Source: Rhodohalobacter mucosus (GTDB lineage: Bacteria > Bacteroidota > Rhodothermia > Balneolales > Balneolaceae). From it: 64,000 bases of DNA. Positions 1 to 64,000 of the stretch are shown piece after piece. The translations under genes and the position numbers were made by a program. Each line of letters begins with the position of its first letter. Positions within the stretch are counted from its first letter, which is position 1. The stretch is taken from positions 310,001-374,000 of the forward strand of contig NZ_QGGB01000003.1 of NCBI RefSeq assembly GCF_003150675.1. Reading direction: 5' to 3'. Under the pieces are notes generated by a model. That model was not told the origin of the DNA, made no database searches, and saw only the letters and a program-made list of their open reading frames with translations.

Positions 1-459
1 AACAGAAGAGCTGCAAGAGAAGCCGCACTCAAGTCAATATACGCGGAAGAAGTAGGCGGGAACTCAACCCAGGATGTAACCAGTAATATCTTGAAAGAAG
101 CTCTCGGCGATGATCCCGATTCATTTCGATTTGCTGAAAAATTACTCCTGACTACGGTGGATCACGCTCCGGAACATGACCGGTTAATTCAGAAACACAT
201 TAATAACTGGGAAGTAACGAGACTTGCAATAATAGATAAGCTCATTTTACGCATGATTCTCTCCGAATTTCTTTATTTCGATGATGTGCCAACAAAGGTC
301 AGCATTAATGAAGGCATTGAGCTTGCAAAAAAATTCTCTACCCGTAAAAGCGGAAACTTTGTGAATGGTATACTGGACGCTGTTTTAACCGAGCTCAAGA
401 GTGAGGGGAAAATCCAAAAGAAAGGCCGTGGTCTTATCGAAAGCTCAGCATCAGAATGA
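1..459 (+). CDS. nusB: Transcription antitermination factor NusB (5' end outside window)
   Basis: NusB binds boxA RNA with ribosomal protein S10 and supports antitermination of rRNA operons. The reading frame is open from base 1 and begins with N-R-R-A-A-R-E-A-A, the basic start of the NusB helical fold, so the first few codons lie upstream. About 152 residues are visible, close to the usual 140-160. The ATG at 91 is internal and would remove helix 1, so it is not the true start. The C-terminal half carries the family pattern of hydrophobic helices, with FLYFDDVPTKVSINE followed by a KKFS segment. The stop overlaps the next gene by 4 bases (ATGA), implying cotranscription. Confidence 0.93.
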   Translation, partial: NRRAAREAALKSIYAEEVGGNSTQDVTSNILKEALGDDPDSFRFAEKLLLTTVDHAPEHDRLIQKHINNWEVTRLAIIDKLILRMILSEFLYFDDVPTKVSINEGIELAKKFSTRKSGNFVNGILDAVLTELKSEGKIQKKGRGLIESSASE

Positions 460-1118
460 AGAATAACCTGATTGCAATTGGTGATATTCACGGATGTGTG
501 AAATCAATGAAAGCATTATGGGAGAAACTGGAGCCCTGGAGCCACTATACCCATGTGTTTGTAGGCGACTATATCGACAGGGGACCGGATTCGAAAGGGG
601 TGGTTGATTTTCTGCTCTCGGTCAGGAACGAACGGTCTTGTGTGTTTCTTCGCGGCAATCATGAACAGATGCTACTGGATGCATACGAAAGGGGAGACGC
701 TTACAACTGGATGATGAATGGGGGAGAGTCCACATTAAAATCTTACGGCTCAGACATTCGCGTTACAGAGCTCCCCGAAGATCATATTACCTTCTACAAG
801 GAAACCAAAATGTACTACCAAACGGAGAGCTTTTTTGTTGTTCATGCCGGTGCTCCACCTCATCAAACCATTCAGAAGAGTATCGACGATGAAAGCTCCG
901 GACAGTTTTTTCTTTGGGGCAGGGAACATCTGAATGTTTATCAAACTCCTTGGGAGAAAACCGTCGTATTTGGTCATACCCCCAGGCCGTCTCCTGTGCA
1001 GCGTGATAAGATGATCGGCATAGATACAGGCTGTGTCTATAATCGAATGGGGTACGGCAAACTTACAGCTGTCGTTTTACCCGAAACCAAATTCATTCAA
1101 CAAAAATCATTGGATTAG
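456..1118 (+). CDS. PP2A/PP1-like metallophosphatase (serine/threonine protein phosphatase family)
   Basis: A 220-residue calcineurin-like phosphoesterase of the bacterial PrpA/PrpB type. The metal-binding motifs are visible in order: GDIHG at residues 9-13, GDYIDRG at 37-43 and GNHE at 67-70, with later metal-ligand histidines in VVHAG and FGHTP. Family knowledge: these are Mn-dependent enzymes that remove phosphate from Ser/Thr/Tyr or His on proteins; the substrate here is unknown. No signal peptide is seen, so it is cytoplasmic. It is translationally coupled to nusB by a 4-base overlap and lies 23 bases before ychF. A diadenosine tetraphosphatase role is possible, but the length fits the PrpA group better. 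Confidence 0.85.
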   Translation: MKNNLIAIGDIHGCVKSMKALWEKLEPWSHYTHVFVGDYIDRGPDSKGVVDFLLSVRNERSCVFLRGNHEQMLLDAYERGDAYNWMMNGGESTLKSYGSDIRVTELPEDHITFYKETKMYYQTESFFVVHAGAPPHQTIQKSIDDESSGQFFLWGREHLNVYQTPWEKTVVFGHTPRPSPVQRDKMIGIDTGCVYNRMGYGKLTAVVLPETKFIQQKSLD

Positions 1119-1141
1119 CTTTAATCAACTGATATCATCTC

Positions 1142-2236
1142 ATGAATCTAAAATGCGGTATTGTGGGGCTTCCCAATGTCGGTAAGTCAACTCTTTTTAA
1201 CGCACTGAGCAATGCCGGTGCGGAATCAGCAAATTTCCCTTTTTGTACCATTGATCCTAATGTGGGACTTGTTCCCGTTCCGGATGAACGATTGAAGAAG
1301 CTGGAACTGCTGGTAGATCCCAAACAGACCATTCCCGCTACAATTGAGTTTGTAGATATAGCGGGGCTTGTGAAAGGTGCTTCAGAAGGAAAAGGCAAAG
1401 GAAATGCATTTCTCTCACACATTCGTGAAGTGGATTTAATTGTACATGTTGTTCGCTGTTTTGATGATGATGACATTATACACGTGGAGGGTTCGGTTGA
1501 CCCTGAACGGGATATTCGCATCATTGAGGATGAATTAATTCTGAAAGATCTTGAATCGGTTGAAAAGCGTTATGACAATCTGAAAAAGCAGTCGAAAAGC
1601 GGAGATAAAAAAATAGCAGCGCAGCTTGAAACCGTCGAAAAACTGATAAATCATCTGCAGGATGGACAAACAGCAAGAACATTCGATACTGACCGTGATT
1701 CTGAAGAGGCATTCAAAGATCTGTTTCTGCTTTCAGCAAAACCTGTACTCTATGCATGTAACGTATCCGAGTCGGACGTAAATGACGGCAATGCATACGT
1801 GGATGCTGTGACAAGTATCGCGGACGAATTTGGTGATGAAGTAGTCATGTTTTGTGCAAAAATTGAAGCCGAAATTGCAGAGCTGGACGAAGAAGAGAAA
1901 CAGATGTTCCTGGAAGAGATGGGGCTGAAAAAGTCAGGCCTTGATCGTCTTATACAGGCTGCGTATCAAAACCTGGGCCTGATTACCTACTTCACTGCAG
2001 GGCCTAAAGAGGTGCGCGCATGGACAATCCGTGAAGGTACCAGGGCACCGCAGGCTGCAGGCGTAATTCATACGGATTTTGAAAAAGGCTTTATCCGAGC
2101 AGAGACCATTTCATTTAACGACTACGAAACTCTTGGATCGGAAAAAGCTGCAAGGGATGCCGGCAAAATGCGCCAGGAGGGCAAAGAGTACGTTGTAAAG
2201 GATGGTGACGTAATGCTATTCCGTTTCAACGTCTGA
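1142..2236 (+). CDS. ychF: Redox-regulated ATPase YchF (OLA1 family)
   Basis: A 364-residue TRAFAC P-loop NTPase. The G1 loop GLPNVGKS is at residues 9-16. The G4 motif is NVSESD-like rather than NKxD, the hallmark of YchF, which prefers ATP over GTP. A coiled-coil insertion occupies roughly residues 130-175, and a C-terminal TGS domain runs over about the last 85 residues, beginning near [10 protein letters not shown]. Length matches the family (about 363). It binds ribosomes and is linked to stress and catalase control in other bacteria. The start [12 protein letters not shown] is standard. No Shine-Dalgarno is visible. It ends facing the SPOR lipoprotein gene, with 43 bases between them and no clear terminator. 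Confidence 0.95.
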
Positions 2237-2279
2237 GCGGGTCAGTCAGATCAGATTACTTGCTAACCCCGGATTTGCG

Positions 2280-2930
2280 TCAGTTAAACCGTACATCTAT
2301 TGAATCGACTCCCTGTTTTTGCAAGGCCGATGGCATTTCATCAGGTCTGCGGATACGGATATCTGCTGTATCTGCAGGCATGCGGTAGGGCTCAATCCTG
2401 TCATGAACAACCCACGCATCAGGGTAATACTCTTTCAAAATACGAGAAAACTCTATAGCCAGTTCACGGTCTCTGAAATCACCCGTTCGGACCCTGTAAT
2501 AGGGCTGTCGGAAGAATACATAAGCGCTTGGGTTATAACCGGCAAGTGTTGTATCGGCCCAGGCAACAAAGCCGTCTCTTGTTGTGTCAGCATGAACAAC
2601 ATCCCGTGTTGAGAGTATCTGAACCCTGTAACCTGCAAATTCATCCACCTCATCTTCCATTGTGGCGGCCTTTTCAGTAAACTTTTCCGGCATTTCATGA
2701 TCCAGTCCCGAAGACTCATCTTCAAGCGAATTCCTGGTTTCAAAGAGCAGCCTCTCGAAGTCATTCATGTTTTCCAGAACAAATTCATCCGCTGCTTCAT
2801 CCGGAATATCCAGATAAGGGCTTTCATCTCCTCTGTTACCATTGTCACCGTCGGTTGTTCGCTCTGTTGCAGAACAGCTGACGAGTAGAATCAGCGCCAT
2901 AAAAACTGCCGCCGGAGTCAATATTCTCAT
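2280..2930 (-). CDS. SPOR-domain lipoprotein
   Basis: A 216-residue secreted protein. The N-terminus is a type II signal with lipobox LVSC (Cys19), so lipidation and anchoring in a membrane facing the periplasm are expected. A low-complexity acidic linker (about 20-95) leads to a SPOR fold at about 97-175, starting AGYRVQILSTRD and ending near EYYPDAWVV. SPOR domains bind denuded glycan strands at division sites. It lies 18 bases after the half-length aldehyde dehydrogenase on the same strand, which looks like incidental cotranscription. The gene name cannot be assigned. Confidence 0.85.
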   Translation of the reverse strand: MRILTPAAVFMALILLVSCSATERTTDGDNGNRGDESPYLDIPDEAADEFVLENMNDFERLLFETRNSLEDESSGLDHEMPEKFTEKAATMEDEVDEFAGYRVQILSTRDVVHADTTRDGFVAWADTTLAGYNPSAYVFFRQPYYRVRTGDFRDRELAIEFSRILKEYYPDAWVVHDRIEPYRMPADTADIRIRRPDEMPSALQKQGVDSIDVRFN

Positions 2931-2948
2931 AGTGTATAGTGATATTTT

Positions 2949-3812
2949 TCAGTTTCCGGCCGGATGCCAGGTAGTCTTGATTTCCTGGAATTCCAGCAGG
3001 AGGTACGGCGATTCAATCACAGAATCAGTATAGTTTTCGGTTTCAACGTGATGAACGCGCTTTACGTTTATAGATGCATTTTCATCAATAAGTTTCCTGT
3101 AATCTGAATCCTCTACGGCATTCAGGATGCCGTGAACGCTTTTATGCGAGCTGAGTGACTGAGTCATTTCATTCCTGAATCCGGTAAGGATGTTAACCAC
3201 GCCACCCGGTACGTCGGAAGAGTGAAATACTTCACCGAAAGTTACGGCTGGAAGGGGGTTGGTTTCGGATGACAAAACCACACATGTATTTCCACCCGCA
3301 ATAACCGGTGCAACAAGAGAGACCAGAGAGAGCAGGGGGTCTTCATCCGGACTGATAATTCCAATCACACCTGTTGGTTCCGGAACGCTGAAATTAAAGT
3401 GGGCACTGGCTACAGGGTTCACGGAACCAAATACCTGGGGATATTTATCTGTCCATCCGGCATAATAGATGAGCCGGTCAACGGTTAATTGAACTTCAAA
3501 TTCCGCTTCAGCCTGTTTCATGCCTTTACGGGAAAGCTCTCCCACGAACTGTTCTTTACGTCCTTCCAGCATCTCCGCTATTCTGTAGAGAATTTGCCCG
3601 CGGTTATAAGCCGAACGCGTTTTCCATCCATTAAAGGATGATGCAGCGGCTCCAACCGCATCGCGTACATCCTTGCGGGTACAACGGCACGCATTTGCGA
3701 TAACTTTATCGCTGCTGTCTTTGATCTGGTAGGTTTGCTCCGATTCACTCCTTGGAAAAGAGCCGCCTACGTAGGTTTTATAAGTTTTCAGAACATCAAC
3801 TCGTTGTGACAT
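2949..3812 (-). CDS. Half-length, non-catalytic aldehyde dehydrogenase homologue
   Basis: A 287-residue protein that aligns with the N-terminal, NAD-binding half of aldehyde dehydrogenases. Recognisable parts are the YVGGSFP start, the YYAGWTDKYPQVFG segment and PEPTGVIGIISPDEDPLLSLV, matching the pre-Rossmann region of its upstream neighbour. It then diverges after about residue 215: there is no LELGGK glutamate and no NQGxxC catalytic cysteine. The frame is intact and ends in its own stop, and no leftover dehydrogenase sequence follows, so it is not a simple frameshift. It lies 25 bases after the full enzyme. The arrangement recalls ALDH16, where a catalytic domain is fused to a truncated one; here the two are separate genes. 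A structural or regulatory subunit role is inferred. Confidence 0.8.
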   Translation of the reverse strand: MSQRVDVLKTYKTYVGGSFPRSESEQTYQIKDSSDKVIANACRCTRKDVRDAVGAAASSFNGWKTRSAYNRGQILYRIAEMLEGRKEQFVGELSRKGMKQAEAEFEVQLTVDRLIYYAGWTDKYPQVFGSVNPVASAHFNFSVPEPTGVIGIISPDEDPLLSLVSLVAPVIAGGNTCVVLSSETNPLPAVTFGEVFHSSDVPGGVVNILTGFRNEMTQSLSSHKSVHGILNAVEDSDYRKLIDENASINVKRVHHVETENYTDSVIESPYLLLEFQEIKTTWHPAGN

Positions 3813-3837
3813 AGCGTAAAATAGGTATAAGGTGAAA

Positions 3838-5385
3838 TTATGATCGAACCGGTTGAGAGAGTTTTACGTAAGGATAAAGTCCGTGTAATCCTCCTTCACG
3901 GCCCATCCCGCTCTCCTTGTAGCCGCCAAAAGGTGACGTGGGATCAAATTTATTGTAGGTATTGGCCCAAACCACTCCGTTTCGTATTTCCCGGCTGATA
4001 TTGAAAATTTTAGAACCTTTGTCAGACCATATCCCGCCTGCAAGTCCAAAAGGCGTATTATTGGCTTTCTCGACAGCCTCCTGAGGCGTGCGAAATGTTT
4101 GAATGGTCAGTACAGGTCCAAATATTTCTTCCTGTACAATACGATTGCTTTGACCCACGCCAGTGAAAATGGTGGGCCTGCAGTAATAACCGTTTTCAGG
4201 CAGCGGTCCATCCGACTGATACATCGCAGCGCCTTCTTTCACTCCGATCTCTAGGTAATTCTTTATTTTTTGAAGCTGGGCCTTGGAGTTGATGGCTCCA
4301 ATATCGGTGTTTTTGTCGAGCGGATCGCCCACAATCAGCGTATCCATGCGGTCTTTAAGCTTGCTGATCAGTTGATCGGCAATGCCTTCCTGAACGAGCA
4401 GACGGGAGCCTGCACAGCAAACGTGTCCCTGATTAAAAAATATGGCGTTGATAATACCCTCAACGGCCTGGTCGACAGGAGCATCCTCAAAAATAATGTT
4501 GGGGCCTTTACCGCCCAGTTCAAGGGTATATTTTTTATCGGTACCCGAAACAGCTTTTTGAATAATTTTACCAACTTCGGTGGAACCCGTAAATGCGATT
4601 TTGTCGATATCCGGGTGATCAACCAGGGTGGAACCTGTTTGGCCTGCACCGGTCACAATATTGATTACACCCGGCGGAACACCTGCAACATTGCATATTT
4701 CTGCAAACATAAGAGCCGTTAGGGGAGTGGTTTCTGCGGGTTTCAGTACTACGGTATTTCCTGCAGCCAGGGCGGGTGCAATCTTCCATGCAAGCATCAG
4801 GAGCGGAAAATTCCAGGGTATTATTTGCCCGCAAACACCCAGTGGCTGTGGGTTTCGGCCTGGAAAAGCATATTCAAGCTTGTCTGCCCAGCCGGCGTAG
4901 TAAAAGAAATAGGCCGCTGCCAGAGGTACATCCACATCCCGTGATTCCCTGATAGGCTTGCCACCGTCCATGGTTTCAATCACGGCAAGTTCCCGCGACT
5001 TTTCCTGAATCATTCGCGCAACTCTGAATAGGTATTTTCCACGTTCACGGGCTGAGAGTTTGCTCCAGACCTTTTCATAAGCCTTTCGTGCCGCTTTTAC
5101 AGCTTTGTCAACATCTTCCGAGGTTCCTTCGGCAAACCTGGCGAGCTCTTTTTCATTGGCCGGATTCACGGTTGTCATCATTCGCCCTTTCTCTGGTTTT
5201 ACGAACGCACCGTCGATAAAATGTCCATATTCCTCTTTCAGCTCCACAAAATCGCTGCTCTGGGGTGCATCGCTGTATTCCCAGAAGGATGCAAAATCCA
5301 GTTTCAAATCCGAGTTTGGCGATGTTGGCTTGGCTGACCCATTTGATCCGGGTTCTGTTTTCATTTCTTCTGTTTGATCAGACAT
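3838..5385 (-). CDS. NAD(P)-dependent aldehyde dehydrogenase
   Basis: A 515-residue aldehyde dehydrogenase. The NAD-site segment IIPWNFPLLMLAWK is at about 188-201, with the K-P-A-E motif following; FTGSTEVG is at 265-272, the general-base Glu289 sits in LELGGK and the nucleophile Cys323 in NQGHVCC. An N-terminal extension of about 45 polar residues precedes the usual start. It lies between deoC (97 bases upstream) and the half-length homologue. DeoC releases acetaldehyde, so oxidation of acetaldehyde to acetate is the likely job, though substrate range cannot be read from sequence. Other possibilities are betaine-aldehyde or broad-range aldehyde oxidation. The extension has no signal peptide character. 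Confidence 0.92.
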   Translation of the reverse strand: MSDQTEEMKTEPGSNGSAKPTSPNSDLKLDFASFWEYSDAPQSSDFVELKEEYGHFIDGAFVKPEKGRMMTTVNPANEKELARFAEGTSEDVDKAVKAARKAYEKVWSKLSARERGKYLFRVARMIQEKSRELAVIETMDGGKPIRESRDVDVPLAAAYFFYYAGWADKLEYAFPGRNPQPLGVCGQIIPWNFPLLMLAWKIAPALAAGNTVVLKPAETTPLTALMFAEICNVAGVPPGVINIVTGAGQTGSTLVDHPDIDKIAFTGSTEVGKIIQKAVSGTDKKYTLELGGKGPNIIFEDAPVDQAVEGIINAIFFNQGHVCCAGSRLLVQEGIADQLISKLKDRMDTLIVGDPLDKNTDIGAINSKAQLQKIKNYLEIGVKEGAAMYQSDGPLPENGYYCRPTIFTGVGQSNRIVQEEIFGPVLTIQTFRTPQEAVEKANNTPFGLAGGIWSDKGSKIFNISREIRNGVVWANTYNKFDPTSPFGGYKESGMGREGGLHGLYPYVKLSQPVRS

Positions 5386-5482
5386 AGGGTTGGGTTAGAA
5401 GTCAAAAATGAAAAGGGTGTTGACAAATATGTATTGTAACCCATTGCAAGGTGCGGTTTTTGGGTTGCTTCATATTCATATT

Positions 5483-6391
5483 CTAATCTTCGGAAAAATA
5501 TTCACGGCCTTCATAGATGCCTGTTTTCTGTTTCACAATTTGCATCAGGAGATCATTGGTAAGCGAACTGGCTCCGAACCGGAACCACTCTGGCGTAAGC
5601 CATGCAGCACCCAGGGTTTCCTTAACAAGAACCAGGTACTGCAAGGCCTGCTTGGCAGTGCGAATTCCTCCGGCCGGCTTCATACCCGTCATTCTGCCGG
5701 TCTCCCTGTAAAAATCCCGGATTGCTTCAAGCATAACCAGTGTGACCGGCTGAGTAGCTGCAGGGGAAATTTTTCCCGTGGACGTTTTAATAAAGTCTGC
5801 ACCGGCGTACATCGCAATATCACTGGCTTTTCTCACATTTTCATAGGTTTCCAGCTCGCCGGTTTCCAGTATAACTTTAAGATGTGCGCTGCCGCAAGAA
5901 TCCTTGATTTCAGCTATTTCGTCAAAAACGTAGCTGTAATTGCCTTTTAAAAATTCTCCCCGCGAAATCACCATGTCTATTTCATCTGCTCCCTGTTCTA
6001 CGGCAAACCTGGTATCTTCCAGCTTAACGGTTCGCGGTGCCATGCCGGAAGGGAACGCTGTTGACACGCTTGCCACGTTTATGCCGGTGCCTTTCAGCGC
6101 CTTTTTGGCTGTGGCAACCATATTCGGATAAACACATACGGCGGCCACATGGGGAAGGTCGGGCATGGGTGCATAGGGAGTGCGTGCCTTTGCGCACATC
6201 TGAATTACTTTGCCTTCCGAATCTTTTCCTTCCAGCGTGGTCAGATCAATCATGCTGAGAGCCAGTTTGAGGCCCTGAAGCTTCGACTCTTTTTTAATGC
6301 TTCGCTTGTTCAGACGCGCCACGCGCTCATCAACACCGACTTTGTCGATGGGAATGGTCCGGGAAAAATCAGGTGTCGTATATGTATCCAT
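5483..6391 (-). CDS. deoC: Deoxyribose-phosphate aldolase
   Basis: A 302-residue class I aldolase that splits 2-deoxyribose 5-phosphate into acetaldehyde and glyceraldehyde 3-phosphate during deoxynucleoside catabolism. The Schiff-base lysine is Lys202 in FIKTSTGK, and the second active-site lysine lies in the MKPAGGIRT segment near residue 238. ADEIDMVI is the conserved beta-strand around 135-142. It is longer than the E. coli enzyme (259), with a basic, helical N-terminal extension typical of the longer bacterial form. It heads a minus-strand set with two aldehyde dehydrogenase genes. tdk and nupC at the right end of the window also serve deoxynucleoside use. Confidence 0.95.
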   Translation of the reverse strand: MDTYTTPDFSRTIPIDKVGVDERVARLNKRSIKKESKLQGLKLALSMIDLTTLEGKDSEGKVIQMCAKARTPYAPMPDLPHVAAVCVYPNMVATAKKALKGTGINVASVSTAFPSGMAPRTVKLEDTRFAVEQGADEIDMVISRGEFLKGNYSYVFDEIAEIKDSCGSAHLKVILETGELETYENVRKASDIAMYAGADFIKTSTGKISPAATQPVTLVMLEAIRDFYRETGRMTGMKPAGGIRTAKQALQYLVLVKETLGAAWLTPEWFRFGASSLTNDLLMQIVKQKTGIYEGREYFSED

Positions 6392-6659
6392 TAGAGCATT
6401 TGTTTTTCAGTGTATAAAGGTAAGGAACTTCAGTACCGGGAAAAAACATATCGCGGCTGCTTTCAGTCGAAAATCTGCGTTGCGAATCAGGGCATGTTCT
6501 CATCCATACGGCTGGAAAGGGTTGAAAACATATTCTTTATGTAGGCTACAACGTTGATATGGTAACGATTCACCAAAAAATGATACACTGTGATTGCAGT
6601 CCAATTTACGTACATTCACTTTAAGATTGAACCATACCGTATTTCAAAAACGCGTACCC

Positions 6660-7508
6660 GTGAAATTTGCTGCCCTACAATACCCCTGTTCCGATAAGAT
6701 CCTGGAAAATATGCAGCTGGCCGAGCATCTTATTTCAAAAGCTGCAGAGGCCGGTGCGAAAGTAATTGCGCTTCAGGAACTTTTTAACACACCATATTTT
6801 TGCAGGGAAATGGATTCCCGTTTTTTTGAGTGGGCTGAACCGGTTCCCGGAAGAACAACCGAACAATTCACCGCGCTTGCAAAAAAGCTTGGTGTCATTA
6901 TCCTGCTTCCGCTTTTTGAAAAAAAAGCACCCGGTGTATATTTCAACACTATGGCTGTGATTGAAAAAGAAGGAAAACTTGCGGGTATTTACAGGAAAAT
7001 GCATATACCCGACGATCCTGGCTTTTATGAAAAATACTACTTTACACCCGGTGATCTGGGTTTTAAAGTCTTTGATACCTCCGAGGGCAAAATTGGTACA
7101 CTTATTTGCTGGGATCAGTGGTTTCCCGAAGCAGCCAGGCTCACGGCAATGGCGGGTGCAGAGCTTTTGGTATATCCGACTGCGATCGGTACGCTGCCCG
7201 ACGAGCATGATACGGAGAAAGCGGAGTTTCTTGATGCATGGAAAACCATTCAACGCAGCCATGCTATTGCCAACGGGTGCTTTGTTGCCGGCATTAACCG
7301 GGTTGGCGAAGAGGGGGGCACACGATTCTGGGGAAACTCCTTTATTTGCAACCCTTTTGGGAAAATAATAACAGAAGCAGATGAGCAGGAAGGAATTATA
7401 ACCGCTGACCTCGACTTTTCACAGATTGAAAAATACCGACAGCAGTGGCCATTTTTTAGAGACAGAAGAATAGATGAATTCGGAGCACTGACGAAGCGAT
7501 TTCTCTGA
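6660..7508 (+). CDS. aguB: N-carbamoylputrescine amidase (nitrilase superfamily)
   Basis: A carbon-nitrogen hydrolase that converts N-carbamoylputrescine to putrescine, CO2 and ammonia. The catalytic triad is visible: Glu in ALQELFN, Lys in YRKMHIP and Cys in LICWDQWFPE. The DPGFYEKYYFTPGD segment and the C-terminal RRxDEFG are typical of AguB. I place the start at the GTG at 6660, giving 282 residues beginning V/M-K-F-A-A-L-Q. The frame extends upstream to a TTG at 6594, but that extra stretch has no family match. The partner enzyme, agmatine deiminase, is encoded 54 kb away at 61389-62504. It is divergent from deoC across about 270 bases. Confidence 0.93.
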   Translation: MKFAALQYPCSDKILENMQLAEHLISKAAEAGAKVIALQELFNTPYFCREMDSRFFEWAEPVPGRTTEQFTALAKKLGVIILLPLFEKKAPGVYFNTMAVIEKEGKLAGIYRKMHIPDDPGFYEKYYFTPGDLGFKVFDTSEGKIGTLICWDQWFPEAARLTAMAGAELLVYPTAIGTLPDEHDTEKAEFLDAWKTIQRSHAIANGCFVAGINRVGEEGGTRFWGNSFICNPFGKIITEADEQEGIITADLDFSQIEKYRQQWPFFRDRRIDEFGALTKRFL

Positions 7509-7561
7509 TGGCTAATCCGTTTGCGTTGTCAGTTGCCTGTGAGTCCGACCCTTTTTTTCCC

Positions 7562-7569
7562 TATCTTTA
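7562..7569 (+). promoter_or_regulatory. Possible -7 promoter element before leuS
   Basis: TATCTTTA lies 59 bases before the leuS ATG and matches seven of eight positions of the Bacteroidetes TAnnTTTG -7 element. A clear -33 TTTG partner at proper spacing is not visible. Matches of this length arise by chance, so this is a weak call. Confidence 0.2.
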
Positions 7570-7627
7570 ACGCTTGAAAAATGCTAAAAATAGTTAGCAG
7601 CAAATCATCGACACTTAAAATAAGTAA

Positions 7628-10219
7628 ATGAGTTCGTACAATCCCAAATACGTAGAGCCCAGATGGCAAAAGTACTGGCTTGAGAACAAGACGTTTAAGA
7701 CCCCTGAAGATCAGGATAAGCCCAAATACTATATACTGGACATGTTTCCCTATCCGAGCGGATCAGGATTGCATGTTGGCCATCCCGAAGGGTATACCGC
7801 CACAGATATTCTGGCTCGGTACAAACGGATGAAAGGATTCAATGTACTTCATCCCATTGGGTGGGATGCGTTTGGATTGCCCGCAGAACAGTATGCAGTT
7901 AAAACAGGAACTCATCCGCGGATCACTACAGAGAACAATATCAAACGTTTTCGTGAACAGCTGCAGATGCTTGGTTTCTCATACGATTGGGACCGGGAAG
8001 TAAACACAACGGATCCTGATTATTATAAATGGACGCAGTGGATCTTTCTGAAACTGTTTGAAAAAGGCCTCGCTTACGAAGACGAACAACCCGTTAACTG
8101 GTGTCCTGAACTTGGAACCGTATTGGCCAACGAAGAGGTGATAGACGGTAAGAGTGAGGTGGGAGGGTATCCGGTGGTTAGAAAGCCGATGCGACAGTGG
8201 GTGCTAAAAATTACCGCATACGCAGACCGATTGCTGGAAGACCTTGAGGAGCTCGACTGGCCCGAATCCACGAAGGAGATGCAGCGAAACTGGATAGGAA
8301 AATCAATAGGAGCTGAAATAGACTTCAGGGTTCAGGATCATGATGCGGCAATTCGCGTATTTACAACACGGCCCGATACTCTGTTTGGAGCCACATATAT
8401 GGTACTCGCGCCGGAGCACTATTTGGTGGACCGGATTACCGCTGATGCTCAAAAAGAGTCTGTAGAAGAGTATAAAAGGAAAGCCGAAAACAAGTCGGAT
8501 CGTGAACGGCAGGAGATCAGCAAAGAGAAAACCGGAGTTTTTACGGGCGCATATGCTGTAAATCCGGCAAATGGAGAAGAGATCCCTATTTGGATAGCCG
8601 ATTATGTACTGGCTCACTACGGTACCGGGGCCATTATGGCCGTGCCCGGCCAGGACGAGCGTGACTGGGAGTTTGCAGAGGCATTTGACCTCCCGATCAT
8701 TCGAACCGTGGAACCGCCGGAAGATTTTGACGGAAAAGCCTACACCGGCGATGGACCCGCAATAAATTCAGGATTTCTGAACGGACTCCACATTACGGAG
8801 GCAAAACAGAAAATCATTGACTGGCTGGAGGAGAACGGTACGGGGCAGAAGAGCGTGAATTACAAGCTGCGCGACTGGCTGTTTTCCAGACAGCGATATT
8901 GGGGTGAACCGTTCCCCATTATACACGTTGACGGCAAACCGAAAGCCGTTCCTGAAGACGAACTGCCCGTAACCCTGCCTGAAGTGGATGATTTCCAGCC
9001 CACCCAAACCGGAGAGCCGCCACTGGCCCGCGCGGTAGGCTGGGTGGAAACAACCGATCCGGAGACCGGAAAAAAAGCCCTTCGTGAAACCAATACCATG
9101 CCGCAGTGGGCAGGATCGTGCTGGTACTACCTTCGCTATATAAGTCCCGGATACGAGGAGGGGCCCGTCGATAGCTCCGGAGAGAACTATTGGATGCCGG
9201 TTGACCTCTATGTAGGCGGATCGGAACACTCGGTACTGCATCTGCTCTATGCGCGTTTCTGGCATAAGGTACTCTACGACTGCGGGGTTGTATCAACCAA
9301 AGAGCCATTCAGAAAGCTGGTTCACCAGGGCATGATTCTGGGAGAAATGGAGTATACAGCGTACAGGCATCACGGTAAAATGGTATCTGCTTCCGAAGCT
9401 GAGAAAGCCGGAGATGCAGAGCGGGTTCCCCTTTCCGAACAGGATATTGAAAAGAAAGGCGACCGGTTTGTGATGAAGGGTACGGATATTACAGTGGATG
9501 CAAGGGCGCACAAGATGTCGAAGTCGAGAGGGAATGTGATCAACCCGGATGATGTGGTTGAGACATACGGCGCCGACTCACTTCGCCTCTATGAGATGTT
9601 TATGGGCCCTCTTGAGCAGGTTAAACCATGGAGTACAAAAGGGGTGGAGGGAGTGAATCGCTTCCTGAACCGGACCTGGCGGCTCTTTTTTGGTGAGGAG
9701 GGAGATGATGAATTCATCCGCGTGAGCGGGGATGAACCCGACAGGGATCAGATTCGGATTCTTCATGAGGCGATAAAAAAAGTAACCGAAGATATTGAGG
9801 CCATGCGTTTCAATACCGCTATTTCAGCATTGATGATCTTCATTAATGAGGCCAATCAGTGGGAAAATGTTCCGGTGACCGTTGCAGAGCCATTTGTTTT
9901 ATTGCTCTCACCGTTCGCTCCTCATATTGCGGAAGAGATATGGCAGCGGCTCGGTCATAGCGAGTCACTGGCTTATGCCGAATGGCCCGGGTTCAACGAA
10001 GAGTACCTGAAAAGCGACACGGTGGAGTATCCCGTTCAGGTAAATGGAAAAGTGCGTGCCAATATCGAAGTACCCGCAGAACAGGCAAAAGAGAAAGAAT
10101 TTGTCTTAAGCCTGGCCAAAGAGCAGGAAAACATCATGAAATATCTCGAAGATGCCACCATAGTAAAGGAGATTTTTGTGCCCGGCAGAATCGTAAACCT
10201 GGTTATTAAACCAAACTGA
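7628..10219 (+). CDS. leuS: Leucyl-tRNA synthetase
   Basis: A class Ia synthetase of 863 residues that charges tRNA-Leu. The HIGH-type motif lies in [15 protein letters not shown] near residues 42-56. The CP1 editing domain follows (about 220-420), with the T-rich segment [13 protein letters not shown] that hydrolyses misacylated tRNA. KMSKS is at about residue 629. The C-terminal anticodon-binding helical domain ends in [12 protein letters not shown], typical of bacterial LeuRS. The leucine-specific insert before KMSKS is present. The start [17 protein letters not shown] is standard. The leader is A-rich with no Shine-Dalgarno. Confidence 0.97.
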
Positions 10220-10296
10220 TTTGCAGTAAGTAGGTATCATGCTGTTTGCGGCTGTATTGTTATCAACAAAGAGCTGAATTTTACAATCTCCTGATA

Positions 10297-10689
10297 ATGA
10301 ACAGTCATAAATTGTCATTTTTTACGCTTCTAATCTTTATTGCCGGCCTGTTGCAATCCTGTGGAGTCCTGAATTCCGATGATGGCCCCCCGGTAAATAC
10401 CGAGGTCGGGTTTGAAGGCATTTATGTGCAGGGATTTGAGGATTCCGGTTTCCAATCGTGTGAATACGAGGAGCCGACATGGAAGCCCGTTTTCAATGAG
10501 CACAGTTTTAATCAGCTGCAGGAGTTTTGGGAAAAGAGGGATCAGAATGGCGGACCGCAAACGAGATTGAGAATTACAGGGATACTCTCAAGCAAAGGAA
10601 CCTACAGAGGAATTTATGTGACGTATAAACGGGAAATTCAGATTCTGGACATTCTGGAGATAGAGTACACTGAAGATGCGGATTGCTGA
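10297..10689 (+). CDS. Small lipoprotein of unknown function
   Basis: A 130-residue protein with a type II signal peptide: MNSHKLSFFTLLIFIAGLLQSC, lipobox LQSC with the cysteine at about residue 22. The rest is a compact polar domain with no family I recognise; LRITGILSSKGTYR and IQILDILEIEY suggest beta strands. I chose the ATG at 10297 because the upstream in-frame start at 10246 is a TTG and would bury the signal peptide. It follows leuS by 77 bases and meets gntP tail to tail, 20 bases apart. Confidence 0.7.
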   Translation: MNSHKLSFFTLLIFIAGLLQSCGVLNSDDGPPVNTEVGFEGIYVQGFEDSGFQSCEYEEPTWKPVFNEHSFNQLQEFWEKRDQNGGPQTRLRITGILSSKGTYRGIYVTYKREIQILDILEIEYTEDADC

Positions 10690-10709
10690 TTCCAAGCTGT
10701 AACAGAAGT

Positions 10710-12068
10710 TTATAAGAATAGAGCGATCAAAAGGCAGAGCAGCAATCCACTCACCGATATAATGGCAGTCATGACCGACCACGATTTCAGCGTTTCCTTT
10801 TCACTCATTCCAAAGTAACGATTCACAAGCCAAAAACCGCTGTCGTTAACGTGCGAAAATGTTGTAGCACCCGCAGCAATGGCCAGAACCAATAGGGCCT
10901 TGAATGGTTCTCCATATGCAAATCCGGATAGAATGGGAGACACAATTCCTGCTGCAGTAATCATGGCCACCGTAGCCGATCCCTGTGTTAATCGCACAGC
11001 GGCCGCAATCAGCCACGCAAGTAACATTACAGGAAGCCCAAGATCCTGCATCGTGGCTGCCAGCATGTCGCCCACACCGCTGTCAATCAAGACCTGCTTA
11101 AATACCCCGCCTGCACCCGTAATCAGGATAATGATACCGGCCGGCTTCATAGACTCCATGGTAATTTTTGAGAGCTGTTCTTTAGCCGTCCCCCTTTTTA
11201 TCCCAAGCCAATACAGTGCAATCAGCACAGCTATGGTCAGTGCAATAAACGGATGGCCGATAAACATGACCAGATCGGTTAGTATACTGCTTTGCACGGT
11301 ACCCTGATCTACCAGCGTTTGTGTAAGTGTGTTTGCCAGGATTAGCAATAGTGGCACAGATATAATGGCCAGAAGCAGGCTGAAAGGGGGAAGGGAATCT
11401 GAATCGCTCTCCTCAGATAGTTCCTGCTTGATGTAGTCCGGAACACGCACGTCAATTTTTTTACCGATATAGTTTCCAAACAGCGGTCCGGCAACGACGG
11501 CTGTGGGGAACCCCACGATAAAGCCGAAAAAAATGACCCACCCCAGATCAGCTCCGATAATATCTGCAACGGCAATGGGACCGGGGGTGGGCGGTATGAA
11601 TGTATGCGTGACTGCCAGCCCGGTCAGAAGGGGTATGCCATAGTAAAGGAGAGATTTACCCGTATCCCGGCCCAATGCGTAAATCAGCGGTACAAGAATG
11701 ATAAACGCAACATCAAAAAAAACAGGTATTGCTACAAAGAAACCTGTAATCATCATCGCCCAGGATGCATTTTGGCGGCCAAAACCCTTCAGCATTTTCC
11801 GTGCTACGGCTTCTGCGCCGCCCGAATGCTCCAGTATCTGACCAAAGATGGCACCAAGACCTACTACGGTTGCTACAAATCCCAGCGTGCCTCCCATGCC
11901 CTGCTGAATACTATCGATTACTGTTGAGGGGGGCATGCCTGCAGCTAATCCGGTACATACACTTGCAATAAGCAGAGAAATGAAGGCATTCAGCTTTACA
12001 CGAATCACCAGGTAGAGCAGCAACACTATACCGATTAACGGTGCGATTATCAGCTGTATATCAATCAT
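10710..12068 (-). CDS. gntP: Gluconate permease, GntP family
   Basis: A 452-residue hydrophobic protein with about 12-14 membrane segments, a gluconate:proton symporter of the GntP family. Diagnostic stretches are GQILEHSGGAEAVA, TFIPPTPGPIAVA, GGVFKQVLIDSGVG and TTFSHVNDSGFWLVNRYF, all strongly conserved in GntP/GntT. It brings gluconate into the cytoplasm for phosphorylation by the gluconokinase encoded upstream in the same set. Its start overlaps the stop of gnd by 4 bases, so the two are translationally coupled. No GntR-type repressor gene is next to the cluster. Confidence 0.93.
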   Translation of the reverse strand: MIDIQLIIAPLIGIVLLLYLVIRVKLNAFISLLIASVCTGLAAGMPPSTVIDSIQQGMGGTLGFVATVVGLGAIFGQILEHSGGAEAVARKMLKGFGRQNASWAMMITGFFVAIPVFFDVAFIILVPLIYALGRDTGKSLLYYGIPLLTGLAVTHTFIPPTPGPIAVADIIGADLGWVIFFGFIVGFPTAVVAGPLFGNYIGKKIDVRVPDYIKQELSEESDSDSLPPFSLLLAIISVPLLLILANTLTQTLVDQGTVQSSILTDLVMFIGHPFIALTIAVLIALYWLGIKRGTAKEQLSKITMESMKPAGIIILITGAGGVFKQVLIDSGVGDMLAATMQDLGLPVMLLAWLIAAAVRLTQGSATVAMITAAGIVSPILSGFAYGEPFKALLVLAIAAGATTFSHVNDSGFWLVNRYFGMSEKETLKSWSVMTAIISVSGLLLCLLIALFL

Positions 12069-13549
12069 AGAGAGTTTTCAGGTTCGTCATCAGTGTTGTC
12101 TGACAGATCCTGTTTATTCCAGTTTGAGTGATAATGTGTGCCGTCCGGATCATTTATCACCCTGAATCCGTGTGAGCCGAAATAGTCGCGCTGTGCCTGG
12201 ATCAGATTTGCCGGAAGATATGCAGATCGTAATGCATCATATTGCTGCAACGAGGCCGCCATTGCAGGCACGTGTATACCGCTTTTGATAGCGAGCGTAA
12301 CGGTTTCTCTCCAGCCTTCCTGCAATTTTCTGAAACGGTTTGAATAAATGGGAGATAAAAGAAGATGATTAAAATTGCTTCCTTGTCCGTAGGCTGCAAC
12401 GATGGTTCTGAGCAGCTCAGAGCGTATAATACAGCCGCCTTGCCAGATCCTGGCAATTTCTGAAGGGTCAATAGTCCATTTATAATGCCGGGAGGCTTCT
12501 GTAAGCAGGTAAAAACCTTCTGCAGCCGCGATCATACGCGATGCAAGGTAAGCCTGCTCAAGATGCTGCAGAGCGTTTTCTGTATTTCTGAGAAGGCCTG
12601 ACGATGAATTGGGTTCGGGACCGAACAGTGAGCCTGATAGCCGCCCTCGTAAACCGGTGAGCGCAGAGAGGGACCGGGAATCAACAGAAGCAGAAACTAC
12701 AGGAAGCTGTATTCCAAGCTCCGAAGCTGCTTGCACAGTCCACCGGCCGGTACCTTTTTGTTCGGCACTGTCAAGTATCTGATCAAGCAGAAGCACTCCG
12801 CTATCATCCCTTACCTGCAGAATATCGGCAGAGATAGAAAGCAGATAACTGCCAAGGGATGTATAGTTCCATTGCCGGAACTTCGCTGAAATATCAGAGG
12901 GATGCATTTTGAAAAGAGTCCGCATGATATGATATACTTCTGCAAGAATTTGCATATCAGCATACTCGATGCCGTTGTGAACCATTTTTACAAAGTGACC
13001 TGCACCGTCGCTTCCTGCAAGCAAACAGCATGGCGTATCGTCAAATGATCTGGCAGCTATGGGTTCAAGAATCTTTTCAAGGGATTTCCAGCATTTTTTT
13101 GTCGTGCCTGCCATAATGGATGGGCCATACCTTGCGCCCTCAGATCCACCGGATATGCCTACACCTGCGTAATTTATTCTTTTAAAACGCAGGGAAGCAG
13201 CCCTTCGGCGCGTCTCCTCAAAATGAGAGTTACCGCAATCAACCAGCGTATCCCAGTCATCGAGGTGGGGCAGAACAGATGATATAAAGTCATCCACAGG
13301 TTTACCCGATGTAATTGTAATCAATATGGTTCTGGGTTTCTGAATGGATGCCACAAACTCCTTTAAATCGGCTGAGGGGGTGAAGCGTTTTCCTGCTCCG
13401 TGTTCTTTCATGAATGAGGCGATCAGATTCTCGCCTTCTCCCTCAGTCCGGTTACTGACCGAGACGTTGTGTCCATGCGATTCAAAATTCAGGGCAAGGT
13501 TGCTGCCCATCAGCCCGAGGCCGTAGATCCCAATATCTGACTGGCTCAT
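12065..13549 (-). CDS. gnd: 6-phosphogluconate dehydrogenase, decarboxylating
   Basis: Oxidises 6-phosphogluconate to ribulose 5-phosphate and CO2 with NADP(H). The Rossmann fingerprint GIYGLGLMGSNLA is at the N-terminus; the substrate segment ISGGSEGARYGPSIM and the catalytic-lysine region GAGHFVKMVHNGIEYADMQ follow; the GTGRWTVQAA and RDYFGSHGFRV signatures lie later. I set the start at the ATG at 13549 (494 residues). The frame extends to 13618, but the added 23 residues precede a normal MSQSDIGIYG start and match nothing. It sits between gntK (75 bases) and gntP (4-base overlap). Several conserved positions are altered relative to enteric Gnd, but catalytic residues are kept. Confidence 0.94.
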   Translation of the reverse strand: MSQSDIGIYGLGLMGSNLALNFESHGHNVSVSNRTEGEGENLIASFMKEHGAGKRFTPSADLKEFVASIQKPRTILITITSGKPVDDFISSVLPHLDDWDTLVDCGNSHFEETRRRAASLRFKRINYAGVGISGGSEGARYGPSIMAGTTKKCWKSLEKILEPIAARSFDDTPCCLLAGSDGAGHFVKMVHNGIEYADMQILAEVYHIMRTLFKMHPSDISAKFRQWNYTSLGSYLLSISADILQVRDDSGVLLLDQILDSAEQKGTGRWTVQAASELGIQLPVVSASVDSRSLSALTGLRGRLSGSLFGPEPNSSSGLLRNTENALQHLEQAYLASRMIAAAEGFYLLTEASRHYKWTIDPSEIARIWQGGCIIRSELLRTIVAAYGQGSNFNHLLLSPIYSNRFRKLQEGWRETVTLAIKSGIHVPAMAASLQQYDALRSAYLPANLIQAQRDYFGSHGFRVINDPDGTHYHSNWNKQDLSDNTDDEPENSL

Positions 13550-13624
13550 AGAGAGTATTTTATTTTTTGTACCGGATATAGCTACCGAATCAATCTGATT
13601 AATGCAAGGATGAACCACAACGGG

Positions 13625-14104
13625 TCATAGTTTCATTAGAATCCGGGAGACAATCTGATCAGGTGGTGCAGATATTGAAACGGTGAGTGCTTCTGGTGGT
13701 TCCTCGAGGGCTGAAAACTGCGAATCGAGGAGTGAGGGGGGCATATAGTGGTTCCGTCTCTTCTGTAAGCGATCCAAAATTTCCTTTCTGGTACCCTTCA
13801 GATAGATAAATTGAACACGTTCAGGATTTTCTGCGGCTAAGATATTTCGATATGATTGTTTAAGGGCGGAGCAGGCCAGTACAGCTCCGTTATCTTTGTT
13901 CCATACCCTGATCTGTTCAGCGAGTGCTTCCAGCCAGGGTTGTCTGTCTGAATCAGTGAGGGGAATACCCTCCTTCATTTTCTTCACATTTTGTGCGGGA
14001 TGGTAGTTGTCTGCATCATAAAAGGGTATGCCCAGCTTTTCTGCGAGCAGAGTTCCGACAGTCGTTTTGCCGCAGCCCGAAACACCCATTACGATATACA
14101 CCAT
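13625..14104 (-). CDS. gntK: Gluconokinase
   Basis: A 159-residue P-loop kinase that makes 6-phosphogluconate from gluconate and ATP. Walker A GVSGCGKT is at residues 7-14, with the family stretch FYDADNYHPAQNVKKMKEGIPLTDxDRQPWL after it, and CSALKQSYR and HYMPPSLLDSQ further on. All are near-invariant in GntK. It lies 5 bases after the CorC-like gene and 75 bases before gnd. Together gntP-gntK-gnd form a complete route from external gluconate to the pentose phosphate pathway. Confidence 0.95.
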   Translation of the reverse strand: MVYIVMGVSGCGKTTVGTLLAEKLGIPFYDADNYHPAQNVKKMKEGIPLTDSDRQPWLEALAEQIRVWNKDNGAVLACSALKQSYRNILAAENPERVQFIYLKGTRKEILDRLQKRRNHYMPPSLLDSQFSALEEPPEALTVSISAPPDQIVSRILMKL

Positions 14105-14109
14105 ACAGC

Positions 14110-15195
14110 TTATTCCTCATCTTTATTATCCGTTTTGGTCTGCATATCATCAGGGAGCGGCAGGCCAAGACGTTTTGCTCTTTCCCTCCATTTCTGACGG
14201 GCAAGTTTTTGCATATCATCAATGGCATCGGCTTCGTCAACAATTTCCATTCCCAAAAGTGTTTCAACCACATCCTCCATGGTTACCACACCCGAAAAGC
14301 CACCGTATTCGTCCACGACGGCCGCGATGTGCTCCTGAGATTCAAGCAGCTGTTCAAGCAGATGTTTAATGGAGTTTGTCTCGGGCACGAAGATGATCTT
14401 TCGCTTGAGTCCGCTGAGCGGTATGTCACCCTTTCCCTGGGAGAGGTTGAGATAGAGGTCATTTTTAAGCACGTACCCTGTGATATCCTCATCATTTTTC
14501 CCAAAGACCGGGATCCTCGACACGGTGAGATCTATATCCCTTGAAAGTATTGAAGAGACATGCTCTGCTTCCGGGAACCTGATCACGACGATTCGGGGCG
14601 TCATGATATCCTTAACCCTGAGTGAATTGAACCGAATCAGATTTTTAAAAATGTTGGACTCTTCCTCCTCAAATATACCCTCCTGGTATCCGAGTTCAGC
14701 CATAGCGCTGATCTCCTCCCGGCTGATAAGCGCATCACTGTGATTGCCTGCAATAACACGGGTGATGCCTTTTGACAACATTACGAATGGGTATGTAAGT
14801 GTGATAAGGGGACCCGTAACCCAGGCGGCAAAGCCAGAAAGTTTTTTCCAGTAGGTTGCTCCAATGGTTTTTGGGATAATCTCCGAGAATACCAGTATCA
14901 GAAGCGTCAATACGATGGACGTAACGGTTACATAGGCATTGCCAAATACAAGCTGAGCCTGTGCACCCACACCAGCTGCGCCAATGGTATGTGCAATGGT
15001 GTTAAGGCTTAAGATGGCAGCAAGCGGCTGATCAATATTTGCCTTCAGTTTCTGGAGTTTTATCGCTGATTTATGATTCTGCTGATCAAGCAGCTGAATG
15101 TATGAAGGTGTAATCGATAGCAACACCGCTTCCAATATGGAACAGAGAAACGAGACCCCGATTGCTAGCGCAAGGTATAAAAGAAGTAATTCCAT
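14110..15195 (-). CDS. CNNM/CorC/TlyC-family membrane protein with CBS pair
   Basis: A 361-residue protein. The N-terminal DUF21/CNNM domain has about four hydrophobic segments (1-170) with the IIPKTIGATYW motif. A paired CBS domain follows at about 195-315: DIMTPRIVVIR, IPVFGKNDEDITGYVLKNDL and VVDEYGGFSGVVTMEDVVETLLG. Family members are linked to Mg2+/Co2+ efflux, and the CBS pair probably senses a nucleotide. The usual C-terminal CorC_HlyC domain is missing; the protein ends in a charged 45-residue tail. It is the first gene of the gluconate set, 5 bases before gntK, with no obvious functional link. Confidence 0.88.
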   Translation of the reverse strand: MELLLLYLALAIGVSFLCSILEAVLLSITPSYIQLLDQQNHKSAIKLQKLKANIDQPLAAILSLNTIAHTIGAAGVGAQAQLVFGNAYVTVTSIVLTLLILVFSEIIPKTIGATYWKKLSGFAAWVTGPLITLTYPFVMLSKGITRVIAGNHSDALISREEISAMAELGYQEGIFEEEESNIFKNLIRFNSLRVKDIMTPRIVVIRFPEAEHVSSILSRDIDLTVSRIPVFGKNDEDITGYVLKNDLYLNLSQGKGDIPLSGLKRKIIFVPETNSIKHLLEQLLESQEHIAAVVDEYGGFSGVVTMEDVVETLLGMEIVDEADAIDDMQKLARQKWRERAKRLGLPLPDDMQTKTDNKDEE

Positions 15196-15300
15196 GCATA
15201 TATAACTTTGACATTTAAAATCCTATCGGCACAATATAGGGACTATAAGGCAAGATCTTTATTACTCTATAAATAAAGTAAACATGTAAACCCTGATAAA

Positions 15301-16053
15301 TCAATCACTGTTCAAAAGGTCCAATACCTGTTTTTTGTACGTTCTGCTGATTGGCAGATCTATGTTGTTTACATGTACTTCACTTGAAGAGTATCTTTCG
15401 ATGCAGTCACGGTTAACAATGAATGAACGGTGAATGCGAATAAAGCTGTACGGCAGGGATTCATCAAGATCAGAAATATTTTTTCTTGTAGTTACCACTC
15501 TGTCCCGGGTATGTATCTTTACATAGTCACCAAAACTTTCCAGATAAAGTATCTCTTTTAGTAACAGATGCTCGAAATTTCTGTTCGATCGAACCGTGAT
15601 GGAACCTTCTTCAAGCTGTGCAACGTTTTTTTCGAGTTTTGAAATTTTTGAATCACTGCGCTGAATGCGCAGATACAACAGGATGAATGCTTTAAGTAAA
15701 ACCAGGACATACACTGCAATGAAGAGAACAAAAATATTGCTCATCAGCGGGTTTAAGCTCCCGTAGTTATAATTTGCTATGACAATGAAAGCAATAGTGA
15801 TTACAATCATCTGCAAGAGGAGGGATATCACAATGGTGTAGAGCAGATAGACAGTAAACCTGATGATTCGACGCTGAAACAGGTATGAAGGCACCAGGTA
15901 GTAGTTGAAGAAATAGGAAGTACCCATGGCAACCGGAAGCAGAAAAGAGACAAAGTAAAAAGCTTGGCCATAGTTCTGATATGTCCGTCCAAACCCGGCA
16001 ACAAGCAGGAGTACTGAAAATATCCAAAAGAGTATGTGATAATGTACCGGCAT
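15301..16053 (-). CDS. Membrane-anchored LytTR-domain transcription regulator
   Basis: A 250-residue protein with four hydrophobic segments in residues 1-130, a short coiled coil (about 132-148, SDSKISKLEKNVAQLEEG) and a C-terminal LytTR DNA-binding domain (about 150-248) with LLKEILYLESFGDYVKIHT and SFIRIHRSFIVNRDCIE. No receiver domain is present, so it is not a classical response regulator; the membrane part probably senses the signal and holds the DNA-binding domain at the inner membrane. It is divergent from a short MotA/ExbB-like gene with 142 bases between the starts, a layout that suggests control of that gene or itself. Confidence 0.85.
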   Translation of the reverse strand: MPVHYHILFWIFSVLLLVAGFGRTYQNYGQAFYFVSFLLPVAMGTSYFFNYYLVPSYLFQRRIIRFTVYLLYTIVISLLLQMIVITIAFIVIANYNYGSLNPLMSNIFVLFIAVYVLVLLKAFILLYLRIQRSDSKISKLEKNVAQLEEGSITVRSNRNFEHLLLKEILYLESFGDYVKIHTRDRVVTTRKNISDLDESLPYSFIRIHRSFIVNRDCIERYSSSEVHVNNIDLPISRTYKKQVLDLLNSD

Positions 16054-16056
16054 CTT

Positions 16057-16108
16057 TTTATCGTGAAAATCGCAAACAGCCCCTCAAAAATCAGACTTTA
16101 TCGGTGAA
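16057..16108. promoter_or_regulatory. Imperfect direct repeat between LytTR gene and MotA-like gene
   Basis: TTTATCGTGAA at 16057-16067 and TTTATCGGTGAA at 16097-16108 are the same word with one inserted base, 40 bases apart in the divergent intergenic region. LytTR proteins bind pairs of short direct repeats, usually closer together, so a role as operator is only a guess. The first copy sits 4 bases upstream of the LytTR start codon. Confidence 0.25.
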
Positions 16109-16195
16109 TGACAGTTTAAATGCCCGATTCAGCATTGTATACGATACACGTGATCAGGTAGATTTTACAGAACCATAAATTAAGCTATCAATACA

Positions 16196-16570
16196 ATGAT
16201 TCAATTATTTAATGCAGGCGGACCAGTTTTCATGGGAATCATGACACTAATTCTGCTTTTTTGCTTTATTCTTGCCGTGATGTCTTTTTTCATGTACAGA
16301 AGAGGAGATGAAAAAAAATCAGATCAATTTTCAGGACTTCTTAAAGAGGCCGGGTTGCTGGCACTTGTAGTTGGGGCACTCGGCCAATTCCTCGGTTTAT
16401 ACGAGGCTTTTTCTGCCATCGAACAGATGGGGCAGGTTTCTCAGGCAATGCTTATGGGAGGGTTGAAAGTTTCATCCATCACAACGATATATGGATTTAT
16501 CATCCTTGTGATATCCTATGTTATGAAAATCGGACTCGATTTAATCAGGGTAAATCACGTTGAAGCTTGA
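16196..16570 (+). CDS. Short MotA/TolQ/ExbB-like membrane protein
   Basis: A 124-residue protein with about three hydrophobic segments (8-35, 50-75 and 95-117). The middle and end, LLKEAGLLALVVGALGQFLGLYEAF and GGLKVSSITTIYGFIILVIS, resemble the pore helices of MotA/TolQ/ExbB proton channels, which are normally over 200 residues. The large cytoplasmic loop and the first channel helix are reduced. No ExbD/TolR/MotB partner gene is adjacent. Its neighbour is the divergent membrane LytTR regulator. It could be a minimal ion channel subunit or a signalling partner. The family assignment is by pattern only. Confidence 0.65.
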   Translation: MIQLFNAGGPVFMGIMTLILLFCFILAVMSFFMYRRGDEKKSDQFSGLLKEAGLLALVVGALGQFLGLYEAFSAIEQMGQVSQAMLMGGLKVSSITTIYGFIILVISYVMKIGLDLIRVNHVEA

Positions 16571-16880
16571 CAAATGGTGGAAACCACATCTTTATTGAAC
16601 CGTACCCTTAACGCAACTATCTTTCCGGCAGTAGAATACAACCGAGTTCAAGTTCTGAACATAGCAGTGTACCGGTCTCACCCTGAGCAAGATGCTGCGA
16701 TTTTGTTCGTGTAAGTAACTTCAAACGGTTCGGTTACCCATTTTATCCGACAGATAATTTCAGTATAGATCAAATATCGTCAATCACCCAGGAATCGAGT
16801 GTCACCGTCACGTTAATAATCGACGATTTACACCTTTTCTTCTGTAGAATTGATTTCCGGGAACCCGCGAAAACCAAGGC
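16571..16880. other. 310-base spacer without a gene
   Basis: No credible reading frame is found. A short hairpin (GTGG-AAA-CCAC) lies just after the MotA-like stop near 16577-16587, without a T-run. An inverted repeat GTTCA-5-TGAAC is at 16646-16660. A promoter for plsC probably lies in the second half, but I cannot point to one with confidence. Confidence 0.5.
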
Positions 16881-17642
16881 ATGACTCAATTGCGCGCTAT
16901 TTTTAAACTCTGCATGCTCTTTTTGTACACGGTAGCTGCCTATTCAGTGTACTTCATTTGGTACCTGTTTTTGAAACTTTTCCGAAAACCTGTTGAGCCC
17001 TGGCGAAACATCCTTTTGAAATACTGGAGCCGAGGCATATGTGCAATATTGAATATGAAGATGCGCGTTGAGGGCAAAGCACCGCAAGCACCGTTCGTGG
17101 TCGTATCCAATCATGTAAGCTATCTGGACGTAGTTCCCCTTTACGGCGTACTTGATTGTACATTCATCGCCAAAAAAGAGATAAGATCCTGGCCTCTCAT
17201 CGGCTTTATGGCTAAAACACTGGGTGTCATTTTTATCGACAGGGCGCGGAGAAGTGATGTAAACAGGGTTAACAGGGAGCAGATGGAGAACCTGAACGAG
17301 CACCAGGGAATACTCATATTCCCTGAGGGTACGACATCCGACGGTTCAAGGATTTTGCGGCTTCGGTCACCATTGCTCCAAACTGCAATCGATACAGGCC
17401 TTCCGGTGCACGTAGTTACCCTCTATTATGAAACAGCCGATTCTGACATTGCTGCTACGGATTCAATTTGCTGGCACGGGGACATTTCGCTGGGCCGACA
17501 TGCACTACGGATGGCTAAAACAACCCGAATAGATTGTGTTATAACAATTAATGATGAACCCGTAGAGGGGTTAGACCGTAAAGTGCTTGTTGAAAATCTC
17601 CAGAAAAAAATGCGCGGCCAGTTTAAACCTATGAAAGCCTGA
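16881..17642 (+). CDS. plsC: 1-acyl-sn-glycerol-3-phosphate acyltransferase
   Basis: A 253-residue membrane-associated acyltransferase that makes phosphatidic acid from lysophosphatidic acid. The catalytic block NHVSYLD (residues 77-83, the NHx4D motif) and the glycerophosphate-binding FPEGTT (147-152) are both present, with FIAKKEIRSWPLIGFMA and IFIDR between them as in the family. A hydrophobic N-terminal segment (about 10-32) anchors it to the inner membrane. It stands alone between two spacers of about 310 bases. Some homologues acylate ornithine lipids instead, which cannot be excluded. Confidence 0.92.
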   Translation: MTQLRAIFKLCMLFLYTVAAYSVYFIWYLFLKLFRKPVEPWRNILLKYWSRGICAILNMKMRVEGKAPQAPFVVVSNHVSYLDVVPLYGVLDCTFIAKKEIRSWPLIGFMAKTLGVIFIDRARRSDVNRVNREQMENLNEHQGILIFPEGTTSDGSRILRLRSPLLQTAIDTGLPVHVVTLYYETADSDIAATDSICWHGDISLGRHALRMAKTTRIDCVITINDEPVEGLDRKVLVENLQKKMRGQFKPMKA

Positions 17643-17953
17643 TTTAACCTGATGTAAGGTAATTCCATCATCGCTTTTGTCAATAATTCGCTCTTTCAGC
17701 TGACTATGAGCACTGGGAGACTCCCCTGAAAGGAGTGAAGGGGTACCGGCTTGTTAAGGGCAGGGGTGTTAAGCGGTAAGCCAAACGCCAGAATGCAATT
17801 GACTGAGACGGATAACACATAGACCCGAATGCATCGATGGATGACGGGTTAACCTCCTCATCCGTCCAGAGCCCTGGCAAGAACTTCTGCCCATTCGCCG
17901 GGGCTTATTTATTTCAATTCATTTTTTTTAAGGTGAACCAACGTTAATCCGGT
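17643..17953. other. Stem-rich 311-base spacer, possible structured RNA or decayed element
   Basis: No reading frame of note. Unlike other spacers in the window, it is GC-rich and dense in complementary segments: GGGAG/CTCCC at 17715-17725, CCCCT/AGGGG at 17723-17743, GGCTT/AAGCC at 17748-17782 and GGATGA/TCATCC at 17839-17863. That last stem encloses the palindrome GGTTAACC and competes with GACGG/CCGTC at 17843-17866. A terminator-like stem follows. It may be a small RNA or cis-acting RNA, or the remnant of a mobile element such as a group II intron. Which strand is used is unknown. Confidence 0.4.
17871..17915 (+). terminator. Possible intrinsic terminator
   Basis: GCCCTGGC at 17871-17878 pairs with GCCGGGGC at 17897-17904, an 8-base stem with one G-U pair and a loop of about 18 bases. 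It is followed by TTATTTATTTC. The long loop and interrupted T-run make it imperfect, but it is the best terminator-like structure downstream of plsC. Confidence 0.4.
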
Positions 17954-20470
17954 TTAATCGGTCACCTCAAACGTTTCAGTAGCTGAAAACGGAACGCCGG
18001 TTTGGGTTATACCCTGCAGTACCACTCTGTATCTGGATGGAACGTCATTGGTCCAGAATTGCAGCGTACCGCCCGTTTCGGGGATGCTCAGATCACCTTC
18101 CCAATGCAGTGTAATTCGCTCATCCGGTTCTTCTATGTCCCGGGGTACCGTAATTCCATATCGGGGTGAGTAAAATTGTGTGGGCTGCTGATAACCCTGA
18201 ATACGGCCTGCAAGCGTACCCCGTTCATTTTCCACATATCCTGTTTCACCGCGTCGTGTGCGTACCGATATTACCCCGCCTGTACCTGAAATGCCAAACG
18301 ATGCCAGTTCCACTGATCGTCTGAACACATTGATCGTTTTGACATCCGCAGGTGAAAGACTGAGAAGATAGGAGGCATCTGTTTCAATATTATCCACCAA
18401 AATAAGAGGGCTAGGGGGTGCAGACCCGCCTAAGTTGGTAAATCCGGTGCTTATTTCCACCTGGTTGCCTACCACGCTCACACCCGGAATTTGATTCAGG
18501 ACGATGTTGATTGGCAGTGTGGAAAGATGCTCCTGCTCATCAAAATCGACTCTCTGGCCAGGTCTTTCCCCAAACCTTCTGAACTGCTCCTCTTCATCGA
18601 CTTCTTCCCGTTCGCCCGTTACGGTAATCTCGTCAAGTTCGCCGAACAGTTCAGCTTCAAGATAACGTTCAGTGCCGGATCTGGCACTTTGAGAGCGCTC
18701 CTTGAGGCTGTTAATAGCGACAGAACCAGTTGCGCCGCGTTCGTCCTCTGTATTGCTAAAGTACGATTGCGTCAGCTCTTCAGCAGGGGGGACAGCGGAA
18801 TTTTCAAGGTTAGCAAACTGGTTATCCAGCTCTATTTGTACACGGTCACCGCCACTTTCATTGTTGGCACGCAGCACAAATGAAGCCGCTCCTGTAACAT
18901 CGAGTCCGGAAATCATAAATTTACCATCAGGACCCGTTGTTACGATATCCAGGTTCTCTTCATCATCGTCCAATGAAAAAGCTACGGTGGCATTTTCAAG
19001 TGGCCTTCCGCGAAACCCGCTTTTAATTGTCCCCGTAAGTGAAAAGCCTTCCTCGGGCAAAGAAAAAAGAGTTATATCATCTCTTTGCAAAACGGCATCC
19101 ATATCGTACGAACGCCAGCCCTGTGTAAGAAGAAGGTAGTCGAGGTGCAGTCCGGCTTCTGGTTCATCGCTGAAATAGTATCCCGGATCCTCAATATAAC
19201 CCCGTAATTCGGTTTCAAGGTACAGCCTGCTTCGGATATCGGTTGCATACTGCTGATAGTCTGCATAGGCATCATCAAATACAGTCAGACTGACATCTGC
19301 CGGAATCAGAACACGCTCGCCGTCTGATATGGCAATATCCAGCGCCACTTCTTCCCGCAATGAGTACGTCTGCTGATCCGGGGAAAGATCCGTCTCAATC
19401 CGGTCAAGCTCATTTTCATTGAATGAGAGCCTTTCTGATACCGGGTTGCCGCTGGGTCCCAGCAGCGTAAAGTGGACTATGCCCGAGGGAAACTGCATTC
19501 TTGGTATTGCAGTTTCACCCGAACCGTTTTCCATCAGGATTAGCGATGCGTAATAGATCTCACCCCGAACATGTGCAAAAAGCAGCAACTGGCCGTTTTG
19601 CGTTTCAGGGTCATTGCTTCGAACCGTGATCAGAAAGTCGGAGGGATTCCCGTCAACACGCAGCATGGAACCGCTTGAGACAGGCGCTGGAAGCTCTGTT
19701 CGTATCATTTCCCCGTCAATTTCTGCCACAGCAAAAGAACCGGACTCTTCAGACGTCCAGTTTTCAATTACCCCCATGCCGTTGTGTTCAGAGGCAAAGC
19801 GAACAGAATCGGTGCGATCCTGGCTGAAAACCCAGCCTGACACATCCCGGCTCAGCCCGTCATTTCCAATGGCTTTAAATGCAACCCTCTGCGAAAGCCC
19901 TGCAATCAGTTCTCCTCCTTCAGCAAAAAACTGCAGGTCCGGTGATCCATTTGGCGATTCGGCGGTATCATCAGTCTCTTCGTCTGACAGTACGGCAATA
20001 TCAGCTTTGTGAATGTAGGATTCGCCAAAATTTTTGGCCCATGCCGTATACGCCTGAATGCGGTAGGTGCCTGCTTCAGGTTCCGTATTATTAAACGTCA
20101 GACTTCCCGAAGCTCTGCCGCTCTCAATGCGAACGGGAATACGCTCAATAAGTGAGCCTTCAGGATCAAACAGTTCAACGTAAAGTACACTGCTGATGGC
20201 AGAAGGGAGGTTTTGCGGGCCGGCGGTTACGAAGGCTGAAAACCAGATTCTGTCTCCATGAACATACCACTGCCGGTCGGTGTGCAAGTAGACCCTTTCG
20301 CGGATAAAATCATTCTGCAGTTCCCTGAAGTACTGAACGAACTCAACCGACTGCTGCTGGGCATGTAAAGGCTGAGCAGGGATGCTTGCGATAATTGATA
20401 TAATCGCTGCAATGAATATTCCCCGCGATATGAAACGTCCCTTCATGGGCGTATTGAATATTTTTTTCAA
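17954..20470 (-). CDS. Periplasmic/outer-membrane protein with MG2-like repeats and a TonB-receptor plug, no barrel
   Basis: An 838-residue exported protein with a signal peptide ending near PLHAQQ (about residue 38). Residues 50-150 carry the YLHTDRQWYVHGDRIWFSAFV motif of macroglobulin MG2-type domains. A carboxypeptidase-regulatory-like beta domain follows near 470-545 (LTGTIKSGFRGRPLENATVAFSL). A TonB-dependent-receptor plug occupies about 640-740: VLNQIPGVSVVGNQVEIS, PLILVDNIETDASYLLSL and GTGGVISVRTRRG. No transmembrane barrel follows, so it cannot be a channel by itself. Homologues are common in Bacteroidota, with no settled function. A secretion plug, adaptor or surface-assembly role is possible. 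Confidence 0.8.
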   Translation of the reverse strand: MKKIFNTPMKGRFISRGIFIAAIISIIASIPAQPLHAQQQSVEFVQYFRELQNDFIRERVYLHTDRQWYVHGDRIWFSAFVTAGPQNLPSAISSVLYVELFDPEGSLIERIPVRIESGRASGSLTFNNTEPEAGTYRIQAYTAWAKNFGESYIHKADIAVLSDEETDDTAESPNGSPDLQFFAEGGELIAGLSQRVAFKAIGNDGLSRDVSGWVFSQDRTDSVRFASEHNGMGVIENWTSEESGSFAVAEIDGEMIRTELPAPVSSGSMLRVDGNPSDFLITVRSNDPETQNGQLLLFAHVRGEIYYASLILMENGSGETAIPRMQFPSGIVHFTLLGPSGNPVSERLSFNENELDRIETDLSPDQQTYSLREEVALDIAISDGERVLIPADVSLTVFDDAYADYQQYATDIRSRLYLETELRGYIEDPGYYFSDEPEAGLHLDYLLLTQGWRSYDMDAVLQRDDITLFSLPEEGFSLTGTIKSGFRGRPLENATVAFSLDDDEENLDIVTTGPDGKFMISGLDVTGAASFVLRANNESGGDRVQIELDNQFANLENSAVPPAEELTQSYFSNTEDERGATGSVAINSLKERSQSARSGTERYLEAELFGELDEITVTGEREEVDEEEQFRRFGERPGQRVDFDEQEHLSTLPINIVLNQIPGVSVVGNQVEISTGFTNLGGSAPPSPLILVDNIETDASYLLSLSPADVKTINVFRRSVELASFGISGTGGVISVRTRRGETGYVENERGTLAGRIQGYQQPTQFYSPRYGITVPRDIEEPDERITLHWEGDLSIPETGGTLQFWTNDVPSRYRVVLQGITQTGVPFSATETFEVTD

Positions 20471-20624
20471 ACTTACTCCGTATTGCCTGATAAATATAGA
20501 TTTTTGTTAACTACGTAGATGGTAGTAAAAATATCTCCTAAAAGGAAATGATGAAAATGAATAACCTGAAGTTACTTGTTGAAACATACTTTTTACATAT
20601 CCTCAACTTTTGATAGTTTAGGGC

Positions 20625-22619
20625 ATGAAAAAATTTGTGCTCTCAAAGGATGATAAAAGTGCGGTCAGCTACTCCATCAGTTATGAGAACTTGCTCAACG
20701 AGGCACAGTTTGAGGCTGTAACCCATGTTGATGGTCCAGTACTGCTTGTTGCGGGTGCTGGAACCGGTAAAACAAGAACACTGATCTACAGGGTTGCCCG
20801 CCTGGTTGAAAACGGTACGGATCCGTCCGAAATTCTATTGCTAACGTTTACCCGAAGGGCGGCCCACGAAATGCTGAGGAGAGCCAGCCATATTCTTGAT
20901 GAACGATGCCGGCGTGTGGAAGGAGGGACATTTCACCACTACTGCAGTAAAATTCTGCACCGACACGCAGAATCGATTGGTTATCCTGATAACTTCACAA
21001 TTATTGATTCTCAGGATGCGATGGAAGCTGTTAACCTGGTTAGAAACAGGCTTGACCTTCCAAAAAGGAAAAGCCGTTTTCCAAAGAAGTCAACGCTTTA
21101 TTTCATGTTCAGCTCATCAATTAACCGGCAGATTCCGGTTCGGGAGCTGGTGGAAAATGAATATCCGCAGTTTACGGTGCATATCGATTTAATTGAAGAG
21201 ATTTATGCAAAATATCAGGAGTACAAAGAGCTGAATTATGTAATGGATTTTGACGATTTGCTGGTAAAAACCCGTGACCTGCTTCGCGACAATGATGACC
21301 TGCGAAATGTGATTGCTTCGCGACACCGTTACGTTATGGTGGATGAATACCAGGATACCAACGCTCTTCAGGCTGAACTCACATCCCTGTTTTCATCTGT
21401 CCACCATAATGTAATGGCGGTCGGTGATGATGCGCAAAGTATCTACTCTTTCAGGGGTGCAGATCATAAAAATATGCTTGCCTTTCCGGAACTGTTTGAG
21501 GGTACGAAAGTAATCAAGCTTGAAGAAAATTATCGGTCCACGCAGCGTATACTGGATGTGGCAAACCGCGTTCTCGAGGAAGCTGAAGAAAAATTCGATA
21601 AGCAACTCTATACAAAAAACGAGGAGGGTGATCTGCCCGGGCTGGTAAAGGCTGCAAATATGAACGATCAAAGCCGCTTTGTGGCCCAAATGATCCTCAA
21701 CCTCAGAGAGCAGGGATACGAGCTGAGCGACACGGCCGTTCTTTTCAGAAACGGGAGGGACTCTTTTGACCTGGAAGTCGTTTTGAACAATAAAAATATA
21801 CCCTATGTGAAATACGGCGGGCAGAAGTTTACGGAGGCTGCACATGTTAAAGATGTTCTTGCACATCTTCGCGTCTTATTGAACCCCAAAGACTTAATTT
21901 CATGGAACAGGGTGCTTATGCTGATTGACGGCATCGGGCCCAAAACCGCAGAAGACCTCTTTCAGTGGGCGCATACGCGGGGCAACCCATTCGAGCCCGA
22001 CCGTGCTCCAAATGCAAGTGAGAAGTACCTTGTTCAGCTAAAGGCGCTGAGCGAGCTTTTCGCCAAACTGAAAAAACTGGACGGATCGGTTACCGAGCAG
22101 CTGCAGGAAGTTGTTTCGTACTATTCGGTATTTTGCAGAAAACAATTTGACGATTACCCGAAGCGGATGAAAGACCTGGAGACATTCGTTGATATTTCCG
22201 GCACGTATCAAAGCCTGAACCAGCTGATAGAACAGCTTGCACTGGATCCCATTGAAGCCACTGTGATAGATACCGAGGCGTCTGAAAAAGACGAATCACC
22301 GCTTGTATTGAGCACCATCCATTCGTCAAAAGGACTGGAGTGGAGAAATGTTTTTCTAATTCAGTGCCTTGACGGTATTTTGCCCTCGGGTTATGCAATG
22401 GATGATCCCCGGCAGATGGATGAAGAGGTGAGGCTTCTCTACGTAGCCGTAACACGGGCTAAAGAGAATCTCTTTATTACCTATCCGGCACTTTTTCAAA
22501 GCCGGTACGGGGACTATTTTTCTCAGCCCTCCAGGTTTATTGAAGATATCGGGGAGAGGTTGCTCGAACCATGGTTACTGGTCGAGGAGCATGAAAATAA
22601 TAATCTTCTTGAAGAGTAA
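20625..22619 (+). CDS. UvrD/Rep-family ATP-dependent DNA helicase
   Basis: A 664-residue superfamily 1A 3'-5' helicase. Motif I GAGTGKTRT is at 44-52, the Q-motif NEAQFEAV just before it, motif II VDEYQDTN near 238-245, motif III GDDAQSIYSFRGA, motif IV-like EENYRST, motif V TIHSSKGLEW and motif VI LLYVAVTRAKENL. These fit the Rep/UvrD/PcrA group that unwinds DNA in repair and replication restart. It is shorter than PcrA at the C-terminus and lacks the extended tail that contacts RNA polymerase. Which of uvrD, rep or pcrA it represents is not decidable here. Confidence 0.93.
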   Translation: MKKFVLSKDDKSAVSYSISYENLLNEAQFEAVTHVDGPVLLVAGAGTGKTRTLIYRVARLVENGTDPSEILLLTFTRRAAHEMLRRASHILDERCRRVEGGTFHHYCSKILHRHAESIGYPDNFTIIDSQDAMEAVNLVRNRLDLPKRKSRFPKKSTLYFMFSSSINRQIPVRELVENEYPQFTVHIDLIEEIYAKYQEYKELNYVMDFDDLLVKTRDLLRDNDDLRNVIASRHRYVMVDEYQDTNALQAELTSLFSSVHHNVMAVGDDAQSIYSFRGADHKNMLAFPELFEGTKVIKLEENYRSTQRILDVANRVLEEAEEKFDKQLYTKNEEGDLPGLVKAANMNDQSRFVAQMILNLREQGYELSDTAVLFRNGRDSFDLEVVLNNKNIPYVKYGGQKFTEAAHVKDVLAHLRVLLNPKDLISWNRVLMLIDGIGPKTAEDLFQWAHTRGNPFEPDRAPNASEKYLVQLKALSELFAKLKKLDGSVTEQLQEVVSYYSVFCRKQFDDYPKRMKDLETFVDISGTYQSLNQLIEQLALDPIEATVIDTEASEKDESPLVLSTIHSSKGLEWRNVFLIQCLDGILPSGYAMDDPRQMDEEVRLLYVAVTRAKENLFITYPALFQSRYGDYFSQPSRFIEDIGERLLEPWLLVEEHENNNLLEE

Positions 22620-22659
22620 TTGAAAACAGGGGATGAGTACGTATCGTCGGAGAAGGCGT

Positions 22660-22893
22660 TCAGAGTCTTCTGAGTTCGCGCTTTTGCTTCACCATATCCA
22701 CAATTAACCATGCAACCGGGTAAGGCGGAATGAGTACGGCTAAAAAAATGAAAAAAATCTGCCTTGCAGGTTTTCTTCTGCCAAGTGTAATTCCAGCAAC
22801 CCCTGCAATCCAGAATACAAGGAACATAAATGACAGAAAAGCTACAACCAGCGAGCCTGCAAATCCAAAATAATTATAAAGCGTTTCAAGCAT
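22660..22893 (-). CDS. Small membrane protein of unknown function
   Basis: A 77-residue protein with two hydrophobic segments (about 10-35 and 45-65) separated by a basic turn (GRRKPARQ), with a basic tail MVKQKRELRRL. By the positive-inside rule both the turn and the tail would be cytoplasmic-charged, so topology is uncertain. PPYPVAWLIVDM recalls small membrane proteins of the superinfection-immunity type, but the match is too weak to name. It is divergent from der and converges on the helicase gene. The frame and composition look like a real gene. Confidence 0.6.
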   Translation of the reverse strand: MLETLYNYFGFAGSLVVAFLSFMFLVFWIAGVAGITLGRRKPARQIFFIFLAVLIPPYPVAWLIVDMVKQKRELRRL

Positions 22894-22913
22894 TGGCTTA
22901 AACTAAAAATCCT

Positions 22914-22921
22914 TACCTTTA
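22914..22921 (+). promoter_or_regulatory. Possible -7 promoter element before der
   Basis: TACCTTTA, 30 bases before the der ATG, matches seven of eight positions of TAnnTTTG. A TTGG sits 17 bases upstream (22894-22897) and might serve as the -33 box. Chance match cannot be ruled out. Confidence 0.25.
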
Positions 22922-22951
22922 GTACATAAATTAATTTGAGAAATCCACTTC

Positions 22952-24262
22952 ATGCAACCAACCGTTTCCATCGTCGGACGACCCAATGTAGGAAAATCTA
23001 CTCTTTTTAACCGGCTTATTGGTGAACGAAAAGCAATTGTTCACGACGAATACGGAGTTACGCGCGACAGACACTACGGAGAAAGTTTCTGGAATGGCAG
23101 AAACTTTACAGTGATCGATACGGGCGGTTATCTTCCTGACGATCCTGATGTGATTACATCGGGTGTTCGTGAACAGGTTCATATCGCTATAGATGAATCT
23201 GACCTTATCCTATTCGTGGTGGATACGGAGAGCGGAGTCAATTCACTGGATAAGGCAGTGGCTGAAATTCTCAGAAAGCAGGATAAACCTGTTCTTTGTG
23301 TTGTTAATAAGGCAGATAACGAGGAGAAAGTACACCAGGCGTATGAATTTTACGAGCTGGGCTTTGATACCATATATCCCGTATCCTCAATTAGCGGCAG
23401 CGGAACGGGAGACCTTCTTGACAGAGTCGTTGAACTACTTCCTGATGATACAGAAGAGGAAGAAGAGCACAAGTACCCAAGAATAGCATTTGTGGGCCGG
23501 CCTAATGTGGGCAAAAGCAGTCTGATGAACGCTCTTCTGAAAAGCGACCGGTGTATTGTAACGGATGTTCCGGGAACAACAAGGGATTCCATCAACAGCC
23601 TGCTGGAGTATAAAGGCAATACCTATACGCTGGTGGATACCGCCGGACTAAGAAAAAAGGCGAAAGTAAAAGAGAACATTGAGTTTTACAGCACCGTAAG
23701 AACCGATAAATCCATTCGCGAGGCGGATGTGGTCGTCTTGCTGCTTGATGCTATGCAGGGTTTTGATGAACAGGATAAACGAATTCTCAGGGAGGCCGAA
23801 AAGTTTAATAAAGGTATTCTGATTGCGCTCAATAAATGGGACAGCGTGCCTGAGAAGGATACAAACCTGCTTAAAGAGTTTCAGGAGTATATTCACGGGA
23901 AAGTAGCAACAATGAACTACGTACCCATCATATCCATATCAGCGCTTACGGGCCAGCGTATCGAGAGGGTACTCGATGTGGCAGATCAGGTTCTGGAACA
24001 GAGAAAAAAGAAGATTTCGACACCCGCACTAAACAGCTTTGTAGAAAAAATACTAAAAGATCGGCCATTGCCGGTTAAAAGAGGCAAGAAGCTGAAGATT
24101 CAGTATGCAGTGCAGGTGAAGAGCAATCCCCCTGTATTTAAGTTCTTTATGAATAATCCAGAGGAACTCCCGCCCAATTACAGACGTTTTATCGAAAATA
24201 AAATTCGTGAAGAGTTCAGTTTTGAAGGCGTACCCATTACAATGGTATTTCGTCAAAAATAA
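22952..24262 (+). CDS. der: Ribosome assembly GTPase Der (EngA)
   Basis: A 436-residue tandem GTPase needed for 50S subunit maturation. The first G domain starts with GRPNVGKST (about 9-17), has DTGG and NKAD motifs. The second starts with GRPNVGKSS near 182-190, with DTAG and NKWD. A C-terminal KH-like domain follows (about 355-436), ending EGVPITMVFRQK. Length and order are typical. Both G4 motifs are intact. It stands alone on the plus strand before the nuoI set. Confidence 0.97.
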   Translation: MQPTVSIVGRPNVGKSTLFNRLIGERKAIVHDEYGVTRDRHYGESFWNGRNFTVIDTGGYLPDDPDVITSGVREQVHIAIDESDLILFVVDTESGVNSLDKAVAEILRKQDKPVLCVVNKADNEEKVHQAYEFYELGFDTIYPVSSISGSGTGDLLDRVVELLPDDTEEEEEHKYPRIAFVGRPNVGKSSLMNALLKSDRCIVTDVPGTTRDSINSLLEYKGNTYTLVDTAGLRKKAKVKENIEFYSTVRTDKSIREADVVVLLLDAMQGFDEQDKRILREAEKFNKGILIALNKWDSVPEKDTNLLKEFQEYIHGKVATMNYVPIISISALTGQRIERVLDVADQVLEQRKKKISTPALNSFVEKILKDRPLPVKRGKKLKIQYAVQVKSNPPVFKFFMNNPEELPPNYRRFIENKIREEFSFEGVPITMVFRQK

Positions 24263-24357
24263 CAGCGAAAACAAGTCAATATCTTTTGAAAGCCAAGGTT
24301 CAAAGGGTTATTTTCCATTTGAATAAATTCACAGACATTTAAACTGCACGTACAGGC

Positions 24358-25050
24358 ATGCAACAGAATCTCGACAAACCTGCAGCAAACTCCCTCAGTG
24401 AAGATTTTACGAGGGAAAGAAAGCTATCTTTTCTGGAGCGTATTTATCTGCCCGAAATATTTAAAGGGCTTTGGTATTCGTTCAAACAGATGTTTGCTCC
24501 GCAGTTTACACTGAACTATCCGGAAGAAAAATGGGATCCGCCCGCAATATTCAGAGGCCGGCCTGTTTTAGTTGAAGACGATGGGAGAGAGAGGTGCGTA
24601 GCATGCGGGTTATGTGCAAGAGCTTGTCCTCCGCTTGCGATCAGCATGCAGGCCAATGAAGATTCGGAAGATCCCAAAGAGAGATATCCGGACTTCTTTG
24701 AAATAAATATGCTTCGCTGTATCTACTGCGGATATTGCGAAGAAGTTTGCCCGGAAGAAGCGATTGTCATGAGCAAGGATTACGACATCGTTTTTGAATC
24801 CCGTGAAGACGCTGTGTATGATAAAGATCGCCTCCTGGTGCCCAAGGAGGACCTGAAAGAGAGACTTGATTATCTCAAAGAGTATAGAAACAGGCAGTTC
24901 GGTCAGTTCTGGGACTTTCAGGAAGAGAATAATATTCATTCGGTTCGCGACAGAGACAGAGAGTGGAATACCGGTCTATCCCTGGTTGATATGCTCGAAC
25001 AGCAGAAACGCAATGATGCCACAAAAGCATCCTCAAACTGGTCTGTTTAA
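24358..25050 (+). CDS. nuoI: NADH-quinone oxidoreductase subunit I (solitary gene)
   Basis: A 230-residue ferredoxin-like subunit of respiratory complex I that carries iron-sulphur clusters N6a and N6b. Two CxxCxxCxxxCP motifs are seen: Cys80/83/86/90 and Cys121/124/127/131. The N-terminal part contains the quinone-module helix region [16 protein letters not shown] and the [13 protein letters not shown] strand typical of NuoI. A charged tail of about 65 residues extends past the second cluster. No other nuo gene is present in the 40 kb on either side that can be seen. It is followed 24 bases later by two genes of unknown function. Confidence 0.9.
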
Positions 25051-25074
25051 TCTGAAAAATTCAACGCAAACTGA

Positions 25075-25650
25075 ATGATGGCCCACCGTGAGGTTACACA
25101 GGAACAGTTTGAGCACTTGTTGGATGATGTTACCTACCTGCAGGATGAGGCTGAGGCTTTAAAATATGTCATCGACCAGGTGCCGTATTCAGAGACACCT
25201 CCCGACCAGATGTCGATTCTGGACATGCTCCGCTATCTTGATTTTCTGCAGGTACATCATTTCAGGCCCGTTGTGGAAGAAGTATTCAGCGAGAACAGGA
25301 TACTTTCCGTAACACCGCTTTCAGAAAAAGAGAAAGACTTTCAGACTGCCACAGATAGTGCGGAGAAAGAGGAAACCGATGTTTTTACCGTGCTGAAGAA
25401 GATAATAAAGCACAGGGCAGCGCTTACAAATGTTGTTAGAAAAATACCCTTAATTGATTGGGAGAGAGAACTTAAAGATAGTGATGGAAACCGAAAAAAC
25501 CTGTTCACATTTGCTTCAGAAATGGTATCTGCGGAGCGTAAGATTCTGAAAGAAATAGCTGATCTGGTGTTGATTCATCAAAATGAAAAGCTGAGTAATC
25601 GCGAAATTAATCAAAAAGTTGAGCAGCGTAAATCGGAAATGGACCAATGA
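25075..25650 (+). CDS. Helical protein, possibly DinB-like
   Basis: A 191-residue soluble, almost entirely helical protein rich in Glu and Lys. The pattern (helix; QMSILDMLRYLDFLQVHHFRPVV; linker; IDWERELKDSDGNRKNLFTFASEMVSAERKILKEIADLVLIHQ) resembles the four-helix DinB/YfiT fold, but the full three-histidine metal site is not clear. Start could be 25075 or the ATG at 25078. It lies 24 bases after nuoI and overlaps the next gene by 4 bases, so the three are probably one transcript. Function is unknown. Confidence 0.6.
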   Translation: MMAHREVTQEQFEHLLDDVTYLQDEAEALKYVIDQVPYSETPPDQMSILDMLRYLDFLQVHHFRPVVEEVFSENRILSVTPLSEKEKDFQTATDSAEKEETDVFTVLKKIIKHRAALTNVVRKIPLIDWERELKDSDGNRKNLFTFASEMVSAERKILKEIADLVLIHQNEKLSNREINQKVEQRKSEMDQ

Positions 25651-26264
25651 CCGATTGGAGCCAGGTTCTTTTACTGCTGGTGCTGCCGATTTCCCTGTAT
25701 CTTTATATCACCCGAATGGGAAAGGATAGAAGAGATGCGCTGTTTACGGGCGCAATCGTGCTAATTCTGATGTTTTTTCGGGAGATTGTATCATTAACTG
25801 ACGTTACAGGGCGGGAATTGTTAAAAGAGTATTCGGCTATATTACTGCTTGTACTGCTGCTCATACTTATCCTGATGTCAATCAGGCGCCTGAGGCCCGA
25901 GATATCGCGCTATCCGTATCCATTTGTTTATGTGCCTTTCATCATACTTCTTTTTTATCCCTTAGTACAGGGTACCGAGGCGCTTACCAATATCATCTTT
26001 ATCATCATAGAAGGCGGATCTGTATTGTCACTTCTTTTTTTAACCATTGCGCATTTTTCGCTTTTTGAAAAAAAGTGGGTTGCTGTTTTGAATGTGGTTG
26101 TATTGTTTCTGGCCTACATCTTTTTTTGGTTTGAACCACAATTTTTTGCTGCCGAACAGTGGATGTGGCAGTCGCTGCTGTCCATTGGAATGATAACCTC
26201 TTCAATAGCATTTCCTGTGATATTATCAGAAACAAACTTGTACAAAGAACCCGCACAACTCTAA
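25647..26264 (+). CDS. Polytopic membrane protein of unknown function
   Basis: A 205-residue, strongly hydrophobic protein with about six to seven membrane segments and short charged loops (MGKDRRDAL, SIRRLRPEISRYP). No motif I recognise. The start overlaps the preceding stop (ATGA) and the gene ends 12 bases before the peroxiredoxin. Being in a nuoI-led operon, a role near the respiratory chain is conceivable, but there is no direct evidence. Confidence 0.65.
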   Translation: MTDWSQVLLLLVLPISLYLYITRMGKDRRDALFTGAIVLILMFFREIVSLTDVTGRELLKEYSAILLLVLLLILILMSIRRLRPEISRYPYPFVYVPFIILLFYPLVQGTEALTNIIFIIIEGGSVLSLLFLTIAHFSLFEKKWVAVLNVVVLFLAYIFFWFEPQFFAAEQWMWQSLLSIGMITSSIAFPVILSETNLYKEPAQL

Positions 26265-26276
26265 ACACTGCCGCCG

Positions 26277-26744
26277 ATGACATTGAAAACCGGAGATACC
26301 GTAGAAGACTTTTCACTTCAGAATACTGAAGGCAAACCAGTAGCGCTCAGTGAACTTATCGGTGAAGATAGGGTGGTGCTTCTTTTTTTTCCTCTGGCAT
26401 TTTCCGGAGTATGTACCGAAGAGTTGTGCAGTACGCGCGATAATATGAAAATGTTCAATTCATTGAACGCAAATGTAGCAGCAATCAGTGCAGATAGTTT
26501 TTTTACTTTGAGGGAGTACAAAAAAGTTAACAATCTCAACTTTGAGCTCTTAAGTGACTTTAACAAAGAAGTATCTGCACAATTCAATTCTCTCTATGAA
26601 GAGTACTTTGGTATGAAAGGGGTTCCCAAACGTTCTGCCTTTGTCATCAATTCGAATATGCAGATAGAGCATATGGAGATACTGGAAGATTCGGATCGAA
26701 TTCCGGACTTTCAGGAGATCATAAATGTGCTAAGCGGCAGTTAG
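26277..26744 (+). CDS. Peroxiredoxin (AhpE/PrxQ-like redoxin)
   Basis: A 155-residue thioredoxin-fold peroxidase that reduces peroxides in the cytoplasm. The peroxidatic Cys46 lies in FFPLAFSGVCTEELC; a second cysteine at Cys51 has the five-residue spacing seen in PrxQ/BCP, so an intramolecular disulphide is possible. The surrounding PLAFSGVC is closer to AhpE. The conserved Arg is in the SAFVINSNMQI/PKRS region. Twelve bases after the membrane gene, it may share its transcript. The reductant is unknown; bacillothiol-linked proteins are plausible given bshC. Confidence 0.88.
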   Translation: MTLKTGDTVEDFSLQNTEGKPVALSELIGEDRVVLLFFPLAFSGVCTEELCSTRDNMKMFNSLNANVAAISADSFFTLREYKKVNNLNFELLSDFNKEVSAQFNSLYEEYFGMKGVPKRSAFVINSNMQIEHMEILEDSDRIPDFQEIINVLSGS

Positions 26745-26830
26745 CGATCCTTAACTGCAAATCATTTCAGGTAGCAATAGATGGTTTTTTAGAAAGGGGG
26801 ATATGTGGAATAATCTCTACTTTACATAAT

Positions 26831-26850
26831 ATATATTATACGTAATATAT
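26831..26850. repeat. AT-only hairpin between convergent genes
   Basis: ATATATTA at 26831-26838 and TAATATAT at 26843-26850 form a perfect 8-base stem around a TACG loop. It lies in the spacer between the peroxiredoxin (+) and DUF952 (-) genes. A 10-base palindrome ATATCGATAT follows at 26875-26884. Neither has a GC-rich stem, so a classical terminator is unlikely. Confidence 0.4.
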
Positions 26851-26910
26851 CCATGCCGAATCTAAAGTATGCAGATATCGATATATTGCTTCTGCTTTAC
26901 AACTTTAAGC

Positions 26911-27255
26911 CTATTTATCCCCAACCTCTACATCAAAGCTGCCATCGGTATTACAGTCAATCCTGATCTTATCCAATATTGCATCTGTGTTAACCCCGCC
27001 CATGATATGAACACGGCCGGTTTCCCCGTGCTTCTTATATCGGCTCGATAACCTGTATAAATCGATGACCAGAATCAGTAAATTTTTTCGTCCTTGAAAA
27101 CGGTCATTCAGAAAACTGTTTAAGTCACCGGCCGTCACGCATTCCACAAATTCTTTTTCATGGAAATCTTCAGGCTTGTAATATCCGCCTTTATTAAGGT
27201 CACGCCATTTGCGCCTCGATACTACATGAAAGATCAAATCTGATTTTAAAGACAT
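26911..27255 (-). CDS. DUF952 family protein
   Basis: A 114-residue soluble protein of the DUF952 family. Family marks are the start IFHVVSRRKWRDL, the YKPEDFHEKEFVECVTAGDL segment, where the family usually has an 'FIHCS' type strand, and LLILVIDLYRL, followed by HIMGGVN(T)DAI, matching the usual HLYGPLPLDAV. The fold is related to ADP-ribosyltransferase-like proteins, but biochemical activity is not established. It lies 8 bases after the AstE/AspA-like gene and may be the last gene of that set. Confidence 0.8.
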   Translation of the reverse strand: MSLKSDLIFHVVSRRKWRDLNKGGYYKPEDFHEKEFVECVTAGDLNSFLNDRFQGRKNLLILVIDLYRLSSRYKKHGETGRVHIMGGVNTDAILDKIRIDCNTDGSFDVEVGDK

Positions 27256-27263
27256 AATAATTC

Positions 27264-28214
27264 TTACGTTTTATTTCTTGCAATGTGAAACAATGCATCT
27301 CCTTTGTGAATTACCGGACTGTTATTGAGTCCGATGATCCTTCCGTCATGCGGATTTACGATTCTGAAGCTTTCATTGCCATACGGGTCTGTTATGAAGC
27401 CCAGAACCTGTCTCTTTTTAATGTGGTCGCCAAGAATTACTTTCGGATGAAACAATCCTGCATACCGTGCCCGTATCCAGCTGCTTTTCATGTAGAGCTC
27501 TGTGCCATTTGCCTGCTCTGAGGCTTTTTCAATCATGCCCAGATACCTCATCAACCGTAAGGTACCCTCAATTCCCTCGCGGATACCGCTCTGGTCCAGC
27601 CGCAGAGATTCACCGGTTTCAAACACAAGGATACGCTTGCCCTTGCTGAAAGCAGCCTTGCGAAATGTTTTTTGAATCAGGGGTGAATGAAGGATAACCG
27701 GAGGCGCAAAAGCACGTGCAAGTTCAAGATTTTTTTCATTATCGAAACTGCATCGTATTTGCGGATAGTTGGATCGGCTTGCACCCCCGGTGTGAAAATC
27801 GATACCGTAATCGATTGCCGGTATCAGCTGTTTCATGATGCTGTATGCTACAAGCTTAGCCAGCGATCCCCCTTTAACCCCCGGAAAACTGCGGTTTATG
27901 TCTTTTCCATCCGGAACTCCCCGCACATTTTGAATAAAACCATACACATTCATTAGCGGTACGGCAATTACTGTCCCGGTTTCAGGAACAACCATATTCC
28001 TGGCAATCATTCGCCGTACGATTTCGATGCCGTTTATTTCATCTCCATGCATACCGCCGCTCAGTAAAAGTACCGGTCCGTCTTTCTTAGCACGAATTAC
28101 CCGAACAGGAAGCGTTATGTCAGTGTATGTCGGAAGCCGCGATATGCTGATTTCAATCATCCGATCTTCACCGCGGCTAACGCGCTCACCGTTAATCTCA
28201 ACAATGTCAGGCAT
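27264..28214 (-). CDS. Succinylglutamate desuccinylase/aspartoacylase-family hydrolase
   Basis: A Zn-dependent deacylase of the M14 AstE/AspA group, 316 residues from the ATG at 28214. Zinc ligands are His56 and Glu59 in GGMHGDE and His141 in GIDFHTGG. The Arg pocket segment [11 protein letters not shown] follows family form. The C-terminal part (about 240-316) is a small beta barrel with VKNGDxVKKGQ-like turns ([14 protein letters not shown]). The longer frame to 28259 would overlap rimK by 53 bases; the ATG at 28214 overlaps by 8 and starts [10 protein letters not shown]. It belongs with the RimK-type ligase and RimB-type protein upstream, a recurrent triad. The substrate is probably an acylated or glutamyl-modified amine, but this is inference. 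Confidence 0.85.
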
Positions 28215-29142
28215 TGGACTTAATCCTTCGTCTTGTCTTTTTCTTTCTGTGCCCTTCAATCATGCCGACTACATATGAGATTATATCACTTGCAATGTCC
28301 CGGTTTGTTGTTTTTTCAATGCCTTCCAGGCCAGGTGACGAGTTCACTTCGAGTACCAGCGGGCCGCGCTCCGACTGCAGCATATCGACTCCGGCTATCG
28401 AAAGACCCATTGCTTTTGCAGCTGTGAGAGCCACTTCTCTCTCCTTTTTACTGAGTTTTATTAACTTTCCGGAGCCGCCCTGATGCAGATTGGATCGGAA
28501 TTCTCCCTCCTTTCCCTGCCTCTTCATCGATCCTACCACTTTATTCCCGATTACAAAGGCACGAATATCAGCCCCTTTGGCTTCTTCAATAAACTCCTGA
28601 ACAATCACCCTGGCTTTCATACTATGAAAGGCCTCAATAATAGATTCTGCTGCTTTTTTAGTGGGTGCAAGCACAACACCATACCCCTGGGTTCCCTCTA
28701 AAAGCTTCACAATCAACGGAGCACCACCAACACTGTCGATGATGTTTTTGACCTCTTTACTGTAATTGGTAAATACGGTTTTAGGCATACCCACATTCGA
28801 TCTTGCAAGTATCTGAAGACTTCGCAGTTTATCTCTTGAACGAACCAATGCCTGTGATTCGACCGCGGTTGGCACATTCATCATTTCAAACTGACGAACC
28901 ACAGCTGCGCCATAAAATGTGACCGATGCACCTATTCTGGGTATGACTGCATCAATGTGGGTAATTTTTTTACCGCCATAAAAGATGGCAGGCTGGTCCT
29001 GTTCAATAACGATATCGCACTTTAAGTGATCAAGTACAATGGCTTCATGCCCCTTATTTTCAATGGCTTCAATCAACCTTTTTGTAGAATACAAAGAGCG
29101 GTTTCTGGAAAGTATTGCGATGCGTAAAGCCTTATGCTGCAT
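28207..29142 (-). CDS. RimK-type ATP-grasp ligase
   Basis: A 311-residue ATP-grasp enzyme that joins amino acids, typically glutamate, to a carboxylate end. E. coli RimK adds glutamates to the C-terminus of ribosomal protein S6. The ATP-grasp parts are [15 protein letters not shown] (glycine-rich loop), [21 protein letters not shown] and the metal-binding [16 protein letters not shown] preATP-grasp N-domain takes up the first 95 residues. A 20-residue basic tail (KKKTRRRIK) is present. It starts immediately after the RimB-like gene (0-base gap) and overlaps the hydrolase gene by 8 bases. S6 is one candidate target, a small molecule another. Confidence 0.9.
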
Positions 29143-29586
29143 TTATTTGATAGATTGTGATAAATATTTTTTAGATACATCTACAACAAATCTGTTTTTA
29201 ATAAACCGCCGTCCTATTAAAACGGGATATTTCATTTCAGATCTGTCTGTCAGGGATAGCTGAATCCGGCCGCTTTCACCGTTAAAAATTGCCTTCTGTT
29301 CGATAATGACCCGTTCCTCTGCCCTTCCGTTTGAGCTTTTTACGCTTTTTATACGATGTACCGGAGATCTGAACTCAATCTCCTCGTACTCCGGATGTTT
29401 GGGATCCAGCACATGAAAACGCACCCACAAAACGCCTTTATTCTGAAATAGTTCAATCCTATGGCAATGAAGGCTGGAAGTATAGGCACCGGTATCAATT
29501 TTAGCATCCAGGTTACGGATAGAAAGGTCGGGCAGGTCAATCTTTTCCAGTCTGCCTATAACCGGTTTTCTGTTTTCAGTTTGCAA
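29143..29586 (-). CDS. RimB/ATP-dependent zinc protease-like retropepsin-fold protein
   Basis: A 147-residue protein of the group once called ATP-dependent zinc proteases (RimB). The catalytic aspartate motif DTGAYTSSLH starts at Asp31, followed by VRFHVLDP and, near the end, PVLIGRRFI, the second conserved loop. In Pseudomonas, RimB is reported to trim the glutamate tails that RimK adds. The only nearby start is a TTG at 29586. It is the first gene of the triad and is divergent from the D-threonine-aldolase-like gene, with 110 bases between starts. No signal peptide, so it acts in the cytoplasm. Confidence 0.85.
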   Translation of the reverse strand: MQTENRKPVIGRLEKIDLPDLSIRNLDAKIDTGAYTSSLHCHRIELFQNKGVLWVRFHVLDPKHPEYEEIEFRSPVHRIKSVKSSNGRAEERVIIEQKAIFNGESGRIQLSLTDRSEMKYPVLIGRRFIKNRFVVDVSKKYLSQSIK

Positions 29587-29696
29587 TGGGTTCAGTTTTG
29601 ATGAGCCGTAAAATAAGAGGTTTTCTCTTCGTGTGCATTCATTATTTTATACCCGGTTAGTAAGAAAACGGTTACCAAGCCCTGATCATATACAGA

Positions 29697-30761
29697 ATGC
29701 CGCAAAGACCCAGACTAATTATCGATGAGAAACGGTGCAGAAGAAACATTGAACGCATCGTCCATAAAGCTGCCCGAACTTCAACAGAGTTCAGGCCGCA
29801 TTTTAAAACCCACCAGTCTCATGAAGTGGGAAACTGGTTCAGGGAAGCCGGTGTAACCGGAATTACCGTAACCTCACCGGAAATGGCGGAGTATTTTGTT
29901 CAGGACGGATGGAAGGATATCACGATAGCCTTTCCATTTTATCCGGGGATGATTAAAAAACTAAACACCCTCAGTCAGAATTGTGCAGTGCGGCTGTTTA
30001 TCAACTCCGTTGAAGATCTGAAAATGGTTCACAGGCAGATAAAACAACCTGTCAGCTTTTATGTTGAGCTTGATGCCGGATACGGCCGAAGCGGAATGCC
30101 TGTTTCAAACCCTGATGCAATTCACCGGCTCATTCAATCAGCAGATTCGCTTGACTCTGTACGGTTCCATGGATTCTATATTCATGACGGCGGAACCTAT
30201 CGCGCCAGAAATCGTGGAGAGATTCTGAAACGGATTGAGGGTTCCCTCAATGCTCTCCGATTGTTTAAAAGTGAGTATCCCACTTCAAAAACCTCTCTCG
30301 GCGATACACCATCTGCTTCCGTTCTAAACTCGTTTGAAGGACTTGATGAGTGCACGCCCGGAAACCTGGTTTTCTATGATCGCATGCAGGTAGCCATCGG
30401 CAGCTGTACACCGGATGATGTTGCACTTTTTGCGGAATTACCTGTAGCACAGGTATATGAAGCCCAAAACAGGGCAATGATACATGGAGGAGCTGTTCAT
30501 CTGTCCAAAGATTCCATAGAAGTTGGCAATAAACAGGTATACGGACAGCGAATTTCCGGCTATCCTGACTCCGTAGAGCTTATAGAGGGCTCCATCCTGA
30601 CGGCCCTGTCGCAGGAACACGGTACGCTTACGGGTGTTGAGGGATTGCGTGCAGGCGATTGGATTACAGTAATGCCTATACACTCCTGTTTAGCGGCTAA
30701 CCTTTTTTCACACTACGAAACACTTGATGGCCGTATAATCAACAAACGAGTGCTTTCATGA
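29697..30761 (+). CDS. D-threonine aldolase/D-serine dehydratase-like PLP enzyme
   Basis: A 354-residue fold-type III PLP enzyme. The PLP lysine is Lys37 in FRPHFKTHQS, and the metal pair His329 and Cys331 in MPIHSCLAANL matches the Zn site of DSD1-type D-serine dehydratases and D-threonine aldolases. The alanine-racemase-like barrel spans about 10-240, and the beta domain the rest. Substrate specificity cannot be read from sequence: either D-serine deamination or D-3-hydroxy-amino-acid cleavage. It is translationally coupled to the next gene (ATGA overlap). Confidence 0.87.
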   Translation: MPQRPRLIIDEKRCRRNIERIVHKAARTSTEFRPHFKTHQSHEVGNWFREAGVTGITVTSPEMAEYFVQDGWKDITIAFPFYPGMIKKLNTLSQNCAVRLFINSVEDLKMVHRQIKQPVSFYVELDAGYGRSGMPVSNPDAIHRLIQSADSLDSVRFHGFYIHDGGTYRARNRGEILKRIEGSLNALRLFKSEYPTSKTSLGDTPSASVLNSFEGLDECTPGNLVFYDRMQVAIGSCTPDDVALFAELPVAQVYEAQNRAMIHGGAVHLSKDSIEVGNKQVYGQRISGYPDSVELIEGSILTALSQEHGTLTGVEGLRAGDWITVMPIHSCLAANLFSHYETLDGRIINKRVLS

Positions 30762-31270
30762 GTGAGCATCTTACAACAGTGCATGAAAAGTTTTCGGGCT
30801 CCTGGCCTTTTATTGCAGCACTAAGCTCGGTTTTAGCAATCATACTATTTGTTTATTCCAGAGTAAACAGTGATGTACTTATATCCGGTTATCTTGAACT
30901 CAGCTCATTTATTCTGTTTGCGGTGGCCGTACTGAGTTTTTTTAAACTGAGAGATGGAAGGATTTCGATCCGGATAGATTTCGACAGGGAAAGCAGCGAA
31001 CTTCTTTTTTCCTATTACCTGAACCGATCCGTTGTAACAAACGAAACTCTGTCCATTACAAATAAGATAGAGTTTAAAACAGGCAGAATGCCCGATACAT
31101 CACTCTATTCTGAGATTAACCGGTCTGATCGTACCATCCGGTTCAGAGAACACCCGACAGATTCCTGGCGCTATTTATTTCAGTACAACAGCCGTGTGAT
31201 ACCGGTGAGTGCAGAGAATGCTGAAAAGACAGTTGAGATTCTTCGAGAGGCAGCGTCGAAACACCCATAG
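30758..31270 (+). CDS. Membrane protein of unknown function
   Basis: A 170-residue protein with two hydrophobic segments (about 17-36 and 45-62) and a C-terminal soluble part of about 105 residues predicted to be beta-rich (ISIRIDFDRESSELLFSYYL). It overlaps the aldolase gene by 4 bases, so they are cotranslated. No family recognised. Its stop abuts the stop of pssA with no base between them. Confidence 0.7.
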   Translation: MSEHLTTVHEKFSGSWPFIAALSSVLAIILFVYSRVNSDVLISGYLELSSFILFAVAVLSFFKLRDGRISIRIDFDRESSELLFSYYLNRSVVTNETLSITNKIEFKTGRMPDTSLYSEINRSDRTIRFREHPTDSWRYLFQYNSRVIPVSAENAEKTVEILREAASKHP

Positions 31271-32083
31271 TCAGGAATCCGAATCAAAGAGGTCCGGTTC
31301 GTCCGAAAAGGCCTGCTTCCAAAATATGTAGGCTCCAAGCAGAAGCCCTTTCAGAATGAAAAAGCTGAACACCACCATTAAGCCAATATCCTGAAAAATG
31401 ACTATGACCAGAAAATAGACGAAGATCAGGATCAGTTTGGTCTTGTTCTGCCGTATTGATGTCTGGTCAAAACGGGGAATCTTGTCGAATGGGATCGTGC
31501 TTACCATCAGAAAGGAAAGAAGTACCACTACAGGAATCAGAACAGAAATCACCCCTTCATTAAGCATTTGGAACCACTCCAGACGGTTTCTGAATGTGAG
31601 ATAAAATGCAGAAAGCATGATTGCCTGAACGGGAATCGGCAATCCTTTGAAAAAAAGCGGATCACTGTATTTGGCTTCAACATTGTACCTGGCAAGTCGG
31701 ATTGCACCACACAAAGGCGGGAGTGCGCTTAGCAGCATACCGGCTACATTAAGCTCATTGAGAGCAAATGTATAAATCAGAAAACCCGGAGCCACACCAA
31801 AAGAGACGACATCACTGATGGAGTCGAGCTCTACGCCAAAATCGCTGGTGGCATTGGCCAAGCGGGCCATGAAACCGTCGAGTGCATCAAAAAGGCCAGC
31901 CAGCACAATAAGCCATGCTCCCAAAAACAGCTTGCCTTCCGCTACCATCAGAATAGAGAGAAATCCTGAAAACAGATTCATCAGAGTGAAAAAACTGGGT
32001 ACTACAATTCGTGGGATAGGCTTTAGTTTCGGTCTCTTTTTGAGACTTTTTCTAAATTGTTTTTTCTGAATCGGGTATTTCAT
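31271..32083 (-). CDS. pssA: CDP-diacylglycerol--serine O-phosphatidyltransferase
   Basis: A 270-residue membrane enzyme that makes phosphatidylserine from CDP-diacylglycerol and serine. The CDP-alcohol phosphotransferase motif is complete: Asp66, Asp69-Gly70, Ala73-Arg74, Gly83, Asp87 and Asp91. About seven to eight membrane segments follow. A basic N-terminus (KKQFRKSLKKRPKLKP) faces the cytoplasm. It overlaps psd by 4 bases, so the two steps to phosphatidylethanolamine are cotranslated. It is the type II (Bacillus-like) form. Confidence 0.95.
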   Translation of the reverse strand: MKYPIQKKQFRKSLKKRPKLKPIPRIVVPSFFTLMNLFSGFLSILMVAEGKLFLGAWLIVLAGLFDALDGFMARLANATSDFGVELDSISDVVSFGVAPGFLIYTFALNELNVAGMLLSALPPLCGAIRLARYNVEAKYSDPLFFKGLPIPVQAIMLSAFYLTFRNRLEWFQMLNEGVISVLIPVVVLLSFLMVSTIPFDKIPRFDQTSIRQNKTKLILIFVYFLVIVIFQDIGLMVVFSFFILKGLLLGAYIFWKQAFSDEPDLFDSDS

Positions 32084-32736
32084 GATTCAACAAGTTCCCC
32101 AATAACAGACTCGCCTGCAACTGTTCTGTCCCCTTTTTTTACGCGAATCTTAACGTTTTCAGGCAGAAGCAGATCCATCCGTGAACCAAATTTCATGATA
32201 CCGAACCGATCTCCCGCTTTAATTTCATCACCTTCGCCGATATGATACACGATTCGTCTGGCAAGAAAACCTGTAATTTGCTTAAACATCATTTTCATCC
32301 CTGAAGGGTGCATTACACCAAAGTGAGCCCTCTCGTTTAGTTCGGATGCATGATCTTCCCATGCCATGAGGTACTTACCGGGATAGTACTTTACATACTC
32401 CAGCTTTCCGGTAATGGGTACCCGGTTAACATGAACGTCAAGCGGAGACAAGAAGATGCTGACCTGAGTCACTTTCCTGCCTATATATTCGTTTTCCTCC
32501 ACTTCCTGAATCAGAACCACCCTGCCGTCGGCCGGTGATAGAATAAGGTTGTCATCTTCGGGCGAAACCCGATCAGGATCCCTGAAAAAAAAGATGACCA
32601 GGCCACATAAAACAACCAATAGCGGATATACGGATAACTGTAGCCACTGCGGTCCGTAGGATACTGCCACGCCGGCAACGGCAGAAACAAGGAAAACTAT
32701 TATAATGGTGGAAAACCCTTCTTTGGCAAGCATCAC
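32080..32736 (-). CDS. psd: Phosphatidylserine decarboxylase (short, PSD-A form)
   Basis: A 218-residue proenzyme that yields phosphatidylethanolamine. Self-cleavage occurs at the Gly184-Ser185 bond in MKFGSRMD, generating the pyruvoyl prosthetic group. Two hydrophobic segments at the N-terminus (10-28 and 35-52) anchor it, then FFRDPDR, ILSPADGRV and SPLDVHVNR match the short PSD-A family. It abuts rseP (0 bases) and overlaps pssA. Confidence 0.95.
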   Translation of the reverse strand: MMLAKEGFSTIIIVFLVSAVAGVAVSYGPQWLQLSVYPLLVVLCGLVIFFFRDPDRVSPEDDNLILSPADGRVVLIQEVEENEYIGRKVTQVSIFLSPLDVHVNRVPITGKLEYVKYYPGKYLMAWEDHASELNERAHFGVMHPSGMKMMFKQITGFLARRIVYHIGEGDEIKAGDRFGIMKFGSRMDLLLPENVKIRVKKGDRTVAGESVIGELVES

Positions 32737-34080
32737 TTATCCACCGAACGTTCGAAGTATATCATTAAACGTGATGAGTATGAATAATCCAATAAGAAAT
32801 ACAAAACCTATCTGCTGAAGTGCCATTCGTACTTTCGGGGATGGTTCTCTTCTGGTAATACCCTCATAAACCAAAAACATGAAATGGCCTCCGTCGAGTG
32901 CGGGTATGGGAAGCATATTCATGATAGCCAGTGTAATACTTAAGAAAGCAGTGATATTCCAAAATCCAAGCCATCCGCCCCGGTCTGTTGCTTCTCGGGT
33001 AAAATTGGCAATTGCAACGGGCCCGCCTACGTTGTCGCGAACTGATATATCGCCTGAAAACATCCTTCCAAGCCCCTGGATAATTCCGACAAACGTAGCA
33101 TTCGACCTGTTTACGCCCCTTTGCACGGATTCGGCTAAGTTGTAGTTCAGACGTTCTACCGTAAATGCCTCTTCAGCTGAAGTTTGTGCAATACCGATCA
33201 TGTTGGTTTCAGGATCGGGTGTAACGGTTGTGCTGAACAGTTCCCCATTTCGCTCAACCTGAATATCTAGAGACCCTTCTGCGCTTTGTATCTTTTCAAC
33301 AAGCTGCTGCCAGTAATCAACGGGTTCGCCGTTAACCGCACGTACAATATCACCTTCCTCAAGCCCGGCCTCCTCCGCAGGGCTGTCTTCAAGTACCCTT
33401 GAAAATCGACTCGGCAGAAAACTGAGTTGATTGATAAAGCCTTCCTGTCCAACAAGGTCCAGAAAATTAGCTGGCGTTTCCAGGGTTAATAATTCACCGT
33501 TGCGTTCAACCATAAAGGTTAATTCACGTCCGGTGATTTCTGAAGGGTCCAGAATATCCTGAAAATATTTTGCTCTTTCGCCATTTACGCCTACAAGCCT
33601 GTCGCCGGTCTGCAAGCCGATCTGGTCCGCAACAGACCCTTCGGCAACATATATACCCTTAATCGAATCAACCGGTATCACTGTTTCGCCATAGGTAAAT
33701 GCGATGGAGGAAAAAATGACTACCGCCAGTAAAAAATTGAAAATGACGCCTGCCGTAATAACAATGATGCGCTGCCAAACTGGTTTTGCCCTGAATTCAT
33801 CCGGTTTAACTTCCTCGTCAACAAAATCGGTGTCCATCGACTCGTCAATCATGCCGGCAATCTGGACATATCCTCCAAGCGGAGTAGCGCCGACTACATA
33901 TTCTGTCTCTCCTTTTTTAAAACCGAAGATTTTTGGAGGAAAACCAATAGAAAACTTATTGACCCTCATTCCAAACACTTTGGCTGCAATGAAATGCCCT
34001 AATTCATGAACCGTCACCAATATAAAAATGGCTGCGATAAAAATGAGAACCGTGTTGGCAAAACTTAAAATCCATTCCAT
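32737..34080 (-). CDS. rseP: Site-2 metalloprotease RseP
   Basis: A 447-residue intramembrane zinc protease that cuts membrane-bound anti-sigma factors or signal-peptide remnants. HELGH is at residues 25-29, and the third ligand lies in the MLPIPALDGGHFMF segment near residue 398. Two PDZ domains occupy roughly 125-200 and 205-290 (VDSIKGIYVAEGSVADQIGL and the EDSPAEEAGLEEGDIV segment). About four membrane helices. It starts 3 bases after dxr, a pairing conserved in many bacteria. No membrane anti-sigma factor is coded nearby. Confidence 0.95.
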   Translation of the reverse strand: MEWILSFANTVLIFIAAIFILVTVHELGHFIAAKVFGMRVNKFSIGFPPKIFGFKKGETEYVVGATPLGGYVQIAGMIDESMDTDFVDEEVKPDEFRAKPVWQRIIVITAGVIFNFLLAVVIFSSIAFTYGETVIPVDSIKGIYVAEGSVADQIGLQTGDRLVGVNGERAKYFQDILDPSEITGRELTFMVERNGELLTLETPANFLDLVGQEGFINQLSFLPSRFSRVLEDSPAEEAGLEEGDIVRAVNGEPVDYWQQLVEKIQSAEGSLDIQVERNGELFSTTVTPDPETNMIGIAQTSAEEAFTVERLNYNLAESVQRGVNRSNATFVGIIQGLGRMFSGDISVRDNVGGPVAIANFTREATDRGGWLGFWNITAFLSITLAIMNMLPIPALDGGHFMFLVYEGITRREPSPKVRMALQQIGFVFLIGLFILITFNDILRTFGG

Positions 34081-34083
34081 AAA

Positions 34084-35238
34084 TTACTTCAACAGTGAAT
34101 TCGAAAATACTCGTGTTTCTTTATCAATGTACTGTAACGAGTCAGGACTCAATTCGTTGTCTGCAGAAATTTCTTCCAGCGACTTTTCTATGATTTGATG
34201 GATATCAATATAACGAATTTCGCCGTTCAAAAATCGTTCAACGGCAATCTCATTCGCAGCGTTCAGGATCGCAGGCTTGGCTCCCCCCTCCTTTAGTGCA
34301 GAAACAGCCAGGTCGAGACATGGAAAGAGATCCCTGTTAACAGGTTCAAAATCCATTCGAAATGACGATGTATAGTCAAGTGTTTGGTTGGGATAGGGTT
34401 CCCTTGACGGGTACGTTAATGAATAGAGAATGGGTACTTTCATGTCTGGGGGACCCAGCTGCGCCTTGGATGAACCGTCTACAAATTCCACAATCGAATG
34501 TATAATGCTTTGTGGATGGATAACCGGCTCAATTGCTTCGGCCGGCAGGTCAAACAGCCATTTTGCCTCGATAATTTCAAGACCCTTATTCATCATGGTT
34601 GCAGAGTCAATGGTGATTTTGTTCCCCATCGACCAATTGGGATGGTTCAGGGCATCCTCTACGGTTACTTTTTCAAGTTCTTCTTTTGTGCAGGTTCGAA
34701 AAGGCCCGCCGCTCGCCGTAATAATGATCTTTTTAATACTTTCCTTTTCTTCACCGATCAGTGACTGCAGCATTGCTGAATGTTCCGAATCTACGGGTAT
34801 CAGGTTTCCATTGAGAAATCCCGGAAGTTTTGAGAGCAGTTCTCCTCCCACAACAAGCGACTCCTTATTGGCCAGTGCTACTTTTTTGTTCAGCCGAATA
34901 GCGTGATAGGTGCTCATAAAACCTGCAAACCCAACCAGGCTGTTTAGAAGCAGGTCGTATGTAGACTCAATGGCGGCATGGATCAGGGCTTCTTGCCCAA
35001 AATGAAGCTGTGAAGGCTTGTACGTAAGCAACGATTGAAACTGTTTTGAAACAGATTCATCACAAAGAACAATCATATCCGGTTGAAAACGATTGGCCTG
35101 TTCCGCGAGAAGCCGGTAATTGCTGTTTGCGGTAAGAAGCGACACAGTGAAGAGCTCAGGTTTATCAGAAATGATATCAAGTGCCTGAGTGCCTATTGAG
35201 CCGGTTGAACCTAGTATCGCAATGTTTTGATGTTTCAC
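34084..35238 (-). CDS. dxr: 1-deoxy-D-xylulose 5-phosphate reductoisomerase
   Basis: A 384-residue NADPH enzyme of the MEP pathway that produces 2-C-methyl-D-erythritol 4-phosphate. The NADPH loop ILGSTGSIG is at 8-16; NKESLV follows near 130; the metal site motif PVDSEHSAML and the flexible loop with HPNWSMGNKITIDSATMMNKGLE are complete. Length is standard. It starts a tight run dxr-rseP-psd-pssA (gaps of 3, 0 and -4 bases), placing isoprenoid and phospholipid genes under shared transcription. Confidence 0.96.
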   Translation of the reverse strand: MKHQNIAILGSTGSIGTQALDIISDKPELFTVSLLTANSNYRLLAEQANRFQPDMIVLCDESVSKQFQSLLTYKPSQLHFGQEALIHAAIESTYDLLLNSLVGFAGFMSTYHAIRLNKKVALANKESLVVGGELLSKLPGFLNGNLIPVDSEHSAMLQSLIGEEKESIKKIIITASGGPFRTCTKEELEKVTVEDALNHPNWSMGNKITIDSATMMNKGLEIIEAKWLFDLPAEAIEPVIHPQSIIHSIVEFVDGSSKAQLGPPDMKVPILYSLTYPSREPYPNQTLDYTSSFRMDFEPVNRDLFPCLDLAVSALKEGGAKPAILNAANEIAVERFLNGEIRYIDIHQIIEKSLEEISADNELSPDSLQYIDKETRVFSNSLLK

Positions 35239-35287
35239 TGAATCAGTAATTTTTGAATCTTTATATGCCTATAAGATAGAAAAATGA

Positions 35288-36199
35288 TTACGAGAAATAA
35301 GGAGCCGTAATATCCCGTGCTACCCGGTACATGATGCTGTGAGCTTCAACGGTTTTTCGAAGTGTGGGTGCATAGCCTCCCGACAGCAGAAGTACGACGG
35401 GAATATCTTTTTGGACAACAGTCTCAATGACCAGTCGTTCACGTTCTTCCAGCCCTTTCAGGGATAGAGACAGCCTGCCAAAATGATCCGTTTCAAGAGG
35501 GTCAATGCCACCCAGATAAAACACAAGATCGGGTTTAAATGAATTAAAAATTTGATCGAGTGAATCACCCAAATGCCGGATATAGGCTTTGTCGCCGGTT
35601 TTGTCGGGAAGTGCCACATCGAGCGTAGACGGCGGTTTTACAAAAGGGTAGTTTTTTTCGCCGTGGATGGAAAATGTAAACACGTCCGCTTCTTCACGGA
35701 ATATTTCTGCCGTACCGTTACCCTGATGCACATCACAATCGATAACCAGGACCCTTCGCACCCACTTTGATTGCCTCAGAACCCTGATCGCAATCGCCAC
35801 ATCATTAAAAACACAAAAACCTTCTCCATGTCCGGGCATTGCGTGGTGGGTTCCTCCCGCAAGATTGCCGGCAGCCCCATCCTGAAGTGCCATCAAAGCC
35901 GCATTGACCGTTCCCTGCACCGCAAGCCTGGAACGCACTGCAAGTTTTTTACTCCATGGAAGCCCCATTCTTCTCTCCTCCTTTCTGTTCAGAGTGCCGT
36001 TCCAGACCTTGTTGCTGTACTCCGGAGAGTGAACGGTACAGAGCGCGGCCATGTCTGCCATACAGGGCTCAATGAACTGTGAAGGCTTGAAGCCCTCATT
36101 TTGTGTGAGGTGGTCATAAAGCCCGGAAAATTTTTTCATGGGGAAAATATGTCCTTCCGGGAGCGGCGCAACATAACCTTTGCAATAGCTGATTTTCAA
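35288..36199 (-). CDS. Histone-deacetylase-superfamily amidohydrolase
   Basis: A 303-residue Zn amidohydrolase of the HDAC/acetylpolyamine deacetylase superfamily. The tandem His118-His119 lies in GGTHHAMP; Zn ligands are Asp156 and His158 in DCDVHQGNG and Asp233 in GGIDPLETD; the late tyrosine is in LLSGGYAP. No signal peptide. The layout (GNL-GGTHHA) is that of the class IV/HDAC11-like bacterial group. Substrates in bacteria include acetylpolyamines and acetylated lysines; because aguA and aguB make putrescine, an acetylpolyamine substrate is possible. It lies 15 bases downstream of the laccase-domain gene and 49 bases before dxr. Confidence 0.88.
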   Translation of the reverse strand: MKISYCKGYVAPLPEGHIFPMKKFSGLYDHLTQNEGFKPSQFIEPCMADMAALCTVHSPEYSNKVWNGTLNRKEERRMGLPWSKKLAVRSRLAVQGTVNAALMALQDGAAGNLAGGTHHAMPGHGEGFCVFNDVAIAIRVLRQSKWVRRVLVIDCDVHQGNGTAEIFREEADVFTFSIHGEKNYPFVKPPSTLDVALPDKTGDKAYIRHLGDSLDQIFNSFKPDLVFYLGGIDPLETDHFGRLSLSLKGLEERERLVIETVVQKDIPVVLLLSGGYAPTLRKTVEAHSIMYRVARDITAPYFS

Positions 36200-36214
36200 A
36201 TCTGAACGGAAATT

Positions 36215-36955
36215 TCAGGTTAACTTTATCATTGCCAACATTCTTCCTGCCCTATCCCGTTCTCTGCGGTAAGAGTAATAACGTTTGCTTTCAAGCGTGC
36301 ACTCGTCACTCGCCTGGATTCTGGACAAATCAACTCCTCCATCGTTCAGCTGGCTGATCAGAAATCCTTTAAGATCTACATGAGGTTTCGGATAGGTTCC
36401 CTTTACCACAAACTTTTCGGGAAACTGTTCTGCGACTTCCTCTCCCACCTCAAAATTCCGGCAAGAAATGCAGGGACTTATGTAAACGTAAAAAGAATCA
36501 GGATCTCCGCCCTCTCGGGTCATGGTCTCCATCCCCGCCGGTATAATTCCGCCTGCGGCACCTTTCCAGCCGGCATGAAACGCACCTATGATCCGGTTTA
36601 CCGGGTCTGCAATAAGAATAGCTGCGCAGTCAGCAACCCTGATTCCAAGAGCCAAATCCTCATTTTTTGTAATTATGCCGTCTGTTCCATCTACCGTACC
36701 GGGTTCATTTACGACCTTGCACGATGAGCCGTGTACCTGGCTGGCCAGTACCATATGTGACGGTTCCCAATCAATTTCATGAAACAAATGCTCAAAATTG
36801 CGGTCAACCTCTTCCTTTTCGGCTTGTGTATTGTAACCCAGGTTTAAACCAGACACGGTTCCGTGAGTATTGACTAGGGTTCGGTTCGCTTCGGTGAAAA
36901 ATGCCTCAATACCCGGCAGATCTTTAAAAATATCGGGATGGTATACCGTAATCAT
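36215..36955 (-). CDS. pgeF: YfiH/PgeF laccase-domain protein (peptidoglycan editing factor)
   Basis: A 246-residue DUF152 protein. Zn/Cu ligand motifs are ASQVHGSSCKVV (His), RVADCAAILIADP (Cys) and IGAFHAGWKGAAGGI (His). In E. coli, PgeF (YfiH) removes wrongly incorporated L-serine from the peptidoglycan precursor; other members act on purine nucleosides. It overlaps aroE by 4 bases (ATGA), so the two are coupled. No signal peptide. The length matches the family. Confidence 0.92.
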   Translation of the reverse strand: MITVYHPDIFKDLPGIEAFFTEANRTLVNTHGTVSGLNLGYNTQAEKEEVDRNFEHLFHEIDWEPSHMVLASQVHGSSCKVVNEPGTVDGTDGIITKNEDLALGIRVADCAAILIADPVNRIIGAFHAGWKGAAGGIIPAGMETMTREGGDPDSFYVYISPCISCRNFEVGEEVAEQFPEKFVVKGTYPKPHVDLKGFLISQLNDGGVDLSRIQASDECTLESKRYYSYRRERDRAGRMLAMIKLT

Positions 36956-37833
36956 GTGTTCCCTAATTGATTCGTCAGCAAATCATAAATGAGATTGTAC
37001 GGCAGATTTTTACCTGTCCAAAGATGAAAGGCTTCATCACCCTGTGAAATAAACATCTCCAAGCCGTTTATGACCACCGCACCTTGTGATTTTGCAAGCG
37101 ATAAAAATCGTGTTTCCAGTGGATTATATACCAGATCGTAGCAAATTTTGCCCGAAAGTATTTCGCTATTCATTCTGTCAACCGGAGATGATTCCGTATT
37201 CGGCGTCATTCCCAGCGGTGTGGTGTTGATTATCAGTGCAGCGTCTTCTGCGTATGCTTCAGCCTGATCATAGCCGCAGTAGAGAAGTTTAATCTCTCCA
37301 TCTAGATCGGGGTTAATCCGGCTTGAAAGCCCAGGATTTCTGGATACAAAGACCACTTCGTAAACCCCGATGCGTCGCAGTGCGGTAAAAACCGCCTTGG
37401 AAGCCCCTCCTGTTCCAAACACCACTGCCCTGCTTCCGTGCAGGTTGTCTTCATGGGCGTAAAGGGGTTTTAGAAAACCGTCAACATCCGTATTAAAACC
37501 TCTGAGCATGCTGCCGGATTTGACAATTGTATTCACTGCACCCGTTTCTTCTGCCGTCTGATCTGTTTCATCCAGAAAACCGGAAAACAATTCTTTAAAC
37601 GGAATTGTAATATTGCACCCGAGGAACTGTTCCCTGTTCATCCATGCAATAAATCCCGTTATATCTTGCTGCTTCAGTTCCAGGGCATGATATTTTGCTT
37701 CTATACCATGATAATCAAGCCCGAACTGGTGCATTAACGGCGACAGAGAGTGGCTCACAGGGTTCCCGACAACAAGGTAATGAGGGATATGTTTCAGATC
37801 CGATTGTCTGAGTTCACTAAAAGTATAGACCAT
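36952..37833 (-). CDS. aroE: Shikimate dehydrogenase
   Basis: A 293-residue NADP enzyme that reduces 3-dehydroshikimate. The substrate-site motif VGNPVSHSLSPLMH is at about 21-34, the catalytic lysine in NITIPFKELF, then GAVNTI, FGTGGASKAVFTAL (dinucleotide loop) and NTTPLGM. The C-terminal QG(D)EAFHLWTG matches the family's final helix. It is cotranscribed with pgeF. A 15-residue N-terminal extension precedes the canonical start region, and the exact start is open. Confidence 0.94.
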   Translation of the reverse strand: MVYTFSELRQSDLKHIPHYLVVGNPVSHSLSPLMHQFGLDYHGIEAKYHALELKQQDITGFIAWMNREQFLGCNITIPFKELFSGFLDETDQTAEETGAVNTIVKSGSMLRGFNTDVDGFLKPLYAHEDNLHGSRAVVFGTGGASKAVFTALRRIGVYEVVFVSRNPGLSSRINPDLDGEIKLLYCGYDQAEAYAEDAALIINTTPLGMTPNTESSPVDRMNSEILSGKICYDLVYNPLETRFLSLAKSQGAVVINGLEMFISQGDEAFHLWTGKNLPYNLIYDLLTNQLGNT

Positions 37834-37913
37834 ATGATGGAACAGCAGGATAAAAAAAATGCGATCCGGGATTATCGGAACGCATTTTCTTTGGGTCAGT
37901 TTAAAACGGCAGA

Positions 37914-38384
37914 TCAGGCGACTTCACTTGCCACTTTTTCAGAACTGGATTCTTCATCCTTAAAGGTGTCAGATTCTGCCAGATCTTTAAATGTTTGAAG
38001 ATCTTTCTTCAGCTGTACCGGAAGTTCTTCAATAAATGCTGCCAGATCCTCTTCTGCTTCACCGAAAAAGGTTCTGTAGTCGAGGGTAAAATCAACTCTT
38101 GTTCGCTTGCCGCTATCCAGCGGAGTGAAGCGAATTGTACCGGTTTGATTCAGGTTCCCATTAATCGTAATCCAGGCAAAACGGGTGTTTCTGAGATTAT
38201 CGATAATATTGGTTGTCCACTGAAACTCCTCGCCGCCGATTGTGGTTGTATAATCGAAAGTTTGTGAGTTTACCTTTTCAACGTCATCAATACGTTCGAG
38301 AAATTTTGTGAAATGAACCGGATTACAAAGTAGTTCGTATACTTTGGCAAGAGGTAAGTCTACTTCAATTCTTTCGTGCGCCAT
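37914..38384 (-). CDS. SRPBCC/START-like cyclase-dehydrase family protein
   Basis: A 156-residue helix-grip (SRPBCC) protein with the usual opening ERIEVDLPLAKVYELLCNP, in which the first helix starts, and repeated beta strands (TTTIGGEEFQWTTNIID, IRFTPLDSGKRTRVDFTLDY), ending with a long C-terminal helix and an acidic tail DEESSSEKVASE. Such proteins bind a hydrophobic ligand. No enzyme residues can be named. It lies 80 bases before aroE in the same direction. Confidence 0.8.
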   Translation of the reverse strand: MAHERIEVDLPLAKVYELLCNPVHFTKFLERIDDVEKVNSQTFDYTTTIGGEEFQWTTNIIDNLRNTRFAWITINGNLNQTGTIRFTPLDSGKRTRVDFTLDYRTFFGEAEEDLAAFIEELPVQLKKDLQTFKDLAESDTFKDEESSSEKVASEVA

Positions 38385-38505
38385 AGGTGTGATAAACTTC
38401 GAAAATGAAAAGTTTTGATTCGGATTTGGATGATTGTGGGATTATGGGTAGAGCTAATCCACAATGCACTAAAATTACGCATATTTTGATTAAGCTTCAA
38501 TCAAT

Positions 38506-39891
38506 TTGAGAATTAACATTTTTAAAGAAACAATTTATACACCGTTAATTCAGTTTCTAACGGTTTGTGCATTTTTATTTTTTTTCCCGCTGTTCCCTGC
38601 GAGTCATTCATTTGCCCAGAATAGTCTGACGGGACTGTATCAAAATTACAATGCCTTGCAAACCACACCGGAATATGAAATTATTGCCGCACGGAATCGC
38701 TTCAGGCTCCAGTTAAACAGATCCATATCCGGTGGCTCGTTTCAGTCAGAAACAGATATTATCCACCGGTACGCTCAGCGTGCGGAAGCTGAGGTATTGA
38801 TACGGGAGCTCTATTTTGAGCTCTACTTTGACAAATCAGACCTGAGAATCGGGAAACAGGTCATTAACTGGGGAAGGTCGAATGGTGCTTTTGTAACCGG
38901 AATACTCTCTCCCCTGGATCTGAGTGAATTTCTAACGCAGGATCCGTCAGATCTCATACTTGGAGTAACCTCACTGAACTATATACGATATTTTGGCTCC
39001 AACTCCCTGCAATTTGTTTTTGCCCCCGTATTTGAAAAAGACAGGTTTCCCTCGCCCGACTCCAGATGGTTTCCATTGCAAACAATCGATGCCCCCCTTC
39101 CGGTACGATACAGAACGTATGAATCAGAGAGACCGGCTACCGATATGCAGGCCGCACTGCGATATTCACTGAGAAGTCCCGACTCCGTTGACCTGGATCT
39201 GATGCTGTATTACTGGACGCATCCAATGCCTTCGTTCTCCTTAACTGTTGAGCTTTTTAACGATTTTCCGGAACCGCCCTCGGTTGATTTGTCAGAAACC
39301 TATCGCGTGTCGCCCATGGCAGGATACTCGCTGAACTGGCAGCTTGGCGATAACTTTTCATTGCTTTCTGAATCGCTCTTTGTAACCGATGCCCTTTTTA
39401 CTTTTTTGCCGGTATCCGTAAACCGGCTTGAAGATGCTCTCGAGAGTACCACAGACGCACTGTTGGTTCTGCAGGAGTTTGAGTTAAGAAACGATGGATA
39501 TCTTCTTACAAAGCCATGGCTGCAGTCGATGGCAGGCTTGCAGTCTGAAGTTGCCGGTACTACAATTAGTCTTCAGGGATATCTGGAAACAATTTTTAAA
39601 TACGAAGACCGTATTCTTCCCCAGCAGTTCTTTCCCTATGCTACTCTTTTTATGAACAGATCTTTTCTGCGCGACAGGCTACAGGTGATAACAGGCGGAC
39701 GCTATAACTTTTTCGGGAATGATTTCTGGGTTCAGCTCCAGGGTGTGTACGAGCTGGATGATGGATTGGAGCTCTCTGCCGGTGTGAACCTATTCGGAGG
39801 AAAAGAGATATCCCCATTCTACGGCCATTTTACATTTAACCAGTTCAGGGATAACAGTTTTCTGTTCTCAAAAATATCTCTCTATTTCTGA
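38506..39891 (+). CDS. Outer-membrane beta-barrel protein (porin-like)
   Basis: A 461-residue exported protein. The signal peptide is LIQFLTVCAFLFFFPLFPA, cut near SFAQ (about residue 38). The body is a series of amphipathic strands ending in a terminal aromatic SLYF, as in outer-membrane barrels. IGKQVINWGRSNGAF resembles DUF1302/phosphate-porin type proteins. The start is TTG: an in-frame stop lies 15 bases upstream at 38491, and no other start preserves the signal. It is followed after 66 bases by an RND/MMPL transporter, suggesting a joint export route across both membranes. Confidence 0.75.
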   Translation: MRINIFKETIYTPLIQFLTVCAFLFFFPLFPASHSFAQNSLTGLYQNYNALQTTPEYEIIAARNRFRLQLNRSISGGSFQSETDIIHRYAQRAEAEVLIRELYFELYFDKSDLRIGKQVINWGRSNGAFVTGILSPLDLSEFLTQDPSDLILGVTSLNYIRYFGSNSLQFVFAPVFEKDRFPSPDSRWFPLQTIDAPLPVRYRTYESERPATDMQAALRYSLRSPDSVDLDLMLYYWTHPMPSFSLTVELFNDFPEPPSVDLSETYRVSPMAGYSLNWQLGDNFSLLSESLFVTDALFTFLPVSVNRLEDALESTTDALLVLQEFELRNDGYLLTKPWLQSMAGLQSEVAGTTISLQGYLETIFKYEDRILPQQFFPYATLFMNRSFLRDRLQVITGGRYNFFGNDFWVQLQGVYELDDGLELSAGVNLFGGKEISPFYGHFTFNQFRDNSFLFSKISLYF

Positions 39892-39957
39892 TCATCATTG
39901 GAATGAGAACCGTCTCTGAAAGGTTCATCAGCCGTAAGCAAAAATTATTTATCAGTT

Positions 39958-42270
39958 TTGAAACAGTTCGGCGAATTTATACTGCGTAACCCCAGGATCG
40001 TACTGTATGGCATTGCCATATTGGCGCTGGCATCGATTTATCCTGCATCCAACATCCGAACAGATTTTAATCTGGAAGGATTTTATCCGGACGATGATGT
40101 CGTAATTGAGGATTACAGGCTTCTGGAGGAGGAATTTGGACGGGATGATAATACGATCATTATCGGCTTTCAATCCGATTCACTCTTTTCACATGCTGTT
40201 CTCTCCGATCTGAAAATGATTGGCGAAAGACTCGATTCACTTATGTATGTGAGTGAAACACTTTCTATCTGGAATGCAACGGATATTTCGAGTGACGGTA
40301 TCAGTCTGGATTTTGAGCCCTACTTATCAGATTCGGCAGTTTCGGAAGGAGATCTGCAGCAAATTAAGGAGAGTATATCATCCGATCCGCTTTTAAAAGG
40401 TTTTATAGTCAATGAGTCGGGAACGGCAACATCGATCATTCTGAGAATAGACCAGGAACAGAATACCTATTCCAACAGAAATATCCTGATCAATTCAATT
40501 CAGGAGGTTCTGAACCCTTACCGGGACAGATACGAGTTTCATATTTCAGGTATTCCCTATTTCAGGAACCAGTACGTGAATATGCTCAATGGCGAGATTG
40601 TGATGTATATTGCAATCTCTTCCATTTTGATCATACTTCTGCTTTGGTATCTCTACAGAACGTTTTGGGGGGTTCTCTTTCCAATGATCATTGTATGGTC
40701 TACCCTTTTGATAACTGTGGCCCTGATACAGCTTACCGGTGGTTTTCTGGAGATCATGAGCAGCACAATTGCTCCCATCCTGCTTTGCGTAGGGGTAGCC
40801 GATGCAGTACATATGATATCAAAATATGACGATGCCAGAGAGTCGGGCAATACCAAAAGAGAATCCATTCTGGAAATGCTTAAAACCCTGGGCAGCGCTA
40901 CATTTTTAACCAGTGTCACTACTGCAATCGGATTTGCAAGCCTGCTCAGCAGTACGGTTCAGCCCATGCAGCGCTTTGGTGCCTACACAGCTGCGGGCGT
41001 TCTTATAGCCTATCTGGTAACCATTTTCTTTTTGCCTGCCGTGCTCACAATGGGGCGTAAATCACGGGTTTTTGACGAAAAGTCGGGCTCTTTGTACCCG
41101 CTTCTAATACTGTGGCTTAATAAACTCACCGCGTTTAACCGCCTGCACTACGGAAAATTACTGGCCGGTGTACTCCTTCTTCTTCTGATTTTTGCTTCAG
41201 CTATCCGAAACATTGAGGTTAACGGGAAGGTGTTTGATGATGTGGGTGAAGATACCGAGCTGATGCAGGACAGCAGATTTTTTTCCGAAAACCTGTCACC
41301 GCAATTTCCTATGGAGCTTATAATAAACACCGGAGAAGCAAGCGGTGCTCTGACCTATGAAATGTATCGTAAAGCAGATTCACTGACTGAAAAACTGCTC
41401 AGCTATCCGGAAATACATAAGGTAACAGGGCTGAATACCCTTATTGGTGAAGTACATACTACCCTCAATCCGCAGAAAGGAGAATTAGGAACTATGCCCT
41501 CCCCCGACGACGCGATTGCACAGTATGCACTGTTGCTTGAAATCAACGGTGGAGATAACCTGTTTAATTTTGTCGATTTTGATTACCGTAAACTGAGATT
41601 GACCGCGCTTACTGAAGATGCCGGTTCAAAAAGGATCAATGAAATACGGAATGAGATATCCGCTTTTGCTTCAGATCTTTTTGATGAAGAGGAGCTCATT
41701 ATCACGGGAACCACAATTCTGAGTGCAGATCTGACGGATAAAATTGTGTATTCACTCTCCTGGAGTATTCTTATCGCAATTCTTGTGATCACACTGATTA
41801 TGGCGGGTCTATTCAAAAGTTTCAAGCTTGCCTTGATTGCTCTGATTCCGAACCTGATACCGTTGATCATGGTAGCCGGCGTTATGGGCTTTCTGGGAGT
41901 AGATATAAAACCATCAACTGCGGTCATATTTACCATTGCACTGGGCATAGCGGTAGATGACAGCATACACTATCTGGCGCGCTTCAGAATAGAATTTTCC
42001 AGGATCGGATCGGTTTTTCCCGCTCTTTCTGCAACCACCATACGAACCGGGCGGGCAATAGTGGTTACCAGCATGATATTGATTGCGGGTTTTGGGACAC
42101 TTATCACAAGTGAATTCACATCCACTGCTATGATGGGCGTACTGGTAACGACAACCATTTTTTCCGCCCTGTTGGCTGATCTGTTTGTTCTGCCCGCTCT
42201 CTTTTACTGGTTAAAACCTGATTTAAAGAGAATACAGCCTAAAGGTTCTGCTCAACGTAAGCGCGTATAA
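39958..42270 (+). CDS. RND/MMPL-family transporter
   Basis: A 770-residue inner-membrane protein with the two-fold RND layout: one segment near the N-terminus, a periplasmic loop (about 35-215), a block of five or six membrane segments (220-355), a second loop and a second membrane block (600-760). SSD-like GVADAVHMISKYDDA and IALGIAVDDSIHYLARF are the conserved TM4 motifs, carrying the acidic residues for proton flow. It is a member of the MMPL/HpnN branch, which moves lipids or hydrophobic molecules. The start is a TTG at 39958. Its 3' end overlaps the convergent tmk by 32 bases. Confidence 0.9.
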   Translation: MKQFGEFILRNPRIVLYGIAILALASIYPASNIRTDFNLEGFYPDDDVVIEDYRLLEEEFGRDDNTIIIGFQSDSLFSHAVLSDLKMIGERLDSLMYVSETLSIWNATDISSDGISLDFEPYLSDSAVSEGDLQQIKESISSDPLLKGFIVNESGTATSIILRIDQEQNTYSNRNILINSIQEVLNPYRDRYEFHISGIPYFRNQYVNMLNGEIVMYIAISSILIILLLWYLYRTFWGVLFPMIIVWSTLLITVALIQLTGGFLEIMSSTIAPILLCVGVADAVHMISKYDDARESGNTKRESILEMLKTLGSATFLTSVTTAIGFASLLSSTVQPMQRFGAYTAAGVLIAYLVTIFFLPAVLTMGRKSRVFDEKSGSLYPLLILWLNKLTAFNRLHYGKLLAGVLLLLLIFASAIRNIEVNGKVFDDVGEDTELMQDSRFFSENLSPQFPMELIINTGEASGALTYEMYRKADSLTEKLLSYPEIHKVTGLNTLIGEVHTTLNPQKGELGTMPSPDDAIAQYALLLEINGGDNLFNFVDFDYRKLRLTALTEDAGSKRINEIRNEISAFASDLFDEEELIITGTTILSADLTDKIVYSLSWSILIAILVITLIMAGLFKSFKLALIALIPNLIPLIMVAGVMGFLGVDIKPSTAVIFTIALGIAVDDSIHYLARFRIEFSRIGSVFPALSATTIRTGRAIVVTSMILIAGFGTLITSEFTSTAMMGVLVTTTIFSALLADLFVLPALFYWLKPDLKRIQPKGSAQRKRV

Positions 42271-42841
42271 CGGAGTGGATCTCTTGCGGTGACTGAGAGG
42301 CATCAACGGTCTTTATTCGATCTTCCTGTTCAGCAAGCACGTCATACCCTTTGCATACCTTTTCAAAAAATGCCGTGCCGGCATTCTCCATTCTGTCTTT
42401 TTCACTGCCTCTGGTTCTTTCAGATGCCAGCTGTGGACTAATCTTAAGATAAAACGTTATGTCGGGTACCACTGCATGAGATGCTATATTGTTCAGAGTG
42501 TGTATTTGATCAATCTCAAGAGATCCCCTTCCGTAGCCCTGATACGCCGTGGTAGAGTCATAAAAACGGTCAAGTATCACAATTAACCCATCCCTCAGCA
42601 AAGGAATCACCTTTTCAGATAGCAACTCGGATCGCGCAGAAGAAAAGAGCAGCATCTCCGTGACGGGATTCATGTGCAGATCGTCGTGGAGCAGTAAACT
42701 TCTTACCTTTTCCGACAGTTCAGTCCCCCCTGGTTCTCTGAATACATGGCACGGATAATGATGTTCCTCCAGGTAGGATTTGAGCAGCTCAATTTGTGTG
42801 GATTTGCCACACCCGTCAATTCCTTCAAAAGTAATCAGCAA
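42239..42841 (-). CDS. tmk: Thymidylate kinase
   Basis: A 200-residue nucleoside monophosphate kinase that phosphorylates dTMP to dTDP. Walker A FEGIDGCGKST is at 5-15, the DRFYDST motif (with the catalytic DR(Y/F/H)) near 92-98 and a LID with S-E-R-T-R-G-S. The length fits bacterial Tmk. It lies 13 bases after pspC on the same strand, and its last 32 bases overlap the MMPL gene tail to tail. The TTP salvage counterpart tdk is at 62618. Confidence 0.96.
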   Translation of the reverse strand: MLITFEGIDGCGKSTQIELLKSYLEEHHYPCHVFREPGGTELSEKVRSLLLHDDLHMNPVTEMLLFSSARSELLSEKVIPLLRDGLIVILDRFYDSTTAYQGYGRGSLEIDQIHTLNNIASHAVVPDITFYLKISPQLASERTRGSEKDRMENAGTAFFEKVCKGYDVLAEQEDRIKTVDASQSPQEIHSVIRAYVEQNL

Positions 42842-42854
42842 AATGACTCACGTG

Positions 42855-43535
42855 TTAGTTAAAATCGTCCATCAGGCTAATGGGCTCTTTTGGCATTACT
42901 ATTGCGAGTGCAATATACACAAGAAAGAAACTCCCGTAGCCCAAAAACAGTGCCGCCAGGAAAATAACCCGTATCACCGTTGAACTGATACCAAGGTACT
43001 TGGCAAGTCCACCGCAAACACCGGATATGTAACTATCTGTTCTGGATTTGTACAGTTTTTGGCTGGTTTGTACAGAAACTTTGTCGAATGCTGAGGTGGC
43101 AGCGGCCGAGGCTGTTCTGCGGTAATTTCTCTTTTTCTTTTTCTTCTGCTCTTTTTCGGTGTAGAGAAATGCGTCCAGTTTATCGTAGGTTTCCTGTACC
43201 CTCATTTTCTCTTCACGCTCGATTTTTTTCTCTTTGTTTCCGGATGATTTAAACATCGTGAGAATACTAATTCCCAGCATTGCACCTGCGAGATAAGGAA
43301 GAAAACCCATGAGCGTATAAACGCCTGGAATGGCCTGCAAGCCAATAATGTCTGTAGCTATAGAGTGACCGATAAAAGAAAAAGCGGTGATGACGAAAGC
43401 CAGACCTGAAATGGTTGAAATATTCCAGATACTTTTTTTGGTCTTCTTTTCATTTTCCTCCAAAAACTCCTGCAAAGTTCCCTGCAGTTCCCTGTCGGAT
43501 ATGTTTACAGTGCTTTCCATCTGTTTGGTGCTCAT
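42855..43535 (-). CDS. PspC-domain membrane protein
   Basis: A 226-residue protein. Two hydrophobic segments (about 43-65 and 75-97) are followed by a very basic linker with KKKKKR, then a C-terminal PspC domain (about 160-215): LYKSRTDSYISGVCGGLAKYLGISSTVIRVIF plus two membrane segments. PspC proteins sense or counter membrane stress, but the N-terminal half is lineage-specific. A perfect 7-base inverted repeat lies about 50 bases upstream of the start. Confidence 0.85.
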   Translation of the reverse strand: MSTKQMESTVNISDRELQGTLQEFLEENEKKTKKSIWNISTISGLAFVITAFSFIGHSIATDIIGLQAIPGVYTLMGFLPYLAGAMLGISILTMFKSSGNKEKKIEREEKMRVQETYDKLDAFLYTEKEQKKKKKRNYRRTASAAATSAFDKVSVQTSQKLYKSRTDSYISGVCGGLAKYLGISSTVIRVIFLAALFLGYGSFFLVYIALAIVMPKEPISLMDDFN

Positions 43536-43585
43536 GATATTTACTTTTCTGTATTACCTGATAAAAATGGATACGACATTTTTGG

Positions 43586-43602
43586 CAGACTGTTTCAGTC
43601 TG
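43586..43602. promoter_or_regulatory. Inverted repeat upstream of pspC-like gene
   Basis: CAGACTG-TTT-CAGTCTG is a perfect 7-base inverted repeat with a 3-base centre, 51-67 bases before the pspC-type start. Lack of a T-run argues against a terminator for the bshC set; an operator is possible. Confidence 0.35.
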
Positions 43603-43722
43603 ATATCAATTTTCGAAGTTCCGGAGAATATTTAACCTGAATTCAGAAGTAATCCAACCGGCACATATTTTCCCTAAAGTTACCGGGTGAGATTTTTAAT
43701 CTTGTCTGATGCCAGTCTCATG

Positions 43723-44298
43723 CTATATAACACCGCTTTCCGTGATCAACAGATCCAGCGGCACGTCAAATCTGTTTACCGGTAACTGTTTGTCATGCAT
43801 TTGAATGTCAAAAAGAAGTCCAATTTTTACAGCATCTGTTTGCTTGAGAAAACGATCATAAAAGCCTTTTCCGTAGCCCAGCCGATTTCTTTCATAATCT
43901 CCGCTAAGCATCGGAACAAGTACCAGGTCCAGCTCTTCAGGTGATGCGGTGCCCTTACCTTTCGGCTCCGGAACACCCCAATCGTTTCTCTTTAAATGGC
44001 CTGTACTGCTGATATGATGATGCGATAGCTGAGTATCACTTTCAATACGCGGAACCACAATATTTTTTCCCAGCTCCAGGGCATTCTCAATCAGTAAATA
44101 CGTGTCAACCTCGTTTCTGTGATTCATTGAAACGTAGGTGTGTATGGTTTTGGAGTCCAAAAAGACGCCGGTGGAAAAAAGATGCCGGTGGATTTCTCTG
44201 CTCTTTGCTTCTGTACTATCAGCATCAAGCGACATTCTGAGCTCTGTGTATTTTTCCCTGAGCTTCTTTTTAATCTTTTTTACGGATTCATCGCTCAT
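43723..44298 (-). CDS. 5-formyltetrahydrofolate cyclo-ligase
   Basis: A 191-residue enzyme that converts 5-formyl-THF to 5,10-methenyl-THF with ATP. Recognised by VVPRIESDTQLSHH, NDWGVPEPKGKG, DLVLVPMLSGDYERNRLGYGKGFYDRFL and, at the end, PLDLLITE. The GYGKGFYD loop is the folate/ATP signature. It overlaps bshC by 4 bases. Confidence 0.93.
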   Translation of the reverse strand: MSDESVKKIKKKLREKYTELRMSLDADSTEAKSREIHRHLFSTGVFLDSKTIHTYVSMNHRNEVDTYLLIENALELGKNIVVPRIESDTQLSHHHISSTGHLKRNDWGVPEPKGKGTASPEELDLVLVPMLSGDYERNRLGYGKGFYDRFLKQTDAVKIGLLFDIQMHDKQLPVNRFDVPLDLLITESGVI

Positions 44299-45917
44299 AA
44301 TTCAATGACAAAGTGGAAATCGGGCTTCTCATCGGACAGCAGCTCAAGTAAATCATCCCAAACACTGATGCCGTATTTATTCATAAAATAGATAAAAAGG
44401 ATCTCTCTTTCCTGGAGGTTGCCCATCGGAAAAAGTGCATTTTTTACCTTTGATATTCGATTCAGCTGCACGCTCTCCTGCTGTTTAACAGAGCGGTACA
44501 TCTTGCCTTTTAATTTATCAAGCTCATTAAAAAAAGCAGCTGATGCCTTTCCGGCACTATTTTCCAGTGTGGGATCGACCTCTCCCACCCGCGGTTTCAT
44601 TTTCTCGGTAAGTTCCTGAACGTCTTCTTTCCACTCGTTGATAATGGACTCTATATCCGGTTTGTCACTTTGGCTGACAAATTCTGACTCAAGATCCTCA
44701 ATACGCTGATTGTACTCTGTCCAGGTAAAAGGAAGGTTTTCCATTGCACGATGAACGGCGTTTTCAATAAGTGTACAGCTGAACCGGGGTATGATTACAG
44801 GCATGGATTGACCAAAAACCCGGTATGTATCTTTCATCTGTGCAAAGTATGAGACCTCTCCCGGCCCTCCAACATAGGCTATGGAAGGAAGCAGATAATC
44901 CTGCAACAGAGGCCGTAAAAAAACATTGGGGGAAAACTGAGCAGGATTCTCTTCCAGCTTCCCGATGAGTTCAGAAGTTGAAACTGCGGGCATGTGCCCT
45001 GAATCATCCCTCCACATACCTTCTGAAAATTCAAGCTTATACCGGGTGCCATCCTCATCTATCCGGAACAGATTGCTTTCCTGAACCATGACCTGGCTAT
45101 GATATCCTGAATCCTCAAGTTTATCGGATGTAGCCTTAAGTGAATGATAGATCTCCTGCCTTTTTTGAATAGCTGCCTGCAGTACAGGCCTGGTGTGATC
45201 CTTGATCCCCTCATGATTGCTGCCGGCAAGTATAAGACCGTGTTTGCCGAACATCTCCATCATCAACTTTCCAAAAGCATTTCCGGCTGTCTGTTTCTGT
45301 GAATACGAGGTATCGATCAGCTCCCATAAAGCGTTGCTGAAATCCGTATCGCCCAGAGTCCCTTTTATAACTTTTTTGAGTTTTTCAAACTCACTGTTGA
45401 GCAAAATATCAGCAGCCCGCTGATCACGGTTCTGTTCAGTTTCCCATTCCAGGTGAAGAGAGGTATCGCCGGAGGGGATCGTAACAGAGGCAATTTCGTC
45501 AAAATCGTGATCTTCATCCCCCATCCAGAAGACGGGCACGAACCGTTTGCCGGAGTCCCGATTTAAGTGAGAGCAGTAGATGATTGCGGTCAGTGTTTTA
45601 TAAACGGTAAATAGCGTGCCGCCCATAAGAACAGGTTGCTGACCGGTTACAACTGCATAGGTGTTTTCGTCTTCCAGGGAATCAATGTTGGATAGTACTG
45701 CCCTGGGAGGATCAAACGGGGAGTTATAGTCATGTAAAAGCTGAACAGTATGAGACCTGGAACCCCGAAAGGTATAGTGGTTTAGAGCTGCTTGAGCAAG
45801 GTTCTCCTGCAGCGGGTCGTGCTCAAAAAAATCGAGTATTTTTTTGTCCCTGTTGAGATAGTCAGAAAATAGAGTGGAAAAGTTGAGTAGTTCAGGAGGG
45901 GTTTTTTTAAAATTCAT
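44295..45917 (-). CDS. bshC: Bacillithiol biosynthesis cysteine-adding enzyme BshC
   Basis: A 540-residue member of the BshC family, believed to ligate cysteine to glucosaminyl malate, the last step of bacillithiol synthesis. Conserved segments seen are VVTGQQPVLMGGTLFTVYKTLTAI, VPVFWMGDEDHDFDEIAS and SIAYVGGPGEVSYFAQMKDTYRVFGQSMPVIIPRFSCTLIE, which form the Rossmann-like catalytic domain. A coiled-coil region follows (about 400-480). It begins directly after the nuclease gene (0 bases) and overlaps the 5-FCL gene. bshA and bshB are not in this window. Confidence 0.95.
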   Translation of the reverse strand: MNFKKTPPELLNFSTLFSDYLNRDKKILDFFEHDPLQENLAQAALNHYTFRGSRSHTVQLLHDYNSPFDPPRAVLSNIDSLEDENTYAVVTGQQPVLMGGTLFTVYKTLTAIIYCSHLNRDSGKRFVPVFWMGDEDHDFDEIASVTIPSGDTSLHLEWETEQNRDQRAADILLNSEFEKLKKVIKGTLGDTDFSNALWELIDTSYSQKQTAGNAFGKLMMEMFGKHGLILAGSNHEGIKDHTRPVLQAAIQKRQEIYHSLKATSDKLEDSGYHSQVMVQESNLFRIDEDGTRYKLEFSEGMWRDDSGHMPAVSTSELIGKLEENPAQFSPNVFLRPLLQDYLLPSIAYVGGPGEVSYFAQMKDTYRVFGQSMPVIIPRFSCTLIENAVHRAMENLPFTWTEYNQRIEDLESEFVSQSDKPDIESIINEWKEDVQELTEKMKPRVGEVDPTLENSAGKASAAFFNELDKLKGKMYRSVKQQESVQLNRISKVKNALFPMGNLQEREILFIYFMNKYGISVWDDLLELLSDEKPDFHFVIEL

Positions 45918-46487
45918 CTACCCCTTCATTTTTTGGATTTGGTCGCGAAGCTTGGCAGCTTTTTCATAGTTTTCGGTTTCAACAGCTGTTTTCAACTCTT
46001 TTTCGAGCGCCTCCAGTTTCGACATCTCTTTCTTGCCTTCGTCTCCTTTCACCTTGCTTTCGGTTTTTTCCAGGGTTTCTTCGGTTTCAATGCCCGCTTC
46101 ATCCAGCACGGTGCTGTTCACAAATATCGGAGCACCGAATCGGATTGCCAGAGCAATGGCATCACTGGGCCGTGCATCCAGTTCAAACGATTCACTGTCT
46201 CTGGAACAGTGAATTTGTGCAAAGAACGTACCTTCGTTTAAATCGTTAATTATGACCTGTTCTACATTCGAATTAAAACTGAGCACCATGTTTTTCAATA
46301 AATCGTGCGTCATCGGCCTTGGCGGTTTAATGCTTTCAAGCTCCAGTGCAATAGCCTGAGCTTCAAAAGTACCAATGATGATCGGCAGCCTGCGATTCCC
46401 TTCCATTTCTGAAAGAATCAGGGCATAAGCTCCTCCACTGCTGGGACTGGTCGACAAACCCAGTATATCCATTCGTATATTCTGCAA
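45918..46487 (-). CDS. Bifunctional nuclease (DUF151) with C-terminal UVR motif
   Basis: A 189-residue DUF151/BFN protein. Residues 1-130 show GGAYALILSEMEGNRRLPIIIGTFEAQAIALEL, DLNEGTFFAQI and ELDARPSDAIALAIRFGAPIFV, standard for the family. A C-terminal UvrB/UvrC motif is at about 157-188 (LEALEKELKTAVETENYEKAAKLRDQI), a common extra in this phylum. It probably acts on nucleic acids in the cytoplasm, though substrate is not known. It is the first gene of the bshC set. Confidence 0.9.
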   Translation of the reverse strand: MQNIRMDILGLSTSPSSGGAYALILSEMEGNRRLPIIIGTFEAQAIALELESIKPPRPMTHDLLKNMVLSFNSNVEQVIINDLNEGTFFAQIHCSRDSESFELDARPSDAIALAIRFGAPIFVNSTVLDEAGIETEETLEKTESKVKGDEGKKEMSKLEALEKELKTAVETENYEKAAKLRDQIQKMKG

Positions 46488-46733
46488 TGATATCTCCGTA
46501 AATTTACATTTCGGCTGTAGCTAAAGTTAACCATTTTCTGCATTCACTTAAACAGTTTCATTGTCTGATTTGAGAAAAGGACGTGATTGCGGCTGAAATC
46601 GTGCACAAAAGCCTATTCCAGAACGGATCACTTAAGTGAGATCGAATCCGCAAGGGAAGTTGGAATTTACCAGAAATAATGTTTTTATAGCGTATATCAG
46701 AAACGTAATTAAATCAGGCTGCTGCCAGTTCAA

Positions 46734-46961
46734 TTGAAAGCAAGTATTAAAGAAACCAGAAACCCGAAAACAGGAAAACCTGTAACGGTTATTACAGGTA
46801 TTACTCATAATCCGCAGGTTATTGAAAAGCTTACCAGGAAGCTGAAAGGCGCTTGTGGTGCGGGAGGCCATATTGAAGGTAAAACCATCATAATTCAGGG
46901 TTCACACACTGACAAAATCAGCGACATGCTTGCAAAAGATGGGTATTCCGTATCTTCCTGA
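46734..46961 (+). CDS. SUI1/YciH-family translation factor, minimal form
   Basis: A 75-residue SUI1-domain (eIF1-like) protein. GKPVTVITGI, LTRKLKGACGAGGHIEGKTIIIQGSHTDKI and MLAKDGYSV match YciH from the SUI1 core to the end. Typical bacterial YciH proteins are around 105-110 residues; here the first 30 are missing. The start is a TTG at 46734: an in-frame TAA at 46710 leaves no room for a full N-terminus with a standard start. It may bind the 30S subunit and influence start codon choice, by analogy with eIF1. It stands alone. Confidence 0.8.
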   Translation: MKASIKETRNPKTGKPVTVITGITHNPQVIEKLTRKLKGACGAGGHIEGKTIIIQGSHTDKISDMLAKDGYSVSS

Positions 46962-47058
46962 TTAATTTACTCTGTTTTTAAGATTAAGAATACCGATATT
47001 CAGTTCGATAAGCTTATTTGATTTCCGTTCAACACCTTAAATCATACTAAACGTCACA

Positions 47059-47433
47059 GTGGCTGATCAACCCAAAAAAATTCTTCTTGTTGAAGATGAT
47101 GGAGTTCAACAGGTTATAATGGAGAGATTCATCAATAAGCTTGGCCATACGGTTTTGGCAACCGTTTCTGAAGGGAAGGCCGCCGTTCAATCTGCCCTTA
47201 AGCTGAAAGGAGTTGACTTAATAATCATGGATATCCGTCTCAGCGATGATGTGGACGGTATTGAGGCAATGAAGCAAATTCGCCAGAAGTCGGATGTGAA
47301 GGTAATTTATGTTACCGGAAACACGGAAGCGGCTACAAAAGAAAGAGCGTCAGAGACAAAATTTGAAGACTATATCGAGAAACCGGTTACGCCGGAAAAG
47401 CTTAAAGGTGCTATTCAGAAAGCTTTCAGTTAG
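47059..47433 (+). CDS. Single-domain response regulator (CheY-like)
   Basis: A 124-residue receiver domain with no output domain. The acidic pair is Asp13/Asp14, the phosphorylated Asp58 lies in LIIMDIRL, the switch threonine in VIYVTGN and the lysine in YIEKPVTP. The start is GTG at 47059, since an in-frame TAA lies just upstream at 47038. No histidine kinase is nearby. It probably takes phosphate from a remote kinase. It is followed 78 bases later by the patatin-Omp85 gene. Confidence 0.9.
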   Translation: MADQPKKILLVEDDGVQQVIMERFINKLGHTVLATVSEGKAAVQSALKLKGVDLIIMDIRLSDDVDGIEAMKQIRQKSDVKVIYVTGNTEAATKERASETKFEDYIEKPVTPEKLKGAIQKAFS

Positions 47434-47511
47434 CACGCATACCTGCATCGTTTTCTTCAGAAACGGTCCTGCTTTTACTGTGCGTAATCCGAACAGGTGG
47501 TATGTGTTATT

Positions 47512-49722
47512 ATGATCAGGCCCTTTCTCATCGTACTGAATTTTCTACTCATCTTATCTTTTTCAGAAGCGCCTGAATCGTATGCTCTGTCTCAGGCACA
47601 AAGCAAAAGTTCTGTTACAAATAAACCGGACTCGCTTCGGGTGGGACTTGTACTGAGCGGAGGCGGCGCCAAGGGTGTTGCACACATTGGTGTGCTGAAA
47701 GCGATTGAAGAATCCGGTTTGCGCATCGACTACATTACGGGCACCAGCATGGGAAGCCTGGTTGGCGGATTGTATGCCATTGGCTATAACAGCGACCAGC
47801 TTATTGAACTTGCCAAAGAGAATAATTTTGTAGAGTTGTTTACAGAGAATCCGGAACGCAGGTATATCTCAAATTACGAGAAAGGATTCGATGAGAGGAC
47901 CATTGTTTCTTTTCCGATCAGTGAGAAAGGTATTGACCTGCCGGCAGGAATTATTACGGGCCAGAATATCTATACGTATTTGTCAAATCTTGCCTGGATG
48001 GCTCACTCTACGGATGACTTCGACGAGTTTCCTATCCCCTACGCTGCAATTGCCACGGACATAGAAACCGGTGAGGCGGTAGTTTTTCGTTCGGGGTACC
48101 TTCCTGATGCAATCCGTGCCAGCATTTCAATACCCTCTGCCATGGTGCCGCACGAAATAAACGGGAAACTGTACGTTGATGGCGGCCTTGCAAGAAATAT
48201 TCCTGTTGAAGACGCTATCCGTATGGGGGCTAATTATATAATCGCAGTTGATGTGTCCACTCCCCTGGTACCGCAGGACAGTCTTCAAACTCTTACAGAG
48301 ATCATGAATCAGGCTGTAATGTACCGGATCAATGAAAGGGGGAAACAACAGAAAAAAATGGCAGATCTGGTAATCGAGGTCAGTGAATTGAATAAATATG
48401 ATATTACAGACTTTGATTTGATGGAAAGATTCCTGGACATCGGGCTGGAGGCAGGCCGAAGATTTATGCCAGAATTCAGGGAATTAGCCAATCGACAGCA
48501 GGGTGTTGCACCTGAAAGGCCGGGTATGGAACCGCCTGTTCCCTTGCCGATCAGCAACATTATCATTGAAGGGAATTCGCTTTTTGATGACGAATTCATA
48601 CTTCGAAAACTTGAGTTTGAACCCGGAAACCGATTAACTCCGGATGATATTGAAGCCCGTATCTCAAAGCTCTACAGTTCCAGCTACATAGATCAGGTAA
48701 CATACAGAATCAAGCCTGATACACTGTATCAGTATAACCTTCAGGTTAAGATCCATGAGAGTAAACGCAATAACTTCAATGTGGGCTTGCGCTATGAATC
48801 AAACACACAGGCCTCCATTTTACTGGAGTCAAGTTTTCAGGACCTGCTTCATCCTGGTTCTATTAACAGATTAGAAACAAGATTGGGCGACAGAATCAGT
48901 ATTGGTACGGACTATATCTATTATGGTGCTCTCGGCTCCAGATTGGCAGCATTAACATCGGTTTGGTTTAATTCCGAGCTGGTAGAGTGGTACAGTGATT
49001 TCGACCGTGTGTCCAGTTTTAAGAGCAGAACACTGAAAGCCGAGATATCGGCCGGAAATTATTTCAGTACCCAGAATCTGTTTACTGTAGGCATCAGAAA
49101 AGAGTTTGATTATCAGGATAATGAAATCAATCCTGCTGACATTGAACCGGTTTCGAAAGGACATCATGGAATTTTTGCCAAATACAGATATGACAGCCAT
49201 AACCGGAAAGCATATCCGTCTAATGGTCAGAAGCTGGTAGCTGAAGGATATCACAGCAATACGGCATTTATGAGCCCCCTTCTTTTTACCTCTGTAGCAG
49301 GTTTATGGGAAGGATTTATCCCTCTATCGGAGAATCTCTCTTTCAGGCACGCTCTATACGGAGGATATACCTACGGCGATGATCTCCCCTGGAATTACTG
49401 GCATACGGTTAACAGATATTCAGATACCTTCGGTTATGTCCGTATTGGCGGATTTGACACGTTTCAGGTTGCCAGCAGAAATCTGCAGCTTGCATCATTT
49501 GGACTGCAGGCAGAACCCGTTTATCATCGATTTGTTGGCGTGGATGTGTACACGGGGCGATTTTCAGACCAATGGGAACTATCACTTAACCGGTCTGATT
49601 TTGAATATGGCATATCACTTTCTGTGGGTGCATTAACTATTCTGGGCCCAATAAAAGCCATACTATCAACCAGTACCATTGATTCATTCCAGGCAGAAAT
49701 TCAAATCGGATACCAGTTTTGA
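47512..49722 (+). CDS. Patatin-like phospholipase with POTRA and Omp85-type barrel (PlpD-like, type Vd)
   Basis: A 736-residue protein from the ATG at 47512 (the frame opens at a GTG 15 bases upstream). Signal peptide FLIVLNFLLILSFSEA. The PNPLA domain (about 43-310) carries the oxyanion loop GGGAKG at 50-55, the nucleophile Ser79 in GTSMG and the Asp of DGG near residue 223. A POTRA domain (about 340-420: NIIIEGNSLFDDEFILRKLEF) and a 16-strand-type barrel (about 425-736) ending GYQF follow. It is expected in the outer membrane with the lipase moved to the surface or periplasm. It is followed by a TPR gene that overlaps its stop. Confidence 0.9.
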   Translation: MIRPFLIVLNFLLILSFSEAPESYALSQAQSKSSVTNKPDSLRVGLVLSGGGAKGVAHIGVLKAIEESGLRIDYITGTSMGSLVGGLYAIGYNSDQLIELAKENNFVELFTENPERRYISNYEKGFDERTIVSFPISEKGIDLPAGIITGQNIYTYLSNLAWMAHSTDDFDEFPIPYAAIATDIETGEAVVFRSGYLPDAIRASISIPSAMVPHEINGKLYVDGGLARNIPVEDAIRMGANYIIAVDVSTPLVPQDSLQTLTEIMNQAVMYRINERGKQQKKMADLVIEVSELNKYDITDFDLMERFLDIGLEAGRRFMPEFRELANRQQGVAPERPGMEPPVPLPISNIIIEGNSLFDDEFILRKLEFEPGNRLTPDDIEARISKLYSSSYIDQVTYRIKPDTLYQYNLQVKIHESKRNNFNVGLRYESNTQASILLESSFQDLLHPGSINRLETRLGDRISIGTDYIYYGALGSRLAALTSVWFNSELVEWYSDFDRVSSFKSRTLKAEISAGNYFSTQNLFTVGIRKEFDYQDNEINPADIEPVSKGHHGIFAKYRYDSHNRKAYPSNGQKLVAEGYHSNTAFMSPLLFTSVAGLWEGFIPLSENLSFRHALYGGYTYGDDLPWNYWHTVNRYSDTFGYVRIGGFDTFQVASRNLQLASFGLQAEPVYHRFVGVDVYTGRFSDQWELSLNRSDFEYGISLSVGALTILGPIKAILSTSTIDSFQAEIQIGYQF

Positions 49723-50339
49723 GTACTTTACACAGCGTAGAAAAAGAGCTTCACCATCTGCTGAAAGAAGCAGAATCGAATCCACTTGATCCAAATCTTC
49801 TGAATGAAATAGGAGTTGGATACCTGATTATTGGCCGCAGTGAAGAAGCGATAACCTATTTGTCAAAAGCTGTGGAGCAGAGTGATGAGATACGCTTTCA
49901 GTATAACCTGGCAAATGCCTATTCTGAAAATGATAATCCACAAATGGCAGCCGATTTATATCTTCGGGTTCTCGAAAGGGAACCGGATCATATCCCTTCC
50001 CTGAATAATCTGGCCGACTGTTTTGAGCAGACCGGAAATTTAAAAAGAGCTGCAGAACTTTTTGAGTATCTCACGAAGATCAATGATTCGGATTCTCTGT
50101 CGCACCTGAATCTTGGCAACTTTCTTATGAGGCAGAACCGGCATATCGAAGCGGTAAAATGTTTTCAGACCGCGATTGACAGGGACGATCAATGTACGGA
50201 TGCCTACTATTTGATTAGCTGGGTTCTGATGAAGGCCGGTGTGGAAGATAAAGCACTTGAGTATGCTGAAAGCGGGTTACAAACGGATCCCCATCATGAA
50301 GAACTGAACAGAATGATCAGCAAACTCAGAAACGATTAG
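49719..50339 (+). CDS. TPR-repeat protein
   Basis: A 206-residue protein of four to five tetratricopeptide repeats: e.g. LLNEIGVGYLIIGRSEEAITYLSKAV, FQYNLANAYSENDNPQMAADLYLRVLERE and SLNNLADCFEQTGNLKRAAELFEYL. No signal peptide, so it is a cytoplasmic scaffold. The start is TTG, within the TTTTGA that ends the previous gene. The last 14 bases overlap the convergent small gene at 50326. Function unknown. Confidence 0.8.
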   Translation: MSTLHSVEKELHHLLKEAESNPLDPNLLNEIGVGYLIIGRSEEAITYLSKAVEQSDEIRFQYNLANAYSENDNPQMAADLYLRVLEREPDHIPSLNNLADCFEQTGNLKRAAELFEYLTKINDSDSLSHLNLGNFLMRQNRHIEAVKCFQTAIDRDDQCTDAYYLISWVLMKAGVEDKALEYAESGLQTDPHHEELNRMISKLRND

Positions 50340-50631
50340 CTGAAAGTCGCTTACTGCAGCTTTTTGCTGCATTGAGCCGTGAATTCTCTTTTTCCAGCTC
50401 CATAGCAAAAGCGGCCGCCATTTTTCTGTCGAATAGATCTGAAACCCCCTTTTGAGGAAGCTTCCGCAGAATCCGGGGCATCACATCACTGGCATCCACA
50501 GCACGCCGTAAATCGTTATCAGAACATAATAATTCCTTGAATGAGAGCTCTTCTGCCCCATTCAGGCACTGGTCGGAATAATCAAGGATAAAGCCGGAAA
50601 TGACTTCATCCTCACGCAATGATATATTCAT
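50326..50631 (-). CDS. Candidate anti-sigma factor
   Basis: A 101-residue soluble protein, no membrane segment. The body DEVISGFILDYSDQCLNGAEELSFKELLCSDNDLRRAVD and MPRILRKLPQKGVSDLFDRKMAAAFAMELEKEN resembles the cytoplasmic N-part of Bacteroidota anti-sigma factors, which lead into a transmembrane helix; here there is none. The HxxxCxxC zinc motif is absent. It lies 47 bases after the ECF sigma gene in the same direction, which is the main reason for the call. Its end overlaps the TPR gene by 14 bases. Confidence 0.5.
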   Translation of the reverse strand: MNISLREDEVISGFILDYSDQCLNGAEELSFKELLCSDNDLRRAVDASDVMPRILRKLPQKGVSDLFDRKMAAAFAMELEKENSRLNAAKSCSKRLSANRF

Positions 50632-50678
50632 GGAGTATGAATTTCTGTTGGTATTCAGAAATTCATACTCCGCTATGA

Positions 50679-51287
50679 TTAAAATGTTTCCGAGTTTACA
50701 TAGTCGCCGATCAGGTCCTGAAGCTGCTGGCGTCCCCGATTGATTCTGGACTTGACGGTTCCCATGGCTGTTCCCGTAATTTCTGCGATCTCCTCGTAGG
50801 TAAGCTGCTGAATATCACGAAGAACGATTGCTTCCCTGAAATCATCATTCAGCTCCATGAGTGCTTTTTGAAGCTCATCCATACTGAATTTAAGATGCAG
50901 CTGGTCATCCTGAAGCATTTTTGAGTCGGTAATTTCAAACTCTCTGTCGTCGGGATCGCGCTCATCAGCATGGATTGAAATGAGGCTCATTCGCTGCTTC
51001 TTTTTATACATACTTTTTGCCAGGTTCAGCGCGATGGTGTACATCCATGTCGACAGTTTGGCAATTCTTTCGTATGAGTGCCGGCTGCGATAAACCCTCA
51101 GAAAAGTTTCCTGCACGAGGTCTTCACAATCTTCATGGTTGTGAGTATACCGGTACAAAAAGTTGTGAAGCCTGTCTTTATAGCGGTGCACGATGATGTC
51201 GAATGCCTGAACGACTCCTGCCTGAAGCTGTTCCATTACATCTTCGTCTGACATTTGATGCAGTTTAACAGTAGCTGAAGCTTTCAT
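50679..51287 (-). CDS. ECF-type RNA polymerase sigma factor
   Basis: A 202-residue sigma-70 family factor with region 2 at about 25-95 (LHNFLYRYTHNHEDCEDLVQETFLRVYRS and LSTWMYTIALNLAKSMYKK) and region 4 at about 140-195 (ELNDDFREAIVLRDIQQLTYEEIAEITG then MGTVKSRINRGRQQL). It lacks region 1 and 3, as in ECF factors. A possible anti-sigma protein follows. holA lies 53 bases upstream. What it responds to is unknown. Confidence 0.92.
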   Translation of the reverse strand: MKASATVKLHQMSDEDVMEQLQAGVVQAFDIIVHRYKDRLHNFLYRYTHNHEDCEDLVQETFLRVYRSRHSYERIAKLSTWMYTIALNLAKSMYKKKQRMSLISIHADERDPDDREFEITDSKMLQDDQLHLKFSMDELQKALMELNDDFREAIVLRDIQQLTYEEIAEITGTAMGTVKSRINRGRQQLQDLIGDYVNSETF

Positions 51288-51340
51288 GATGATACCCCGT
51301 AATTCTAAGGTTGCTGTTATCGCAACACCGACGGGTACTC

Positions 51341-52393
51341 TCAGCCGATGATGCGCTTGATCAGCAGGAGAAATATCGAGGAGGTATCTAATGTGCTGTA
51401 GCCTTTCGCCGCACTGTCTGCATCCAGAAGTGCTTCGAAGATACCGGGCATCTCTGCCAGGCTGAACCGGGAAGCTTCACTCCATTGTGCATTAAAGAAG
51501 TAGTTACTCTTCATGCCAAGTTGACTCTGGACTTCATTTTTGGTCAGTCCCTTCTCGGTAAGCCGGCGAATTTGCCAGATGTTGCCAAACACATTGTAAA
51601 AGAACCCCACGGTTTTGATTACTTCTCCCGCGCTGTAGTTATTTTTAAGCAACATCTGTTCCGCAATGCCAAGGGCCTGGTCCAGATTTCGGTTGAGAAC
51701 TGCATTTTTCAGCTCTATGACGCTGTAATCGCGATATGAGCCGGAAGTTTTTTTTATATCGTCTGTTGTGATACGATCTGAAGTGTCTACAAAAGTGCAC
51801 ACTTTATCTATTTCAGTGGACAGAAGGGTCAGGTCCTGCCCTGCCATTTCACTAAGAATACGTGCCGCATCAGGCTCCATCTCTTTACTGTGGGTGTGAC
51901 GGGTCCAGTCGATTACCCATTCGGGAAGTTTGTAAACAGGGAGCACATCAAACTCATATACACCGGTTGACCCGCTCTCTTTAAGTGCCTTACCCAGAGC
52001 TGTTCGCTTATCAGGATATTTTGAATCGATCAGACACAATATGGTTGACGGATTCGGCTGTTCTGCATATGGTGCAAAATCATTGAGGTTACCATCGTCA
52101 GTATTCTCGCCAAGTTTTAAAAAATCCCTGACGATAATTACTCTCTTTTCCGCCATCATGGGAAAACTTCGGGCTATTCCAAGTACCTGAGCAGGAGAAA
52201 CGTCGCTCCCGTATAACAGATCAAAATTAAAATCTTTTTGTTCATCAGGGATAAGTTTTTCAAACTCCTCCTGCAAAAGGTCAATAAAAAAGGTCTCCTC
52301 TCCGTGCAGATAGTAGACAGGCTTTAAACCCTCCCTTTGCCTCAGTTCCCTGAAAAGCTGCTTGAATGTATCTATACTAGTAGGTTTTGCCAA
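51341..52393 (-). CDS. holA: DNA polymerase III subunit delta
   Basis: A 350-residue clamp-loader subunit that opens the beta clamp. The N-terminus has the family's PVYYLHGEETFFIDLLQEEFEK; after that a AAA+ like fold with no working Walker A, VIIVRDF, and the three-helix collar (about 215-350) starting in SVIELKNAVLNRNLDQAL. Such degenerate Walker A is normal for delta. It is cotranscribed with thuA upstream (14 bases) and the ECF sigma gene downstream. Confidence 0.93.
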   Translation of the reverse strand: MAKPTSIDTFKQLFRELRQREGLKPVYYLHGEETFFIDLLQEEFEKLIPDEQKDFNFDLLYGSDVSPAQVLGIARSFPMMAEKRVIIVRDFLKLGENTDDGNLNDFAPYAEQPNPSTILCLIDSKYPDKRTALGKALKESGSTGVYEFDVLPVYKLPEWVIDWTRHTHSKEMEPDAARILSEMAGQDLTLLSTEIDKVCTFVDTSDRITTDDIKKTSGSYRDYSVIELKNAVLNRNLDQALGIAEQMLLKNNYSAGEVIKTVGFFYNVFGNIWQIRRLTEKGLTKNEVQSQLGMKSNYFFNAQWSEASRFSLAEMPGIFEALLDADSAAKGYSTLDTSSIFLLLIKRIIG

Positions 52394-52407
52394 TGAACCG
52401 CTGATTT

Positions 52408-53235
52408 TTATTGGTTTTTATCCATTGAATCGTCAATTCCAAGGGCATATAAAATACCACCTGTCAGATGATTCAAAAAGAGGGAGTCACTGAATGATTC
52501 TTCGGTATGACCAAGGCCTGTATAGAATGATCGTCCCCCATCATACTCCCTATACCATGCTATCGGATGATTTCCAGGGTGATCACTTCCTTCATAACTA
52601 TCCGTATCCAGCTTCAGAAGAATGTTAAGCCCTTCTTTGAATGATCTGTAATTGTACCATTCATCGTCTCTCTCCCACCGCTCAGGCAAACCTTGCAGGG
52701 CCGGATGATTTTCATTGCTCACCATTATGGCTGCCTGCCTTACGTTTGGATTGTTTGGATGGTTATCAAAATATGCCCCAACAAGTCCTTCGTACCAGGG
52801 CCAGTCATATTCGGTATCTGCAGCTGAGTGAACACCAACAAATCCCCTTCCCGATTGAATAAACCGCTTCAGATTTGATCGCTCTTGCTCATTAAACAGC
52901 GTACCTGTTGTATTTAAGAATAGGATTCCATCATGGTTAAACAGGCTGTCAGATCCCATATATTCAGAATTTTCCGTAAACGTGAGTGACAGGTTAAGTT
53001 CGCGTCCCAGCTTTTGTAATGCTTCCACACCTGCTTCGATGGACTCGTGACGAAAACCCGTTGTTTTTGAGAAAACCAATAGTGAATGTGTGCCGGATGC
53101 AGACTTATCGACTGTTGGCTGATTCTTTTCTTTCATACCGCCACAGCCGGTTGCTGCTGCAAACAACAGAGGGGCTACGATCCATGGTGCCGCTGATTTC
53201 AGCTGGTTGCTGTTCAATAACATATCATTTGTCAT
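52408..53235 (-). CDS. ThuA-domain lipoprotein
   Basis: A 275-residue protein with a lipobox (FAAATGC near residue 31), so exported and lipid-anchored. The ThuA domain (about 48-265) has LLVFSKTTGFRHESIEAGVEAL, GFVGVHSAADTEYDWPWYEGLVGAYFDNHP and the late GRSFYTGLGHTEESF, with H-x-S and a glutamine-amidotransferase-like fold. ThuA domains are linked to sugar (trehalose) use, but the activity is unproven. The first residues before the signal (MTNDMLLNSNQ) suggest that the ATG at 53223 might be used. Confidence 0.85.
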   Translation of the reverse strand: MTNDMLLNSNQLKSAAPWIVAPLLFAAATGCGGMKEKNQPTVDKSASGTHSLLVFSKTTGFRHESIEAGVEALQKLGRELNLSLTFTENSEYMGSDSLFNHDGILFLNTTGTLFNEQERSNLKRFIQSGRGFVGVHSAADTEYDWPWYEGLVGAYFDNHPNNPNVRQAAIMVSNENHPALQGLPERWERDDEWYNYRSFKEGLNILLKLDTDSYEGSDHPGNHPIAWYREYDGGRSFYTGLGHTEESFSDSLFLNHLTGGILYALGIDDSMDKNQ

Positions 53236-53300
53236 TGGTTTAGTTCTTTTTTAAAGGTACAGAAAACGAACAGATCTAACCGAATGAAGATGCCTGACTT

Positions 53301-54371
53301 CTACCGCAATGTTTTAAGCAGCCACTCAATGGTATCAACACCATCCGCTTTCCACCATACCGGTGGTTTTTGTGCAAGTGACAGTGGTTCAATTGCTTTC
53401 CCGCCTATCATTCTACCCATTTCAGAATTACTGTAAACTGACTGCAGTGAACCGGCTGACTGTTGTACCAGGTTTTCAATCTCCTTTCTTCCTCCTTTTA
53501 TCCATTGGAGGATGAATTTTTCATCCGGAAAACTCAGGTTCTCCTCTATCAGAAAGTCATTTAACCATGCCTGTTCAATCCCCACCGCTTTATTGTAGGC
53601 AAAGCGGTAGCTCAATGATGGATTTGGCTTCTGATGCTGTGGATTCTTTAACCAAAAATTCTCCACATAATCAGTAAACTCACACTTTTCCTCATTCAAC
53701 CCAAAAGGAGCCACTACCACTGCTACAGACCTGCAGCCATTCCCGCCATACCTGAAAACGGATTCTGTAAGCTCTTCCATGGTTTCTTTACTATTGTCTG
53801 TAATCCAGGCAATAGAATAGTATGCCGTACGGATCAGTTCGGGGGTTTCTTGCGAAGCTATACCCAGTTCTTTAAGTAATTTTCTGACAGGAGTTACAGA
53901 CGATGCAGAACCTGAGAATAGTACTGCATCAGCATCCATTGACCGGAATTGACTCAAACTGGTTGACCAGTGATTCTTGCTCACCAAACCAAAGTCAGCA
54001 AGTATTTTAAGTAAAGAGACCATGAGATACGGATCTTTCCGTGACAGTTTGCCTCTGTAAGATGCTCCGCTAAGCAGCACAGCCAGCAGATCATGAAATC
54101 CCACAAGCGGTATATTACCCGCATGAAGGCAGCATACAACGTTATCTTTTTCAGCGGGTGATACAAGGCCTGCTTTGTCACACCACTTTTTCAGGCTGAT
54201 GGAGTCTACAGACTGTTTAAGATGTCGTATACGATGCTTAATATCTTCAAGACCGAAGAGCCCTTCATCAACTGAACGTTCAATTGCTTTTCTGAGATGC
54301 TTGTTGTCTGGCTGCAGCCAGTTGTGTATGGCATCAGACAACTTTTCAATATGACTATCAATGGTTTGCAT
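53301..54371 (-). CDS. LuxC-like acyl-CoA/acyl-enzyme reductase
   Basis: A 356-residue protein of the acyl-CoA reductase group related to LuxC. Hallmarks are VCCLHAGNIPLVGFHDLLAVLLSG (residues 79-102) and FRYGGNGCRSVAVVVAP, in which Cys213 would be the acyl acceptor and site of NADPH reduction. LuxC of luminous bacteria is about 480 residues, so this is a shorter form. It lies 3 bases after the LuxE-like gene, forming a fatty-acid-reductase pair, but no luciferase (LuxAB) or LuxD is nearby. Making long-chain aldehydes or alcohols is the likely outcome. Confidence 0.8.
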   Translation of the reverse strand: MQTIDSHIEKLSDAIHNWLQPDNKHLRKAIERSVDEGLFGLEDIKHRIRHLKQSVDSISLKKWCDKAGLVSPAEKDNVVCCLHAGNIPLVGFHDLLAVLLSGASYRGKLSRKDPYLMVSLLKILADFGLVSKNHWSTSLSQFRSMDADAVLFSGSASSVTPVRKLLKELGIASQETPELIRTAYYSIAWITDNSKETMEELTESVFRYGGNGCRSVAVVVAPFGLNEEKCEFTDYVENFWLKNPQHQKPNPSLSYRFAYNKAVGIEQAWLNDFLIEENLSFPDEKFILQWIKGGRKEIENLVQQSAGSLQSVYSNSEMGRMIGGKAIEPLSLAQKPPVWWKADGVDTIEWLLKTLR

Positions 54372-54374
54372 GGA

Positions 54375-55364
54375 TCAGTCAACGTCTATCAGGAAATTGC
54401 AGCCCCTTAAATTGCTTGAGCTCCACCGGCCAAGAATCCGAAATTTGCCATCCTCATTCATCACACCGCGGTCTTCAGTCAGAATAAATGGACAGGAGTG
54501 TACATTTGCCAGGTCTATGACACCGATTTTTCCCTCAGTTCCGGCAGGGCAATTCTTTAATGGATTTTCAGGATCCCTGATCATCACCTTCACCCAGTGC
54601 GGCGAACCAAACCACTCTGATCCGAGCGCATAGCATTGGCTCTGCATTTCACACATACCGTACTCTGAATGAACATGTGATAACGGAATTTCAAATCCGC
54701 GGGACAGGCTTTTTCTGAGCTCATTTTTACTGATTTCACGGCGGTGTGTTTTCATGCCTCCGGTCTCTATAATATGGGATGAATCGGGCAATGGATCAGA
54801 TCCGAGTTCAATCAGGTCAAGCAGACCAAAAGCTGCACCAAACAGGAGTACTTTTTTACCGGCTTTGGTGATTACTCCGACGGTTTCGGAACTTAAAGGT
54901 TTATTCAGAGGTAAAAATTTACTCAATCCGTCCGGATCATTCATCACCAGATCATTCAGCATCCAGATCAGTGAGGAATCGGGATTCTGGCTGTATCCCG
55001 GAGCATATACAAGTATCGAATATTTTTGCTCCGGGAAATGCCGGTAAAACTCAGTCCTGAAGGATGTTCTATAAATCTCCGGGTCTGCAATGACGTGACT
55101 GCTCCTGCCCTCACCCCCTGTCGAACTGCTTTTAAACAGAAGCTTTTCACTGCAACCTGTACAAATCACCCGGGTATCTTTAAAAGCGCGAATTGGCAAC
55201 AAGGGTATTTCTTCGGGCATGGGAATCCGGTCCATCCCCATACCCAGGGCATCGATGAACGAACGGTAAACGGGATTTTTGGAGAGCTGATATGAATACG
55301 CTTCCTCAACCCTATTTTTAAATGGTATGTTCTGATCAAAAAGATCTGCCATCAGCCACATCAT
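54375..55364 (-). CDS. LuxE-like acyl-protein synthetase/acyl ligase
   Basis: A 329-residue member of the LuxE/adenylate-forming group. The ATP-binding loop FKSSSTGGEGRSSHV and the segment HVHSEYGMCEMQSQCYAL, typical of LuxE, are both seen, and a C-terminal part with LTEDRGVMNEDGKFRILGRWSSSNLRGCNFLID resembles a trimmed adenylation domain. It activates a fatty acid to acyl-AMP and hands it to a cysteine. LuxE in luminous bacteria is 370 residues. It precedes the LuxC-like gene by 3 bases. The substrate chain length cannot be read. Confidence 0.8.
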   Translation of the reverse strand: MMWLMADLFDQNIPFKNRVEEAYSYQLSKNPVYRSFIDALGMGMDRIPMPEEIPLLPIRAFKDTRVICTGCSEKLLFKSSSTGGEGRSSHVIADPEIYRTSFRTEFYRHFPEQKYSILVYAPGYSQNPDSSLIWMLNDLVMNDPDGLSKFLPLNKPLSSETVGVITKAGKKVLLFGAAFGLLDLIELGSDPLPDSSHIIETGGMKTHRREISKNELRKSLSRGFEIPLSHVHSEYGMCEMQSQCYALGSEWFGSPHWVKVMIRDPENPLKNCPAGTEGKIGVIDLANVHSCPFILTEDRGVMNEDGKFRILGRWSSSNLRGCNFLIDVD

Positions 55365-55415
55365 TTGCAGATCTGAAAAGTTGCTTTCAGGTCCGGTTCA
55401 AATTCATCAGCTGCT

Positions 55416-56711
55416 TCATGAGCCAATCCTTTGTAATCCTTTTGCGCCGATATCCCTTCTGAAATAACATCCGTCAAAATGAATGGTATCAACATTTTTA
55501 TAGGTATGCTCAATTGCTTCTTTCAGTGTCTTGCCACTCCCCACTACATTTAGCACCCGGCCGCCCGAAGTTACGAGGTTCTCTCCATTCAGGGCAGTTC
55601 CGGCCTGAAAAATAAGTGCGTTATCATCAACGGACTCTAATCCTCGTATCGATTTACCCTTTTCATAGCTTCCGGGGTAGCCATCACTTGCAAGAACCAC
55701 ACAGCAGCGATAGTTATTGTCGATTGTAATTTTCATTTCGTCCAGCCTCTGCTCCGTGGTAGCTACAAGCAGCTCAAGAAAGTCATTTTCAAGGCTGGGG
55801 AGTATAACCTGACATTCAGGGTCGCCAAATCGGCAATTGTACTCAACCACCTTTGGCCCCTGAGCGGTGATCATCAACCCGACATAGAGTATGCCGTGAT
55901 ACGCTGCTTCTTCAAGCTGCATACCCGTGATGGTGGGTTCAACGATTTCAGATTTTACCTGCTCCAGAAGTTCCTCTGTCATAATCGGTGCAGGTGAATA
56001 CGCGCCCATTCCGCCCGTGTTCAGCCCGGTGTCGCCCTCACCTATACGTTTATGATCCTGGGCATTGTGGAGTATGTGAGAAGTGTGTCCGTCTGAAATT
56101 ATAAACACGGATGCTTCTTCTCCCTCCATAAATTCTTCAATCACAAGCTTATCTGCCGCACCACCGAGAGCATTCCGGTTTTTCAGCTTGTCTAATCGAT
56201 CCACAACCTCTTCTTCACTGTCGCAGATGAATACGCCTTTTCCTGCAGCCAGGCCATCTGCTTTCAGTACAATAGGATAGCTATCTTTAGATTGAACAAA
56301 TGTAAGTGCATCGTCAAAATCCTGCGAAGAGAAAACGGCATAGTCAGCCGTCGGAATATGGTATTTAACCATAAATTCTTTTGCAAACTCTTTGCTTCCT
56401 TCAAGCCTGGCTGCGCGTTTATGGGGTCCGAATACTTTGATGTTCTCTTTTTCTAGGTAATCCGTTATACCATCTACCAGCGGAACTTCCGGACCAACTA
56501 CAACAAGGTCGATGTTTTGTTCTTTACAAAACGAAGCAATTTCTTCGAAGTTGGCGGTATCCAGGTTTACATTGAGTCCCAGTTTATCCGTACCGGGATT
56601 ACCGGGAGCTATAAACAGTTTACCAAGATTGGATGAACGGTTTAGTTTCCACGCAATGGCATGCTCTCTGCCGCCGCTTCCAATTAGAAGAACATTATAG
56701 GCAGTATCCAT
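55416..56711 (-). CDS. purD: Phosphoribosylamine--glycine ligase
   Basis: A 431-residue ATP-grasp enzyme of purine synthesis that joins phosphoribosylamine and glycine. NVLLIGSGGREHAIAWKL, PGNPGTDKLG, VGPEVPLVDGI, VLKADGLAAGKGVFI and EYNCRFGDPECQVILP are the standard motifs. Length and order are typical. It lies 3 bases after tpiA. No other purine genes are in the window. Confidence 0.97.
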   Translation of the reverse strand: MDTAYNVLLIGSGGREHAIAWKLNRSSNLGKLFIAPGNPGTDKLGLNVNLDTANFEEIASFCKEQNIDLVVVGPEVPLVDGITDYLEKENIKVFGPHKRAARLEGSKEFAKEFMVKYHIPTADYAVFSSQDFDDALTFVQSKDSYPIVLKADGLAAGKGVFICDSEEEVVDRLDKLKNRNALGGAADKLVIEEFMEGEEASVFIISDGHTSHILHNAQDHKRIGEGDTGLNTGGMGAYSPAPIMTEELLEQVKSEIVEPTITGMQLEEAAYHGILYVGLMITAQGPKVVEYNCRFGDPECQVILPSLENDFLELLVATTEQRLDEMKITIDNNYRCCVVLASDGYPGSYEKGKSIRGLESVDDNALIFQAGTALNGENLVTSGGRVLNVVGSGKTLKEAIEHTYKNVDTIHFDGCYFRRDIGAKGLQRIGS

Positions 56712-56714
56712 TAT

Positions 56715-57485
56715 TTATTTATCAATTGATTCAGCAATAGATATGATCTCACTGAAACTCTCTTCCTTCAGGCTTGCACCCCCGATAAGCCCTCCATCCA
56801 CATCGGGCTGAGAGAGCAGTTCTTCAGCATTGCCGGGTTTCATGCTTCCTCCATAAAGTATTCTCACACTTTCAGAAGCTTCCTGACCCCATTCATCAGC
56901 AATTAGATTCCTGATGAACGCATGCATCTCCTGAGCCTGTTCGGGTGTAGCTGTTTCTCCTGTCCCAATTGCCCAAACCGGTTCATAGGCGATGACCAAT
57001 TGTGATGCATCGGAACTATCCAATAATTCCAACACGGCTTCAGTCTGGTTTTTCACCACATCACGATAAATGTCATTTTTTCGTTCGTCAAGCTTTTCTC
57101 CCACACATACAATTGGCTTAAGGCCTGAATCCGATATTTTCTTTGCCTTTTCGGCAACAAGTTCATCCGTTTCAAAGAAATATGCCCTGCGTTCGGAATG
57201 CCCTGCAATCACGTATTCACAGCTCAGCTCATGGATCATTTCAGTGCTGATTTCACCTGTGTACGCGCCATTATTTTCAGTATGGACATTCTGAGCGCCT
57301 GTTTTGAGGCCCGTATCCCTGAATCGTTTTACGACGAAGGGAATTGAAACGAAAGGAGGACAGATAAGTATTTCGCTGTTCGTGTCTTTGTCTTCCCAGC
57401 TCTCTGCAATCTGGTCAGCAAGTGCTTTTGCTTCCTTCGGGCCTGCATTCATCTTCCAGTTACCCGCGATTAAAAACTGTCTCAT
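56715..57485 (-). CDS. tpiA: Triosephosphate isomerase
   Basis: A 256-residue TIM-barrel enzyme of glycolysis. Lys in AGNWKMN (about 8-14), His in VIAGHSERR and Glu in YEPVWAIGTG form the active site; GGSMKPGNAEELL is the phosphate-binding end. It overlaps the upstream lipoprotein gene's stop by one base (TAATG). The DeoC product glyceraldehyde 3-phosphate would enter here. Confidence 0.98.
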   Translation of the reverse strand: MRQFLIAGNWKMNAGPKEAKALADQIAESWEDKDTNSEILICPPFVSIPFVVKRFRDTGLKTGAQNVHTENNGAYTGEISTEMIHELSCEYVIAGHSERRAYFFETDELVAEKAKKISDSGLKPIVCVGEKLDERKNDIYRDVVKNQTEAVLELLDSSDASQLVIAYEPVWAIGTGETATPEQAQEMHAFIRNLIADEWGQEASESVRILYGGSMKPGNAEELLSQPDVDGGLIGGASLKEESFSEIISIAESIDK

Positions 57486-58870
57486 TATTCACTGTTTTGA
57501 GTTATAATTGACTGCAAACCTCGTACTACATCATCATATTCATTTCCCACATATCTTCTGACAAGCTCACCTTTGTCATTAACAAGAAACCGGGTAGGAA
57601 CCTGATTGATATTGTAACGCTCAATCAGAGAATCAGCCTGAAAAGAATCGGGTTCTATCACACTCCATAACAGGCCGCGTTCCTCATAAAATGCATTCAT
57701 TGCCACATCGGATGCTGCAAGGGGAACCGTGATAATTTTAAGTCCAAAGTTACTGTAAATCTGATGTATGGCAACGGTGCGGTCGTACTGCTGCTGATAA
57801 AGGTTGTTGTCGAGTCTTGTAATTTCCAGAAGATACGGAGAATCTTCAAGCATTGATGACGAGATCGAATCATCCGTTAGAGTTAAGAATGAAAATTCAG
57901 GAAATGGCGTGCCGGGTGTTAAAAATTCGAGATCATAGCTTTTGTTTTCAGCCCATTCCATTGCAATTTCATTATCAGAATAGTTATCCGTGAATTGTTG
58001 CAAAAACCGGTTTGCCTCGACGGTCATGGAGCTGTCGTAAAGCAGTTCAATTCGATCAATTTGTATTTCCATCAACCGATTTTCGGACTTTGCCAGGTTT
58101 TCAAGCCGGTCATAGAACTGAAGAACCCTCTCTATGCCTGCGGTTTCGGCATAGTATTCGGCCAGGGCTGCACGTGAAGCCCTTCTCAGGAACCCTTCCG
58201 TTTCAAGCAGTCTGTTTGCCCTCTCCACCATAAGTGAGTCGTTCCAGCCTCCTGCAACAGCAACTGAAGAGTTTCCTGCAACCATGGATGCATAGGTGCC
58301 GGGATAACGTTCGTGAACATCCCAGTAAATATCACTCCACTTATTGATTTCAAATTCTATACTGTCGGCAGGAATGGCCCCTGCATTTATAAACTGCGCT
58401 ACTCGATTAAAGTTACGGTCTACCCTTTCCAGATCCCGAAAAATTTCATTCTCTTTTGATTTCAGATCGGATGTTGAACCAATATCCGGAAGCGTGGCTG
58501 TATAGGTAATGGTGTCGCCGTCGGCCAGAACCAGCCCCTGAAACCCAAATACATTATTGTTTCTCAGCACAACCATCCTGTAAACTTCCGGTTCATCGAA
58601 TCGGGCGGTCCCTTCAAAAAAACCGCTTGAATCCGTGGTAGCGTGGAATAATGTGTCCGCCCCCTGCTGGAGAGAAGAAGGAGCTGTAATAAGCAGCTCA
58701 ATTCCGCTGTTATCCCCGCTGTTGTCGAGTTCCTCGTCTACCGTAACTCTTCCCGATATAAATGCATTGTTTACCGATTCGTCACTTTGAAAAGAACAAC
58801 CGGCCAGAAGAACCACTAAAGCTGCAACTGTCAGTACAGCTCCCGATTTTACATATGTATTGTTTAACAT
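57485..58870 (-). CDS. TlpA-like lipoprotein without redox cysteines
   Basis: A 461-residue exported lipoprotein (lipobox LLAGC, about residue 25). A helical middle (about 120-310) is like the DUF4369/TlpA-type extensions in Bacteroidota. The C-terminal thioredoxin-like domain (about 325-455) is recognised by GTPFPEFSFLTLTDD, IYSNFGLKIITVPL and NINQVPTRFLVNDKGELVRRYVG. Where TlpA proteins have WCxxC, this one reads LLEITRLDNN, with no cysteine. It cannot be a thiol-disulphide oxidoreductase. A binding or chaperone role is possible. It is followed by tpiA with a 1-base overlap. Confidence 0.8.
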   Translation of the reverse strand: MLNNTYVKSGAVLTVAALVVLLAGCSFQSDESVNNAFISGRVTVDEELDNSGDNSGIELLITAPSSLQQGADTLFHATTDSSGFFEGTARFDEPEVYRMVVLRNNNVFGFQGLVLADGDTITYTATLPDIGSTSDLKSKENEIFRDLERVDRNFNRVAQFINAGAIPADSIEFEINKWSDIYWDVHERYPGTYASMVAGNSSVAVAGGWNDSLMVERANRLLETEGFLRRASRAALAEYYAETAGIERVLQFYDRLENLAKSENRLMEIQIDRIELLYDSSMTVEANRFLQQFTDNYSDNEIAMEWAENKSYDLEFLTPGTPFPEFSFLTLTDDSISSSMLEDSPYLLEITRLDNNLYQQQYDRTVAIHQIYSNFGLKIITVPLAASDVAMNAFYEERGLLWSVIEPDSFQADSLIERYNINQVPTRFLVNDKGELVRRYVGNEYDDVVRGLQSIITQNSE

Positions 58871-58899
58871 TTAAAGATAGATGGAATTAGATGCTGTAA

Positions 58900-60351
58900 T
58901 TACTTTTCATCGAGCTTTCTTTGCAGGCTTTCACGCACTAGTTTTGGATTTGCCTTACCCCTGCTGCGTTTCATCACTTCACCGATAAAAAATCCGATTA
59001 ATGCACGCTTACCGTCACGGTAACGGCTCACTTCATCCGGATTTGCTTCGATGACATCGTCAATAATAGGATCAAGAAAATCTGAATCTGAAACCTGTAT
59101 GAGATTCATCTCTTCAGCCAGCTGCGAAGCTTCTTTGTTATCTTCAAGCATTCTGTTAAATATCTGCTGCATTGCCGAGGAATTTATTTTGTCCTCAAGT
59201 TTCAGGGAAATCAATCCTCCCAGCCTTTCTTCTTCAATCGGAAAATCTGCAATGCTGATACTCTTTTCATTCAACACCCTCAGCACTTCGGTTAATATGA
59301 GGTTGGCTACCGCTTTCGGATCATCAATGTAATGCAGCACGTTTTCAAAATAATCTGCCAGTGCCCTGGTCTCCGTTAATGTGTAGGCATCCTCACTGCT
59401 GAGTGATAATTCGTCAACAAACCGGTCGAACCGGACAGACGGTAATTCAGGCAGCTCTTCCCTGATATCATTCAACAGCTCGTCGGTTACTATAACGGGC
59501 GGCAGATCCGGTTCCGGAAAATATCTGTAGTCATGAGCTTCTTCTTTCGACCTCATTTGACGGGTTGTAAGCTTGTTGGGGTCCCATAATAGGGTTTGCT
59601 GTACAACTGAGCCGCCAGACTCCACAAGCTCGATTTGTCTTTCGATTTCAAAACCAATAGCTCTTTCCACATTTCGAAAAGAGTTCATGTTCTTCAGCTC
59701 CGTGCGTGTACCCAACTCTTTTTGGCCCCTGGGACGTATGGAGACGTTTGCATCACATCTCAGACTTCCCTCTTCCATGTTACCATCGCAGATGTCAAGG
59801 TACTGAACGATTTGTTTAATTTTTGACAGATACTGGTAAGCTTCCTGCGGGGTTCGTAAATCCGGTTCAGAAACAATCTCAATGAGAGGTGTTCCCGCCC
59901 TGTTCAGGTCAATAAGCGTATGGTACGGATCCTGGTCGTGTATAGATTTTCCCGCGTCCTCTTCCATATGAATACGCGTTATCCCGATTGTTTTTTCATA
60001 GTCCTCCATCACGATCTGAATTTCTCCACCATGACATATAGGTGTGTCATATTGAGAAATCTGATACCCCTTGGGCAGATCCGGATAGAAATAGTTTTTT
60101 CTGGCAAAAATGGATTTTCTTGAAACGGAACAATTCGTTGCCAGGCCCATTTTTATAATGAATCGCACGAGGTTTTCATTTAACACGGGTAGTGTTCCGG
60201 GATGACCGAGACAGAGTGGGGTTACCTGTGTATTGGGAGCACCGCCATATTCGGATGATACCGGGGCAAATGCCTTACTGTTTGTAAGAAGCTGTGCGTG
60301 AACCTCGAGACCTATTACCGCTTCATACTTTTCATTCGAAATCGTGGACAT
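58900..60351 (-). CDS. gatB: Aspartyl/glutamyl-tRNA(Asn/Gln) amidotransferase subunit B
   Basis: A 483-residue GatB subunit that phosphorylates and amidates misacylated tRNA. EAVIGLEVHAQLLTNSKAF at the start, GHPGTLPVLNE, YFYPDLPKGYQISQYD and RCDANVSIRPRG are nearly invariant, and a C-terminal YqeY-like tail runs over the last 150 residues. gatA and gatC are not adjacent. It heads the long minus directon to 50326. Confidence 0.97.
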   Translation of the reverse strand: MSTISNEKYEAVIGLEVHAQLLTNSKAFAPVSSEYGGAPNTQVTPLCLGHPGTLPVLNENLVRFIIKMGLATNCSVSRKSIFARKNYFYPDLPKGYQISQYDTPICHGGEIQIVMEDYEKTIGITRIHMEEDAGKSIHDQDPYHTLIDLNRAGTPLIEIVSEPDLRTPQEAYQYLSKIKQIVQYLDICDGNMEEGSLRCDANVSIRPRGQKELGTRTELKNMNSFRNVERAIGFEIERQIELVESGGSVVQQTLLWDPNKLTTRQMRSKEEAHDYRYFPEPDLPPVIVTDELLNDIREELPELPSVRFDRFVDELSLSSEDAYTLTETRALADYFENVLHYIDDPKAVANLILTEVLRVLNEKSISIADFPIEEERLGGLISLKLEDKINSSAMQQIFNRMLEDNKEASQLAEEMNLIQVSDSDFLDPIIDDVIEANPDEVSRYRDGKRALIGFFIGEVMKRSRGKANPKLVRESLQRKLDEK

Positions 60352-60546
60352 CGTCTGTATTTGATTACACTGTCGTAAAGAGGTGAAGATATGAAAACAA
60401 GCAGAGAATAATATATCAAAATTGGCCTCTCTCGATACGACATGGAATCATTTATCACGAATACATCTCTTTGTTTAAATATTCCGGTGTCCGCTTCAGA
60501 ATGTGCATGGATTTTTGTTAATTGATGTAAACCTTAATACACAGAT

Positions 60547-61359
60547 ATGGAGGTTATTGTGGAAAAGCGAGCATTTCTCTTCTCAGTCGTCTTAATTTTT
60601 TCAAGCATCTTTTGCATTCAGCGGGCTTCTGCCCAGTCATTCCAGGGGCAGTATATGCACATTGATTACATTGACCAATTTTCTGATGACACCGAGGAGT
60701 TCCGGCAGAAAGTCAGTGAGGTTGTAAAACCTGTACAACAGGCCAGAAAAGATCAGGGAATTATAACCGACTGGTATTTATACAGGGTTGAATATCCCGG
60801 CACTCATCAATCTCAGTATAACTATGTATCGATTACCATTAGTGAACAGATCTCTGCATTCGAAGACATAACAGACGGAGTGGCCGCCGAGTTTGAAGAC
60901 AGAAACAGCCAGCAGCTTGTGGAGGAATTTGAGGGTGTGTTCACTCCCAATCATTCAGAGCTTTGGAGAATCCGAAATAGTGTTATGCAGGACGAGAACT
61001 CCCGCCCCAGCCGATACATGGTGAAAAACTATATGAATGTGGGACAGGGTTATGAATTTGAATACCAGATGATGGAAGATGAAACGGCCCGGCCGCTTCA
61101 TCAGCGACGAATGGAAAATGATGTTATGAAGGGCTGGGAACTGAATGCGATGATTCTGCCGGGCGGCCTGGAGTATGGGTACAATTTTTCAACCATCGAC
61201 TATTATGATCATCTGGAACATGTGGAGTTCGGCTTTACGGAAGAGCTGATTCTCCAGACCCATCCCGATACGGATATAAATGAATTTTTTGAGAATATAA
61301 ACCGATCCCGCGATCTGGTTCGGCGGGAAGTCTGGGAATTGGTGGATTCACTGGATTAA
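60547..61359 (+). CDS. Secreted protein of unknown function
   Basis: A 270-residue exported protein. Signal peptide FLFSVVLIFSSIFCIQRASAQ, cleaved near Ala-Gln at about residue 29. The mature part has two similar halves in outline: YMHIDYIDQFSDDTEEFRQKVSEVVKPVQQARKDQGIITDWYLYRVEYPG and a later YMVKNYMNVGQGYEFEYQMMEDET...HQRRMENDVMKGWELNAMILPGGLEYGYNFSTIDYY. This looks like a duplicated alpha-beta (dabb-like) fold. A GGAGG lies at 60549-60553, correctly placed for a GTG at 60559, so translation may begin there instead of the ATG. No family recognised. Confidence 0.7.
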   Translation: MEVIVEKRAFLFSVVLIFSSIFCIQRASAQSFQGQYMHIDYIDQFSDDTEEFRQKVSEVVKPVQQARKDQGIITDWYLYRVEYPGTHQSQYNYVSITISEQISAFEDITDGVAAEFEDRNSQQLVEEFEGVFTPNHSELWRIRNSVMQDENSRPSRYMVKNYMNVGQGYEFEYQMMEDETARPLHQRRMENDVMKGWELNAMILPGGLEYGYNFSTIDYYDHLEHVEFGFTEELILQTHPDTDINEFFENINRSRDLVRREVWELVDSLD

Positions 61360-61388
61360 ACCAGCCCGTTATACGAACTATAGCGTAT

Positions 61389-62504
61389 TCAGCCTAAATT
61401 TTCGAGTCCATACAGCTGTTGGGTGATGCAATGAATACTACCCTGCCCCCAAACCAGGTCACTGCACTCAATCCCCACAATGTCTCTGCCGGGGAAAAAG
61501 CGCGACATCAGGTCGATTGCGGCCTGATCGTATCTCTCATCGTACAGAGGCACCAGAACAACGCCATTGGCGATATAAAAATTTGCATAGCTTGCAGGAA
61601 CATATTCGGATCCGTCAACGGTACTCCCCTCGATGCGGGTCTTCGGCATGGGCAGAGTAAGTATCTGAAATGGATTGCCGTTTGGGTCGGTGCTTTTTCG
61701 CAGAATGTCCAGATTTTCATTTAAAGCCGCATAATTGACATCATTTTCGTCCTCACAGATCATTGTGAGGATTGTATTCTCATTCAGGAATCGTGACAGG
61801 TCATCTATATGGCCATCCGTATCATCCCCGGCCAGCCCTTTTTTCAGCCAGATGATTTTTTCCATACCCAAATAGCGCTTGAGCTTCTTCCCTATTTCAG
61901 CTTTTGTCAGCTGCGGATTTCTGTTGGGGTTCAGCAATACCGATTCGGTGGTAAGCAGTACACCCTTTCCGTTAGTATCGATTGCACCTCCTTCCAATAC
62001 CATATCTGGTGAAAACATATAAATTGAAAAATGGTCTGCAAACCATTCAGGAATTTTATTATCACTGTCGAATGGCGGGTACTTCTGTCCCCAGGCATTA
62101 TAAATCCAGTTGGTTATGGCATATTCGGGAACTGTGGTTAACGTGTCAGATCTGCGCTTAATAAAAACAGGTCCACAATCCCTTGCCCAGACATCGTTCA
62201 GGGGTACAATGTGGAAGTGTATCCGGTTCAGATCGATATCGGGGTCAAATTTTTTTAAAATTGATTCTGCCCTTTTTCGATCCTCCACCGTGTTTACAAG
62301 CAGGAGAACAGGTTCGTATCGGTGCAGAACCGATATAATTTCTGCGTAGACAATTTCAACGCGTTCGAGACGGTCGCCAGGCCATGTTTCCCTGTTTGCA
62401 GGCCAGTGGAGCTGGGTTGCAGAATGATTTTCCCATTCAGCTGGCATTCGATAAAGTTTCTCCATGTTCTCAGGACTGCCGGATCTGTTCATTTTAGTTG
62501 CCAA
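61389..62504 (-). CDS. aguA: Agmatine deiminase
   Basis: A 371-residue porphyromonas-type peptidyl-arginine-deiminase-like enzyme that converts agmatine to N-carbamoylputrescine. RMPAEWENHSATQLHWP, NDVWARDCGPVF, FSPDMVLEGGAID, DDTDGHIDDLSRFL and the catalytic Cys359 in GQGSIHCITQQ are all present. Starts at Met5 (62492) or Met14 (62465) are also possible, since the family core begins near MPAEWE. The partner aguB is at 6660. No signal peptide. Confidence 0.95.
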   Translation of the reverse strand: MATKMNRSGSPENMEKLYRMPAEWENHSATQLHWPANRETWPGDRLERVEIVYAEIISVLHRYEPVLLLVNTVEDRKRAESILKKFDPDIDLNRIHFHIVPLNDVWARDCGPVFIKRRSDTLTTVPEYAITNWIYNAWGQKYPPFDSDNKIPEWFADHFSIYMFSPDMVLEGGAIDTNGKGVLLTTESVLLNPNRNPQLTKAEIGKKLKRYLGMEKIIWLKKGLAGDDTDGHIDDLSRFLNENTILTMICEDENDVNYAALNENLDILRKSTDPNGNPFQILTLPMPKTRIEGSTVDGSEYVPASYANFYIANGVVLVPLYDERYDQAAIDLMSRFFPGRDIVGIECSDLVWGQGSIHCITQQLYGLENLG

Positions 62505-62599
62505 ATATATGCTGCTATCACGGGTAAATACAATAAAGTTCCTTTTTGTTTTAAGGTATTCAGGGATATATTCAACGCACAGAATCAGCTAATTTATGG

Positions 62600-62607
62600 T
62601 AAGTTTG
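62600..62607 (+). promoter_or_regulatory. Possible -7 promoter element before tdk
   Basis: TAAGTTTG matches all eight positions of the Bacteroidetes TAnnTTTG -7 element, 10 bases before the tdk ATG. This would give a very short leader. No good -33 TTTG box stands at the expected spacing. Confidence 0.3.
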
Positions 62608-62617
62608 CAAATCTGAT

Positions 62618-63253
62618 ATGATCAATGAACCCGGTTTTACCCCTCACCACCTGGGGTGGATTGAAGTTGTATGCGGAGGAATGTTCAGCGGAAAAACCGA
62701 GGAGCTGATTCGCAGGGCAAAAAGGGCGCATATTGCAGGGCAAAGTGTTATCATCGTTAAACCTGCAACCGACAACCGTTATAGTGACACTGAAGTTGTT
62801 TCACATAATGAAACATCACTTCCAAGTATAACCGTAAATACGGCTGACCAGATCGTTCTGTTAACTTCCTCAGCCCGTGTGATCTGTATTGATGAAGCGC
62901 AATTTTTTGACAATCGCCTTGTGGACGTAGCCAACACTCTGGCAAATGATGGAAAAAGGGTAATTATCGCCGGACTGGATATGGATTTTGAAGGACGGCC
63001 ATTTGAACCCATGCCGCAGCTGCTTGCCATTGCCGAATATGTAACCAAACTGCATGCCATTTGTGCAGAAAGCGGTCTTATAGCGAATTTTTCGCAGCGT
63101 GTTGTTGAGAACAGCAGTCAGGTTCTTGTGGGTGAAAAAGATGCTTATGAACCACGTGCACGTCACTGTTTCAGACCCCCGGTAGATGATAAAAAAGGTA
63201 AACCGATACCGGAATTCACAGTTGGAAAAAGAAATGAATCAACCGATAAATAA
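62618..63253 (+). CDS. tdk: Thymidine kinase (type II), zinc site incomplete
   Basis: A 211-residue kinase of the TK1 family that phosphorylates thymidine. Walker A in CGGMFSGKTEEL (about 19-30), Walker B ICIDEAQFF, the lasso region with YEPRARHC and a conserved Glu are present. The structural zinc site is changed: of four expected cysteines, Cys149 and Cys184 remain, while the partners are Ser152 and Ala181. It is followed 9 bases later by a NupC-type transporter, so salvage uptake and phosphorylation are linked. Confidence 0.93.
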   Translation: MINEPGFTPHHLGWIEVVCGGMFSGKTEELIRRAKRAHIAGQSVIIVKPATDNRYSDTEVVSHNETSLPSITVNTADQIVLLTSSARVICIDEAQFFDNRLVDVANTLANDGKRVIIAGLDMDFEGRPFEPMPQLLAIAEYVTKLHAICAESGLIANFSQRVVENSSQVLVGEKDAYEPRARHCFRPPVDDKKGKPIPEFTVGKRNESTDK

Positions 63254-63262
63254 GAATACCTG

Positions 63263-64000
63263 ATGGATATTTTACGAGGCATAATCGGAATGGCGGCAAT
63301 TATTGGCATTGCCTTGCTGTTCAGCAAAAACCGTAAGGCGGTAAACTGGAAAATGGTTGCTACCGGTTTTGGCATTCAACTGGTACTGGCCGTCTTTATT
63401 TTGAAAGGGTCTGATATGGCTATGTTCTGGTCGCCTTTGGGCTGGCCTAAAATGTTTTTCAGCTGGGTGTCGAGCTTTTTCGTTGTTGTGCTCGATTTTA
63501 CTACAGCGGGAGCCGAATTTATTTTTGGCGACCTGGCCAAAAGTCCGGGCATGGAGGGCAGCCTAGGTAACTTTTTTGCCTTTCAGGTTCTGCCTACCAT
63601 TGTATTTTTTGCTTCTCTTACGGCCATATTTTATCACTATGGCATTCTGCAGAAAGTAGTGAGTGTGATGTCGAGGGCTATGCAGAAACTCATGGGGACA
63701 TCAGGGGCTGAATCTCTGTCTGTTGTTGCAAATATTTTTGTGGGACAAACTGAGTCGCCTCTTGTTATCAAGCCATACATTGAAAAGATGACGCGGTCAG
63801 AAATACTAACCATTATGACAGGCGGAATGGCAACGATAGCCGGAGGAGTAATGGCAGCCTATGTTCAGATGCTGGGTAATTCATATTCTATTGCACAGGG
63901 AGTTTCGCTGGATGTGGGACGTCTCATGTTTGCAGAACAATTATTGGGCGCCAGCCTTATGGCTGCACCGGCTGCACTGGTGATCGCCAAAATTATCTTT
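63263..64000 (+). CDS. nupC: Concentrative nucleoside transporter, NupC family (3' end outside window)
   Basis: A partial protein: 246 residues to the window edge, in frame to the last base. MDILRGIIGMAAIIGIALLFSKNRKAVNWK is the N-terminal helix and loop typical of NupC/CNT; FQVLPTIVFFASLTAIFYHYG, SLSVVANIFVGQTESPLVIKPYIEKMTRSE and MTGGMATIAGGVMAAYV are the conserved nucleoside- and ion-binding segments. It imports nucleosides with sodium or protons. It lies 9 bases after tdk. Confidence 0.95.
   Translation, partial: MDILRGIIGMAAIIGIALLFSKNRKAVNWKMVATGFGIQLVLAVFILKGSDMAMFWSPLGWPKMFFSWVSSFFVVVLDFTTAGAEFIFGDLAKSPGMEGSLGNFFAFQVLPTIVFFASLTAIFYHYGILQKVVSVMSRAMQKLMGTSGAESLSVVANIFVGQTESPLVIKPYIEKMTRSEILTIMTGGMATIAGGVMAAYVQMLGNSYSIAQGVSLDVGRLMFAEQLLGASLMAAPAALVIAKIIF

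What the first reader, a model, noticed from the sequence alone, without database searches (positions are those of the whole stretch)
15301..16570. Membrane LytTR regulator divergent from an orphan short MotA/ExbB-like protein
Seen: the LytTR protein has four membrane segments and no receiver domain; the partner, 124 residues, looks like the pore helices of MotA/ExbB without the cytoplasmic loop and without an ExbD/TolR/MotB partner. Inference: a two-gene membrane sensing unit, in which the regulator may control the channel-like gene or sense a property of it such as proton flow. I do not know a described system of this kind.
Basis: partly seen in the sequence, partly recalled or inferred. Interest (0 to 1): 0.55.

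Follow-up and report, generated by a model that had tools for sequence, protein, structure and literature searches.

The report
LytTR regulator and orphan mini-ExbB pair
Across the Bacteroidota, a transcription regulator built into the cell membrane sits back to back with a tiny ExbB-like membrane protein, the two sharing a conserved DNA control site that in several genomes also precedes a membrane hydrolase; this points to an undescribed membrane-response switch.

Summary
The window holds a 4-TM LytTR regulator (15301-16053, -) head to head with a 124-aa ExbB/TolQ-fold protein ("MOT", 16196-16570, +) that lacks the cytoplasmic domain and has no ExbD nearby. The pair is Bacteroidota-wide. Of 105 distinct short-MOT loci, 75 have a divergent 4-TM LytTR regulator (three broken or truncated), 16 a related 4-TM histidine kinase beside MOT or within about 3 kb, 1 a PadR operon, 10 no adjacent regulator, 3 end at a contig end. 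The shared intergenic region carries a conserved site (TCGAtgAA..ACAGGTTT...GGATTC.ACCTTG) whose TTG is the likely -33 of the MOT promoter; it is not found in any of the 10 orphans. A DNA profile built only from MOT promoters finds one further strong site in the host genome, before a membrane PAF-acetylhydrolase-like gene. The same family follows such sites in four other genomes (two of the same genus, two of a distant family) and lies in the MOT operon in three more. Best reading: a membrane-embedded one-component switch controlling a small envelope regulon whose core is MOT. Whether MOT is effector or sensor partner is open; proton conduction is not supported. New variant of a known kind.

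The parts
15301..16053 (-). 4-TM LytTR transcription regulator, 250 aa (four N-terminal TM helices, linker helix, LytTR DNA-binding domain; no receiver)
   Evidence: ORF; Pfam LytTR 69 bits, nothing else at E <= 1; hydropathy; AlphaFold model pLDDT 90, LytTR fold as in 3d6w and AgrA
16196..16570 (+). short orphan MotA/TolQ/ExbB-family protein ('MOT'), 124 aa, three TM helices, no large cytoplasmic domain
   Evidence: ORF; PF01618 34.3 bits; three hydropathic segments; AlphaFold model pLDDT 90 aligned over 124/124 residues to TolQ/ExbB
16098..16143 (+). conserved regulatory site in the shared intergenic region; window copy scores 25.0 against at most -13.1 in 20 shuffles of its own upstream sequence; C cores at 16112 and 16133, 21 bp apart
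   Evidence: position weight matrix trained on 51 other loci, this locus held out; DNA profile R1 hit 16084-16167, E 7e-11, best in the whole genome; best with R2 too. This locus is among the training sequences of R1 and R2, so those two ranks are partly by construction
16135..16165 (+). Bacteroidota-type promoter of MOT: -33 TTG (16135-16137), inside the regulatory site, and -7 TAGATTT (16159-16165), 24 bp start to start
   Evidence: sequence; TAnnTTT stands 23-24 bp after the TTG position in 45 of 66 loci, 20 have no exact TAnnTTT there and 1 has it elsewhere; promoter consensus recalled from general knowledge

Best explanation
A dedicated membrane-response switch. The 4-TM LytTR protein stays in the inner membrane and senses an unknown change there through its four helices. 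Its LytTR domain binds the conserved two-core site in the head-to-head intergenic region, overlapping the -33 element, and so controls transcription of MOT (most likely activating it) and perhaps its own gene. In some genomes it also controls a serine hydrolase (PF00144) and a membrane-anchored PAF-acetylhydrolase-like hydrolase (PF03403). MOT is the constant output: a minimal ExbB/TolQ-fold protein, probably an oligomer, that acts without ExbD; the hydrolases are optional envelope-modifying outputs. In some lineages the same 4-TM sensor is carried by a LytS-type histidine kinase with a LytTR response regulator. Shown by computation: conservation of the pair, site, promoter geometry and second target. 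Inferred: binding, sign of regulation, signal, MOT oligomer and activity. My probability for LytTR control of the MOT promoter alone is about 0.85.
For: Pair: 75 of 105 distinct loci have a divergent 4-TM LytTR regulator and 16 a 4-TM kinase; loci were selected by MOT alone. Reverse: of 16 full-length 4-TM LytTR matches listed in 394 phylum genomes, 15 have a divergent short partner (two of these score only 39-43 bits to the MOT profile and one, in G144, was recognised by eye). Site: above own shuffles in 50/51 (leave-one-out), 18/18 held-out loci, 8/13 kinase-type, 0/14 others; 0/10 orphans. It starts within 5 bp of -101 from the MOT start in 53 of the 64 loci scoring over 15; TAnnTTT follows its TTG by 23-24 bp in 45 of 66. 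Regulon: in G000 the next hit after MOT (E 5e-6; third best 0.03) precedes a PF03403 hydrolase; so do the other two off-locus hits below 1e-4 in 58 relatives (G022, G027) and 3 of 4 such hits in 394 phylum genomes (G000, G352, G140). No hydrolase promoter was in the training sets. The same family is in the MOT operon in G004, G011, G015. It occurs in 6 of 394 genomes, 5 with short MOT, against 28 of 394 with MOT overall (Fisher 7e-6, genomes not independent). Effector view: the alignment that includes all 10 orphans has Q64 and S93 in 77 of 77.
Against: No binding or expression data exist here; activation rather than repression is a guess from where the site lies. The half-sites are not significantly self-similar at 21 bp (z 0.8), so 'two-core site' rests on the invariant Cs and recalled LytTR geometry. 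In kinase-type loci the site is not above shuffles in 5 of 13, and the six diverged 4-TM LytTR loci have it in 1 of 6. Five of the 69 standard loci do not score over 15. The hydrolase family is absent from most MOT genomes (5 of 28 in the phylum sample have it), G118 has it without MOT, and G027, with a boxed hydrolase, has no short MOT in its 57%-complete genome. LytTR-domain matches elsewhere in 4 of 10 orphan genomes leave a distant regulator possible there. MOT's activity is unknown.
Confidence: 0.55

Rival explanations
1. MOT is a membrane partner or inhibitor of the 4-TM sensor, as HdrM/BrsM are for their LytTR regulators or (recalled) ToxS for ToxR. The regulator makes its own brake, and the hydrolases are the real outputs.
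For: MOT is the usual companion whether the 4-TM module carries LytTR or a kinase. Small inhibitor membrane proteins and direct repeats just upstream of -35 mark LytTR Regulatory Systems (PMC6193735, passages). In G144, G141 and G271 MOT has lost the otherwise invariant residues (by eye) yet keeps its place beside a likewise diverged 4-TM LytTR protein (TM profile 31-39 bits).
Against: 10 of 105 loci have MOT without an adjacent regulator or site, and in six of these ten genomes (1.3-2.0 Mb, completeness not told) no match to the regulator profile reaches E 1e-5; the orphans keep the invariant MOT residues. Distance matrices give no sign that MOT tracks the TM domain more than the DNA-binding domain (r 0.64 vs 0.65). 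Most MOT genomes show no hydrolase target, so MOT would inhibit a regulator with no other known output.
Confidence: 0.33
2. MOT is a true PMF-using ExbB/MotA-type stator or proton channel that borrows an ExbD from elsewhere in the genome, and the regulator sets its dose.
For: ExbB/TolQ fold and PF01618 membership; each of 22 MOT genomes tested also encodes ExbD elsewhere.
Against: No ExbD within about 19 kb on the contigs held in 22 genomes; the TolQ/ExbB Glu position is Val/Ile/Thr and the TM2 Thr position is Gln in 77 of 77; the cytoplasmic domain is missing.
Confidence: 0.08
3. The two genes are neighbours for no functional reason, or the conserved site is only the MOT core promoter.
For: Divergent neighbours can persist passively among close relatives.
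Against: Found in records named Balneolales, Cytophagales, Bacteroidales, Saprospiraceae and Flavobacteriales at 35-57% MOT identity to the window. The site extends about 30 bp beyond -33, is not found where the regulator is missing, and recurs before an unlinked hydrolase.
Confidence: 0.03

Closest known systems
LytTR Regulatory Systems (HdrRM, BrsRM; PMC6193735)
   Same: LytTR regulator without phosphorylation, paired with a small membrane protein; regulatory sequence directly upstream of or at the -35/-33 element
   Different: There the regulator is encoded upstream of the inhibitor in one operon, and four of the five S. mutans membrane proteins carry DUF3021 or DUF2154; here the regulator itself has four TM helices, the genes are divergent, and the partner is an ExbB-fold protein
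HigX-type transmembrane LytTR factors (Caulobacter; PMC13384398) and transmembrane transcription regulators in general (PMC10269533)
   Same: Four N-terminal TM helices, then a LytTR domain
   Different: The HigX paper has no occurrence of 'ExbB' (passages only)
ExbB / TolQ / MotA (PF01618)
   Same: Three-helix core, Pfam family match, full-length structural alignment of the model
   Different: About half the length, no cytoplasmic domain, no neighbouring ExbD-type partner, pore Glu and Thr positions replaced, divergent regulator. A review (PMC9389320, passages) already notes Ton-system orthologues without ExbD in Gram-positive bacteria
LytS-type histidine kinase (PF06580) + LytTR response regulator pairs of Bacteroidota
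   Same: A related 4-TM N-terminal module in the MOT-linked kinases (55-125 bits to the TM profile)
   Different: In the window the module is fused straight to the LytTR domain, so no phosphorelay

Membership tests
LytTR DNA-binding regulators (PF04397) | LytTR domain above the curated cut-off | tested here: met
   69.1 bits vs 22.6; AgrA-like fold
LytTR two-component response regulators | N-terminal receiver domain | tested here: not met
   No receiver match at E <= 1; residues 3-148 are modelled as helices, with four hydropathic segments
LytTR Regulatory Systems | Regulator gene upstream of the membrane-protein gene in one operon | tested here: not met
   Divergent in the window and its relatives. 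The survey scan looked for divergent regulators only; 15 of the 17 loci first left without one were inspected and none showed a same-strand LytTR neighbour
LytTR Regulatory Systems | Membrane protein inhibits the regulator | not testable with these tools
   Needs mutants
LytTR Regulatory Systems | Regulatory direct repeats just upstream of the -35 | tested here: inconclusive
   Conserved site overlaps -33 with invariant Cs 21 bp apart, but self-similarity at lag 21 is not significant (z 0.8)
Transmembrane LytTR factors (HigX-like) | Four TM helices plus LytTR domain in one chain | tested here: met
   Hydropathy, model
MotA/TolQ/ExbB (PF01618) | Profile match above cut-off and ExbB fold | tested here: met
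   34.3 bits vs 22.9; 77 of 77 aligned members match at E <= 0.01; Z 13.2 to TolQ over 124 residues
ExbB-ExbD / TolQ-TolR / MotA-MotB motors | Partner of the ExbD/TolR type encoded with it | tested here: not met
   PF02472 search of 22 MOT genomes: none within about 19 kb on the contigs held. MotB-type partners were not searched
ExbB-ExbD / TolQ-TolR / MotA-MotB motors | Conserved polar pore residues (TM2 Thr, TM3 Glu; recalled from the literature) | tested here: not met
   Positions aligned to TolQ are Gln and Val/Ile/Thr in 77 of 77; the TM3 Thr is kept as Thr/Ser in 72 of 77
Zorya defence (ZorA) | ZorA match above the family cut-off | tested here: not met
   17.3 bits vs 700 in NCBIfam; 12.3 bits, E 0.013 in PADLOC. 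A ZorAB chain is row 11 of the structure list (Z 11.8); ZorB was not searched

The most novel reading that the evidence does not exclude
A minimal ExbB-fold protein has been recruited, without any ExbD, into bacterial signalling and membrane homeostasis. Together with a membrane-embedded LytTR regulator (or a kinase with the same 4-TM sensor) it forms a phylum-wide Bacteroidota stress switch with its own conserved DNA site and a regulon of envelope hydrolases.
Probability: 0.4. Interest if true: 0.78.

Novelty: new variant of a known kind. Interest (0 to 1): 0.62.

Why it matters
Few membrane-bound transcription factors have a known partner, site or target. Here one comes with candidates for all three, conserved over a phylum, so it is directly testable; strains named in the records include Rhodohalobacter, Fulvivirga and Reichenbachiella. 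It also adds an ExbB-family branch that seems to work without ExbD and with changed pore residues, which bears on what the ExbB fold can do besides driving motors. If right, the family name 'proton channel' would mislead for this branch.

Tried and rejected
Co-evolution of MOT with the TM domain rather than the DNA-binding domain: distance-matrix correlations are equal (0.636 vs 0.653; bootstrap difference -0.066 to 0.031; 66 pairs), so no support. A 21-bp direct repeat by total self-similarity: not significant (z 0.8; lags 11, 18 and 19 score higher); I keep only the invariant C at both cores in 66 of 66. A third upstream box in Balneolota: seen by eye, spacing not exact, dropped. Zorya or other defence: rejected. 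Conserved gene neighbourhood beyond the pair: apart from the regulator cluster (88 loci) no flanking family recurs in more than 10 loci; I do not count the window's acyltransferase (16881-17642) and CNNM/CBS gene (14110-15195) as parts. Off-locus site hits before a secreted protein in G155 (4.7e-5) and G167 (1.6e-4): possibly real but near the noise, since genomes without a match give hits from 2e-4. Fold search of the regulator matches only its LytTR half; the 4-TM half alone was not modelled or searched.

Counts dropped or hedged: of 105 distinct loci (identical last 90 residues merged, MOT frames >= 220 aa left out), 3 end at a contig end (L012, L017, L074). L002, L113 and L119 (broken or truncated regulators) are counted with the 4-TM LytTR class. 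L050, L053 and L057 are counted as kinase-type because a kinase-type gene lies about 3.0 kb (L050, the second MOT copy of G193) or 1.9 kb away (L053) or overlaps an over-long MOT frame (L057). The kinase domain was checked in Pfam for two of the 16 (L097, L131); the others are called by the TM match, frame length and, where seen, a LytTR neighbour. The six diverged 4-TM LytTR loci were assigned by hydropathy (four segments in 5, three in L095). The 18 held-out 'Balneolota' loci include L061 and L113, whose records are labelled Flavobacteriales and Cryomorphaceae. G118 carries the hydrolase without short MOT or a site that I could see; G009 carries a distant hydrolase and no short MOT. G370 (residues 20-247) and G032 (47-248 only) have such regulators without MOT. 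The list was cut at about E 8e-22.

Failed or empty calls: 57 (script error, redone), 77 (wrong coordinates of mine for L102, redone as 81 without it). Paper searches used: 12, 13, 62, 70, 71, 73, 74; none listed a paper on the pair.

Full report
OBSERVATION. The 250-aa protein at 15301-16053 (-) has one Pfam match, LytTR (69 bits, residues 163-247), and no receiver; four hydropathic segments precede it, and its model shows four long helices and an AgrA-like LytTR domain. The 124-aa protein at 16196-16570 (+), here 'MOT', passes PF01618 (34.3 bits, cut-off 22.9). Its model (pLDDT 90) aligns along all 124 residues with TolQ and ExbB (Z 13.2, rmsd 3.3). Z 13 is at the edge for helical proteins by the tool's own note and Foldseek's best E is only 0.03, but the top 10 rows by Z are all TolQ/ExbB and the sequence profile agrees. 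PF02472 (ExbD) occurs in 22 of 22 MOT genomes, never near MOT on the contigs held (closest about 19 kb).

CONSERVATION OF THE PAIR. Of 58 nearest genomes, 17 carry a short MOT (E <= 2.4e-11); 40 match only through longer ExbB-like frames and 1 not at all. In 16 of these 17 the LytTR gene is divergent with a nearly constant gap; one is at a contig end. Among 394 phylum genomes, 28 have a short MOT above 55 bits. A scan of 84,980 species genomes kept the best 80 of 125 loci: 78 are named as members of Bacteroidota or Balneolales groups, one only 'bacterium' and one Thalassobius, which looks misbinned. Over 105 distinct loci from these three searches the MOT neighbour is: divergent 4-TM LytTR protein, 69; diverged 4-TM LytTR protein, 6; 4-TM LytS-type kinase, 16 (13 adjacent, 3 in the wider locus; kinase domain confirmed in the two tested); PadR operon, 1; no adjacent regulator, 10; contig end, 3. 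Loci were chosen by similarity to MOT alone, so near relatives are over-represented. In reverse, 16 full-length 4-TM LytTR matches are listed in 394 genomes; 15 have a divergent short partner (in G271 and G141 it scores 43 and 39 bits to the MOT profile, in G144 nothing, recognised by eye). All 10 listed kinase-type TM matches have MOT within about 2.1 kb (the list is cut at about E 8e-22).

THE SITE. Intergenic alignment of the first 16 loci showed shared blocks. A weight matrix trained on 51 other LytTR loci gives t.gTCGAtgAA..aCaggTTT...a..GGATtc.ACcTTGc. Leave-one-out, 50 of 51 beat 20 dinucleotide shuffles of themselves; a held-out set of 18 (16 from Balneolales genomes, plus L061 and L113) does so in 18 of 18, the window with 25.0 against at most -13.1; kinase type 8 of 13; diverged LytTR 1 of 6; the rest 0 of 14, including 0 of 10 orphans. 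Scores exceed 15 in 64 of the 69 standard loci, and there the site starts within 5 bp of -101 from MOT in 53. TAnnTTT follows its TTG by 23-24 bp in 45 of 66 loci, the Bacteroidota -33/-7 geometry (recalled), so it overlaps the MOT promoter. Two Cs 21 bp apart are invariant in 66 of 66, the spacing known for LytTR half-sites (recalled), but overall 21-bp self-similarity is not significant.

THE REGULON. A sequence-only profile R1 from 29 MOT promoters was run on whole genomes; MOT-site hits are partly by construction, others are not. In the host genome the best hit is the window site (E 7e-11), the second is C5:38872 (5e-6), the third 0.03. The second precedes a 491-aa protein with a hydrophobic N-terminus and a PF03403 (PAF-acetylhydrolase II) domain. 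In 58 relatives the only other off-locus hits below 1e-4 (G022, 1e-10; G027, 5e-7) precede the same family; G027, 57% complete, has no short MOT. With R2 (59 promoters) on 394 phylum genomes, four off-locus hits fall below 1e-4: G000, G352 and G140, again this hydrolase, the latter two in a distant family with the kinase-type system, and G155, a secreted protein that looks like a CAP/SCP lipoprotein. The hydrolase sits in the MOT operon in G004 and G015, and after a PF00144 serine hydrolase in G011. It is rare: 6 of 394 genomes, 5 of them with MOT (28 of 394 overall; Fisher 7e-6, relatedness ignored); G118 is the exception. PF00144-like genes follow MOT in 6 loci (L032, L056, L058, L062, L102, L112; Pfam-confirmed for four, L112 and those of G011, G352 and G018) and one follows the boxed hydrolase in G022.

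MOT ITSELF. In the 77-member alignment, which holds all 10 orphans, G8, M13, G60, Q64, G89, S93 and G100 are invariant and position 91 is Lys/Arg in all. Aligned to TolQ, Q64 stands where TolQ has the TM2 Thr, and V92 (V/I/T) where TolQ has the TM3 Glu; T97 keeps the TM3 Thr (Thr or Ser in 72 of 77). Since orphans keep the invariant residues, these serve something other than an adjacent regulator.

MECHANISM. I think the 4-TM protein senses a membrane state and drives MOT, with hydrolases as optional co-outputs; MOT's work is ExbD-independent. The strongest rival is that MOT is the sensor's membrane partner, as in LytTR Regulatory Systems, where small membrane proteins hold LytTR regulators inactive and repeats lie just upstream of -35 (PMC6193735, passages incl. 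part of the abstract). HigX shows that a 4-TM LytTR protein needs its TM part to regulate (PMC13384398, passages). Transmembrane regulators are enriched in Bacteroidota and some have partner proteins (PMC10269533, passages). No binding, expression or interaction was measured.

NOVELTY. Searches for LytTR with ExbB (four genome-type papers, listing only), LytTR with transmembrane, Bacteroidetes and one-component (listing), ExbB/ExbD with short, orphan and Bacteroidetes (listing) and LytTR with TolQ and 'proton channel family' (none) showed no description of the pair. Subscription papers are mostly outside that library. I file it as a new variant of a known kind.

Noticed in passing
L145 (G193:C8:237500-247500): Two short MOT copies flank a MacB/FtsX-type ABC permease (Pfam), next to the 4-TM kinase-type gene and a LytTR response regulator.
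   Followed up: partly
L147 (G120:C140), 3343-4858: Short MOT in an apparent operon with a PadR regulator and a 257-aa protein without a Pfam match: an unrelated kind of regulator beside MOT.
   Followed up: partly
L161 and L162 (G155, G167): Box-like sites (E 4.7e-5 and 1.6e-4) precede similar secreted proteins that look like CAP/SCP-domain lipoproteins (by eye).
   Followed up: no
genomes G181, G248, G263, G220 (family f29): Weak box-like sites (e.g. TCGACGAAATACATG in L164) in genomes without a call-15 MOT match; perhaps sites of other LytTR regulators.
   Followed up: no
L107, L116, L118, L120, L124, L132, L134: Marine Schleiferiaceae/Cryomorphaceae-type records keep an orphan MOT at a conserved position between an OmpA-like gene (by eye) and a conserved 525-537 aa gene, where those sides are held; 6 of these 7 genomes have no regulator-profile match at E <= 1e-5.
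   Followed up: partly
   Followed up: no
L054, L057: A gene that looks like an MscS-type channel (by eye) follows MOT in two kinase-type loci.
   Followed up: no
L091: A contig filed under an uncultured Thalassobius MAG carries a typical Bacteroidota pair and site; probably misbinned.
   Followed up: no
window 10710-14104 (-): Likely gluconate operon: permease (by eye), 6-phosphogluconate dehydrogenase, and a small kinase matching SKI, probably gluconokinase.
   Followed up: no
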